Assembly (NCBI GenBank): GCA_945897475.1
Contig: CAMDFL010000005.1
Location: 1 to 52,920, forward strand
DNA from: Bordetella parapertussis
GTDB taxonomy: Bacteria > Pseudomonadota > Gammaproteobacteria > Burkholderiales > SG8-39
Length of the DNA stretch: 52,920 nucleotides
Direction of reading: 5' to 3'
Part shown: piece after piece, positions 1-52,920 of the stretch
Layout of the letters: every line of letters begins with the position of its first letter
How positions within the stretch are numbered: the first letter of the stretch is position 1
The notes under the pieces: generated by a model
The model's input: only the letters and a program-made list of their open reading frames with translations
The model's database searches: none
What the model was told of the DNA's origin: nothing
Position numbers and translations under genes: made by a program

Positions 1-4
1 CAAG

Positions 5-235
5 ATGTTGGCAGTTGCAAAGATCACGGCAAAAGGTCAGACCACGATTCCGCAAGGTATTCGCGCGGCATTGAATGTTGCGCCCGGCGATCTGATCGCG
101 TGGGAGGTCAGTTCCGACGGGATCGCGACCGTGCGTCGTGTCCAACCGATGGATGTTGAATACATGCGCGCCGTCGAAGGCACGTTGAGTGAATGGGCAG
201 GTGCGGCCGACGAGGAATCGTACCGTGACCTTTGA
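5..235 (+). CDS. AbrB/MazE-family antitoxin (SpoVT-AbrB fold)
   Basis: Translation 'AKITAKGQTTIPQGIRAALNVAPGDLIAWEV' is a typical AbrB swapped-hairpin antitoxin motif; overlaps a downstream PemK/MazF-like ORF. Confidence 0.88.
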   Translation: MLAVAKITAKGQTTIPQGIRAALNVAPGDLIAWEVSSDGIATVRRVQPMDVEYMRAVEGTLSEWAGAADEESYRDL

Positions 236-566
236 TCGGTTCGCGGTCGTGCGCGTTCCGTTTCCTTTCACCGACACCAACGCATCCAAGAATCGCCCGG
301 CCCTGGTTCTGTCCGATCCTGTAGGTTTCAACACGCCTGCCGGTCATTCGATCATGGCAATGATTACGTCCGAAGGCAATCCACCCTGGCCTCTTGATTG
401 TTCGATATCCGATCCAGGTGCTGCCGGATTGCCAGCTCCATCCAAGGTCCGTTTCAAACTGTTCACGCTCGATCATCGTCTGGTCCGCAGGCAGCTTGGT
501 AAGTTGTCTGCTGCCGACGAACAGATCGTGCGTCAAGGTCTAGACAAGTTGTTCGGAACCGCATAA
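225..566 (+). CDS. PemK/MazF-family mRNA interferase toxin
   Basis: GTG start at 225 overlaps the antitoxin end; 'FDRFAVVRVPFPFTDTNASKNRPALVLSD' matches the MazF/PemK N-terminal motif. Confidence 0.85.
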   Translation: MTFDRFAVVRVPFPFTDTNASKNRPALVLSDPVGFNTPAGHSIMAMITSEGNPPWPLDCSISDPGAAGLPAPSKVRFKLFTLDHRLVRRQLGKLSAADEQIVRQGLDKLFGTA

Positions 567-757
567 AGCACCAGAAAATCTTTTTTAGGTCTTCACGGAA
601 GCTTGTGGCTGGCGGCGAGATCAGGCGGGCGGGCGAACATGCCGACCAGCCCCGTTGCACTTGGAACTTAAATTCGCAACTTGCCTGAAGATCCGCGCCA
701 GTCCTTGATCTTCAGCCACCACGCGCGCGACCTCGCCCACAGCGGTCTCGGAACGCC

Positions 758-1543
758 TCAGAGTTCGGTGGCGTAATCAATGATCAGCGGCGCGTGATCG
801 GAGAAGCGTGTGGTCTTGTAGATTGACGTCTTGTGCGCGGTGGCCGCGATACCCGGTGTCGCGATCTGATAATCTAGACGCCACCCCACGTTCTTCGCCC
901 ATGACTGGCCGCGATTGGACCACCAGGTGTATTGCTCGGCGCGCTGGTCGACGCGCCGGAACACGTCCACCCAACCCAGCTTGTCGAACACATCGGTAAG
1001 CCACGCCCTCTCTTCGGGGAGGAAGCCTGAATTCTTCTGGTTGGAGCGCCAGTTTTTGAGATCGATTTCTTTGTGAGCGATATTCCAATCGCCGCAAATA
1101 ATGTATTCGCGGCCATCGGCGCGCAGCTTTTTTAACATCGGCTGAAATTGTTTTAAGAATCGGAACTTGGCCTCCTGCCGCTCCTCGGAGCTTGAACCCG
1201 AGGGCAAGTAGACGGAAATCACCGAGAGCTTGCCGAAATCGGCGCGCACCATGCGACCCTCGGCATCGAACTCCTTGCTGCCGAGCCCAATTACAATATT
1301 GTCCGGCTGGCGCTTGCAGAAAATCGCCGTGCCGCTGTAGCCACGTTTCTCGGCGCAGTGAAAGTAGGCATTGAAACCCTTGGGGGTACGAATTTCCGCT
1401 ACCAGATCCGGTTCTTGCGCCTTGACTTCCTGAATACACACCACATCGGCATGCTGCTTCATCAACCAGGGCCAAAACCCCTTGGACCAGGCCGACCGGA
1501 TGCCGTTGACATTGACGCTAATAATTCGCAACTTGTTCTCCAA
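758..1543 (-). CDS. xth: exodeoxyribonuclease III
   Basis: 'RIISVNVNGIRSAW...DVVCIQEVKAQ...GDWNIAH...SDHAPLIIDY' are ExoIII/AP endonuclease motifs. Confidence 0.95.
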   Translation of the reverse strand: MENKLRIISVNVNGIRSAWSKGFWPWLMKQHADVVCIQEVKAQEPDLVAEIRTPKGFNAYFHCAEKRGYSGTAIFCKRQPDNIVIGLGSKEFDAEGRMVRADFGKLSVISVYLPSGSSSEERQEAKFRFLKQFQPMLKKLRADGREYIICGDWNIAHKEIDLKNWRSNQKNSGFLPEERAWLTDVFDKLGWVDVFRRVDQRAEQYTWWSNRGQSWAKNVGWRLDYQIATPGIAATAHKTSIYKTTRFSDHAPLIIDYATEL

Positions 1544-1567
1544 TTTCTTCTGAACGCCACCTTAAAT

Positions 1568-1635
1568 ACGACGCTAAAAGGCGGGCAACGTTAAATGGTG
1601 GGCGACGCTAAATTGCGGGCGACGCTAAACTGTGG
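1568..1635 (+). repeat. 17-bp degenerate tandem repeat x4 upstream of pyrE
   Basis: acgacgctaaaaggcgg / gcaacgttaaatggtgg / gcgacgctaaattgcgg / gcgacgctaaactgtgg read directly. Confidence 0.88.
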
Positions 1636-1666
1636 CCTGCCACTCACCAGACCCGATACATCAAAC

Positions 1667-2323
1667 ATGCCCACCACCGATTTCAGACAGGATTTCATCG
1701 CCTTTTGCATCGACTGTGAGGTGCTGCGCTTTGGCGCATTTGTCACCAAGTCGGGGCGCAAGACTCCTTACTTTTTCAACGCGGGCCTATTCAATACCGG
1801 TGCGCGCCTGGATCGGCTGGCAGGATTTTACGCGAAGGCTATTCTGGAATCAGGCATTGCTTTCGATATGCTGTTTGGTCCCGCATATAAGGGCATCGTA
1901 TTGGCGTCGAGCGTCGCGATCGCCCTCGCACGTGAAGGACGCGACGTGCCCTTTGCTTACAATCGAAAGGAAGCCAAGGACCATGGCGAGGGCGGCAGCA
2001 CCGTGGGCGCGCCGATCGCCGGCCGCGTTCTCATCGTTGACGATGTAATGACAGCGGGAACCGCGGTGCGGGAATCCCTGGAGATCTTAACAGCCAGCGG
2101 CGGCCAGCCGGCGGGTGTGGCTGTTTCGCTTGATCGCATGGAGCGTGGAAGCGGCGAGTTATCCGCCATCGAGGAAGTACGTAAGAATTTCGGGCTTGCC
2201 ACCACAGCGATCGCCTCATTGGATGATTTGCTTGCCTACCTGCAAACACGCCCTGAGTTCCGGCAAAATATCGCCGCGATCGAGGAGTACCGGAAACTTT
2301 ATGGGACAGTGCAACATGCGTAG
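1667..2323 (+). CDS. pyrE: orotate phosphoribosyltransferase
   Basis: 'LRFGAFVTKSGRKTPYFFNAGLF', 'FGPAYKGIVLA', 'VLIVDDVMTAGTA' PRTase motif; ATG at 1667. Confidence 0.95.
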   Translation: MPTTDFRQDFIAFCIDCEVLRFGAFVTKSGRKTPYFFNAGLFNTGARLDRLAGFYAKAILESGIAFDMLFGPAYKGIVLASSVAIALAREGRDVPFAYNRKEAKDHGEGGSTVGAPIAGRVLIVDDVMTAGTAVRESLEILTASGGQPAGVAVSLDRMERGSGELSAIEEVRKNFGLATTAIASLDDLLAYLQTRPEFRQNIAAIEEYRKLYGTVQHA

Positions 2324-2936
2324 CCGTATTTTCGTGATGTTGTTTGCGCTAGCCGCGATGGCGGATGTCACAGCGCAGGCGCAACAAAAGATTTATCGTT
2401 GCGTCGACGCGCAGGGGAAAACTTATGTCACGCAAACACCACCCCCGGAATGCCTGGGACAAACTACCCAGGAGCTTTCGCGCCAGGGCCGCGTGGTCAA
2501 GGAAAACAAGATCTTGACGCCGGATCAGATAGCCGCGCAGGAGGCTGAGAAGAAGCAAAAAGCCGAGCAAGATCAGCGCACGCAGGAAGAGCGCAGAAAA
2601 AATGCGGCATTGCTAAACACTTATTCCAGCGTACGGGACATAGACGAGGCGCGTACGCGCGCCCTGAAGCAGGCCGAGGATGCCATTAAGCAGATCTCGA
2701 CCCGCATAAACGATGCGCAAAAGCGCCGCGACGGATTTGAGAAAGAGAAAGAGTTCTATGCCAAAAAGGGAGCGCCGCCAAAGCTGCAGCAGGACATTCA
2801 GAACGCCGATAATGAGCTGAAAAATCAACGCGAATTGCTGGATGCGAAGAAAAAGGAGGTCGCAACCATTAACACGCGTTACGACGGCGACAAGCAGCGA
2901 TATACCGAGCTTACAAAGCCAGCAGCCAAAAAATAG
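2316..2936 (+). CDS. DUF4124 domain-containing secreted protein
   Basis: Signal peptide followed by 'QKIYRCVDAQGKTYVTQTPPPEC' (DUF4124-like) and a coiled-coil. Confidence 0.75.
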   Translation: MRSRIFVMLFALAAMADVTAQAQQKIYRCVDAQGKTYVTQTPPPECLGQTTQELSRQGRVVKENKILTPDQIAAQEAEKKQKAEQDQRTQEERRKNAALLNTYSSVRDIDEARTRALKQAEDAIKQISTRINDAQKRRDGFEKEKEFYAKKGAPPKLQQDIQNADNELKNQRELLDAKKKEVATINTRYDGDKQRYTELTKPAAKK

Positions 2937-2969
2937 CGGGTGTGCCGCACTGTGAGGCTTGCCTGCTTA

Positions 2970-4481
2970 TCAGGTAAGTTTGCGCCGGAGAACCTCGTTG
3001 ATGGCGGTAGGATTGCCCTTGCCTTTTGTGGCCTTCATTGCCTGCCCCACCAGGGCATTAAAGGCTTTTTCTTTGCCCGCGCGAAATTCTTCCACTGATT
3101 TTTGATTTGCAGCGAGTACCTGATCAATTATCGCGTCGATCTCTTCGGTATCGCTCAGCTGCGTCAATCCACGCTTGGCGACCAGTTCGTCCACCGTTTC
3201 GGCAGAACCCCCTTGAACCGAAAATTCCTTCGCTTTGGAGTCTTCCCAGAACTCAGTGAAAAGATCCTTGGCAGTCCTCGCGCTGATGTCCCCGCGCCGC
3301 AGCAGGCGAAGCAAGTACCCCAAGGTGACATCGGCCACCGCGAATTGCCACGGTGGAAGATTATCCGCGTTGCGCTTGGCTAGCACCTCATTGACCACCC
3401 AATTAGCGCATAGCTTGAAATCGCCCTGGCCTCGCGACTCGCCGCTTTGGAGCGAGGCACGCAGGACGCCTTCGAAGTAGTTTCCGATTTCCCAATCACC
3501 GGTAAGCACGCCGGCGTCGTACTCCGATAGCGACATTTCCCGTTGAAACCTCAATTTCCGCTCTAAGGGAAGTTCGTCCATGCCCGAGCGCACTTCTTCG
3601 ATCCAGGCATCGCTCACCTCGACCGGCAGCAGATCCGGATCTGGAAAATAGCGATAGTCGTGCGCGTCTTCCTTGCTGCGCATCTCCCGGGTCACTCCTT
3701 TGTCCGAGTCGAACAGCACCGTGGCTTGCCTCACTGTTCCACCGCCTTCAAGCGTATCGATCTGCCATTGCGCCTCGTACTCTATCGCCTCGCGCAGATA
3801 TCGAAATGAATTCAGATTCTTGATTTCACGTCGTGTCCCCAGAGGTGCACCTGGCCTGCGCACCGAAACATTGGCATCGCAACGAAACGACCCCTCCTGC
3901 ATGTTGCCATCGCAGATTCCGATCCAGCGCAACAATGCGTGCAAAGTTCTTGCGTAGGCCACCGCTTCTTCGGCTGTGCGCATGTCGGGCTCGGAGACGA
4001 TCTCAAGCAACGGTATGCCAGCTCGATTGAGGTCGATACCCGTCATTCCGTGACGCATGTCACCGCCCCCTTCATGCAGGGATTTGCCCGCGTCCTCCTC
4101 GAGGTGCGCGCGCGTCAATCGTACGGTCATCTCGCCTTTGCTCGTGACTATCGACACCGATCCACCAGTGACGATGGGATGCTCAAACTGACTGATCTGG
4201 TAGCCCTTGGGCAGATCGGGATAAAAATAGTTCTTTCGCGCAAACACTGAACGGCGGCAGATGTTGTCGGCGCGCTTGCCGTTGACAGCGAGGCCCAGGC
4301 GGATGGCGCGTTCGACCGCGCCACGATTGATCACCGGCAGTACGCCGGGCAGTGCGATATCGACACCACACGCTTGTGTATTGGGCTCGGCGCCGAACGC
4401 CGTGGAAGCGCCGGAAAAAATCTTCGACGCTGTCGATAGCTGCGCGTGCGTTTCCAGGCCGATGACGATTTCCCAATTCAT
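2970..4481 (-). CDS. gatB: Asp-tRNA(Asn)/Glu-tRNA(Gln) amidotransferase subunit B
   Basis: '[23 protein letters not shown]...[19 protein letters not shown]' GatB signature. Confidence 0.97.
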
Positions 4482-4515
4482 CAGGCCTGCTCCGGCTTGT
4501 TTGAGTTCAGAGCGT

Positions 4516-5997
4516 TCACTGTGGCGGCGCCTTCATGTGCCAATCGGTGATCATCTGAAAATGATGCGCCGCCGACAACATTTCCGCCTCCGCGTAATAG
4601 TTGCCCACAACATGCAGCCCTACCGGCAGTCCGCCCTCGCCAAATCCACAAGGTATCGACATGCCCGGCAAGCCCGCCAGATTGGCGGGGATGGTGTAAA
4701 TGTCGTTCAAATACATTTGCACGGGATCCGCGGCCTTCGCTCCCAACTTGAAAGCGACCGTTGGCGATGTCGGTCCAGCGATCAGGTCGCAGGACTTGAA
4801 AGCCAACTCAAAGTCCTGCGCGATCAAACGTCGAATGCGTTGCGCCTGGAGATAGTAAGCGTCGTAGTAACCATGCGAGAGCACGTAGGCGCCAATCAGA
4901 ATGCGCCGCTTGACTTCGGCACCGAATCCTTGCGCGCGGGTCTTGCAGTACATGTCCAGGAGATCGGTATACTCGGGCGCGCGATAACCATAGCGGACGC
5001 CATCGAAGCGCGACAAATTGGAGGAGGCTTCCGCGGGGGCAATTACATAGTAGGCGGGCACCGATAATGCGCAATTGCCAAGATCAATATCTACAAGGGT
5101 CGCGCCAAGTTTCTCGAGCTGCGCGAGCGCCGCGCGCACAGCCGATTCAACGTCCGGTGCAAGCCCTGCGCCAAAATGTTCGCGTGGCAGGCCAATACGT
5201 AATCCTTCCAAGGGCCGTGCGCCCGACCCGCCCTGCCTCCAGGGTTCACGCAAACGTCGTGTGTAGTCCTCAGCTGGCATCTCGACACAGGTCGAATCGC
5301 GTGCATCGGGCCCCGCCATCTCGGAGAGCAGCAGGGCCGCGTCTTCGGCGCTGCGCGTCATGATGCCAGCCTGATCCAGACTGGAAGCAAACGCAATCAT
5401 GCCATAGCGCGAAACGCGTCCATACGTGGGCTTGATGCCGGTAATGCCGGTCAACGCTGCAGGTTGCCGAATGGATCCGCCGGTATCGGTCCCGGTGGCC
5501 GCTGGCGCGAGACGCGCAGCAACCGCCGCCGCGGAACCACCTGATGACCCGCCCGGTACGCAGGTGTGATCCCACGGATTCTTGACCGGGCCGTAATAAG
5601 AAGTCTCGTTGGACGAACCCATGGCGAATTCATCCATGTTGGTCTTGCCAAGGATAACGCAACCAGCCGTGTTGAAGCGTTCGATGACATGCGCGTCATA
5701 GGGCGAAATGAAATTTCCAAGCATCTTCGAGCCGCAGGTGGTGAGCCAATCGCGTGTACAAAAAATATCCTTGTGCGCAATCGGAATGCCGGTTAGCCGA
5801 GTGGCCTCGCCTCGCGCGATGCGTGCATCTGCAGCCCTTGCCTGCTTGAGACTCTTTTCGCCATCGACGGTAATGAACGCGTTCAATGAAGCGTTTGTGA
5901 TCGCAATTCGATCCAAAAAAATCCGTGTCAATTCGACACTGGAGATTTTTCCGGTGGCGAGCGCGGCGCTGAGTTCGGAAACAGTGGCGTTGTGCAC
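4516..5997 (-). CDS. gatA: Asp-tRNA(Asn)/Glu-tRNA(Gln) amidotransferase subunit A
   Basis: Amidase signature '[33 protein letters not shown]'. Confidence 0.97.
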
Positions 5998-6082
5998 AAT
6001 AAGTATCAGAGCGGTCTAAAAATAATGTTGTGGCAGTCAGTGGCGCCGGTAAAGAAAACGCCTTGCCCAGCACGCCTGTCTA

Positions 6083-6370
6083 TTACTCAATAACTTTGGG
6101 AACCAGATACAGGCCGTGCTCCACTTGCGGCGCGATTGACTGAAATCGCACGCGGTAGTCGGCCTCCAGCACTTGGTCGCAGCGCAAGCGCGCCACGGCA
6201 TCGCCGGCATGCGACATTGGGATGACACCTTTCGTGTCGGTCGCTTGCAACCGCTCGATAAGCCCGAAAATCGAGTTCAACTGGGATTGCGCGGTGGCGA
6301 TTTCGGGCTCGGTCAGTTCAATCCTGGCGAGCATCGCGATGCGCCTGACCTCATCGGGCGTCAAAGGCAT
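6083..6370 (-). CDS. gatC: Asp-tRNA(Asn)/Glu-tRNA(Gln) amidotransferase subunit C
   Basis: 'LTPDEVRRIAMLARIELTEPEIATAQSQLNSIFGLIERLQATDTKGV'; adjacent to gatA. Confidence 0.94.
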   Translation of the reverse strand: MPLTPDEVRRIAMLARIELTEPEIATAQSQLNSIFGLIERLQATDTKGVIPMSHAGDAVARLRCDQVLEADYRVRFQSIAPQVEHGLYLVPKVIE

Positions 6371-6465
6371 AAAATTCGCTTAAAACAGTGGGTTAATTGA
6401 GGTATTATAACCCGTTACTGTAACCGGCCCGGTGTCAAAAACGGGGCGCTAATAAGTATAATAAT

Positions 6466-7615
<1,150 letters not shown>

Positions 7616-7616
<1 letters not shown>

Positions 7617-7698
7617 ACGGCTCTAATACTCACGATTAGATCGCTCTGATACTTATAAGACCGCTCTGATACTTGTGAGACCGCTCTGATACTTATTA
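7616..7698 (+). repeat. 20-23-bp degenerate tandem repeat x4 between mreB and mreC
   Basis: gacggctctaatactcacgatta / gatcgctctgatacttataa / gaccgctctgatacttgtga / gaccgctctgatacttatta; begins at the last base of the mreB stop. Confidence 0.92.
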
Positions 7699-7772
7699 GG
7701 GAACCAACGCGTCCGCCCAGGATAGGGGCGAATTCGATAGTAGGTTTACCCTGCTTTGGGGATTAACCTTTG

Positions 7773-8690
7773 ATGGATACGACGCCGCCTCCCTTTTTTA
7801 ACCGCGGTCCCGCTCCGCTGGTTCGGCTGGCTTTTTTCGGTCTGCTCGCAGTCCTCCTGATGGTTCTTGATGCGCGCTTTCGCTATGTGGAACCGTTACG
7901 TCAGGTATTGGGTTTTATGGCCTATCCGTTGCAGCAGACGGCACTTGCACCGGTGCGCATGATCGAGGCCATGTCCGATTATTTCAGTTCCAAAGCGCAG
8001 CTTGAGAAGGAAAGCGAGCTCTTGCGTGCGCGCGTCTTGCAGTCCTCGAAGGACATCATGACCTTGGAGTCGCTCGTTGCCGAGAACGCGCAATTAAGAC
8101 GCCTCGCCGAGGCCCGCCAGCGACTGCCCCGATCGTCGACCTTCGCCGAGATTCAATATGCCAGCCACGACGCGTTTTCGCGCAAAGTCATCGTCGACAA
8201 GGGCACCGCCGATGGGTTGCAGGCGGGACTCGCGGTCATCGATGACATCGGCGTAGTGGGTCAAGTGACTCGGGTGCACCCGATGCTCGCCGAAATCACC
8301 CTGGTTACCGACAAGGACCACGCGATTCCGGTGCAGGTCGTGCGAAATGGCTTGCGTGCGGTGGCCTTTGGCACCGGCGATGGCGCGACGCTGGATCTGC
8401 GCTTCATGGCGGCCAATGCCGACGTTCAAAACGGCGATGTGTTGGTGACCTCCGGCATCGATGGCACCTACCCGCCTGGCCTGCCGGTCGCGCGCGTCTC
8501 CCGTATTGAGAGGGATGCCGCCTACGCCTTCGCTAAAATCACCTGCGTTCCCGCAGCGGGCACCGATCGCCATCGGCAAGTGTTGGTGCTATCGCCCGAC
8601 CCCAATCATCCTCCCCCGCCTGCGGCCACCACTGAAACACCCTCGAAGACCGGTAAGCCGCGGCGAATTCGATCGCGTCGGGACAGCTAA
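7773..8690 (+). CDS. mreC: rod shape-determining protein MreC
   Basis: Position after mreB; N-terminal TM, coiled-coil, beta domain 'KVIVDKGTADGLQAGLAVIDDIGVVGQV'. Confidence 0.95.
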   Translation: MDTTPPPFFNRGPAPLVRLAFFGLLAVLLMVLDARFRYVEPLRQVLGFMAYPLQQTALAPVRMIEAMSDYFSSKAQLEKESELLRARVLQSSKDIMTLESLVAENAQLRRLAEARQRLPRSSTFAEIQYASHDAFSRKVIVDKGTADGLQAGLAVIDDIGVVGQVTRVHPMLAEITLVTDKDHAIPVQVVRNGLRAVAFGTGDGATLDLRFMAANADVQNGDVLVTSGIDGTYPPGLPVARVSRIERDAAYAFAKITCVPAAGTDRHRQVLVLSPDPNHPPPPAATTETPSKTGKPRRIRSRRDS

Positions 8691-8693
8691 TCC

Positions 8694-9221
8694 ATGGCCT
8701 ATCAATTCGAGGATCGCCCGCAACGGATCCTGCTTCCGGCAAAGCTCGGTTTCATTGCGCTAACGGTGCTGATCGCGGTGGTGTTGAATCTCCTTCCCTG
8801 GCGGGATGTCTCCGGCCTGCCCGACTGGACCGCGCTGGTGTTGACCTTCTGGTGTATCCATCAACCGCGCAAGATAGGCATAGGCGCCGCATGGCTCTTG
8901 GGCGTCATCATGGATACGGCAAATGGCGCCCTCCTGGGCCAGCATGCCCTGGCCTATTCGGTGCTGGCCTTCGCCGCGATCGCGTTTTCGCGGCGTATTC
9001 GTTGGTTTCCGCTCTGGCCTCAAGCCACGCACGTATTTCTGCTTTTGCTGTTGTGCCAATCGCTGATGCTCGCGGTTCGCATGCTCGCCGACGGCACCTT
9101 TCCCGGCCTGTTTTGGTTTTTCGGCAGCGTGGTGTCGGCGCTACTTTGGCCGGTAATCACCTTTCTGCTGCTGATACCGCAGCGCCTGCCCGAATCGATC
9201 GATGAAAACCGCCCGCTTTAA
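8694..9221 (+). CDS. mreD: rod shape-determining protein MreD
   Basis: Multi-TM protein between mreC and mrdA; 'LTFWCIHQPRKIGIGAAWLLGVIMD'. Confidence 0.92.
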   Translation: MAYQFEDRPQRILLPAKLGFIALTVLIAVVLNLLPWRDVSGLPDWTALVLTFWCIHQPRKIGIGAAWLLGVIMDTANGALLGQHALAYSVLAFAAIAFSRRIRWFPLWPQATHVFLLLLLCQSLMLAVRMLADGTFPGLFWFFGSVVSALLWPVITFLLLIPQRLPESIDENRPL

Positions 9222-9236
9222 TTTTCACTCATAACC

Positions 9237-11135
9237 ATGTTGATCTCAGAGCGGCGAAACACCGAACGCGAGCTTTATAACTTTCAGATGCGCATCGGCG
9301 TGGCCGGCGCACTGGTATTCGCCGCGTTCTTACTGTTGCTGATGCGGTTCGCCTATTTACAGGTCATCCAGCACGACTATTACCAGACCAAGGCCGAGGA
9401 CAACCGCATTTCGGTGGTCCCTATCACGCCGAACCGCGGCAATATTGTCGACCGTACCGGTGCTATCCTGGCACGCAATTATTCCGCCTATACGCTGGAG
9501 ATCTCACCCTCCAAAGTGGCCAATGTCGAGGCCATGATCGACGATCTTGCTACCGTGATTGATATTCGTTCCAGCGACCGCACCCGGTTCCGGCGTCTGG
9601 CATTCGAGGAGAAAGGCGCGAATTCGCTACCGATTCGCACCCGCCTCACAGAAGAAGAAGTTGCCCGCTTCGCCGCGCATCGCTATCGCTTCCCCGGCGT
9701 GGATATCAAGGCGCGGCTGTTTCGCCAGTACCCGCTTGGCCACAGCGCATCGCACGTTCTGGGCTACATCGGCAGGATCAGCGATCGCGATCTGGAGCGT
9801 ATCGACACGGATGGCCTGTCCACCAATTACAAGGGCAGCACTCACATTGGCAAGACCGGCATCGAGCAGGCCTATGAGCGTGAATTGCACGGCATGACCG
9901 GCTCCGAACAGGTTGAGGTCGACGCCGCCGGGCGCGGCGTGCGCTCACTTTCCCGCTCCGTGCCAATCTCGGGAAACAATCTCGCGCTGACACTCGACAT
10001 AGGCCTGCAAGCAGCCGTCGAAAAAGCATTTGGCGACCGGCGTGGCGCGTTTGTAGCCATTGAGCCTTCCACCGGTGGCGTGCTGGCCTTGGTATCGATG
10101 CCGGGGTACGACCCCAACTTGTTCGTTGACGGCATCGATCAGGTGAGCTGGGAAGCGCTCAACACCTCGGCTGATCGACCGCTTAACAATCGAGCCCTGA
10201 CCGGTGTCTACCCGCCCGGTTCGACCTTCAAGCCGTTTATGGCGCTTGCCGCGCTTGAGCTTGGAAAGCGAACCACTCAACAAACCATTTCGGATCCCGG
10301 CCATTTTGATTTCGGCGGGCGGCGATTTCGCGACGACAAGGTGGGCGGCCATGGCACGGTGGATATGTACAAGTCCATCGTGGTGTCCTGCGACACCTAT
10401 TACTACGTTCTGGGCAACGATCTGGGCATAGACAATATCTCCACCTTCATGCGCCGCCTCGGCCTGGGCAGCCGCACCGGAATTGATCTGGAAGGTGAGT
10501 TCGCCGGGATTCTGCCTTCTGCGGAATGGAAGCAGAAGCGCTTTCGCAAGGCCGAACAGCAGAAATGGTACGCCGGCGAAACCATATCAGTGAGCATTGG
10601 TCAAGGCTATAACGCCTACACCATTCTGCAATTAGCCCAGGCCACCGCGGCATTGGCCAACGACGGCGTGACGTTTCGACCACGCCTGGTTCGTTATATA
10701 GAGAACGTCAACACCGGCGAGCGGCGCTTCGTCGAACCTGAAATCAGCAACAACTCCCCGATGAAAAAAGAGAACCTGGATTTCATCAAACGCGCCATGG
10801 CCGGCGTCAATATTGAGGGCACCGGCGCTCGCGCATTCGCCGGCGCCGAATACACCAACGCCGGTAAAACCGGGACGGCCCAAGTCATCGCCATCAAGGC
10901 CAATGAAAAATACGTCGAATCGCGAGTGGCGGAGCGGCATCGCGATCATGCTTTGTTCATCGCATTTGCGCCGGTGGAGAACCCCAAGATCGCCCTGGCG
11001 GTTCTGGTGGAAAATGGGGGGTTTGGCGCGCGCGCCGCAGCGCCCATAGCCCGTATCGCCCTCGATTACTACCTCCTGGGAAAACGCCCCAAAAAAGCCG
11101 TAGAGGACGATAATAAGGGCGGCACCAATGATTGA
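9237..11135 (+). CDS. mrdA: penicillin-binding protein 2
   Basis: 'LTGVYPPGSTFKPFMALAALE', 'YNAYTILQLAQATAALANDG', 'AGKTGTAQV' PBP motifs. Confidence 0.97.
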   Translation: MLISERRNTERELYNFQMRIGVAGALVFAAFLLLLMRFAYLQVIQHDYYQTKAEDNRISVVPITPNRGNIVDRTGAILARNYSAYTLEISPSKVANVEAMIDDLATVIDIRSSDRTRFRRLAFEEKGANSLPIRTRLTEEEVARFAAHRYRFPGVDIKARLFRQYPLGHSASHVLGYIGRISDRDLERIDTDGLSTNYKGSTHIGKTGIEQAYERELHGMTGSEQVEVDAAGRGVRSLSRSVPISGNNLALTLDIGLQAAVEKAFGDRRGAFVAIEPSTGGVLALVSMPGYDPNLFVDGIDQVSWEALNTSADRPLNNRALTGVYPPGSTFKPFMALAALELGKRTTQQTISDPGHFDFGGRRFRDDKVGGHGTVDMYKSIVVSCDTYYYVLGNDLGIDNISTFMRRLGLGSRTGIDLEGEFAGILPSAEWKQKRFRKAEQQKWYAGETISVSIGQGYNAYTILQLAQATAALANDGVTFRPRLVRYIENVNTGERRFVEPEISNNSPMKKENLDFIKRAMAGVNIEGTGARAFAGAEYTNAGKTGTAQVIAIKANEKYVESRVAERHRDHALFIAFAPVENPKIALAVLVENGGFGARAAAPIARIALDYYLLGKRPKKAVEDDNKGGTND

Positions 11136-12222
11136 ACGTGCCCTGCGTCGGATTACCAATTCGATCGATGCGACCTTGATGTGGATTGCGTTGGCGATTC
11201 TTGGCCTCGGGCTCTTGACCCTGTATAGCGCGAGCAATGAGAATCCGACGCGCGTGTTCGCGCAGCTGGGCAATATTTCCGTTGCGCTGGTATTAATGTG
11301 GATCGTGTCGCAGATACCCCCGCAAACACTGATGCGCTTCGCGCCACCGGCCTACATACTCGGATTGTTGTTGTTGATCGCGGTGGCCCTATTGGGCGAT
11401 ATACGCAATGGCGCGCGCCGCTGGTTGAATCTGGGCGTCACCAGCATCCAGCCATCGGAGATCATGAAAATCGCCATGCCCTTGATGCTCGCCTGGTATT
11501 TTCAGAAGCGCGAGGCGGTGTTGGGTCTCGCGGACTACGGCGTGGCCGGGTTATTGCTTTTGTTGCCCATCGCCCTCATCGCACGACAGCCCGACTTGGG
11601 CACCGCCGTGCTGGTCGCCGCGGCAGGCTGTTTCGTCATTTATCTCGCGGGTCTTTCGTGGAAGATCATCGTCGGCATGATCCTGGCCGGGTTGGCGAGT
11701 ATGCCGCTGGCCTGGACAATGCTGCACGACTACCAGCGCAGGCGCATCCTCACTTTAATCGACCCCAGCAGCGACCCTCTGGGGGCGGGCTATCACATCA
11801 TCCAGTCCACTATTGCCGTTGGCTCGGGTGGTATCACAGGAAAAGGTTGGTTGAACGGCACCCAGACACATCTGGAATTCATCCCCGAGCGCGCAACGGA
11901 TTTTATTTTTGCGGTGTATTCGGAGGAATTCGGGCTCATCGGCAATCTCTTGTTGTTGTTCCTGTATTTGGCGCTGATCGCGCGCGGCTTGAGCATCGCA
12001 GCGGACGCACCGACGTTTTTTTCCCGTTTGTTGGCGGGCTCTATCGTGCTCAGCTTCTTTACCTATGCATTCGTCAACATGGGCATGGTGAGCGGCATCC
12101 TGCCCGTTGTCGGCGTTCCCCTGCCATTGGTTTCCTATGGGGGCACGGCGCTGGTAACCCTGTTTCTGGGCATTGGCATTTTAATGAGCATTCATCGCAA
12201 TCGAAAACTCGTGCAAACCTGA
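11128..12222 (+). CDS. rodA: rod shape-determining protein RodA (SEDS glycosyltransferase)
   Basis: 'LTLYSASNENP...FIPERATDFIFAVYSEEFGLIGN...VGVPLPLVSYGGTALVT'; overlaps mrdA by 8 nt. Confidence 0.97.
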   Translation: MIERALRRITNSIDATLMWIALAILGLGLLTLYSASNENPTRVFAQLGNISVALVLMWIVSQIPPQTLMRFAPPAYILGLLLLIAVALLGDIRNGARRWLNLGVTSIQPSEIMKIAMPLMLAWYFQKREAVLGLADYGVAGLLLLLPIALIARQPDLGTAVLVAAAGCFVIYLAGLSWKIIVGMILAGLASMPLAWTMLHDYQRRRILTLIDPSSDPLGAGYHIIQSTIAVGSGGITGKGWLNGTQTHLEFIPERATDFIFAVYSEEFGLIGNLLLLFLYLALIARGLSIAADAPTFFSRLLAGSIVLSFFTYAFVNMGMVSGILPVVGVPLPLVSYGGTALVTLFLGIGILMSIHRNRKLVQT

Positions 12223-12238
12223 ACTCGCCCTGCTCCCA

Positions 12239-13375
12239 ATGGCTCAAAAAATAAAAAAATCCCATTCTCCGGCCTTGAAGTCTCCGCGTTTTTTTGTCTT
12301 GTTGTTGATTGCTGCTGCGGGTTGCGCGACCGTATCGCCACCGCCGGTGATCGAGCGGGACGCGGGTTCTCCCGGGGCAAGGGCCTCCTCAGCAGCGGAT
12401 ATCACGCGACCTCACGTCGCCGCACCCGGTGCCCGCACCGCACCCGCCACGTCTTCGTCATCGCCGTCGCCGTCCTCCCGAAGTGGCGCCTATTACAAGG
12501 ATGATGGGCCCGGAGATAACCCGCCGCCAGACCTCGACAAAATCGCCGATGCGCGGCCGCGCATCGAGCCCCTGCATCGCTTCGCCAACAATCCTTACAA
12601 CGTGTTTGGGCGAGACTACGTACCGATGAAATCGATGGCGCTATTCCGGCAAAGCGGCATTGCCAGTTGGTATGGCAAAAAATTTCACGGGCAACGCACC
12701 TCGAGCGGAGAGGTCTACGACATGTATGGCATGACCGCGGCCCATCCCACGCTTCCCATACCCAGCTATGTGCGCGTATCAAACCAACAGAATGGCCGCT
12801 CGGTGATCGTGCGTGTCAACGATCGCGGGCCGTTTCACGCCGGTCGGGTAATCGATCTTTCTTTTGCCGCGGCGTTCCGCCTTGGCTATGTGATCGCCGG
12901 CAGCTCCCCGGTGCATGTGGAGTTGCTGCAAGCCGAGGAGATCGTCAGTCTCGCCACCAAGGATTCGACCGACGCGAACGTCGCGTCAGCGCGCACAGCG
13001 CCGACCTCGTCCATACAAGCCACACAGCAGCCCGCTGCCACGCCAACCGAACGAGCCTCGAACCCGATGGAGCGCATTACTGTCGGCGCCCAGTCACCAC
13101 TGCCGCCCACGCCGGCCACTGCCAATGCCCGCTCAGACGCCGCGACCGGCGTCTATCTTCAACTTGGCGCATTCTCCGCGCGGGACAATGCCGAGAGTTT
13201 TCGCGCGCGTGTCTACGGGCAAGTTGGATGGTTGAATGAGGCTATCGAGATTTTCCCGCGCGACGGACTTTTCCGTCTGCACCTCGGCCCTTATCGCGAT
13301 CGTGAACAGGCAAGCGGCATGGCCGAGCGCCTTAGGCGTGAAATTGAATTGAATCCGGTTTTTGTGACGAGGTGA
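12239..13375 (+). CDS. rlpA: septal ring lytic transglycosylase RlpA with C-terminal SPOR domain
   Basis: 'GIASWYGKKFHGQRTSSGEVYDMYGMTAAHPTLPIPSYVRV', 'VNDRGPFHAGRVIDLS'; SPOR-like 'YLQLGAFSARDNAESF'. Confidence 0.95.
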   Translation: MAQKIKKSHSPALKSPRFFVLLLIAAAGCATVSPPPVIERDAGSPGARASSAADITRPHVAAPGARTAPATSSSSPSPSSRSGAYYKDDGPGDNPPPDLDKIADARPRIEPLHRFANNPYNVFGRDYVPMKSMALFRQSGIASWYGKKFHGQRTSSGEVYDMYGMTAAHPTLPIPSYVRVSNQQNGRSVIVRVNDRGPFHAGRVIDLSFAAAFRLGYVIAGSSPVHVELLQAEEIVSLATKDSTDANVASARTAPTSSIQATQQPAATPTERASNPMERITVGAQSPLPPTPATANARSDAATGVYLQLGAFSARDNAESFRARVYGQVGWLNEAIEIFPRDGLFRLHLGPYRDREQASGMAERLRREIELNPVFVTR

Positions 13376-13421
13376 AAATCAGGGGTTGATATAATTTGTT
13401 CGTTTCGCTGGCGGTTTCCCC

Positions 13422-14591
13422 ATGGTTTTCGGTTTTCCCTTGATTCGCGGTATTCCTTTGATTTATTTTTCAATGGCGCTGGCAACACTTGCGTCCCTGC
13501 TGGTCGTGTCGCCCCTCGCCATCGCGCAAGTTCCCGCGCCGGTGCTCGCGGCTCGCGCCTGGCTGCTGGTGGATGTTGCGATGGGCCAGACGCTGGCCTC
13601 GCAAAACGCCGAGGAGCGGGTCGAGCCCGCCTCGCTCACCAAGCTGATGACGGCTTATATCGTGTTTGCTTCGTTGCGTGAAAAGCGCCTCTCGCTGGAG
13701 CAGATCGTGCCAGTATCGGAGCGCGCATGGCGGGCTGGCGGCTCGCGCATGTTCATCGATATCAAAAAACCGGTGACGGTGGGGGAATTGATCCAGGGGG
13801 TGATCGTGCAGTCGGGCAACGACGCCTGCATCGCCTTGGCGGAGGTCATCGCGGGTTCTGAGGATGCTTTCGTGCAGATCATGAACCGCGAGGCGAAGCG
13901 CCTGGGTATGAATCAAACGCAATTCACCAATTCTAGCGGCCTGCCCGATCCGAAGCATTACTCGACTGCGCGCGATCTGGCACTGCTTGCGGTCGCAATC
14001 ATTCGCGATTTCCCCGAGCAATACCGCCACTACTCGGTGAGAGAGTTTCGCTACAACAACATTACACAACAGAATCGTAACCGTCTGTTATGGCTCGATC
14101 CGAACGTTGATGGCATCAAAACCGGCTACTCCGAGGCTGCCGGCTATTGCCTAATCGCATCGTCCACGCGCGGCAGCCGCCGCTTGCTATCGGTCGTTCT
14201 TGGAGCCAATAGCGAATCCTCGCGCGCCCAGGAAAGCCAGAAGCTCTTGAATCATGGATTTCTTTTCTTCGACCAGGTGCGCCTGTATGAAAAAGGCGTG
14301 TCGGTTAGCGCCTTGCCTGTCTGGAAAGGCAGTGAAAATACCCTCAAGGCGGGTGTGTCCGAGGATCTTCGAATTTCCGTTCCCAAGGGCATGGGCGACA
14401 AACTCAAAGCGGAAATGCTCAGTCTCCAACCGCTGGTGGCGCCCATCAGCGCCGGGCAACGCGTGGGAACGATCCGCGTCAGCCTGGACGGCAAGCCAAT
14501 AGGCGAATACCCAGCGGTGGCCTTGGATAACATGGCGACCGCTGGCATTTTTGGCCGTGCATGGGACACCGTACGGTTGTGGTTTCAGTGA
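13422..14591 (+). CDS. dacC: D-alanyl-D-alanine carboxypeptidase (PBP5/6)
   Basis: 'EPASLTKLMTAYIVF', 'QSGNDACIALAE', 'DGIKTGYSEAAGYCL' (SxxK, SxN-like, KTG). Confidence 0.93.
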   Translation: MVFGFPLIRGIPLIYFSMALATLASLLVVSPLAIAQVPAPVLAARAWLLVDVAMGQTLASQNAEERVEPASLTKLMTAYIVFASLREKRLSLEQIVPVSERAWRAGGSRMFIDIKKPVTVGELIQGVIVQSGNDACIALAEVIAGSEDAFVQIMNREAKRLGMNQTQFTNSSGLPDPKHYSTARDLALLAVAIIRDFPEQYRHYSVREFRYNNITQQNRNRLLWLDPNVDGIKTGYSEAAGYCLIASSTRGSRRLLSVVLGANSESSRAQESQKLLNHGFLFFDQVRLYEKGVSVSALPVWKGSENTLKAGVSEDLRISVPKGMGDKLKAEMLSLQPLVAPISAGQRVGTIRVSLDGKPIGEYPAVALDNMATAGIFGRAWDTVRLWFQ

Positions 14592-14629
14592 CGCCGATTG
14601 GCCACGAAATTCTTTGATGCGGGATTGAG

Positions 14630-14697
14630 CTGATAAGCGCAAAAGCAACCTAATAAGCGCAAAAGCAACCTAATAAGAGCATAAGCAACCTAAGCAC
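14630..14697 (+). repeat. 20-bp degenerate tandem repeat x3.4 between dacC and dat
   Basis: ctgataagcgcaaaagcaac / ctaataagcgcaaaagcaac / ctaataagagcataagcaac / ctaagcac. Confidence 0.92.
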
Positions 14698-14709
14698 GAA
14701 ACCATTGCC

Positions 14710-15582
14710 ATGAACGTCTTTCTCAACGGTGAAATGATGCCAATCGGCATAGCGCGCGTCTCGGTGCAGGACCGTGGCTTTCAGTTCGGTGACGGCGCCT
14801 ACGAATACCTGCCGGTCTATTCGCGCAGGCCATTTCGTCTGGCAGAACATCTGTCGCGCCTCAAAACGAGCCTTGCGGCTTTGCAAATCGCGAATCCAAA
14901 CGAGGACGTGCGCTGGGGCGAGATTATCCACCAGGTCATCGCCGCCAATCCCTGGGACGATCAGGGTGTCTACCTTCAAGTCACGCGTGGCGCAGCGCCT
15001 CGCGACCATGCCTTTCCCAAGGGCATCAAACCGACGGTGTATGTATGTGCGAGCGCGCTCTCGACGCCTTCGCGCGAACAAATCGATCAAGGCGTTGCCG
15101 CGATAACGTTTGATGATTTTCGCTGGCTGCGCTGCGACATCAAATCGACAGCCTTGCTTGCCAGTTGCATGTTGCGCGAACTCGCCGTGCAAAAAGGCTG
15201 CGTGGAAACGATTCTCCTTCGGGACGGGTTTCTCACCGAGGCGGCAGCAAGCAATGTCATGATCGTCAAAAATGGCCAGGTTCTCGCGCCGCCGAAGTCC
15301 CATCTGATGCTCGCTGGCATCACCTACGACGTGGTGCTCGAATTGATGGAGAAAAGCGGCGTGCCGCATTCGGTCCGTCCAATAAATGAGGAGGAATTGC
15401 GCGTGGCCGATGAAGTCTGGCTTACTTCGTCATCGAAGGAGGTGCTTGCGGTGTGCCGCCTCGATGAGCAGCCGGTGGGCAATGGCGCCGCCGCGGGCAG
15501 GCCAGGGCCGATTTTCCGGCGTGTGCATGCTCTATATCAGGAATATAAAACCACCGTCATGCGATCATCCCCCCATGTCTGA
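14710..15582 (+). CDS. dat: D-amino-acid aminotransferase (class IV PLP)
   Basis: 'VFLNGEMMPIGIARVSVQDRGFQFGDGAYE', 'LTEAAASNVMIVKNGQVLAPP'. Confidence 0.92.
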   Translation: MNVFLNGEMMPIGIARVSVQDRGFQFGDGAYEYLPVYSRRPFRLAEHLSRLKTSLAALQIANPNEDVRWGEIIHQVIAANPWDDQGVYLQVTRGAAPRDHAFPKGIKPTVYVCASALSTPSREQIDQGVAAITFDDFRWLRCDIKSTALLASCMLRELAVQKGCVETILLRDGFLTEAAASNVMIVKNGQVLAPPKSHLMLAGITYDVVLELMEKSGVPHSVRPINEEELRVADEVWLTSSSKEVLAVCRLDEQPVGNGAAAGRPGPIFRRVHALYQEYKTTVMRSSPHV

Positions 15583-15841
15583 TCCCGAAAGTCTGATTGT
15601 TTTTCCCTGCGACTTTCCCATCAAGGTGATGGGCTTGCGTCAGCATGGATTCGCGCAGGCGATACTGGAAGTAGTCAAGCAGCATTCCCCGGACTATGAC
15701 GCCAGCAGCGTGGAGATGCGCTCCAGCCGTGAAGGTAAATATCTCAGCTTGACCATTACGGTCAAGGCCACCTCGCAACAGCAACTCGATGATCTGTATC
15801 GTGATCTATGCGATCACTCGATGGTTTCGATGGTGCTGTGA
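15575..15841 (+). CDS. ybeD: DUF493 / YbeD-family protein
   Basis: 'LIVFPCDFPIKVMGLRQHGFAQAILEVVKQHSPDYDASSVEMRSSREGKYLSLTITVKATSQQQLDDLYRDL'; classical position before lipB. Confidence 0.9.
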   Translation: MSDPESLIVFPCDFPIKVMGLRQHGFAQAILEVVKQHSPDYDASSVEMRSSREGKYLSLTITVKATSQQQLDDLYRDLCDHSMVSMVL

Positions 15842-15858
15842 TCACCGGATATGCGAAG

Positions 15859-15928
15859 CTGGTAAATTTAGTCCAGAAAATTCAAGCCAGAAAATCGACT
15901 CCGGAAAATAAAAGCCGGTAGATAAAAT
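15859..15928 (+). repeat. 14-bp degenerate tandem repeat x5 upstream of lipB
   Basis: ctggtaaatttagt / ccagaaaattcaag / ccagaaaatcgact / ccggaaaataaaag / ccggtagataaaat. Confidence 0.78.
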
Positions 15929-15936
15929 ACAGCGAA

Positions 15937-16572
15937 GTGAACCCACGCGCCATGATAGTTAGAGATTTAGGCAGTACCGAATTCGATACATGCTATGACG
16001 CGATGCGCCGCTTCACCGCGGCTCGCGACCTGAGCACCGCAGATGAGCTTTGGATCACCGAGCACCCGCCGGTCTATACGGTGGGCGCCGCCGGGCGCAC
16101 GCAGCACCTACCGGGCGCCGGCGCGGATAACAGCATTCTGGTGAAACGCATCGATCGCGGCGGACAAATCACCTACCACGGGCCGGGCCAGGCTATCGTC
16201 TACACCTTGCTCGATTTGACCCGCAGCGGTCTGAAGGTTCGCGCCCTGGTCCAATTGCTTGAACAAGCTGTCATTGATCTGCTTGACAGTCACCATATAC
16301 ACGGCTCGCGCCGGCCGGCAGCGCCTGGCGTCTATGTCGATGGCGCGAAAATCGCCGCCCTAGGCCTTCGCGTCACGCGCCGCGGCTGCTACCATGGCGT
16401 GGCGCTGAATGTAGATATGGATCTCACCCCTTTTAATTGTATCGATCCCTGCGGCTATCCCGGCCTTGCCGTCACGCAGACGCGCACGTTGGGAGTTAGC
16501 GCTCGCGCCGATGAGATCGGCGAGGCCTTGGCCAGGCGCATCGCAACGCTAATGGAGCCTGGGCATGGCTAA
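15937..16572 (+). CDS. lipB: lipoyl(octanoyl) transferase
   Basis: '[13 protein letters not shown]...[22 protein letters not shown]...ALGLRV'; GTG 15937 or ATG 15952 start. Confidence 0.96.
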
Positions 16573-17551
16573 CCTGGTTGGTGACAAGAAAAAGGGTGAA
16601 CGTAAAACCCGGCTCATCCCCATAGCGGTGGCGCCCACCGAGCGTCTGAAAAAGCCCGACTGGATACGCGTCAAGGCGGCCGCGCCGGGTTCGCGGTTTC
16701 ACGACATTAAGCGAATCTTGCGCGACGCAAAATTGCATACCGTGTGCGAGGAGGCATCCTGTCCGAATATCGGCGAATGCTTTGGCAAGGGAACCGCGAC
16801 CTTCATGATCCTGGGCGACATCTGCACGCGCCGCTGCCCGTTCTGCGATGTTGGTCACGGCCGCCCGCTGGCGCCGGACGCCGAGGAACCCTTGCACCTG
16901 GCGCAGACCATCGCGGCGCTCGATCTGCGCTATGTGGTCATCACCAGCGTCGACCGGGACGATCTGAAGGACGGCGGCGCGCAGCACTTCGTCGATTGCA
17001 TACGTGCGGTGCGCGAACACTCACCCCGCACCACCATCGAAGTGCTGGTTCCCGATTTTCGCGGCCGAATGGAGCGCGCCTTGGAAGTGCTGGAGGCCGC
17101 GCCCCCAGATGTGATGAACCATAATCTCGAGACGGTGCCGCGCCTGTACCGCGAAGCACGGCCCGGCGGTGACTACGCGCATTCGCTTTCGCTTCTCGCG
17201 CGATTCAAGGCCAGTCATGCCGACGTGCCAACCAAATCCGGTTTGATGGTCGGCCTTGGCGAAGCGGATGCGGAGATCCTTCAGGTCATGCGCGACCTGC
17301 GCGAGCACAACGTGGACATGCTCACCATCGGCCAATACCTGCAACCCTCCGCGCACCACCTGCCGGTGCGCCGCTTCGTGCCACTGGAGACCTTCGCCAT
17401 GTTCGAGCGCGAGGCGCGAGGCATGGGATTTCAAAATGCCGCGATCGGGCCGATGGTGCGCTCCTCATATCATGCCGATCAGCAGGCGCATGCGGCAGGT
17501 GTGACAAACATCACCGAAAACCCGTTCAATCCAAGGTGGGCTTATGGATAA
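16565..17551 (+). CDS. lipA: lipoyl synthase (radical SAM)
   Basis: '[38 protein letters not shown]'; overlaps lipB by 8 nt. Confidence 0.98.
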
Positions 17552-17604
17552 GTATATTTTGTTTGAGATAAACTGCCGGCGAATCGCGAATTGGAGAAAG
17601 TGTT

Positions 17605-17868
17605 TTGGTTACCCGCAAGTTGAAAATAACCCAGGTTATGAAAGCCGACGTCATCACCGCGGTACAGACGCGCATCGCCCTGGTGCGCGATCAGGAGGAA
17701 TTGACGCAAGTGCAAATGGCGGCTTTGCTTGGCATCACGCAACCGCGATTGAATGCGCTTCTCAATAATCACGGCGAGTTGTTCAGCCTGGAGGCATTGA
17801 TCGAAATCGCCACCAAGCTTGAACTCAACGTGCGCTTGTCGATCTCGCGCCCTTATCGCGACGGTTGA
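17605..17868 (+). CDS. XRE-family helix-turn-helix regulator (possible orphan HigA-type antitoxin)
   Basis: 'LTQVQMAALLGITQPRLNALLNNHGELFSLEALIEIATKLE' HTH. Confidence 0.83.
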   Translation: MVTRKLKITQVMKADVITAVQTRIALVRDQEELTQVQMAALLGITQPRLNALLNNHGELFSLEALIEIATKLELNVRLSISRPYRDG

Positions 17869-17944
17869 TATCGGCCCTCGGGCGACAGATGGGCGCAACT
17901 GAAAATATAAAATACCAGAACGTAATTTTTCGCAAAGGAATTTC

Positions 17945-18301
17945 ATGTCTACCCAAACCACCGCAAGCGGCCTGATCATCGAAGACATCACCGTAGGCAG
18001 CGGCGCCACAGCCACGGCTGGGAACGAAGTCACCGTCCACTACACCGGCTGGCTATGGGAGAACAGCACCATTGGCGCGAAATTCGATTCCAGCAAGGAC
18101 AGAGATGAACCCTTCGAATTTTCGCTGGGACGCCATAACGTCATCGCCGGCTGGGATGAAGGCGTACAAGGGATGCAGGTCGGCGGCGTGCGCAAACTCA
18201 CCATTCCGCCGGATTTGGGCTATGGCGCGCGCGGCGCCGGCGGCGTGATCCCACCCAATGCCACGTTGATGTTTGAAGTGGAATTGCTGGCAGTGGCGTA
18301 G
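17945..18301 (+). CDS. FKBP-type peptidyl-prolyl cis-trans isomerase
   Basis: '[87 protein letters not shown]'. Confidence 0.97.
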
Positions 18302-18362
18302 TAACCGGTGTGCCGCGGCAGGTGCCGAGCGCGGTAGGCGCCGAGGACCAGGAGATTCCCTC

Positions 18363-18884
18363 TCAGATCGGCTCCTTGAGCTTGGCCTCGATGAGGGAAT
18401 GCAAAGCGCCGAACTGAATCTCCCCGTCGATGCGCTTTGCAATATTGCCGCGCCGGTCGATGACAAAGCTCGTCGGCACGAACTTCAAGCCACCGAACTG
18501 TTTTTCGATTTCCCCGTTGAGGTCTAGCGAGATTTTCATCGGTAGCGCAAACTTTTCGGAAAATTCCACCACGCGATTGGGCGGATCGTAGCTCATCGCC
18601 ACCGCCACCACCTCGAAGCCTTGCGGTCCGAAGCGGCGCCATGCCTGCACGATGCCCGGCAACTCGCGCACGCAAGGTTCGCAGGAGGTCGCCCAGAAAT
18701 TCACCAGCACCACCTTGCCGCGCAGGCTGGCCAGATCAAAGGACTCCCCCTTCAATGTCTGGAAATGCACAACTGGTAAGGGTTTCGGGGTGTATGAGTG
18801 CTGCGCTACAAAGGCTAGAATGGCCGCGATGGCAATCGCCGCAGCCGTCGCGCGAACAACAATTTTTTTCGGGGGAAACTTCAT
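18363..18884 (-). CDS. TlpA-family thiol:disulfide oxidoreductase
   Basis: N-terminal membrane anchor; 'LVNFWATSCEPCVRELPGI' thioredoxin active site (CEPC). Confidence 0.93.
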   Translation of the reverse strand: MKFPPKKIVVRATAAAIAIAAILAFVAQHSYTPKPLPVVHFQTLKGESFDLASLRGKVVLVNFWATSCEPCVRELPGIVQAWRRFGPQGFEVVAVAMSYDPPNRVVEFSEKFALPMKISLDLNGEIEKQFGGLKFVPTSFVIDRRGNIAKRIDGEIQFGALHSLIEAKLKEPI

Positions 18885-19575
18885 GAGAACCGTTATTTTC
18901 CGCTGTCTGGCCGCGCTTGTCCTGTTTTGTGCTTTACCCGCCTGGGCACTATCGATCGCCGATATAAGTAACAAGGACGCCGTTGATGGTCTCAAAGCAG
19001 CGCTGGACAAAGGCACTCAGCTCGCCGTGCAGCGCCTGGGAACTGAGAACGGCTTCTTCGGCAACGAGAAACTGAAAATCCCGCTGCCCGATTCCTTGAA
19101 GCGCTTGGAGAGCGCGTTGCGCCTGGCTGGCATGGGCCGCCAGGCCGATGAACTGGTGCTGCGCATGAACCGCGCCGCTGAGGCCGCCGTACCCGAGGCC
19201 AAGGCGCTGTTCGTCGGCGCCATCAAGCAGATGAGCGTGCAGGACGCCAAGGGAATTCTCTCCGGCGGCACCGACGCTGCGACGCAATATTTCAAACGTA
19301 CTACCTCGGGACCGCTCGAGCAGAAATTTCTACCCCTCGTCAAAAAATCAATGGAAAAGGTAAAACTTGCGGAAATCTACGACCAATATGCCGGCAAAGC
19401 GGCGCAACTAGGCCTGATCAGCAAGGATGACGTGAAACTGGAGATCTACATCACGCGCAAGGGGCTGGATGGTTTATTTGCCGTGGTCGCCGAGGAAGAA
19501 GCAAAAATCCGCGCCAATCCGGTGCAGGAAACTTCCAAGATTCTTCAGAAGGTGTTCGGGGCGATCAAGTTATAA
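18883..19575 (+). CDS. DUF4197 domain-containing protein
   Basis: Signal peptide then 'DAVDGLKAALDKGTQLAVQRLGTENGFFGNEKLKIPLPDSLK'. Confidence 0.88.
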   Translation: MRTVIFRCLAALVLFCALPAWALSIADISNKDAVDGLKAALDKGTQLAVQRLGTENGFFGNEKLKIPLPDSLKRLESALRLAGMGRQADELVLRMNRAAEAAVPEAKALFVGAIKQMSVQDAKGILSGGTDAATQYFKRTTSGPLEQKFLPLVKKSMEKVKLAEIYDQYAGKAAQLGLISKDDVKLEIYITRKGLDGLFAVVAEEEAKIRANPVQETSKILQKVFGAIKL

Positions 19576-19586
19576 CGCCTGCTCGG

Positions 19587-22364
19587 TTAATGCGCCTTCT
19601 CCCAATTCGGCCCGACGCCCACATCCGCGATCAGCGCAACCTTCAGAGTCGCCGCGCGGGTCATGTGCTCGGACAATTCTTTTTTCACGCGCTCAAGCTC
19701 GGCCTGAGGCACCTCCAGCACCAGCTCATCGTGTACCTGCATCACCAGTTTAGATTTCAACTTTTCGGATGACAGCCAGCCATCCACGGCGATCATCGCC
19801 AGTTTGATCAAATCGGCAGCGGTGCCCTGCATTGGCGCGTTGATGGCGGCGCGTTCGGCGCCGGCGCGGCGCGCCGCGTTGCTGCTCTTGATTTCGGGCA
19901 GCCACAGCCTGCGGCCGAACACGGTTTCGACATAGCCTTTTTCACGCGCCGATTCGCGAATCTCCTGCATGAATTTCGCCACGCCGGGGTAGCGGGTGAA
20001 GTAGCTGGCTATATAGGCCTGCGCGGTGGCGCGCTCGATGCCCAGTTGCTGCGCCAGTCCAAACGCCGACATGCCATAGATCAATCCAAAATTGATGGCC
20101 TTGGCATAGCGACGTTCATCATTGGTTACCTCGTGCAGGCCCCGATTGAAAACTTCCGCGGCGGTGGCACGGTGAATATCCTCGCCTCGCTCAAACGCGG
20201 CGATCAGGTTCGCATCCTCCGAGAGGTGCGCCATGATGCGAAGCTCAATCTGCGAGTAATCCGCCGACACAATCACAGCCCCCGGCGGCGCGACGAAGGC
20301 TTCGCGTATGCGCCGGCCCTCGGCGGTGCGCACCGGGATGTTCTGCAAATTGGGATCGTTCGAGGCCAGGCGTCCGGTCACCGCGATGGCCTGCCCGTAG
20401 GTGGTGTGCACGCGGCCGGTGCGCGCATTGACCATTTTCGGCAGCTTGTCGGTGTAGGTCGATTTGAGCTTGGCGATGCCGCGATACAACAGGAGCGTCT
20501 TGGGCAATGGATAGTCGAGCGCGAGTTTCTCCAGCACCTCTTCATCGGTGGAGGGCGCGCCGCCCGGGGTTTTCTTTACCACCGGCAACTTCAATTGTTC
20601 GAAAAAAATCTCGCCGACCTGCTTGGGTGAATTGAGGTTGAAGGGCTGCCCCGCTTCTTTGTGCGCGCGCGCCTCGAGTTCGAGCATTTTTGCGCCGAGC
20701 TCACGGCTTTGCACCTCAAGCAGCGCCGCATCGATCAGGACGCCCTCGCGCTCCATTCTGAACAACACCTCGCGCACCGGGATTTCGATATCTTCATAAA
20801 CATGGCGCAGGCGCGCATCCGTGGCGATGCGGGGGTAGAGCGCCTGGTGCAGTTGCAGGGTGATGTCGGCGTCCTCGGCGGCGTATTCGGTGGCGCGCGA
20901 GACTTCCACCTGATCGAACCCGATGCGTTGCGCTCCTTTGCCGGTGACCTCGTCGTAGGTAATGGTCTTGGCGCCCAGGTGGCGCTCGGCAAGGGTATCC
21001 ATGTCGTGGCGAAGGTGGCTCTCCAGCACATAGGACTCCAGCAGGGTATCGTGCGCCACGCCGGCAAGCGCTACGCCGTGATTGGCGAGCACATGCTGGT
21101 CGTATTTCATGTTCTGGCCGACCTTGCTTTTCGAAGCGTTCTCCAACCAGGGACGCAACAGTTCCAGCGCGCGCGTCACGCCGATCTGCGCGGGCGCTCC
21201 GGCGTATTGGTGCGCCAAAGGCAGATAGGCGGCCTTGCCCGCTTCCACGGAAAACGACAGGCCAACCAGTTGCGCGGTCATTGGATCAAGGCTGTTGGTC
21301 TCGGTGTCGAAACTGGTGAGTGGTGCGCTATCCAGCAGCGAAATCCAGTCCAGCAATTCGGCTTCGTTGGCGATACACGCGTATTCGCGCGTGAGCACCG
21401 CCTGGGCTGTGGGCGACACATGGAGGGAAGCCATCGCGACCGGTTCAGGATTGGCGGGCTTGGCGCCCTCGCCACCCGAGACTTCCTTTAACCAGCTCTT
21501 GAATCCGAAGCGAGCGAATAACTCGGTCAACTTCCCATCGTCGCGCGGTTTGGGGTCGAGTTGATCGAGCGCTAAGGGCATTTCCACATCGCATTTCACC
21601 GTCACCAGCCAACGACCCTTGGGCAGCCAGTCCAGCGCGCGCCGCAGATTCTCGCCCACCACACCGCCGATTTCCCCCGCATGCGCCATGACCGCGTCAA
21701 GGGACCCGTATTGTCCGATCCACTTCACCGCAGTTTTCGGCCCGACCTTTTCCACACCGGGCACATTGTCCACCGCATCCCCGGTGAGCGACAGGAAATC
21801 CACGATCTGGTCCGGGCGCACGCCGAATTTACCCAACACACCCGCTTCATCGAGAATTTCGTTCGACATGGTGTTCACCAGCGTGATCGCGGGCGTCACC
21901 AGTTGCGCCAGATCCTTGTCACCGGTGGATATGATGCAGCGCATGCCCTGCCGCTCGGCATCGCGCGCCAAAGTGCCGATGACATCGTCGGCCTCGACAC
22001 CTCCGACGGCAACAAGCGGCCAGCCAAGCGCGCGAATCGCCTCGTACAAAGGTTCAATCTGGCGCACTAAATCATCGGGCATCGGCGGGCGATTGGCCTT
22101 GTACGCGGCATACTCCAGATCGCGAAAGGTCTTGCCCTTGGTATCGAATACGCAGGCGAGGTGTTCGGCCGGGTAATCCGCGACTAGGCGCCGTAACATG
22201 TTGATAACGCCGTAAATGGCGCCGGTTGGTTCGCCGGCGGGGCTGCGCAGGTCGGGCATGGCGTGAAACGCCCGGTACAGATACGAGGAGCCATCGACAA
22301 GTAGCAAGGTTTTCAAGGATTCCCCAGGATGATTGGCCAACCCAGATGGTGGCATCGCGACCAC
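19587..22364 (-). CDS. polA: DNA polymerase I (start may lie downstream, near 22316)
   Basis: 5'-nuclease 'LLVDGSSYLYRAFHAMPDL', pol motifs 'SADYSQIELRIMAHLSED', 'MQVHDELVLEVP'. Confidence 0.97.
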   Translation of the reverse strand: MVAMPPSGLANHPGESLKTLLLVDGSSYLYRAFHAMPDLRSPAGEPTGAIYGVINMLRRLVADYPAEHLACVFDTKGKTFRDLEYAAYKANRPPMPDDLVRQIEPLYEAIRALGWPLVAVGGVEADDVIGTLARDAERQGMRCIISTGDKDLAQLVTPAITLVNTMSNEILDEAGVLGKFGVRPDQIVDFLSLTGDAVDNVPGVEKVGPKTAVKWIGQYGSLDAVMAHAGEIGGVVGENLRRALDWLPKGRWLVTVKCDVEMPLALDQLDPKPRDDGKLTELFARFGFKSWLKEVSGGEGAKPANPEPVAMASLHVSPTAQAVLTREYACIANEAELLDWISLLDSAPLTSFDTETNSLDPMTAQLVGLSFSVEAGKAAYLPLAHQYAGAPAQIGVTRALELLRPWLENASKSKVGQNMKYDQHVLANHGVALAGVAHDTLLESYVLESHLRHDMDTLAERHLGAKTITYDEVTGKGAQRIGFDQVEVSRATEYAAEDADITLQLHQALYPRIATDARLRHVYEDIEIPVREVLFRMEREGVLIDAALLEVQSRELGAKMLELEARAHKEAGQPFNLNSPKQVGEIFFEQLKLPVVKKTPGGAPSTDEEVLEKLALDYPLPKTLLLYRGIAKLKSTYTDKLPKMVNARTGRVHTTYGQAIAVTGRLASNDPNLQNIPVRTAEGRRIREAFVAPPGAVIVSADYSQIELRIMAHLSEDANLIAAFERGEDIHRATAAEVFNRGLHEVTNDERRYAKAINFGLIYGMSAFGLAQQLGIERATAQAYIASYFTRYPGVAKFMQEIRESAREKGYVETVFGRRLWLPEIKSSNAARRAGAERAAINAPMQGTAADLIKLAMIAVDGWLSSEKLKSKLVMQVHDELVLEVPQAELERVKKELSEHMTRAATLKVALIADVGVGPNWEKAH

Positions 22365-22531
22365 GTCGCGTAATTTACTCGCGTCGGCTGTCAGCCGACA
22401 GAATACGACTCGGATGTCGCCGGGAATTATGTCAGAATCGGATCGTCATCGGACCTGTCTGGCACGACCGCTAATCGAGCGATTATGGCAAACGCTTCTG
22501 ATAAACTGAAAAATCATTGTCGAGAACCACC

Positions 22532-22846
22532 ATGCGCCGATTTCTTCCACTGGTTTTGTTGCTAAGCGCGACAGCGCTCATGGCCCAGCAGCCGCCCAAG
22601 CTCGATCCCTTGCCCGAGCCGCCGCCGGGCGTCGCAATTGAAGGCCCAGAGGACGCGCCGATTCGTATCTCGCCAGGCCTGAATGATCGGGTGGATGAGA
22701 TCGTCGTGGAAGGCAAACGCATGGTTCGCGTCACGACCCCCGGCGGCCTGGTCTATTACCTCAAGGATGACCCTGCCATGACTCCCAGGGGCGGCACCAT
22801 CGATCAGCCTATACGCGCGCCGCTCTGGGTTATCCATTCTTTTTGA
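22532..22846 (+). CDS. DUF2782 domain-containing protein
   Basis: Signal peptide; 'VDEIVVEGKRMVRVTTPGGLVYYLKDD'; lies next to thrB/polA. Confidence 0.75.
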   Translation: MRRFLPLVLLLSATALMAQQPPKLDPLPEPPPGVAIEGPEDAPIRISPGLNDRVDEIVVEGKRMVRVTTPGGLVYYLKDDPAMTPRGGTIDQPIRAPLWVIHSF

Positions 22847-22999
22847 GCGCCAACACCAGTGAACAGCCGCCGAGGAGCAATCGCGGCCCGAATACTGTGT
22901 CGGCTACACGATTTTAATTCCGCCCGCGACGTGATGGTGAAATACGGATCATCACGTCGCGAACATGCACCGATAAAATAATCATCACACCTCGACCCG

Positions 23000-23965
23000 A
23001 TGTCGGTATTCACCAAAGTTTCCGTCGCAGAACTGACCGCGTGGTTGAAGAATTACGTGGTGGGTTCCTTGATCGATCTACAGGGCATCGCCGCTGGGAT
23101 CGAGAACACCAATTACTTCGTCACCACCTCCCACGGGAGGTTCGTGCTGACTCTGTTCGAACGGCTCAGCGAAACCGAACTGCATTTTTACCTTGACCTG
23201 ATGGCGCACCTAGCGCGTCATGGCATCCCATGTCCATCGCCAATCGCTGATCGGGACGACGAACTCCTTAGGTCTCTGAACGGCAAGCCGGCAACACTGG
23301 TCACTTGCCTGCCCGGTAAGCCCATTGTCGATCCAGCGCCCGTGCATTGCGCTCAAATCGGCGCGGTGCTCGCGGAAATGCACCTGGCCGGATTGTCGTT
23401 CAAGGCAAGTATCGAGAACCCCCGCGGTGGCGCGTGGCGACGTATCGCCGCACCCAAGGTCAGCCCGTTTCTCGACCAGCCACGTCGTGATTTACTCACC
23501 TCGGAGCTCTCCTTCCAGCAAGCACAGGTGTTCACCGGCTTGCCGCGCGGACCGATTCATGCGGATCTGTTTCGCGACAACGCGCTCTGGGAGGATGGCG
23601 CGCAATCTCCTCGCCTTGGCGGCGTCATCGATTTTTATTTTGCCGGCACCGACTCCCTGTTGTTTGATGTTGCCGTCACCGTCAATGACTGGTGCGTGGG
23701 TGCAGATGGCGAGATTGATCCACGCCGTGCCGCTGCGATGCTGGAGGCCTATTGCGGTACGCGCGCGTTCACGCTTGATGAGTACGCTGCATGGCCGGCG
23801 ATGCTGCGAGCTGCGGCACTGCGTTTCTGGATTTCCAGGCTCTATGATTTCTATCTGCCCAGGGCTGGCGAGTTGACCCATGCGCACGACCCTGAACACT
23901 TTCGCCGGATTCTCGAGGCACGACGCTCGACTCCGGGTGACTTGGGTCTTCATGTCGGAATTTGA
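23000..23965 (+). CDS. thrB: homoserine kinase (ThrB, APH-like family)
   Basis: 'MSVFTKVSVAELTAWLKNYVVGSLIDLQGIAAGIENTNYFVTTSHGRFVLTLFE', 'GPIHADLFRDNALW'. Confidence 0.95.
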   Translation: MSVFTKVSVAELTAWLKNYVVGSLIDLQGIAAGIENTNYFVTTSHGRFVLTLFERLSETELHFYLDLMAHLARHGIPCPSPIADRDDELLRSLNGKPATLVTCLPGKPIVDPAPVHCAQIGAVLAEMHLAGLSFKASIENPRGGAWRRIAAPKVSPFLDQPRRDLLTSELSFQQAQVFTGLPRGPIHADLFRDNALWEDGAQSPRLGGVIDFYFAGTDSLLFDVAVTVNDWCVGADGEIDPRRAAAMLEAYCGTRAFTLDEYAAWPAMLRAAALRFWISRLYDFYLPRAGELTHAHDPEHFRRILEARRSTPGDLGLHVGI

Positions 23966-24764
23966 GCAATCCGCGGTTGTCACCCTGCGTGTCGTTCCGG
24001 CGCGCAATGGCTGGAAGTGGCTGGCCGATGGGATGAATTTTTTTCGCGCAAGTCCCGGCATGTGGACCTTGTTGGTGCTTGCCTACTGGTTTCTGCTTGC
24101 CATAATGAACGGTATCGGCCCGATCGGATCGATCATCGTGGCGATCTGCCTGCCCGCATTTTCTGCAAGCTTTTCGGTTATTTGCGACGAAATTCGACGT
24201 GGCAATGCGGTTCGGCCGACGTTGCTGTTCGCGGGGTTTCAGCGCCATCCGCGCGCTGCACTTACGTTGGGAGTCATCTACCTTGGCTCGATCACAGCGA
24301 CACTGGCGCTGTCCGCGCTTGCCGACGGCGGCATGCTGATGGATTGGATATTGTTCAATAAGCCACCCACCGAGGCTGACTTGAAGGAGGGCAAGCTCTC
24401 GCTGTCGCTTCCGCTCGCAGCGATCCTTGCCACGCCGGTGCTCATGGCTTTCTGGTTCGCCCCGCTGCTGGTTGTTTTTGAGCACATGTCGGCGTCGAAG
24501 TCGCTGTTCTACAGTTTTTTTGCTTGCCTGCGAAACTGGCGTTCGCTGTTCATGTACGGCGGCGCTGTTACGATGTTCGCCATGTTTGTCGCCATATTCG
24601 TGGCGATGTTCGCGGTCCTGGCGGGTGGCAATCCGCACGCCGCGCGCGGATTCATGCTCGCTGCGACCATTATGATCATGCCCACATTGTTTGGCAGCTT
24701 CTACGCCGCGTATGTGGATATTTTTCCGCACAATGAGGTGCAGCTTAAAGCCGAAGTGGAATAA
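23952..24764 (+). CDS. BPSS1780-like integral membrane protein
   Basis: 'VVPARNGWKWLADGMNFFRASPGMW...' multi-TM; follows thrB with 14-nt overlap. Confidence 0.75.
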   Translation: MSEFEQSAVVTLRVVPARNGWKWLADGMNFFRASPGMWTLLVLAYWFLLAIMNGIGPIGSIIVAICLPAFSASFSVICDEIRRGNAVRPTLLFAGFQRHPRAALTLGVIYLGSITATLALSALADGGMLMDWILFNKPPTEADLKEGKLSLSLPLAAILATPVLMAFWFAPLLVVFEHMSASKSLFYSFFACLRNWRSLFMYGGAVTMFAMFVAIFVAMFAVLAGGNPHAARGFMLAATIMIMPTLFGSFYAAYVDIFPHNEVQLKAEVE

Positions 24765-24793
24765 GAATCTCCGAAAACCTCCGAGAATCTCCG
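24764..24793 (+). repeat. 10-bp degenerate tandem repeat x3
   Basis: agaatctccg / aaaacctccg / agaatctccg, starting at the stop codon of the membrane-protein gene. Confidence 0.7.
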
Positions 24794-24944
24794 CGTTCGG
24801 CGCAAGCTGCATTCGCTTTGTATCGCCCGTAGTTGCATCGACGATCTTCCCCGGTAATTTTTGTAAAAATTGAGCGCAGATGCGCCTCGGCGTGACTTTA
24901 TTCACGGTGGCGAACAACATGCACCTACCACCTCTGGAGTTCCT

Positions 24945-25370
24945 GTGACCAATTTAACGCTTGTCGATTGTGAGCTGTGCAACTCTGCGGGTGGGCATCT
25001 GCTTTGGCAGGACGAATTCTCCAGAGTGGTGCTGGTCGACGATAACGATTACCCGGGATTCTGCAGAGTGATACTCAAGCGACACGTGAAGGAAATGACC
25101 GAATTGACAAATGCCGACAGAATCCGGCTGATGAGCGTCGTTTTCGCGGTCGAGACAACGGTAGGCGAACTCGCCAGGCCGGACAAGATCAATCTGGCGA
25201 GCTTTGGAAATGCCGTGCCGCATCTGCATTGGCATGTGATTCCACGCTGGCGATCGGACCGGCACTTTCCAAAACCTATTTGGGCTAACGCCGAGCGCGC
25301 TGCGATATCGAGAGTCGCACCGGATGCGCACGCTTATTCACGCCGTCTGCTGCAGTTGCTCGAACCATAA
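24945..25370 (+). CDS. HIT-family protein
   Basis: 'CELCNSAGGHLLWQDEFSRVVLVDDNDYPGFCRVILKRHVKEMTEL...VPHLHWHVIPRW' HxHxH motif; GTG start at 24945. Confidence 0.92.
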   Translation: MTNLTLVDCELCNSAGGHLLWQDEFSRVVLVDDNDYPGFCRVILKRHVKEMTELTNADRIRLMSVVFAVETTVGELARPDKINLASFGNAVPHLHWHVIPRWRSDRHFPKPIWANAERAAISRVAPDAHAYSRRLLQLLEP

Positions 25371-25386
25371 ATCTTACGCTGCCCCC

Positions 25387-26985
25387 ATGACCGCGGACGC
25401 GGCGCCGGTGTTCACAGACGCAAAATCCTGCGCGCAATGGCTACAGGGGCTGCCGCTCATTGATGTCGGGCTGGCTCATGGCAGATTGCTGGGCGAACTC
25501 GAGGAGCTCAATGGCTTTGAGATGCCCGCCGGCGAACGAATCAAGGTGCTCGAACTGCTGCGCGAAGCGGTGTTGTTCGTACAGTCCGAGCAGTCGCGCA
25601 AATTTTCGGGCAAGCCAGTACCCTTGACAATGCAAGAACGCGAATTATTCCTGAACGTCATCGATCTCTGGAATGCGTTTGCCCTTGGTTGGCAGCACTG
25701 CCTGGAAAACCTGGTTCAGGGCACCGGCGGGGTCTCCGGCCAGGCCGCCATCATCTGCCAGCGCAGCATGTGGAGCCTGGGTTTAGTGCTCTGCGAGCAT
25801 TACAAGGTCTATCAGGAATTCAGCGCCGGGCAATGGCGACGCCTCAACCAGGTTTTTGCCTTCGCGGAAAGTAGTGGTGTCACCGGGCAAATCGTTACTC
25901 ATCCCACAACAAAGTCGGCCGCGGGCTCCAGTTGTGCAGAAACATTCGCGCAAATCCAATTATTTGCCCTGGCCAATCCCAACGAACACACGCCGCGCCA
26001 ACAAGCGTTGATCGCTCATTGGACCGAGCGTTGGGCGAAAAAAGTTAAATTCTCCGCGGTGCCCCAAAAGGATTCTGCGGGCACGTCTCTTGGCATCGAT
26101 CTCGAATCGGATGCTTCTGCTTGCCGATCCGCCAAGGCTGACGGGCGGATCATTTACCTTGAAACTTCGGCGGTTGGCAAAAGCCTGAGAAAGCGAATGA
26201 CCGCGTTAAAAGCAGGTGAAACACCGGAATCCCTGAATCTGGGACCGGAGCTTACCGAGGGCCTGGCCGCACAAATGATGGTGACCTTGCATCAGCAATG
26301 GTGCGAGGATAAAACCGCGCGGCAAATCCCGCGGCGCAACGTATCGGAGCATGCACAGGTGTGTGCCGGTTTGGCGGCCACGTATTACTTCATTACCGGC
26401 CGGCCATTCGACACGCAATCGGGCACGGCGACGCTGACGTGGCAACAGCGTGAGCATTTCGAGACTTTCGGCCAGCTCTCGACGCGTGCCAATGATAAAT
26501 ACGCCGTCACGCATGGTTTTGCGCTCGAACGCTGGCGCATCCTGGATGAAAGCTTGAGCGGGCATCGCCTGGAGCGGCCCCCTGACTGCGGCACTGGCCG
26601 ATTCCTGCATCAGCAACTGCTCGCGGTGCGGCCAATGGACGCGCCTTTGTTTTCTCTTTGCAGCGTGCGTTGGATATCACTGTCGGAGAATCAGACGCTT
26701 CGCTTGGGTACTCGAACCATGCCGGGTCTGGCCAAGGGCATCGCGGCGCGCTTGGGTGGGCTGAACCTGTATTCTGAAAAATTTCTGCCCGCGCTGATGC
26801 TTCCTGCGTTGCCGGCATTGCGCTCGCCAGCGACGCTGATACTTCCGGCGGGTTGGTTTCGTCCCAGGCGCTTGATAGAAATTCAGGGCGGTGCGCTGGA
26901 GGCTGGGCTGGCCAATCAAGTGTTGCTCACCGCCGCGCTTGAACGCGGCAGTGATTTTGAACGCTGCACATTCGAGCCGGCGTAA
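25387..26985 (+). CDS. conserved hypothetical protein, possibly PilZ-like at the C-terminus
   Basis: Long intact ORF with coding-like composition; no family firmly recognised. Confidence 0.7.
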   Translation: MTADAAPVFTDAKSCAQWLQGLPLIDVGLAHGRLLGELEELNGFEMPAGERIKVLELLREAVLFVQSEQSRKFSGKPVPLTMQERELFLNVIDLWNAFALGWQHCLENLVQGTGGVSGQAAIICQRSMWSLGLVLCEHYKVYQEFSAGQWRRLNQVFAFAESSGVTGQIVTHPTTKSAAGSSCAETFAQIQLFALANPNEHTPRQQALIAHWTERWAKKVKFSAVPQKDSAGTSLGIDLESDASACRSAKADGRIIYLETSAVGKSLRKRMTALKAGETPESLNLGPELTEGLAAQMMVTLHQQWCEDKTARQIPRRNVSEHAQVCAGLAATYYFITGRPFDTQSGTATLTWQQREHFETFGQLSTRANDKYAVTHGFALERWRILDESLSGHRLERPPDCGTGRFLHQQLLAVRPMDAPLFSLCSVRWISLSENQTLRLGTRTMPGLAKGIAARLGGLNLYSEKFLPALMLPALPALRSPATLILPAGWFRPRRLIEIQGGALEAGLANQVLLTAALERGSDFERCTFEPA

Positions 26986-27104
26986 TAAAGACAATGCAAC
27001 GACCAGTGCAATAGCTAGTGACATGACCCGCAAAATAACTTCGGCGATTAGCCCGACATGCCGATGCGGCGCGGCTTTAAAATTCGTTCATACTATGGTC
27101 CGCC

Positions 27105-27206
27105 ATGGACCCAAAAACTGAGATCCCCGCCGAGATAACGTCCCGTCAGAAGTCTGCTTCGATGGGGATCTGCTTTGTCCCCACAGGCGCCGCCAGGGAG
27201 TTCTAG
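27105..27206 (+). pseudogene. truncated DUF971-like relic upstream of ubiE
   Basis: 34-codon frame '[33 protein letters not shown]'; 'TEI...RQKS' resembles the DUF971 N-terminus; DUF971 genes often precede ubiE in betaproteobacteria. Confidence 0.4.
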
Positions 27207-27210
27207 CCCC

Positions 27211-27945
27211 GTGTCCCGCAGCACGCATTTTGGCTACCAAAGCGTCAACGAGAGCGAGAAAGCAGCTCGCGTGGAGGGTGTGTTTTCTTCGGTTGCAGGC
27301 AAATACGACCTGATGAACGACCTCATGTCGGCGGGCCTGCATAGGGCTTGGAAAGCATTCGCCATTGCGCAAAGCGGGGTCGGTCGAGGCGCGCGGGTAT
27401 TGGATGTCGCCGGCGGCACAGGGGACATGACTCAGGCGTTTGCCGAGCGGGTCGGGCAGGATGGGGAGGTTTGGTTGACCGACATTAACCGCCCGATGCT
27501 GCAAGCCGGTCGCGACCGCCTGCTCAACCGGGGTCTGCTCCTGCCCGTGACGCAGTGCGATGCAGAGCAGCTACCGTTTCCTTCTGATTATTTCCATTGT
27601 GTCTGCGTCGCCTTTGGGCTTCGCAATATGACGCGAAAAGAACAAGCCCTGGCGGAGATGCGTCGTGTCACCAAGCCCGGCGGTCGGGTGTTGATACTGG
27701 AATTCTCCAAAATCTGGGCGCCTCTGGCGCCCGCCTACGACTGGTACTCCTTCAATATGCTGCCCTGGCTTGGCCAGAAGGTCGCCGGCGACGCGGCCAG
27801 CTACCGCTACCTGGCTGAATCCATACGCGTGCACCCCGACCAGAAAGGTCTACAATCTCTGCTAGAACAGGCTGGCCTTGAGGATGTGGAATACTTCAAT
27901 CTCGCGGCCGGCGCGGTGGCGCTTCACCGGGGATACAAGTATTGA
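27211..27945 (+). CDS. ubiE: ubiquinone/menaquinone biosynthesis C-methyltransferase
   Basis: '[44 protein letters not shown]...[11 protein letters not shown]'. Confidence 0.96.
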
Positions 27946-27989
27946 TGCGCAATATTAATGCGAAGTACTAATGCCAATATTAATTCTGG
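27939..27989 (+). repeat. 12-13-bp degenerate tandem repeat x4 spanning the ubiE stop
   Basis: gtattgatgcgca / atattaatgcgaa / gtactaatgcca / atattaattctgg. Confidence 0.75.
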
Positions 27990-28026
27990 GTACACCAGGC
28001 GAAACGAACAAAGGAGGGATTTCACG

Positions 28027-28938
28027 ATGAAAACCTTATTGACGCTATTGATGGCAACAAGCTTTATTGGCAGCTTTTATTCTCCAACTGCGGATGCCGC
28101 GAGAGTCGGTGGCGGTCGCAACACTGGCATTCAACGTTCCGTGACGCCACCTCCCAAGGCGGCGCCATCCGCAGCGCCCGCTGCGGCGGCTCCTGCAGCT
28201 GCAGCAGCTGCTGGCGGTAATCGTTGGCTCGGTCCCATAGCGGGTCTTGCTGCGGGACTGGGCTTGGGATGGTTGCTCTCGCAGGGCGGATTCGGCGGTG
28301 CCATGGGCGGAATTATTCTTGCCTTGTTGGGCGCGGTGGTTCTGTTTGCCTTGCTGCGTATCTACTCGCGGCGCAATGAAATCGCACGCCAGATGAAATC
28401 CGGCGGTGGGCAGGCCCTCGGTGCGCAACCCCTTCAATATGCCGGTATCGGTCCACAAGGCGTCCCTGCGCCGCAACCCGCGTCGGCGCCCGGCCCGACT
28501 TTTGGTGGCGGTGCAAGCCTGCAGCAGCCCAACGCAGTGCAGCCCAACGCAGTACAGCCTAATATCCCGGCGGGGTTCGATGTCACGGGCTTTGTCAAAC
28601 AGGCCAAGATCAATTTCCTGCGATTGCAGGAAGCCAATGATCGCGGCGATCTCGATACCCTACGCGACGTGTGTGACGATCAAATGTTCGAAAATCTGAA
28701 AGCCGATGTCGCCTCGCGTCACGGCGCGGTACAGCACACCCAACTCGACTCGCTTGAGGCAACGTTGATCGAAGTAGTTTCCGAGACCGACAATCATTTT
28801 GCCAGCTTGAGTTTCTGCGGCGCCTCACGCGACGGCGCTAACCCTGTCGCACAATCGTTTCAGGAAATCTGGCATTTGAAAAAATCGGTTGCTGGCGACA
28901 CAGGCTGGCAGCTTGCGGGAATTCAACAAGTGTCCTGA
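28027..28938 (+). CDS. Tim44-like domain protein
   Basis: Signal peptide, Ala-rich linker, TM, Tim44-like C-terminus 'FVKQAKINFLRLQEANDRGDLDTLRDVCDDQMFENLKADV'; contains an in-frame 15-bp (QPNAV) repeat at 28525-28566. Confidence 0.9.
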   Translation: MKTLLTLLMATSFIGSFYSPTADAARVGGGRNTGIQRSVTPPPKAAPSAAPAAAAPAAAAAAGGNRWLGPIAGLAAGLGLGWLLSQGGFGGAMGGIILALLGAVVLFALLRIYSRRNEIARQMKSGGGQALGAQPLQYAGIGPQGVPAPQPASAPGPTFGGGASLQQPNAVQPNAVQPNIPAGFDVTGFVKQAKINFLRLQEANDRGDLDTLRDVCDDQMFENLKADVASRHGAVQHTQLDSLEATLIEVVSETDNHFASLSFCGASRDGANPVAQSFQEIWHLKKSVAGDTGWQLAGIQQVS

Positions 28939-28994
28939 ACCGGCGTCGCCGGAACCAAACAGGGTGTCATTGAGGCCACCTTTCCCGCAAAAAT

Positions 28995-29026
28995 GTAGCG
29001 TTGCAAAAAGCGCAGCGCTACTTTTT
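28995..29026 (+). terminator. rho-independent terminator after the Tim44-like gene
   Basis: GTAGCGTTGC-aaaaagc-GCAGCGCTAC-TTTTT (one G.U pair). Confidence 0.82.
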
Positions 29027-29111
29027 AGCGGGACGAATACGAACCCTGGTTCTTTGCCAGAATTGTTAACACTTAGCTCATAAGTGACTAATAAGCGCGT
29101 TTTTCGGGATA

Positions 29112-29140
29112 GAGCCGCCTGCGGGCGGCTTTGTTTTTTC
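29112..29140 (+). terminator. rho-independent terminator
   Basis: AGCCGCC-tgcg-GGCGGCT followed by ttgttttttc. Confidence 0.8.
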
Positions 29141-29202
29141 AGGGCCGTGTTTCAGGCAGAGAGCGCATTTCTCGCGCGTTTTCTATTAAGCTACCCAGCC
29201 AG

Positions 29203-29820
29203 ATGATCCCAAAAACCTTTTCTTCTTTAATCAATCATTTGCTGCGACAACAATCGTGGGCGCGCGAGCGCCTCGCTGCGCATGTGGGCGGACGCATTCG
29301 ATTGCGAATATCGCCGGAATTCGCCTCGCCGATTTTGACCGATATTGACATTGACTTGGGTGTAACGGAATCCGGGCTGGTCGAACCCTTTATCGCCGAG
29401 GACGCCCCGGATTTGATTGTTACGATGAAACCCGCGGCCATCCCCCTGCTGCTAGCGCATCATCCCGATGCGTTGAAACATGTGACATTGTCTGGCAATG
29501 CCGCCTTGGCCTCGGCCGTGCAAGACCTGGTTACACGCCTTGAGTGGGATGTCGAGGAAGATTTGTCGAAAATTGTCGGCGATATCGCAGCGCATCGAAT
29601 TGCGACGGCAAGCAAAAATCTATTTTCGTGGCAACGCGAAGCCTTGCAACGCTCCGCCGGGAATTTTGCGGAGTATTTCACCGAAGAGAACCCCATGCTC
29701 GCGCGGCACGGCGAAATCGATTCATTCGCCCGCGATATTCAATCGCTGGACCAACGCCTTGCACTGGTCGAATTTCGTCTTCAAGCGTTGATGAAACTCG
29801 CCTCCGAGTCCGCGCCTTGA
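29203..29820 (+). CDS. ubiJ: ubiquinone biosynthesis accessory factor (SCP2 domain)
   Basis: SCP2-like protein between ubiE and ubiB; 'LINHLLRQQSWARERLAAHVGGRIRLRIS'. Confidence 0.87.
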   Translation: MIPKTFSSLINHLLRQQSWARERLAAHVGGRIRLRISPEFASPILTDIDIDLGVTESGLVEPFIAEDAPDLIVTMKPAAIPLLLAHHPDALKHVTLSGNAALASAVQDLVTRLEWDVEEDLSKIVGDIAAHRIATASKNLFSWQREALQRSAGNFAEYFTEENPMLARHGEIDSFARDIQSLDQRLALVEFRLQALMKLASESAP

Positions 29821-29856
29821 CCTCGGTCGAGGCACACCTGGCATAAGAGAAAACCT

Positions 29857-31398
29857 TTGGGCCGATTAATACGACTGTTGAGGATTGTCCGCATCGCCCT
29901 GCGCTTCGGCCTGGATGAGTATGCCTTTCCGGGCGACGCAGCCGCCGAGCGTGGCGGACGCCTGGCGCTTCTGGTCGCGAAACTTCTGCCTTATCGCGAC
30001 CTTTCGGCGCCGCGCGCCGTGCGGTTGCGCCTGGCGCTCGAAACCCTGGGGCCTATTTTCGTAAAATTCGGCCAGGTACTCTCGACGCGTCGCGACCTCC
30101 TTCCCATCGACATCGCCGATGAACTGGCCAAGTTGCAGGATCAGGTGCCGCCGTTTTCGAACGCTTTGGCGCGAGTCGAAATAGAGCGTTCGTTCGGGCG
30201 TCCAATCACCGAGGTTTTCGCCAGCTTCGATGCACAACCCGTGGCGAGTGCCTCAATCGCGCAGGTGCATTTTGCGGTTCTGCCCAATGGCACGGAGGCG
30301 GCTGTAAAAATACTTCGACCCGGCATGCTGCCAGTAATTCAGCGCGACCTGGGTTTGTTGGATGCCGCCGCATGGCTGATCGAACATTTGTTCGCCGATG
30401 GCAGGCGCCTGCGTCCACGCGAAGTAGTGGCGGAGTTCGCCAGACATCTGCATGACGAGCTGGATCTCATGCGCGAGGCCGCCAACGCCAGTCAGCTGAG
30501 GCGCAATTTTGCCGGCACATCCAGCATCGCCATTCCCGAAATCTATTGGGACTTTTGCACGCGGACTGTGATGACCATGCAGCGCATGAGGGGCATACCC
30601 ATTTCGCAGGTGGAGAAGCTTCGCGAGCAGGGCGTGGATATTCCAAAACTCGCCCGCGACGGCGTTGAGATATTTTTTACGCAGGTGTTCCGCGATGGCT
30701 ATTTTCACGCCGACATGCATCCGGGAAATATCTTCGTGTCGAGCTCCGGACAATATATCGCGCTTGATTTCGGCATTATGGGAACGCTTACCGACATTGA
30801 TAAAAATTATCTGGCGACCAATTTCCTGGCGTTTTTTCAGCGCGATTACAAGCGCGTGGCCGAGGCGCATCTTGAAGCCGGTTGGGTTCCCGCCGCCACG
30901 CGAATTGACGAATTGGAGTCGGCCATTCGCGCGGTTTGCGAGCCCATTTTCGATCGTCCACTGAAGGAAATTAAATTCGGACATGTGCTGCTGCGCTTGT
31001 TTCAGACCTCACGTCGCTTCGGGGTGGAAATTCAGCCGCAACTGGTGATGCTGCAGAAAACACTGCTCAATATCGAGGGCCTGGGGCGGGATCTCGATCC
31101 CGATCTGGATCTTTGGAAAACCGCCAAACCCTATCTGGAACGATGGATGAGCGAGCAAATGGGCTGGCGCGGATTGATGAACTCGATTAAATCCGAGGCC
31201 CCGCGGTGGGCGACACTCATGCCGCAGCTTCCCCGCTTGCTCCACAAACTGCTCGCGGCCGATCGTATGGACGATTTTGACAAAATGCTTCGCGGCCTGT
31301 ACCTCGAGGAGCGCAGGCGCAACACCTTGCTCACGTGCTCGGTCGGGCTGCTCGCTGCGCTGCTGGCGTGGCAGATCCTGGTCGCGCTGTTGCATTGA
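29857..31398 (+). CDS. ubiB: ubiquinone biosynthesis regulatory kinase-like protein
   Basis: '[20 protein letters not shown]', '[11 protein letters not shown]', 'DMHPGNIFV' ABC1/UbiB motifs. Confidence 0.97.
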
Positions 31399-31443
31399 TG
31401 GCTTGCGTTGATGGTCTACGGTGATGTCCTACGCTGATCGCCA
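31391..31443 (+). repeat. 13-14-bp degenerate tandem repeat x4 across the ubiB stop / vanZ start
   Basis: tgcattgatggct / tgcgttgatggtct / acggtgatgtcct / acgctgatcgcca. Confidence 0.7.
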
Positions 31444-32500
31444 CTCGCCGCTTGCCCGATATCTGTTGGTGGCCTATGCGCTGCTCATCATCTACGCCAG
31501 CCTCAATCCCTTTACTGGATGGCGCGATCCTGGAATATCACTGTTCGACTTCCTGGGCGCGCCCTTGCCCAGGTACATTGTCTTGTTCGATATCGCCGCC
31601 AATGTGGTGGCCTACATCCCGCTGGGCATGCTGCTGGTGCTCACCTTTCATCCACGCTGGCGCGGCAGGCTTGCGTTCTCCGGCGCGGTTGCCGCCGCGT
31701 TTCTCATGTCCTTTGGCCTGGAAGCGCTACAGCACTATCTGCCCAGTCGGATTCCCTCGAATCTTGATCTCGCCGCGAATTTTTTAGGCGGCGTGCTTGG
31801 CGCTACAGCCGGCAGCCTGTTCAGCAAGCGTTTGTTGCGTGATGACAGCCTGCAGACTCTGCGCTACCGCCTTTTCCGCGATGGCCCGCGTGTTGATCTC
31901 GGGCTGGTGCTTCTTGGACTGTGGTTGATATCGCTCCTGTATCCGGGAAACTCCTTGTTCGGCAATGGCGATCTGCGTGCGGTGTTCTCCGAACCTGGTG
32001 GCGAGTTGCACCCCGCCGAGCTTTTCATCCGCTTCGAAGCGGGGGTGGTGGGCAGCAACATCGTCGCCGTCGGTCTGTTGTTGGCACTGCTGGTAGGGCG
32101 CGGTCAGCCAGTACGCACCTTGTTTGTGGCACTGCTTTGCGCAGCACTTGGGGTCAGGACGGTCTGCTATGGCCTGTTGTTTAGTTCGCAGAATCTGCTT
32201 GACTGGCTCACCCCCGGCGCGTCATTGGGGCTTGCGGGCGGCGTACTGATTGTGCTGATCACGGCGATGCTTTCTCGGCCGGCCAAGGTCATGCTCTGTG
32301 GCCTGGCGCTGATGGCAGCCACCGCGCTGGTTAACTACGCGCCGGAGAACCCCTATTTTCTCGCCGCACTGGCGAACTGGCAGCAAGGACACTTTCTCAA
32401 TTTCAACGGATTCACGCGCGTGTTGTCAGTGGCATGGCCGTTCGTCGCGATCATGTATGTGCTGGGCTTTGCCGGCTCGCGTGAACGCGATCGGGATTGA
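31424..32500 (+). CDS. VanZ-family membrane protein
   Basis: 'YALLIIYASLNPFTGW...FDIAANVVAYIPLGMLLVLTF...SFGLEALQHYLPSRIPSNLDLAANFLGGVLGA'. Confidence 0.88.
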   Translation: MSYADRHSPLARYLLVAYALLIIYASLNPFTGWRDPGISLFDFLGAPLPRYIVLFDIAANVVAYIPLGMLLVLTFHPRWRGRLAFSGAVAAAFLMSFGLEALQHYLPSRIPSNLDLAANFLGGVLGATAGSLFSKRLLRDDSLQTLRYRLFRDGPRVDLGLVLLGLWLISLLYPGNSLFGNGDLRAVFSEPGGELHPAELFIRFEAGVVGSNIVAVGLLLALLVGRGQPVRTLFVALLCAALGVRTVCYGLLFSSQNLLDWLTPGASLGLAGGVLIVLITAMLSRPAKVMLCGLALMAATALVNYAPENPYFLAALANWQQGHFLNFNGFTRVLSVAWPFVAIMYVLGFAGSRERDRD

Positions 32501-32523
32501 CGATGGCGCCGGATGAACTTCGC

Positions 32524-34383
32524 TTAAATCGAGCCTGACAGAGCCGTGACACGCTCGAGCACACGCGTGAAGCGCGCAGCATCCTGATAGCCGATCACGC
32601 GAACATCGTTTATTTCCTGCCCTGAGCCGTCGAAGAAAATTATTCCCGGCGGCCCGAACAGGCGAAAGCGTTTCAATAAGGCGTTATCCTCCGGCGTATT
32701 CCCGGTTACATCGATTTGCAGGAGTGTCATCACGGCAAGGCGCTCGCGCACGCGCGCGTCGCTGAAGGTGAAACGCTCCATTTCCTTGCAGCTCACGCAC
32801 CAATCGGCGTAGAAATCCAGCATCACCGGCCTTGCCGCTGCGGCTAGGCGTGCGTCGAGTTCCGCAAGCGTTCTGACGCGCTCGAAACGCACTTCGCCAC
32901 TCAGTCCATCCTTGGCATTTCCGGCGTTCGCGCTGAGCCCAGCCAGCGGACGCAGGGGGTCGCGGCCACCCGCCATCGCGCCCACCACCATCGCAGCACC
33001 CGCCAGCAATGCGATGATTCCGACCCCTTTCCACAGGCGCGCCCAGGCATTGACATTCGCCGGCAAAGGATCAATGGCGCGAAGAAACATCGCGCAAACA
33101 ATCATCAGAGTGCCCCAGGCAAGCATCTGCGCGACCACAGGAATCACCGGCGATACGACCCACACGGCGACACCCAGGAACACGGCGCCGAACACCTGCT
33201 TGACGGACTTCATCCAGGGGCCCGATCTGGGCAGTAACGCGCCCTCTGATACGCCCACCACCATCAAGGGCACACCCATTCCCAAGGCCATGGCCATGAG
33301 CGCCGAACCACCTAGCAATACATCGCGTGTTTGGCTGATGTAGAGCAGCGCGCCGGCCAGGGGTGCTGCGACGCAGGGACTGACAATTGCCGCCGACAGC
33401 ATGCCCATGATCGCCACCCCGCCGTAATGCCCCCCCGGCAAACGGTGGCTCACCGAGGCAATACGCGCGTGCAGTCCCGAGGGCAGATTCAACTCGTAGA
33501 AGCCGAACATGGATAGCGCCAGCAACACGAATATAAATGCAAAGGTCCATAGAACCCAGGCACTTTGGAGCGCCGCGGCGAGCATTTGGCCGGATAGCGC
33601 CGCTGCTACGCCGATCCCCGTGTAGGTCACGGCCATGCCCAACACATAACATAAGGAAAGTAGCAGCGCGCGTTTGCGCGTGGCGAAGCGCCCCTCGCCG
33701 ACGATAATGCCGGAGAGAATGGGCACCATGGGCAATACGCAGGGCGTAAAGGCAAGCGCGATGCCTGCGATGAAAAAAAACGCCAGCGCCACCCAGAACC
33801 GACCGGATTCGAGCACTTGAACGAAGCGGCTTTCATCGCCACCGATCAGTCCCTGTGCGCCTGAGTCTGACAATCCGGCTTGCGCGCCGGCTCGTGGCGA
33901 CCCGATGCCGAGCTTACCCAGGGCATCGGTATCACGCGCAGCCGCGGAAGCGGCGATAAGAACTATTTCAGAACTTTGTTCGTGAGGTACATAGCAAACG
34001 CCTGCATCTGCGCAACCTTGCGATACCACTTTTAGATTAAAACGAGATAGGCCGGCGACCTCGTCGAGCGGCAGGCGAATGCGCAATTCTTTGCGATAAG
34101 TCTCCGTCTTTCCAAAAAACTGATCATCGTGGACCTGGCCCTTGGGAAATTCGGGGGCACCGGTTTTGACCAGGCCGGGTTCGGTGCTGAATTTGAAGCG
34201 ATCGCGATACAGGTAATACCCATCGGCGATACGATAGGAAATCTCCACGGTCTTCGCATCGATCGCGCGTGCCGCGAAACGGAAGGCTTTCTCCGGGGCG
34301 AGCAAATCATCGGTGCCGGCGGCATGGCCCGGAATCGCGCCAAGCGTGCAGCAGAGTAATAGAAAATAAAGGATGAGGCGCAT
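32524..34383 (-). CDS. dsbD: thiol:disulfide interchange protein DsbD
   Basis: DsbD alpha domain, CcdA-like TM domain 'GIALAFTPCVLPMVPILSGIIVG', C-terminal 'DFYADWCVSCKEME'. Confidence 0.97.
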   Translation of the reverse strand: MRLILYFLLLCCTLGAIPGHAAGTDDLLAPEKAFRFAARAIDAKTVEISYRIADGYYLYRDRFKFSTEPGLVKTGAPEFPKGQVHDDQFFGKTETYRKELRIRLPLDEVAGLSRFNLKVVSQGCADAGVCYVPHEQSSEIVLIAASAAARDTDALGKLGIGSPRAGAQAGLSDSGAQGLIGGDESRFVQVLESGRFWVALAFFFIAGIALAFTPCVLPMVPILSGIIVGEGRFATRKRALLLSLCYVLGMAVTYTGIGVAAALSGQMLAAALQSAWVLWTFAFIFVLLALSMFGFYELNLPSGLHARIASVSHRLPGGHYGGVAIMGMLSAAIVSPCVAAPLAGALLYISQTRDVLLGGSALMAMALGMGVPLMVVGVSEGALLPRSGPWMKSVKQVFGAVFLGVAVWVVSPVIPVVAQMLAWGTLMIVCAMFLRAIDPLPANVNAWARLWKGVGIIALLAGAAMVVGAMAGGRDPLRPLAGLSANAGNAKDGLSGEVRFERVRTLAELDARLAAAARPVMLDFYADWCVSCKEMERFTFSDARVRERLAVMTLLQIDVTGNTPEDNALLKRFRLFGPPGIIFFDGSGQEINDVRVIGYQDAARFTRVLERVTALSGSI

Positions 34384-34386
34384 GGA

Positions 34387-34716
34387 TCAGTGCAGTGGTT
34401 GGGTCTCGGTGTCGACCCATTGAAGGTAGGCGGGCAGTCCCTCCACCACTTGGACCGCGATAATCTCAGGAAGTTCATTGGGATGCATGGCCCGGATCGC
34501 TTCCTCCAGGGCCGCATAGCGATCCTGCGTGGTTTTAATCAACATCGGATACTCGTCGCCGCATTGAATCTTGTCCTGCCATCGGTAGACTGAGCGGCAC
34601 GGCGCCAGCATGTTGACGCAAGCGGCAAGCCGGCGAGCAACCAATTCCGACGCCAATTTCTCCGCGCTCTCCCGAGACGGTAGATTGGTGAGCACCATCA
34701 ACACATCGCTATTCAT
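34387..34716 (-). CDS. cutA: divalent cation tolerance protein CutA
   Basis: 'VLTNLPSRESAEKLASELVARRLAACVNMLAPCRSVYRWQDKIQCGDEYPMLIKTT'. Confidence 0.96.
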   Translation of the reverse strand: MNSDVLMVLTNLPSRESAEKLASELVARRLAACVNMLAPCRSVYRWQDKIQCGDEYPMLIKTTQDRYAALEEAIRAMHPNELPEIIAVQVVEGLPAYLQWVDTETQPLH

Positions 34717-35603
34717 TGTGCCTCCGATAAAACCGGGACGCCTTCGCGCACCGAAGGGTAACGTAACTGCACGCGTAATTCATGTTTCATACGGCGATTG
34801 ACAATACGCCGCGATTCACTCCAAAACGATAAGAGTTCAGGCGAGACTCGCGCCGCGGCATCCGCGCGTGCGATACGCTGTGGGCGGCCAAGGCCGTAAC
34901 GATCCGCGACCAGGTCGAAGTAATCGCCCATTTTCATTTCGGTATCATCGCTGGCATTGAAAATGCCCACCGCCGTCTCCTCGTTTAGCGCCGCCGCAAT
35001 AATCGCAGCGAGGTCCTCGGCATGAATGTGATTGCTATAAACATCGTCCTCGGCGCGCAACACCGGCGTTCCCGCGCGCAGGCGTTCAAGCGGAAGGCGG
35101 TCCGCGGCGTAGATTCCCGGCACTCGCAGGATCGCGAGGCTGGCGTTGTGATCGCGTGCCCAGGATTGCAGCGCGTGTTCGGCATGCAACCGACGCGAGG
35201 CCCTTGGCGTGCCTGGATTTGGTTCGCGCGTTTCGTCCACCCAGGCGCCGGCGCAGTCGCCATAGACGCCGCTGGTGCTCAGATAAACGATGCGTCGTGG
35301 TAGGATTGCGCCGCTTTTTTCGATGCTGCCCAGCGCGCTGAGCAAATGGGCGGTACGGGTGTCAATGGCGCCAGTATTCGGTGGAGGAGCGCAATGCAGC
35401 AGGCAGTTCACGCCGAAGTTGGTCCGGTTCAATGACTCGGGGTGATCGAGATCGGCGAGTGTGGCCATCACGCTCAGCTCGCGCAGTCGTTCGACGTCGG
35501 CCTGCGATCTGGCCAGCGCACAGAGTTGATAGGATTTCGCAAGAAGCGGAAGCGCGCGTGTCGCGACATCGCCACAACCCACAATCATTAAACTTTTCAT
35601 CAT
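34713..35603 (-). CDS. NAD-dependent epimerase/dehydratase (extended SDR, YeeZ-like)
   Basis: 'IVGCGDVATRALPLL...YLSTSGVYGDCAGAWVDE'; overlaps cutA by 4 nt. Confidence 0.87.
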   Translation of the reverse strand: MMKSLMIVGCGDVATRALPLLAKSYQLCALARSQADVERLRELSVMATLADLDHPESLNRTNFGVNCLLHCAPPPNTGAIDTRTAHLLSALGSIEKSGAILPRRIVYLSTSGVYGDCAGAWVDETREPNPGTPRASRRLHAEHALQSWARDHNASLAILRVPGIYAADRLPLERLRAGTPVLRAEDDVYSNHIHAEDLAAIIAAALNEETAVGIFNASDDTEMKMGDYFDLVADRYGLGRPQRIARADAAARVSPELLSFWSESRRIVNRRMKHELRVQLRYPSVREGVPVLSEAQ

Positions 35604-35622
35604 CGGATTTTACCGCGCAACC

Positions 35623-36648
35623 ATGGCCTACCTTGTCACCATAAGCAGTACCAAGCATCAATTCAAAGTCGAGGATGACGAATCCATCCTCCAGGCGGCG
35701 CTCGCCGCGGGCCTGGTTATCCCCTACGGCTGCCGCGACGGCGCCTGCGGCAGTTGCAAGGGAAAATTGATTGAAGGCCGCATCGATTACGGCAATTATT
35801 CGCAGAAGGCCCTGAGCGACGAGGAACGCGCCGCAGGGAGCGCACTGTTTTGTCAGGCAAAGCCACTTAGCGATGTGGTGATCGAGCCGCGCAGCGTTCG
35901 CGCTGCGGGCGATATTCAAGTGCGCATCCTTCCATCACGGCTGACAAAAATAGAACGCGTCACAGAAGATGTGGTCATTCTTTATCTCAAGCTGCCGGCC
36001 ACCGAGCGCTTCCAGTTTATCGCCGGACAATATCTGGACATACTTTTGCGCGACGGCACGCGGCGCAGTTTTTCGATGGGCAACGCGCCGCACGACGAGG
36101 AGTTCGTGCAATTGCATGTTCGCCACGTTCCTGGCGGCAGCTTCACCGACCACGTGTTCCTCAAAATGAAGGAACGCGAGATTCTGCGTTTTGAAGCGCC
36201 TCTGGGTACGTTCGCGCTGCAGGAGGAGTCAGAGAAACCGATCGTGTTCGTCGCCAGCGGCACCGGCTTTGCGCCGATCAAATCCATCATCGAAACCGCG
36301 TTCCGCGCGGGCAATACCCGGCCGATGGTGCTGTATTGGGGCGGACGCCGGCCCAGAGATCTGTACATGAACGATCTGCCGCTACAGTGGGCGGCAGCAT
36401 ATTCCAACTTCAAATACGTGCCGGTGATCTCAGACAGCCTGCCCGAGGACAACTGGAGCGGGCGAAGCGGCTTTGTGCATCGCGCCGTGATGCAGGATTT
36501 CCCCGACCTTGCCAATCATCAAGTCTATGCCTGCGGCGTGCCAGTGATGGTGGACGCAGCGAAAAAGGATTTCACCACGCTTTGCCGTCTGCCTGAGGAA
36601 GAGTTTTTCTGCGATTCGTTCACTACCGCGGCGGATAAGGCCGCTTGA
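35623..36648 (+). CDS. 2Fe-2S ferredoxin-NAD(P)H reductase (CDP-6-deoxy-delta-3,4-glucoseen reductase-like)
   Basis: 'YGCRDGACGSCKGKLIEG' 2Fe-2S motif plus FAD/NAD domain 'GTRRSFSMGNAPHDE', 'FVASGTGFAPIKSIIE'. Confidence 0.93.
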   Translation: MAYLVTISSTKHQFKVEDDESILQAALAAGLVIPYGCRDGACGSCKGKLIEGRIDYGNYSQKALSDEERAAGSALFCQAKPLSDVVIEPRSVRAAGDIQVRILPSRLTKIERVTEDVVILYLKLPATERFQFIAGQYLDILLRDGTRRSFSMGNAPHDEEFVQLHVRHVPGGSFTDHVFLKMKEREILRFEAPLGTFALQEESEKPIVFVASGTGFAPIKSIIETAFRAGNTRPMVLYWGGRRPRDLYMNDLPLQWAAAYSNFKYVPVISDSLPEDNWSGRSGFVHRAVMQDFPDLANHQVYACGVPVMVDAAKKDFTTLCRLPEEEFFCDSFTTAADKAA

Positions 36649-36745
36649 ACGCAGGAAGCCAGCGTAAATTCAGGGCAGAGTTCCCAGTCCGGCTGCTCCT
36701 TTAATCGCGCTGCAAAGACTTCGACTCGGCGCAACGTTACGCGGG

Positions 36746-36895
36746 CTGATTGAATTTTTCTTCACGGGCTTGCATCTGATCATCGATCACATGGGCGTGA
36801 GCAACCCTATTGCGAAAGAGGGTCGCATGCGGGAAGTCATTGGCGACGCCGTGGCGCTCGCCAAATACCCGAACGTCAGCATTAATATATCGAAC
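36746..36895 (+). pseudogene. relic of an amidohydrolase-2 (PF04909-like) gene
   Basis: Frame reads 'LIEFFFTGLHLIIDHMGVSNPIAKEGRMREVIGDAVALAKYPNVSINISNV', matching the family core (LIIDHMG...ALAKYPNV); no start and homology ends abruptly. Confidence 0.7.
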
Positions 36896-36930
36896 GTGCT
36901 CACTGCGTCTCTGTTTGTACGCGTTGCTGC

Positions 36931-37065
36931 GTGCTGCTCAAATTCGTCCCCGCTCAGGCCGCCAAATGGTTCAAACAACGCGCGCCGATCCTGTGCGTGT
37001 ATTGCGGGGCGGTGATGACGATCGTGAAAGCGCGAGTTCGGTCGGTATCCGCCAGGGCGACATAA
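36931..37065 (+). pseudogene. possible IS91-type transposase C-terminal zinc-ribbon relic
   Basis: 'VLLKFVPAQAAKWFKQRAPILCVYCGAVMTIVKARVRSVSARAT*'; weak, motif-only. Confidence 0.3.
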
Positions 37066-37188
37066 CGTCGTGGTCAATGGCAGGCGCGCGCGATGGCCAA
37101 TGAAAAGTCATGACCGCTTTCGCCTGTCCGTTGCACCTAAAGTTAGACCTCGTTCAGGGCCCGCTGCCCGAATAGGCGTGCGTAATTC

Positions 37189-37296
37189 TTCGTTCACCGC
37201 TGCCGCGTTCTTGAAACTCTCAAGTGCTTGATGGCGAGTCTTCTCTACGGGGCAGGTGGGGGTATTCAGTCCGCTGGATCGCATTGGTCCCAATCT
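37189..37296 (+). pseudogene. possible tyrosine-recombinase (integron/phage integrase-type) relic
   Basis: 'VLETLKCLMASLLYGAG' in one frame and 'GQVGVFSPLDRIGPNLTA*' in another, resembling the integrase core LLYGTGxR and C-terminal GGxGVRSPLD. Confidence 0.35.
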
Positions 37297-37440
37297 CACG
37301 GCGTGATCTCACCGTCATCGCTGTCGGGCAATCGATGTCGATATTGACAATTTATCATTGTGGCAGTTGTTAATCGGCGTTCATTTCCAGCTTATTCGCA
37401 TTTCTTTATGAAATATGCAGAGTAGTGCGGAATGCGCCAG

Positions 37441-38163
37441 TTATCGCTCGGCTATGCTTTCTCCAAGGTAGGCCTCGCGCACTTTGGGGTCTTCGAGCAA
37501 GGCCTTGGCTTCGCCCTCTATGGTGATCAATCCGCTTTCCATGACGTAGGCGCGCTTGGCCAGTTGCAGGGCGGCCTTCGCATTCTGTTCGACCAGCAGC
37601 ACGGTGACGCCACGCGCGTTGATGTCGCGGATGACGTCGAAGATTTTCCGCACCACCAGGGGCGCGAGGCCCATGCTGGGTTCATCGAGCATTAATAATT
37701 TTGGCCGGCTCATCAGGGCGCGGCCGAGGGCCAGCATTTGTTGCTCGCCGCCGGAGAGGGTGCCGCCTGTCTGGGCGCGGCGCTCTTTCAGCCGGGGGAA
37801 GAGTTTGAAGACTTGTTCGCGGTCGGCCTCAATGTCGGTGTCTTGCCGTGTGTAGGCGCCCATGCTCAGGTTTTCATCAACCAGGAGTTGCGCAAACACG
37901 CCACGGCCTTCGGGTACCAGGGCTAAGCCCAATCGGGCGCGCTCGAACGCGGGCAGAGTGCTGATGTCGCGGCCTTGGTACTTCACTTGACCGGTGGCGT
38001 TTTCGGCTAATCCCGACAAGGCGCGCAGGGTGCTGGATTTTCCTGCTCCGTTGGCGCCGATGAGGCACACCAATTCGCCTTCTTCAACGCGCAGGCTCAC
38101 GCCCTTGACGGCGCGTATGCCGCCGTAGTGGACCTCCAGCCTGGATACCTCAAGGAGGCTCAT
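37441..38163 (-). CDS. livF: branched-chain amino acid ABC transporter ATPase LivF
   Basis: 'LEVHYGGIRAVKGVSLRVEEGELVCLIGANGAGKSSTLRALSG', 'LSGGEQQMLALGRAL'. Confidence 0.96.
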   Translation of the reverse strand: MSLLEVSRLEVHYGGIRAVKGVSLRVEEGELVCLIGANGAGKSSTLRALSGLAENATGQVKYQGRDISTLPAFERARLGLALVPEGRGVFAQLLVDENLSMGAYTRQDTDIEADREQVFKLFPRLKERRAQTGGTLSGGEQQMLALGRALMSRPKLLMLDEPSMGLAPLVVRKIFDVIRDINARGVTVLLVEQNAKAALQLAKRAYVMESGLITIEGEAKALLEDPKVREAYLGESIAER

Positions 38164-38930
38164 GCGGTGGCCGGCGCGCCGAGATAGGCTTCGATCACGC
38201 GCGCGTCGCTTTGTATTGCGGTGGGCGGCCCCTCGGCGATTTTCTCGCCGTGGTCGAGCACCAGGATTCGATCGCACAGGCTCATCATCAGGCGCATGTC
38301 GTGTTCAATCAGCAACAGGGTGATGCCGCGCGCGCGGATCTGGCGCAACAGTCCGCTCAAACTTTGCGTCTCCGAGGCGTTCATGCCGGCGGCGGGTTCG
38401 TCCAGGGCGAGCAGGCGCGGCTCGGTCGCCATCGCTCTTGCGATTTCCAGGCGGCGTTGGTCGCCGTAGGCCAGATTGCCGGCGGCATCATCGGCGCGCT
38501 CGTCTAGGCTGACGAATTCCAATAATTCGTGAGCGCGTGCCTCTGTATCGGTCTCCTCGCGTCGCGTGGCCGCGTCGCGAAGGATTGCTCCTACGACACT
38601 TGCCCGGGTGCGCGCGTGGCGGCCGATCATCACATTCTCCAGCGCTGATAGATTGGCGAACAGGCGGCTGTTTTGAAACGTACGGGCGATGCCGCGGTGG
38701 ACGATGTCGTTGGGTTTCAGGCCGGCAAGCTGCGCGCCCTCGAATAGCAAGGAGCCGGAATCCGGCGTATAGATTCCGGTGAGAACATTGAACAAGGTGG
38801 TTTTGCCGGCTCCATTGGGACCGATTAAGCCATAGATTTCACCTGGCGCGATCGAGAATCCTACGTCGTTCAGCGCCTGAATACCGCCAAAGGATTTGCC
38901 CAGGCCAGCACAGGCGAGCAGCGCGCTCAT
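38160..38930 (-). CDS. livG: branched-chain amino acid ABC transporter ATPase LivG
   Basis: 'LGKSFGGIQALNDVGFSIAPGEIYGLIGPNGAGKTTLFNVLTGIYTPDSG', 'GIARTFQN'. Confidence 0.96.
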   Translation of the reverse strand: MSALLACAGLGKSFGGIQALNDVGFSIAPGEIYGLIGPNGAGKTTLFNVLTGIYTPDSGSLLFEGAQLAGLKPNDIVHRGIARTFQNSRLFANLSALENVMIGRHARTRASVVGAILRDAATRREETDTEARAHELLEFVSLDERADDAAGNLAYGDQRRLEIARAMATEPRLLALDEPAAGMNASETQSLSGLLRQIRARGITLLLIEHDMRLMMSLCDRILVLDHGEKIAEGPPTAIQSDARVIEAYLGAPATA

Positions 38931-40066
38931 GAGCCATCCTCGCCATGTCCGGCCTGAGCTGGTTTTTTTACTGGCGGTTTTGTCGCCGCCCGGTTCCTGA
39001 CCCTCGGGGGCCATAGCCCGCCAGGACGGAACGTCATCACCAGTACAAGCGCGAAACCGAAGATCAGCATGCGAATGACTTCGGGTTCCACCAGCATGCG
39101 GCCAAACAAATACTCCTGCAGCGGCTGCACGCTATGCCGAAGGATCTCCGGCAGAAACGACAGCAGCAGCGCGCCAACAATCACGCCCCAGATATTGCCC
39201 ATGCCGCCCAGCACTACCATGGCAAGCACCATCACCGATTCCACCAGCACGAAGCTCTCGGGGCTGATGAATCCCTGCATGGCCGAGAACATGCCGCCCG
39301 CCACGCCGGCGAAGGATGCGCCCATGGCAAATGCGAGTAACTTGATGCGCGTTGTGTCTATGCCCATGGCGCGTGCCGCGATTTCATCCTCGCGCACCGC
39401 CTCCCAGGCGCGGCCGATGCGCGAATTCTGCAGTCGAAAATTGATGAAAATCACCACCACGAGCATCAGGAGCAGCAGATAGTAGTACTTGATGGGTCCG
39501 CTGAAGGCCATGCCTAGATAGGTATCGGTGTGTGCGAAATTTAAATCGCCGATTGCGATCGGGTCGATGCGGTTGATGCCGCGCGGACCGTTGGTGATGT
39601 TGACGGGCGAGCCAAGGTTGTTGAGAAAAATTCGCACGATTTCGCCAAATCCGAGCGTGACGATTGCCAGATAATCGCCCCGCAGTTTCAAGGTGGGCGC
39701 GCCCAGCAGCACGCCAAACAATGCGGCCACCAGCGCCCCCAGGGGCAGGATCGCCCAGAAAGGCCAATGGATGCCAAAGTGCGGCGAGGCGAGCAAGGCG
39801 TAGACGTAGGCGCCCACCGCGTAGAACGCGATGTAACCCAGATCGAGCAGCCCGGCGAAACCCACTACGATATTGAGCCCGAGGGAAAGCAGAATAAAAA
39901 GAATCGCAAGGTTTGTAATACGAACCCAGGCGGTGCCGGCGCTGGCGAGTGCAAAGGGCAGTGCCAGCAATGCGAGCACCACCAGAGCAACGCCGAGCGA
40001 CTTATTGCGCCACGCCGGCAGTGGCGTTTTTCCCTGTGCCGCTTGCGTTTGCATGGACTCGCTCAC
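38927..40066 (-). CDS. livM: branched-chain amino acid ABC transporter permease LivM
   Basis: 'GLNIVVGFAGLLDLGYIAFYAVGAYVYALL', 'FGEIVRIFLNNLGSPVNITNGPRGI'; GTG 40066 or ATG 40054. Confidence 0.95.
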   Translation of the reverse strand: MSESMQTQAAQGKTPLPAWRNKSLGVALVVLALLALPFALASAGTAWVRITNLAILFILLSLGLNIVVGFAGLLDLGYIAFYAVGAYVYALLASPHFGIHWPFWAILPLGALVAALFGVLLGAPTLKLRGDYLAIVTLGFGEIVRIFLNNLGSPVNITNGPRGINRIDPIAIGDLNFAHTDTYLGMAFSGPIKYYYLLLLMLVVVIFINFRLQNSRIGRAWEAVREDEIAARAMGIDTTRIKLLAFAMGASFAGVAGGMFSAMQGFISPESFVLVESVMVLAMVVLGGMGNIWGVIVGALLLSFLPEILRHSVQPLQEYLFGRMLVEPEVIRMLIFGFALVLVMTFRPGGLWPPRVRNRAATKPPVKKPAQAGHGEDGS

Positions 40067-40230
40067 GCCCTGCCTCCCACGCGTTCACCGAGTAGTCCTG
40101 AGGGGCGAAACACCAATATCACGCCCTGCCTCCCACGCGTTCACCGAGTAGTCCCAAGGGGCGAAACACCAATATCACGCCCTGTCTCCCACGCGTTCAC
40201 CGAGTAGTCCCGAAGGACGAAACACCAATA
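40063..40230 (-). repeat. 3 x 56-bp tandem repeat at the livH/livM junction
   Basis: Copies 40063-40118, 40119-40174, 40175-40230; unit tcacgccctgcctcccacgcgttcaccgagtagtcctgaggggcgaaacaccaata with a few substitutions; copy 3 is the 3' end of livH. Confidence 0.97.
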
Positions 40231-41098
40231 CCAGAATTAGCACCAGAAACGCGAATACATCCTGGTAGTTGGAGCCGAACACATTGTTGGTGAAATCGCC
40301 TATATATCCCGCGCCCAGCGCCTCCACCAGGCCAAGCAACGCCCCCCCCAACATGGCCCCTGGAATATTGCCAATGCCGCCCAATACTGCGGCGCAGAAT
40401 GCCTTGAGGCCCAGGGCCGAACCCATGGTGTATTGCGCAATGCCGTAATAGCTACCGACCATGACGCCGGCCACCGCCGCAAGACCCGCGCCGATAATGA
40501 AGGTCACGGCAATGACACGATTAGCATCCACGCCCAGCAAGGCCGCCATCTGCGGATTCTGCGAGGTGGCGCGCATCGCCGTTCCCAGACGCGTGCGATA
40601 CACCAGCCAGGCCAGACCGCCCATCATGACAATTGAGATGCCGATTATGCCGATTTGAATATTGGTGATCGCTGCGCCTCCCAGTGCATAGGATTCGGAC
40701 TGGACCACCTGGGGGAACGCCAGCGGATTGCGGCTCCAGACCAGGAGCGCCAGGTGCTGCAAGATGATCGAGACACCGATTGCGCTGATCAAGGGTGCAA
40801 GGCGTGGCGCACCTCGCAGAGGCCGATACGCCAGGCGCTCCATCGTATAACCCAGTATTGCGCACACCAGCATTGCGCAAAGCGTGGCCAACAGCACCGC
40901 CAACAGCGCCGGCACGCCCAATGGCGTCAGCATGCCGATCAGGGTGAAGGCCACCATCGCGCCTATCATCACCAGTTCGCCGTGGGCGAAGTTGATCAAT
41001 TGAATAATGCCGTAGACCATGGTGTAGCCTAGCGCCACAACGGCATACACCGCGCCCAGCGTGATGCCATTGATCAGTTGCTGGACGAAAATGTCCAT
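40175..41098 (-). CDS. livH: branched-chain amino acid ABC transporter permease LivH
   Basis: 'QQLINGITLGAVYAVVALGYTMVYGIIQLINFAHGELVMIGAM'. Confidence 0.96.
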   Translation of the reverse strand: MDIFVQQLINGITLGAVYAVVALGYTMVYGIIQLINFAHGELVMIGAMVAFTLIGMLTPLGVPALLAVLLATLCAMLVCAILGYTMERLAYRPLRGAPRLAPLISAIGVSIILQHLALLVWSRNPLAFPQVVQSESYALGGAAITNIQIGIIGISIVMMGGLAWLVYRTRLGTAMRATSQNPQMAALLGVDANRVIAVTFIIGAGLAAVAGVMVGSYYGIAQYTMGSALGLKAFCAAVLGGIGNIPGAMLGGALLGLVEALGAGYIGDFTNNVFGSNYQDVFAFLVLILVLVFRPSGLLGERVGDRA

Positions 41099-41164
41099 CA
41101 GTGTGTCCGGCGTGTCTCGCGTTCGCGGCGCGGCGGCAGGTAGCGCCGCAGGCAGGCCGCCAAC

Positions 41165-41192
41165 TCAAAAAAAACGGCACCCGAAGGTGCCG
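41165..41192 (-). terminator. rho-independent terminator downstream of livK
   Basis: On the minus strand CGGCACC-TTCG-GGTGCCG followed by a T-tract (aaaaaaaa on +); UUCG tetraloop. Confidence 0.88.
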
Positions 41193-41232
41193 TATTTTGC
41201 CCTTGCATCGCGGGCGCTTGAGTCTGCAATGC

Positions 41233-42564
41233 CTACTTCTTTGCCGTGTCAGGCGTTGCTGCTGCTTTGGGCGCTTCTTTAGCGGGTTCGGCGGCTTTGG
41301 GTGCATCGGCTGCCGCAGGCGCCGCCGAGGTATTCGCCGCAGTATTCTCCGCAGTATTCGCATTAGCCTGAACCATGAATTCATCAAAGGACAGAGTCTT
41401 GCCATTCTTGATGATGGCTATGGTTTCCAGCTTGCCGCCCTTCACCTGGAAAATCGACATTTCGGCATCGCGGCGATCGCCCTTCTCGTCGAACGCGATT
41501 TTTCCGGTGGCGCCGGCGAATTCCAGTTTCTGCAATACCGGCAGGTACTTCGCAGGGTCGGCGGAGTTCGCGCTCTTGATGGCGCCGATCAACGCCTGCA
41601 TCGCGTCATAGGTAAATGGGGAGTAAAGAATAGGATCGATCTTGAAGCGCGCCTTGTAGGCATCGAGAAACTTTTTCGACGCGGCCGCGGGCGGCAGACC
41701 TGCCTGCGAGCACAGCATGCCTTCAGCCGCGGGACCGGCCAACTCGATCATCTTGTCGGTGCAACCACCATCGCCGAAGGAGAACACCGCTTTGATATTG
41801 AGCTCGCGCGCCTGCTTTAAGAGCGGCCCCGCGGTGGCATCCATGCCGCCGTAAAACACCGCATCCGGATTGCGTCCCTTGATCTTGGTGAGGACCGCTT
41901 TCCAATCGGCGCGTTTATCGTCGCCTTTTTCACGCGGTAAAACCTTGATGTTGGCGGCGGTGAAAAACTTTTCGACTTCGTTGGCTATGCCTTCGCCATA
42001 GGCTGTGGCATCGTCGATGATGGCGACCAGCTTTGGCTTATTGTTCGTCGCGAGATAGCTGGCCAGCGCGGGCCCCTGCTGGTCATCGCGGCCCATGACG
42101 CGAAACACGCCTTTGAGCCCCTGCTCGGTTAATTGGGGATTGGTGGCCGAGCCGGAAATCATCGGGATATTGGCGCCGCTATACACCGACGATGCTGGAA
42201 TTGAGGTGCCGGAATTGAGGTGCCCGATTACGCCGGCCACCTTGGCATCGATCAACTTTTGAGCGATGGTGGTGCCGATTTTTGGATCGGCCTGATCGTC
42301 TTCGGCCAGCATCACGAATTTTGCATCCTTGCCGTCGATCTTGATTCCTGCGGCATTGGCCTCCTCAATCGCCAAACGCGCGCCGTTTTCATTGTCCTTG
42401 CCCAGGTGCGCGATGCCGCCGGTGAGCGGCGCTACATGGCCGATTTTTATTTCAACAGAGGGTGGGGGCGGCGGTGCCGGCTTGGGTGCTTCGCTGCATC
42501 CCGCAAACAAAGACGCGGCAGCAAGCAGGCTCAGATTAAGGGGATGATTCAGAGAAATATTCAT
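41233..42564 (-). CDS. livK: branched-chain amino acid ABC transporter substrate-binding protein with Ala/Lys-rich C-terminal tail
   Basis: 'VEIKIGHVAPLTGGIAHLGKDNENGARLAIEEANA...GHLNSGTSIPASSVYSGANIPMISGSATNPQLTEQG'. Confidence 0.94.
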   Translation of the reverse strand: MNISLNHPLNLSLLAAASLFAGCSEAPKPAPPPPPSVEIKIGHVAPLTGGIAHLGKDNENGARLAIEEANAAGIKIDGKDAKFVMLAEDDQADPKIGTTIAQKLIDAKVAGVIGHLNSGTSIPASSVYSGANIPMISGSATNPQLTEQGLKGVFRVMGRDDQQGPALASYLATNNKPKLVAIIDDATAYGEGIANEVEKFFTAANIKVLPREKGDDKRADWKAVLTKIKGRNPDAVFYGGMDATAGPLLKQARELNIKAVFSFGDGGCTDKMIELAGPAAEGMLCSQAGLPPAAASKKFLDAYKARFKIDPILYSPFTYDAMQALIGAIKSANSADPAKYLPVLQKLEFAGATGKIAFDEKGDRRDAEMSIFQVKGGKLETIAIIKNGKTLSFDEFMVQANANTAENTAANTSAAPAAADAPKAAEPAKEAPKAAATPDTAKK

Positions 42565-42695
42565 GGTCGCCTTCTAGAAGAGATCGCGATTATGCGGATT
42601 CGCTGGAAATCTTGTCAATTGTGCCGCTGCATGTTTGCCGCCCCATGTTCCGCCGGTGCCGGGTTGTTGCACGCAGCGGGCGCGTCCAGGGCAAG

Positions 42696-42722
42696 AAAAA
42701 GCCGGCGCTCGGCCGGCTTTTT
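42696..42722 (-). terminator. strong, potentially bidirectional terminator downstream of the cytochrome c gene
   Basis: aaaaa-GCCGGC-gctcg-GCCGGC-ttttt. Confidence 0.85.
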
Positions 42723-42738
42723 GGCACGCTGGCTGCGC

Positions 42739-43059
42739 TTACTTTTGCGAAAGTATCCACTTCACCAGAATGGCCGCTTCCTTTTCGTTCACGCCGGTAT
42801 TTGGAGGCATGGGAATCTGTCCCCACACACCGGTTCCGCCTTCGCGCACTTTCTTCATGAGTGTGGCTTCGGCAGTCTTGTTGCCGGCGTATTTCTTGGA
42901 AATTTCCTTATAGGACGGGCCGACCAGTTTCTTGTCGATCTGATGGCAGGCGAGGCAGGCCTTTTCCTGGGCGAGCTTGACGGCATCCTGGGCGCGAACA
43001 CCTGCGCTCAAGCCTAGCGCCGTGATCACGGCAATACTTATTAACAGCTTTTTCATCAT
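42739..43059 (-). CDS. class I cytochrome c (c551/c552-type)
   Basis: Signal peptide, CLACH heme motif, 'KKLVGPSYKEISKKYAG', axial Met region 'IPMPPNTGV'. Confidence 0.94.
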   Translation of the reverse strand: MMKKLLISIAVITALGLSAGVRAQDAVKLAQEKACLACHQIDKKLVGPSYKEISKKYAGNKTAEATLMKKVREGGTGVWGQIPMPPNTGVNEKEAAILVKWILSQK

Positions 43060-43107
43060 TCCCCCTTCGTGGGCAAATAGTTTATTGCGCGGCGAATGCT
43101 ACCTTTT

Positions 43108-45171
43108 TTAAGGCATCTTGAGAACCAGTCCCAGCAAATCTTCGTACTTATCGACAGGTTCCAAGCAGATAACGCCCTCGCACACCCAGGCGTTGACGCT
43201 GTCTTTGCGAGGTTTGGCCAGAATGTCGGGCATAAGCGCCTCGCCATCCTCCAGGGCAATCACCAGGCTGTGCGGCAGGTAACGCCCCGCCAGCCGCCTT
43301 TTCCACTCGCCGACGCCGAGGGCAGGGCCGGTCAGGACGATGGTACGGGTGGGGGTAAGTTGCTCTTCGAGCGCCATCAGCATCGATGCGCAAGCGTCGG
43401 GGGCTTGTTCCAAGGTATTCCAATTTGCCGACAACGCCGCATCCGCCGATGCCGCGAAGCGAGGATCTCCGGTTAGGTGGGTGAGGCGGGTCAATGCCAG
43501 CATGGCCACGCCGTTCCCCGAGGCTTGAGCGCCATCGTGCAGCGGCTTCATGCGAGCAAGCAATTTCTCATGATCATTGCTGGTGAAATAGTAGCCGCCA
43601 CCCTGTTTGTCCTCGAAGCGTTCCAGCAAAGCATCGCCCAGTTGCCGCGCGAATTCCAGCAATCCCTGATCGAAGCGGACCTGCAATAGCTCGATCGCGG
43701 CGGCAAGCAAGTAGGCATGATCATCCAGGTAGGCGTTCAGATGCGCCCGCCCGCCTTTGAAGGTCGCCAGCAGACGCCCATCGCGCCACAATTCCCGGCG
43801 CACGAAAGCCATCGCGGTCCAGGCTGAGGCTATCCAATCGGCACGTGCGAAGGCATTGCCCGCGCGCGCCATGGCGGCGATGGTCAGGGCATTCCAACTG
43901 GTGAGCACTTTATCGTCGGTTCCGGGGCGCGCTCGCAGTTCGCGCGCGGCGAACAGCTTGGCGCGTGCCGAATCTAAGCAGGCAGCGGCGATTTCGCGCG
44001 AAATATCGAGATTTTTTGCGACTACGGAAAGCGGTTCGGCGACATTCAGATGCCAATGTTTGTTCTCGAAATTCGCGGGGCTGTCGAGCCCGTAATGCGC
44101 GGCGACGACTGCGTATTCATCGTCATCCAATAATGCATGGATTTCATCGCTAATTTCATCGCAGGCCCAAACGTAGTACTTGCCCTCTTCATGCTCGGAA
44201 TCCGCGTCCATGCTCGAGTAATAGCCGCCTTCGCGATCCAGGGGCGATTGCATTTCGCGCATGATCCAGGCTGCCGTGCGTTCGACCACCCGAGCGTACA
44301 AGGGGCTGCCGGTGAGCGCCCAGGCATCTGCGTATAAACGCAGCAGATGCGCGTTGTCGCACAGCATCTTCTCAAAATGCGGGATGGCCCAATGCGCATC
44401 GGTGCTGTAGCGCGCGAAGCCGCCGCCTATCTGGTCGAACAAGCCGCCGCGCGCCATGCGATCGAGCGAATGGGTGACGATATGCAAAGCCTCGGCGTCG
44501 CCGGTGGCGGCGTGTCTGCGCAGGCAATATTCGAGTTCGCTCGCATGCGGGAACTTGGGCGCACCGCCGAAACCGCCATTTTTTCGATCGAAGGATTTCT
44601 TAAGAGCGACGAGTGCCGCATCAAGGGGTACCGGGTTAAGGCACATGCGGGCGCCGTCGCCTTGCGGCGTCGTTTGCGCGAGGGCTTCGCGCAATTGCAA
44701 GGCGTGGGTATCGAGCTCGGCGCGCTGCTCGCGCCACACTTGATCGATACGCAGGCAAAGATCGCCGAATCCCATCTGCTTGTAACGTGATTTATTGGGA
44801 AAATAGGTGCCGGCAAAAAACGGCTCCTGCCCAGGCGTGAGAAACACCGTCAGCGGCCAGCCACCGCCGCGCTGGTTCATCAATTGGTGCGCCAATTGGT
44901 AGATCTGATCCAGATCCGGCCGCTCTTCGCGATCCACCTTCACGTTGACGAACAAGCGGTTCATTACCGCGGCGACTTCAATATCTTCGAAGGATTCATG
45001 CGCCATCACATGGCACCAATGGCAGGCCGAGTAGCCGATGGATAACAGGATGGGCTTATCCTCGCGGCGCGAGCGCTCCAGGGCCGCCTCGCCCCAGGGA
45101 TACCAATCCACCGGGTTATCCGCGTGCTGTCGCAGGTAGGGGCTGGTTTCAGCGGCGAGACGATTGGGCAT
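43108..45171 (-). CDS. DUF255 thioredoxin-domain protein (YyaL/SPATA20 family)
   Basis: '[61 protein letters not shown]'. Confidence 0.96.
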
Positions 45172-45269
45172 AGATCACTCAAGGAAGCCTGTGTGCCATG
45201 GCGTGCGTAGCAAGTATTGGATTATGCCTTGCCGTGGCGGTGCTGAAGTGGTGGGGCGGGAGGTGATCC

Positions 45270-45405
45270 ATGGAGACGCAGCGCGCCTTGCATTCCCCTG
45301 ACGTGCGCGAGCGCATTCCGGCACCGCCAACGAACCCTGGCCGACAAGCGCCGCCGAATTCCGTGCTTACGTCAGCAGTGAAATCGAAAATGGCTCGAAC
45401 TGGGC
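45270..45405 (+). pseudogene. frameshifted C-terminal relic of a TctC/Bug-family substrate-binding protein
   Basis: 'METQRALHSPDVRERI' then, after a frameshift, 'ANEPWPTSAAEFRAYVSSEIE'; together they resemble the Bug C-terminus (ALxSPDVxERL...STPxEFxAYxxxEI). Confidence 0.6.
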
Positions 45406-45567
45406 CGTTTTATCGACCCTGCTAGTGCATATGCACATACAATGGAAGCGATCTAATAGCTTCCTGCCCGGTTCCCCCGGGGGCAGATGCATTGGCAAGG
45501 GCAGTACGGGCTTTGGCGGGCAGAACTCTAGCCCTGTGCACAGGAACGAGACATCAATGGACAAATC

Positions 45568-46689
45568 ATGGGAATAAAGAGAGCTGCTATTTCGGTCGGG
45601 GTCGTGGCGGTCTTGTCTGTCGCAGTCGCCTCGATCTATTTATTTTCGATGGACATCCCTGATGACATCCCCACCGGGCCGATTGCATCAGGCTTGCCGG
45701 CGATCCTCACGGAGGCAGGTGCCATCAATATGATTGACCTGCTGCCGCCCTCCGCATCCGGTATTCCATCGGGGGGCGAAACCAGCGCAGCGCCGTCCCC
45801 CTCTGCCGAGGGATCGAACCTGCCCAATTCACAGACAGGTATGGTCGGGACAACCGCGCGGGGCCGCGTTGATCGCGTGTATGTGCGCGTTGCCGAAGGT
45901 GTGCTTGTTGACTTGGCCGTCGCACCGCCACATCAGCGCGACGGTTTGCTCTACGCCTCAATCGAGTTTGCGGATCCGCTCGCCAATGGCACTACGCTGG
46001 CGCGAGCACTGATTGCCGATCGCAGTCTCGATCTCGGAATCGGCGACATTGTTGAAATGCGTTTTGCGTACAAGTCCTTGAAAGGGCCTTATGTTCAAAA
46101 TATTTTTCCGATCATAGAGCGCAGCAAGGTGACGGCGATAGTCTCTAAGGCCGGTTCGGCCTTGGCAACAAATTACCACCGCCGTCTTCTTGCGCGTGCG
46201 AGTGCAACTACCGCCGACGGCCAGATTACCGGTATGGCGCTTTGGAACATGTTGCCGTTGGAGAGTGCGGTAAAGATCGTCCGCGGCAATGGCCGGCAGG
46301 AGGTGGCCATATTCACCGATCCTTACTGCGCCGCGTGCCAGGCGTTCGAGCAAACGCTGCAAAAGATTGATGACGTGACTCTGTACGTATTCATGCTGCC
46401 AGTGATCAGGCCGGACCAGATCGAGCACTCGAGGAGCGTCTGGTGCTCGCCTGATCGCGCCAAGGCCTGGATTGATCTGGCTATGCTCAAAAAACCGCCG
46501 GAGGCAGCCCCGACCTGCGATAACCCGGTCAATTCGATCATGGCTCTGCGCGAATCGATTGGCATACGCGCCACACCGACGGTGATTTTCGAAAACGGCG
46601 ATCGCGCCCAAGGCAATATGATGGAAGGTACTTTGCGAGCGCGTCTCGCTCTGGCCGGTTCGGTGAACCCGCAGGCCAGGGGAAAATAG
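45568..46689 (+). CDS. membrane-anchored DsbC-like protein with atypical CAAC active site
   Basis: 'WNMLPLESAVKIVRGNGRQEVAIFTDPYCAACQAFEQTL', 'WCSPDRAKAWIDLAMLKKPPEAAPTCDNPVNSIMALRESIGIRATPTVIFENG' match the DsbC catalytic-domain pattern; N-terminal region unrecognised. Confidence 0.82.
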   Translation: MGIKRAAISVGVVAVLSVAVASIYLFSMDIPDDIPTGPIASGLPAILTEAGAINMIDLLPPSASGIPSGGETSAAPSPSAEGSNLPNSQTGMVGTTARGRVDRVYVRVAEGVLVDLAVAPPHQRDGLLYASIEFADPLANGTTLARALIADRSLDLGIGDIVEMRFAYKSLKGPYVQNIFPIIERSKVTAIVSKAGSALATNYHRRLLARASATTADGQITGMALWNMLPLESAVKIVRGNGRQEVAIFTDPYCAACQAFEQTLQKIDDVTLYVFMLPVIRPDQIEHSRSVWCSPDRAKAWIDLAMLKKPPEAAPTCDNPVNSIMALRESIGIRATPTVIFENGDRAQGNMMEGTLRARLALAGSVNPQARGK

Positions 46690-46736
46690 GTACGCCGCAC
46701 GATGACCGAAAAACAGGCGGCCTATTGATCACTCCC

Positions 46737-46770
46737 AAAAACATGACAGCCTCGAAAGAGGCATGTTTTT
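46737..46770 (+). terminator. rho-independent terminator after the DsbC-like gene
   Basis: aaaaacatgaca-GCCTC-gaaa-GAGGC-atgttttt hairpin. Confidence 0.72.
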
Positions 46771-46794
46771 GTCATGACATGAACTTCTTGATAA

Positions 46795-47139
46795 TCAGCG
46801 CGGCTTGGCTGTCTTTACGAATTCAATCGAGGATTTGAAGATCTCGAGATCTTTCTCGTAGTCCGAGGAGTTCGCCCGCGTAATCTGCACCCACTCGCGC
46901 GTGCTCGACTGGCCGTTGGGGGTGAAGGGTCCGACGCCCTCGGTGGAAAATTGTAGATTCGCGGCGGCGGCGGCCGACAGACGCAAGCCCACCGCGCCGC
47001 GATAAATGCAGGCAAACATTTTTTGTTTGACGAAGTAGGCGGGCAATCCGCCCATGTCACCTCCTTCGACTCCCGGAATCGCAAGCAGCATCCTATCAAG
47101 CACCGCTTTGTGGCCCAGGGCCTGCACATCGATGGCCAT
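46795..47139 (-). CDS. TfoX N-terminal domain-like protein
   Basis: 'VLDRMLLAIPGVEGGDMGGLPAYFVKQKMFACIYRGAVGLRLS'. Confidence 0.65.
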   Translation of the reverse strand: MAIDVQALGHKAVLDRMLLAIPGVEGGDMGGLPAYFVKQKMFACIYRGAVGLRLSAAAAANLQFSTEGVGPFTPNGQSSTREWVQITRANSSDYEKDLEIFKSSIEFVKTAKPR

Positions 47140-47141
47140 GA

Positions 47142-49040
47142 TTATTTTTTCTTCTTGGCCTTGACCGAGGCCTTCGCCTTAGCCTTGACCTTAGCCTTAG
47201 TCTTGGCGAGTTTCTTCGCCGGGGCTTTAGGTTTGTTTTTGACGAGCGGCTTTTTATTTTTCGCGCTGGCCGCCGCCGTCTTTTTGACCAAAACCTTTGC
47301 CGTTACCGCCGGCTTGGTTCGGGTGGCTAAGGCCGATACACCCGCTGCGGTGTCTGCCGAGGGTATTCCGTCGGTAATGGCGCCTATGCTCGCCGTCGAT
47401 ACCAGGCGCATGTACTTGGCCAGCAGGCCACGGGTGTAGCGTGGCGCCGGTTGCTTCCATTTTGCGCGGCGCGCCGCTATTTCCTTATCCGCCACGTTGA
47501 GTTGGATAAGGCGCTTTTCGGCGGAAATGGTGATCGAATCGCCTTCGTGCACCAAGGCGATGGTGCCGCCTTCATAGGCTTCGGGCGAAACGTGCCCCAC
47601 CACCATGCCCCAGGTACCGCCTGAGAAACGTCCATCGGTGATCAGGCCAACAGAATCACCAAGGCCCTGACCAATTAGCGCAGAAGTAGGGGCTAACATT
47701 TCCTGCATGCCAGGCCCCCCGCGCGGGCCTTCGTAGCGAATCACCAGCACGTCGCCAGGAACGATTTTCTTTGCCATGATGGCGCTCATGCACTCGGGTT
47801 CGGAGTTGAACACGCGCGCTGGTCCGGTGATAGTGGTTTGCTTCAAGCCGGTGATTTTGGCCACGCAACCCTCGGGCGAGAGATTGCCTTTGAGGATGGC
47901 CAAGTGACCCTGCGCATACATGGGTTTGCTCCAAGGACGAATCACGTCCTGATCGGCGCGCGGTGCGTCGGGAATACTGGCTAGTTCCTCTGCCATGGTG
48001 CGCCCGGTGATGGTCATGCAATCGCCATATAAAACGCCGTTGACGAGCAACATTTTCAACACCTGCGGCACGCCGCCGGCGCGATGGAAATCCACCGCCA
48101 CATACTGACCCGAGGGTTTCAGGTTGCACAACACCGGGGTTTTGCGGCGCACACGCTCAAAATCGTCCAGGGTCCATTTCACTTCGGCCGCGGAGGCAAT
48201 CGCCAGGTAATGCAACACGGCATTGGTTGAACCGCCGGTGGCCATCACCAGGGCAACGGCATTCTCGATGGACTTGCGGGTGATGACATCGCGCGCGCGA
48301 ATGTTTTTGCGAATCGCGTTGACCAGGACCTTGGCTGATTCCGCGGAGGAGACGGCTTTCTCGGCATCCGGCGAGGCCATTTGCGAGGATCCCAGCAGAC
48401 TCATGCCCAAGGCCTCGAAGGAGGAAGACATGGTGTTGGCGGTGTACATGCCGCCGCAGGCGCCCACTGACGGGCAGGCGTTTTTTTCGATGCCGATGAA
48501 ATCCGCATCACTCATTTTTCCGGCGGCGTAGGCGCCTACCGCCTCGAACACGCTCACCACGGTGAGGTCCTGACCTTTCCATTTGCCGGGTTTTATGGTG
48601 CCGGCATAGACGTAGATTCCGGGCACGTTCATGCGCGCTATGGCCATCATGCCCGCGGGCATGTTCTTGTCGCAGCCGCCCACCACCAGCACGCCATCCA
48701 TGGCCTGGCCATTCACGGAGGTTTCGATGGCGTCAGCTATGACCTCTCGCGACACCAGCGAATACTTCATCGCCTCGGTGCCCATGCCAATGCCATCGGT
48801 CACCGTGGGAGTGCCGAACACCTGCGGCATGGCGCCTGCGGATTTCAGCGCGGCCATCGCGCTATCCACCAGGGGCTGTATGCCGGCATTGCAGGGATTC
48901 ATATTGGAATGGCCATTGGCCACGCCCACAATCGGCTTTTCGAAATCCTTGTCGCCAAAACCCACGGCGCGCAGCATGGCTCGATTGGGAGAACGGGCGA
49001 TGCCTTGGGTGATAGTTCTGGAACGGTTGTTATCGGCCAT
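47142..49040 (-). CDS. ilvD: dihydroxy-acid dehydratase with Lys/Ala-rich C-terminal extension
   Basis: '[19 protein letters not shown]', '[19 protein letters not shown]', '[11 protein letters not shown]'; tail '[47 protein letters not shown]'. Confidence 0.95.
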
Positions 49041-49137
49041 GGCTGAATGCTTTCGGTAGGTCGTGGTCAAAAAATTGCAGGACTGTGGATTTTATCCGAC
49101 TGATCGGATTGAGATGCGACGGTGGTATTGTTTGCGC

Positions 49138-49938
49138 ATGCTGATTCATCCATATATCGACCCCATTGCCATCGCCATAGGCCCGATCGCGGTTCGCTGG
49201 TACGGCCTGATGTATCTGATCGCGTTCGGCCTGTTTTTCTTTTTGGGACGTTATCGCGCGCGGCGCGATTCCTGGCGTGGCTCATCCGAGGCGCTGATTG
49301 ACGACCTTTTGTTCTGGGGCGTCCTCGGCGTGATATTGGGCGGAAGACTGGGCTATGTCTTGTTCTACAAGCCCATGTATTACCTGGGAAATCCGCTCGA
49401 GGCCCTGGCCATCTGGCAGGGCGGCATGTCGTTTCACGGCGGCCTGCTCGGCGTCATTCTCGCCATGTGGTGGATGGGGAGAAAACACCAACTCGGGTTT
49501 CTTAGGGTTGCGGATTTTGTCGCCCCCTTGATTCCCTGTGGTTTGGCGGCAGGGCGCATGGGCAACTTTATCAATGGCGAGCTATGGGGACGCGTGGTTG
49601 GCAATCCCGCCGATGTTCCCTGGGGCATGCTGTTTCGCGGCGGCGGACCGTTCGTGAGGCATCCCTCGCAGTTGTATCAATTCGCGTTGGAAGGATTATT
49701 GCTGTTCGTGCTGTTGTGGGTTTACTCCGCAAAACCCCGACCAAGCGGCGCGGTGGCGGCGCTGTTTCTCGTCGGCTATGGCGTGTTCCGCTTTATCGCC
49801 GAGGTTTTTCGCGAGCCCGACGATTTTCTCGGGATCTTGGCGCTCAATCTGTCCATGGGGCAATGGCTGTCCTTGCCTATGGTTCTTTTAGGCGTCGTCA
49901 TGCTGCTGTGGTCCTACAGGCGCGTAAGCAAGCCATGA
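49138..49938 (+). CDS. lgt: prolipoprotein diacylglyceryl transferase
   Basis: '[27 protein letters not shown]', '[17 protein letters not shown]', '[20 protein letters not shown]', '[13 protein letters not shown]'. Confidence 0.97.
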
Positions 49939-50153
49939 GTAATGGTGTCGACCCGGATCTGCGCGCCGCTTTTGAAGCGCGGCGTCAGGAGTTGATTCTG
50001 GAACATCGCGATCTGGATCAGGCCATTCACCAATTGCAGGCAAGCTCATTGCAAGATCCACTCGCGCTCAAGCGCATGAAGAAACGAAAACTGCTCCTGA
50101 AAGACCAAATCGCCTTGATTGATCGTCAGCTCGATCCGGATGAACTGGCCTGA
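49935..50153 (+). CDS. DUF465 (YdcH-like) protein
   Basis: '[48 protein letters not shown]'; ATGA overlap with lgt. Confidence 0.87.
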
Positions 50154-50451
50154 TCGGCGCGGACCGGATCTCTCCCTGTGGATTCCACGTTTGATTTTTG
50201 AGTCACTTGCATCCTGTCGGACTTGGACTTGATGGGTTAATAATCTATTGATTAAAGAGTGGGATATATTTTTTCATATATATAATTATTCTTTAATTAT
50301 CAGTTGGTTATGCGCTAATGCCGACAGGACTCTGTTTGGTTCCGGCACCGCCGGCTCAGGTTGCTTTTGTGTCGTCGCGGCAACGGGCTAGCGCTTTTGC
50401 ACGGGCTAGGGGATATCATTGGCCACGAGCCAATTCAGCGACGCTGATCCC

Positions 50452-51660
50452 ATGAGTGCAGCCTTAGGCGTTCCCCGCGCAGCGGCAATCTACCTCGGCG
50501 TTGTGCAGTTTTTGTTCGCAACCACCTGGACGCTGTACGTCATTTATCTTCCGGCGCTGGCGGAAAATGCCGGCATTGAAAAACACTGGGTGCCGTGGAT
50601 ACTGGTCGCGGACCAGGTGATCATCGCGGCGATGGATGTGATCACCGGCTTCTGGGCCGACCGGGTGCGCGCCGGGTTGGCGCGGCTGGGTGGCTGGATC
50701 CTGGCGTTGTCAACCCTATCGTGTATCGCTTTCATCGCGATGCCATTCGCCGGCGCGAGCGCGACAACCCTGCTCGCGCTGATCCTCGTTTGGGGGCTCA
50801 CCTCATCGGCGCTACGCGCACCGCTCTGGCTCTTGCTCGCGCGTTACGCGGCAATGCCCAGCGTGCCCTGGCTCTCGACCCTGGTGCTCACAGGCACCGC
50901 GCTTGCCGCGGCGTTCGCGCCTTTTCTGGGCATCGCGATGCGCGACGTGGATCCGCGCCTGCCATTTGCGTTGTCGACTCTGACCCTGCTCGTCACGGTC
51001 GGAGGCCTTGTGTTGGTGGAACGCCGCCTGGCGGCCGCGGCGCCCACACCTGCGGCCGAGCTTGAACCAATGCGCGATCTCGGTTCGCCTGCGGTAAAGC
51101 GCGAAATTGCTTTGTTCTTTGCTGCGCTCCTGCTGATGGCGGCGAGCTACCAGGTACATTTTTCGCTCAATTCGTCGGACTTGTTCCTGTTTTTTTCTGA
51201 TGCTTCGCAGCTGCAATACCTGATGCCGGTATTCTGGATCGGGTTCAATGTCATGATGTTCCCGGCTGCGGGATTCGTTAAACGATATGGCGCATTTGCG
51301 GTGATGGCCGCGGGTAGCGCAGCAGGGGCGGCTGCCACCTATGCAGCCATGGTCGCGCCTACATTGGATGCTCTGGTCGCGGCGCAATTCATTGCCGGGG
51401 GCTGCTGGGGCGTGGCCAACGTCGCCGCATTCACTGCAGCCATCGGTTTCGGCCGCACCAAGCGTGAAGGCAGTTTCCTGGGCGGATTGTTCGCGATTCT
51501 GGCAATCGCCGCGTTCCTGCGCATCGGCGCGTACACGGGCAATATCGAGTCCAGCCCCGCCATCGGCAAATTGCTTGCGTGGGGGCCGACTTGGGGCTGG
51601 CTGCTGGCGGCGCTGTTGCTCCTGGCGGCAATGCTCGGTTCACGCCGCCGACCGGCGTAG
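50452..51660 (+). CDS. MFS transporter
   Basis: 12-TM-like hydrophobic pattern; 'TGFWADRVRAGLARLGGWIL' loop 2-3-like motif. Confidence 0.83.
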   Translation: MSAALGVPRAAAIYLGVVQFLFATTWTLYVIYLPALAENAGIEKHWVPWILVADQVIIAAMDVITGFWADRVRAGLARLGGWILALSTLSCIAFIAMPFAGASATTLLALILVWGLTSSALRAPLWLLLARYAAMPSVPWLSTLVLTGTALAAAFAPFLGIAMRDVDPRLPFALSTLTLLVTVGGLVLVERRLAAAAPTPAAELEPMRDLGSPAVKREIALFFAALLLMAASYQVHFSLNSSDLFLFFSDASQLQYLMPVFWIGFNVMMFPAAGFVKRYGAFAVMAAGSAAGAAATYAAMVAPTLDALVAAQFIAGGCWGVANVAAFTAAIGFGRTKREGSFLGGLFAILAIAAFLRIGAYTGNIESSPAIGKLLAWGPTWGWLLAALLLLAAMLGSRRRPA

Positions 51661-51730
51661 CCCATGGGCATTGCTGGTGGTCTCACGCTATCAAAGGGCG
51701 CGCGAAATTGACGTGCGCATCCCTCGATTT

Positions 51731-51826
51731 TCAGTTGGGCCGCCGAACCAGACCAATCACGTTGCCTTCCGGATCGGCCAAACGCGCGAAGGCAATGCCA
51801 ACGGGCACCTCAATGTAGCCATCAAA
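51731..51826 (-). pseudogene. C-terminal relic of a VOC/glyoxalase-family gene
   Basis: 'YIEVPVGIAFARLADPEGNVIGLVRRPN*' matches the VOC C-terminal signature; no remaining N-terminal part. Confidence 0.6.
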
Positions 51827-52166
51827 GCCCATCATCCACGATTTTGTCGCCGCAAACATCCTCAACCACCGAGTGCATCTCAATATCGAACCATTGCTTG
51901 AACGAGTCCAGCGTGCGCTGCTTGGGCCAGCCGGCCTCGGCCGTGTGCCACGACCACAATTCCTTCTCGAATACATCCTCCCAGACGGCCTCCAGCACCG
52001 CTTCTGCCTCGTCCTCATCCTCGTAGGCGGGGATGAGATACACCGTCTGCTCGTCCTCTACCGTCGGCAATGCCGCGTCGCCCTCCAGACCCGCCGCCCA
52101 GTCGATGAAAGGCTGGCGCGGCCGGACGATTAATACACTTCGATTCAGCATGGTGGTGCCTTTCAT
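51822..52166 (-). CDS. conserved hypothetical protein
   Basis: 'RPRQPFIDWAAGLEGDAALPTVEDEQTVYLIPAYEDEDEAEAVLEAVWEDVFEKELWSWHTAEAGWPKQRTLDSFKQWFDIEMHSVVEDV'; intact ORF. Confidence 0.82.
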   Translation of the reverse strand: MKGTTMLNRSVLIVRPRQPFIDWAAGLEGDAALPTVEDEQTVYLIPAYEDEDEAEAVLEAVWEDVFEKELWSWHTAEAGWPKQRTLDSFKQWFDIEMHSVVEDVCGDKIVDDGL

Positions 52167-52298
52167 TGCGACGCTCGAAAACCGATTGTAGCGGTGAGGG
52201 ATAGCCAGTGGGAAACACCTAAATGATACGATTACGAGGGCGAGGGGTCTTTCTCAGCGAATGGATCGGAAGGGTTCCACCGGCCTTGCTCGCTTGAG

Positions 52299-52436
52299 TC
52301 GACGAAGGCCTTCGACTGGAGCTGGCTCATTAAATTGCCCGCCCGCGAATCGAACGCCGAATTCGGCGTGTATGCACAGGTGTTGCTGCCCGGCAGAGTT
52401 GCGCTGGGCGACCCGGTATTGGAAGTCAATCCTTAG
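52299..52436 (+). pseudogene. C-terminal relic of a MOSC-domain gene
   Basis: 'STKAFDWSWLIKLPARESNAEFGVYAQVLLPGRVALGDPVLEVNP*' resembles the MOSC C-terminus (xFGVYARVLxPGxVxVGDPV); no start. Confidence 0.55.
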
Positions 52437-52618
52437 TCGGGATTCGCCAGGACTCTTGCGTTTTGATCCACCTTGGTTAATTTATCAATGCCTTGCCGGG
52501 CGCCTGAGCCAGACGCCTTAAATATTCCAATTTTGGAATTAAAATTGTTCCAATAGCCACTTTAATAGATGTTAATGTTTATTAATTTACACGAATATTG
52601 CCGGAAATCGGCGCAAAT

Positions 52619-52920
52619 TCAAACAGTCAGTGCCGCGACTATGCAATTGCCCGAGTGATATCCAAAGGTGGTGGCCTTGCCCAGTCCCCCGGTGTAACCG
52701 GCCACCGGACCGCCTTCGTGCCCTCCGGTGGTCGAGCCTGCGGCATACAAGCCCTCGATCACGCCGCCGTCGCGGTGTTCCACGCGGCACTGCCCGTCGA
52801 TGGCAACGCCGCCCATGGTGTAGGTGACGCCGGCGCACAAGGGAACGGCGAAAAACGGCGGCGCCATGATGGCCTGCGCGCGGTTGACCGGATTGTCAGT
52901 GCGCGGCGGGTCGAGGGCAT
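52619..52920 (-). CDS. FAD-dependent oxidoreductase (fumarate reductase/FAD-binding-2 family), C-terminal part running off the window
   Basis: 'YTMGGVAIDGQCRVEHRDGGVIEGLYAAGSTTGGHEGGPVAGYTGGLGKATTFGYHSG'. Confidence 0.9.
   Translation of the reverse strand, partial: ALDPPRTDNPVNRAQAIMAPPFFAVPLCAGVTYTMGGVAIDGQCRVEHRDGGVIEGLYAAGSTTGGHEGGPVAGYTGGLGKATTFGYHSGNCIVAALTV

Follow-up and report, generated by a model that had tools for sequence, protein, structure and literature searches.

The closest described counterparts of the locus studied here are the MIRUs of mycobacteria, which insert at start codons and carry an open reading frame coupled at -4 (PMC12548453). Between senX3 and regX3, 1 to 7 copies of a 77-bp unit, mostly accompanied by a 53-bp unit, are found across the M. 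tuberculosis complex (PMC2453075). In the literature, we found no direct precedent for tandem duplication combined with translational coupling, MIRUs being the nearest case. It is still debated whether terminating ribosomes scan for a new start or are obliged to restart within a few bases of the stop. In E. coli reporters, 80-100% of reinitiation is lost at a spacing of 38 nt; for reinitiation to occur, 15 nt from the 3' end of the upstream gene suffice (PMC10666635).

We analysed a window of 52,920 nt (contig CAMDFL010000005.1, positions 1 to 52,920), where a tandem array lies between a livH-type and a livM-type permease gene. Tandem Repeats Finder places it at 40063-40230, with period 56, 3.0 copies, 94% matches and a score of 301, which ranks it among the strongest arrays in the first-sampled 1.95 Mb of its own genome. 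The three 56-bp tandem copies reported by the initial annotation are confirmed and lie in exact register, and the coordinates of the two 19-codon mini-ORFs that it described as chained through GTGA overlaps are confirmed. The features of the junction are the following.

40175..41098, minus strand: livH-type permease, the upstream gene (307 aa, ending GERVGDRA; PF02653, E 2e-45; 91% identical to its ortholog in G002)
40175..40230, minus strand: copy 1 of the 56-bp unit, the genuine 3' end of livH
40185..40190, minus strand: GGGAGA, ancestral-type site of mini-ORF 1, in copy 1, constrained by a conserved LivH Asp/Glu codon
40119..40178, minus strand: mini-ORF 1, 19 codons (VILVFRPLGLLGERVGGRA, then stop), starting within the GTGA of the livH stop
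40119..40174, minus strand: copy 2 of the 56-bp unit (4 differences from copy 1, 2 from copy 3)
40129..40134, minus strand: GGGAGG, site of mini-ORF 2, in copy 2
40063..40122, minus strand: mini-ORF 2, 19 codons (VILVFRPSGLLGERVGGRA, then stop), its TGA overlapping the livM GTG
40063..40118, minus strand: copy 3 of the 56-bp unit, ending at the livM start
40073..40078, minus strand: GGGAGG, ribosome-binding-like site of livM, in copy 3, 6 nt before the GTG
38927..40066, minus strand: livM-type permease, the downstream gene (379 aa from GTG 40066; PF02653, E 5e-53)
ATG 40054, minus strand: alternative start of livM

Both permeases belong to the BPD_transp_2 family of Pfam; their neighbours are a periplasmic binding protein upstream and LivG/LivF-type ATPases downstream of the pair. 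Copy 1 encodes the C-terminal residues of LivH, LVFRPSGLLGERVGDRA. On the minus strand, the livH TGA sits in a first GTGA (40175-40178), from which 19 codons lead to the TGA of a second one (40119-40122) and 19 more to the third (40063-40066), whose GTG at 40066 opens livM. The stop/start overlap of 4 or 1 nt that characterizes termination-reinitiation pairs is thus present three times, as GTGA. The frame of livM is closed 18 nt 5' of GTG 40066. The edges of the array fall where the stop codon ends, and homology does not extend past them; in the 4.6-Mb assembly the 56-bp array occupies a single locus. Five sites vary between the three copies, by transitions only: copies 2 and 3 have three differences from copy 1 in common, and two sites separate them from each other. 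The array folds no better than its shuffles (z -0.23), and a search for a promoter inside it found none.

We compared 90 usable livH-livM junctions from relatives. A 4-nt overlap is present in 47 (27 ATGA, 16 GTGA and 4 TTGA), and the closest relative, G002, has a plain GTGA. None of the 90 carries a duplicated livH tail: each has one copy, the best further match reaching 30 of 56 identities. The array was seen in one genome only. With plain overlaps in many of the relatives and no tail copy among their junctions, the comparison identifies it as a tandem duplication of the last 56 bp of livH, derived in its own lineage. Some relatives tolerate livH-livM spacers longer than 80 nt that hold no repeat relay, which counts against a need for bridging; in L010 and L063, the spacer carries an inverted-repeat insert, CCGTCATTCCCGCGCAAGCGGGAATCC...GGAATGACG.

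Because the duplicated segment spans the stop/start overlap, a unit of any length leaves the stop of the upstream gene at the first overlap and the start of the downstream gene at the last one. Reading from the GTG in the first overlap follows the LivH frame through the copied tail solely at a period of 2 mod 3, so that a relay arises with a chance of one in three. The intactness of the flanking genes is therefore automatic: the statement that duplication leaves LivH and LivM intact is true, but makes a weak argument. The same holds for the remark that substitutions between copies keep the mini-ORFs open, which is accurate and carries little information, since none of the 60 possible transitions per mini-ORF introduces a premature stop, and the start or stop codon is lost through only 4 of them.

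We propose that a local tandem duplication arose at a coupled junction and was kept since its phase preserves ribosome delivery to livM; we give this reading a probability of roughly 60%. Ribosomes ending LivH would restart at the overlapping GTG (56 being 2 mod 3), translate the copied LivH tail over 19 codons, terminate, start again on the second copy and then once more at livM. The relay would have arisen incidentally, through duplication in a genome rich in tandem repeats, and have been retained because coupling bridges an otherwise 108-nt gap. As reinitiation collapses at 38 nt in the reporters, such a gap would uncouple livM unless the mini-ORFs bridge it; as 15 nt of upstream gene are enough, 19 codons should be long enough to do so. 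The geometry, the ancestry and the recurrence of such chains are observed; from them we infer that the mini-ORFs are translated, that livM depends on them and that their phase is under selection. The relay put forward by the initial annotation is thus supported in its anatomy and plausible in its mechanism, given the ancestral GTGA overlap in G002, the unbroken chain, and the recurrence of chains at other junctions of the same genome and at livH-livM of another species.

Bridging may be only partly needed for livM. Copies 2 and 3 have GGC in place of a GAC codon (A-to-G, A46G), which converts GGGAGA to GGGAGG; the predicted anti-SD duplex amounts to -10.2 kcal/mol in copy 3 versus -7.3 in copy 1. 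The corresponding position of LivH holds an acidic residue (Asp or Glu) in 90 of 91 relatives' junctions. As the copied tail would no longer code for LivH, the codon would be free to change from GAC to GGC, yielding GGAGG. The copy-3 site is stronger than those of 69 out of 70 relatives' TGA junctions, the remaining one being equally strong. A46G is the most strengthening single transition of the 56 possible, and three random transitions would reach it with P of about 0.04; the evidence for a gain of ribosome-binding site by this change is suggestive only. With the site freed from LivH coding by the duplication, livM may recruit ribosomes itself. With the acquired GGAGG, it probably also gets ribosomes directly and might even dispense with coupling. 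In the independent livH-livM array of L036, one copy also has a strong site, GAGGAGG (-12.2).

Similar relays occur elsewhere in the genome. We scanned 2.28 Mb, about half of the 4.6-Mb, 296-contig draft assembly, for NTGA repeated in register, taking plain ORFs as gene calls and checking the flanking genes by Pfam. The scanned half contains about 10 further end-to-end relays between genes of known families, listed below with mini-ORF peptides written up to their stop.

queA-tgt: period 23; MNFNLINL and MNFNLIDL before Tgt MNFNLMHEDG
arnT-like to SMR-like gene: period 20; MSSVSNL and MSSLSNP
GT9-GT1: period 20; MKQQGET and MKQMDER, then MKQVIAH
gspG to gspH-like gene: period 20; the N-terminal methylation motif is the sole Pfam match of the gspH-like product
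tctC-tctB: period 26
dioxygenase to creatininase: period 14
GH3 to uracil-DNA glycosylase: period 20; MIALNRQ three times
amine oxidase-like gene to dctQ: period 20; MRTLLAL twice before MRTLLALSRA
acyl-CoA dehydrogenase to methyladenine glycosylase: period 14
purH-purD: period 20; five mini-ORFs of MKxLxSx type before PurD MKLLVIG

The repeat-built chains have periods of 2 mod 3. Their units come from the head of the downstream gene in most relays and from the upstream tail at livH-livM. In relatives of the same genus, the genes overlap by a plain 4 nt at queA-tgt and, by coordinates, at arnT-SMR and GT9-GT1; on this comparison, four relays (livH-livM, 56; queA-tgt, 23; arnT-SMR, 20; GT9-GT1, 20) derive from 4-nt overlaps. 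Such descent is not universal, since purH and purD are separated in relatives by non-overlapping gaps of 22 and 42 nt. No ribosome-binding site of its own is visible at tgt, so bridging looks needed at queA-tgt, and several relays have no such site ahead of the downstream gene. At livH-livM of a relative species, an unrelated and independent 32-bp relay (L036:3921-4052) comprises four mini-ORFs. Its last copy resembles the LivH tail (REDQLGDRA).

There are counter-examples to the 2 mod 3 pattern, L230 with period 91 and L214 with period 21. Non-chain controls at NTGA stops have periods of 16, 34, 28 and 52, and the downstream start is out of register. In L230 (6490-6600), the head of the downstream gene is present as a spaced 91-bp direct repeat that encloses a hairpin, at a former ATGA junction, where the phase breaks coupling. 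A 76-bp duplication of a gene tail before a TctC-type gene (L161:15067-15215) is a like event without coupling.

Where an array extends in register between the upstream NTGA stop and the downstream start, as classified by hand, its period is 2 mod 3 in 8 of 10 cases (P 0.003 against one third and 0.018 against the genome's own codirected intergenic rate), versus 4 of 13 for arrays that duplicate the stop without this layout (Fisher P 0.036). Sense relays are commoner than antisense ones in codirected spacers (15:5 discordant, P 0.04). Array-filled spacers contain 12 chains of at least two hops, where 5.5 are expected with shuffled units (P 0.01); for chains of any length, all 736 spacers yield 124 versus 85.5 expected, single chance chains being frequent. 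The phase and strand statistics (P about 0.003-0.04) are suggestive, small in sample and mostly chosen post hoc; unrelated causes also make period 20 common in this genome. A general excess of 2 mod 3 was considered as evidence of coupling and rejected: it is mild (58:41:38 among codirected intergenic arrays), and convergent and divergent spacers lean alike. It is conceivable, though doubtful, that relay arrays are recurrent in some bacteria, with tail or head duplications at coupled junctions surviving mainly at 2 mod 3, repeat length recording selection on reinitiation and copy number gradually loosening the coupling.

The alternative of a neutral duplication supposes that livM is translated from its own GGAGG, that the mini-ORFs are unneeded and that their phase is luck. 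Tandem arrays are indeed frequent in this genome (G000): 54 with a period of at least 30 in 1.95 Mb, or 28 per Mb, versus about 10 per Mb in relatives' livH loci and none in the 147 kb sampled from G002. About 0.4 such arrays would be expected to cover one of 109 overlaps by chance. The strength of the copy-3 site against 69 of 70 junctions, the uninformative openness of the mini-ORFs and the one-third chance of the phase point in the same direction. However, chained relays recur at other junctions, several of them with no ribosome-binding site ahead of the downstream gene, and the phase excess (8 of 10) speaks against luck; we find neutrality rather unlikely, though far from negligible. As for other repeats in this genome, a dispersed unit of about 20 bp (GACCGCTCTGATACTTATTA-like) forms tandem arrays, several right after gene stops (for example at window positions 7609-7696), with 48 matches in 28 of 100 own-genome stretches; L032-L111 and the samples from two species of the same genus gave none. 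A contig start (L166:1-1057) holds a long in-frame array with nested 42/210/294-bp periods.

The initial annotation had also suggested a stoichiometry rheostat, in which the number of copies would determine the LivH:LivM ratio and change through slippage. The geometry permits stepwise change, and the 77-bp senX3-regX3 repeat, with its 1 to 7 copies, is analogous (PMC2453075). Yet the array is found in one genome only and its copies differ at five sites, which speaks against recent slippage; copy-number tuning is unsupported and seems to us improbable. An artefact of assembly, which a draft in 296 contigs might invite, is very improbable in view of the distinct substitutions in each copy and of a comparable array in an independent species. 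Insertion of a mobile, interspersed element of MIRU type at the start codon would agree with the architecture and the -4 spacing described for MIRUs (PMC12548453). It is hardly credible, being contradicted by a unit that is the livH tail itself, at a single locus in the assembly; the other relays, moreover, have unrelated units, mostly of local origin.

Local duplication at a coupled junction, our preferred reading, sets the relays beside three known systems. By their description, MIRUs share with them short tandem units between two genes, each ORF being -4 coupled to the next. The ORF of the livH-livM unit overlaps the flanking start and stop codons at -4, as in MIRUs, and by our arithmetic the MIRU unit lengths of 77 and 53 (PMC2453075) are both 2 mod 3. 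Contrary to MIRUs, which are dispersed over many loci and apparently mobile, the livH-livM unit has a single match in its own genome, a local copy of the upstream tail. Reinitiation pairs overlapping by 4 nt (PMC6728339, PMC10666635) are like the ancestral livH-livM, queA-tgt, arnT-SMR and GT9-GT1 junctions, but the relays insert two or more extra mini-cistrons between the genes. Synthetic bicistronic design (PMC10367133) likewise uses a mini-ORF with an embedded ribosome-binding site to deliver ribosomes onward, whereas the relays are of natural origin, arranged in tandem and fed by a complete upstream gene. Arrays that lengthen coupled junctions by fixed steps at a fixed phase constitute natural experiments on ribosome hand-over and scanning; if the phase bias proved true over many genomes, repeat length alone would become a readout of selection on translational coupling. 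Altogether, these are MIRU-like relays, but locally born and many in one genome, which points to local duplication, not a mobile element, as a route to the MIRU-like architecture.
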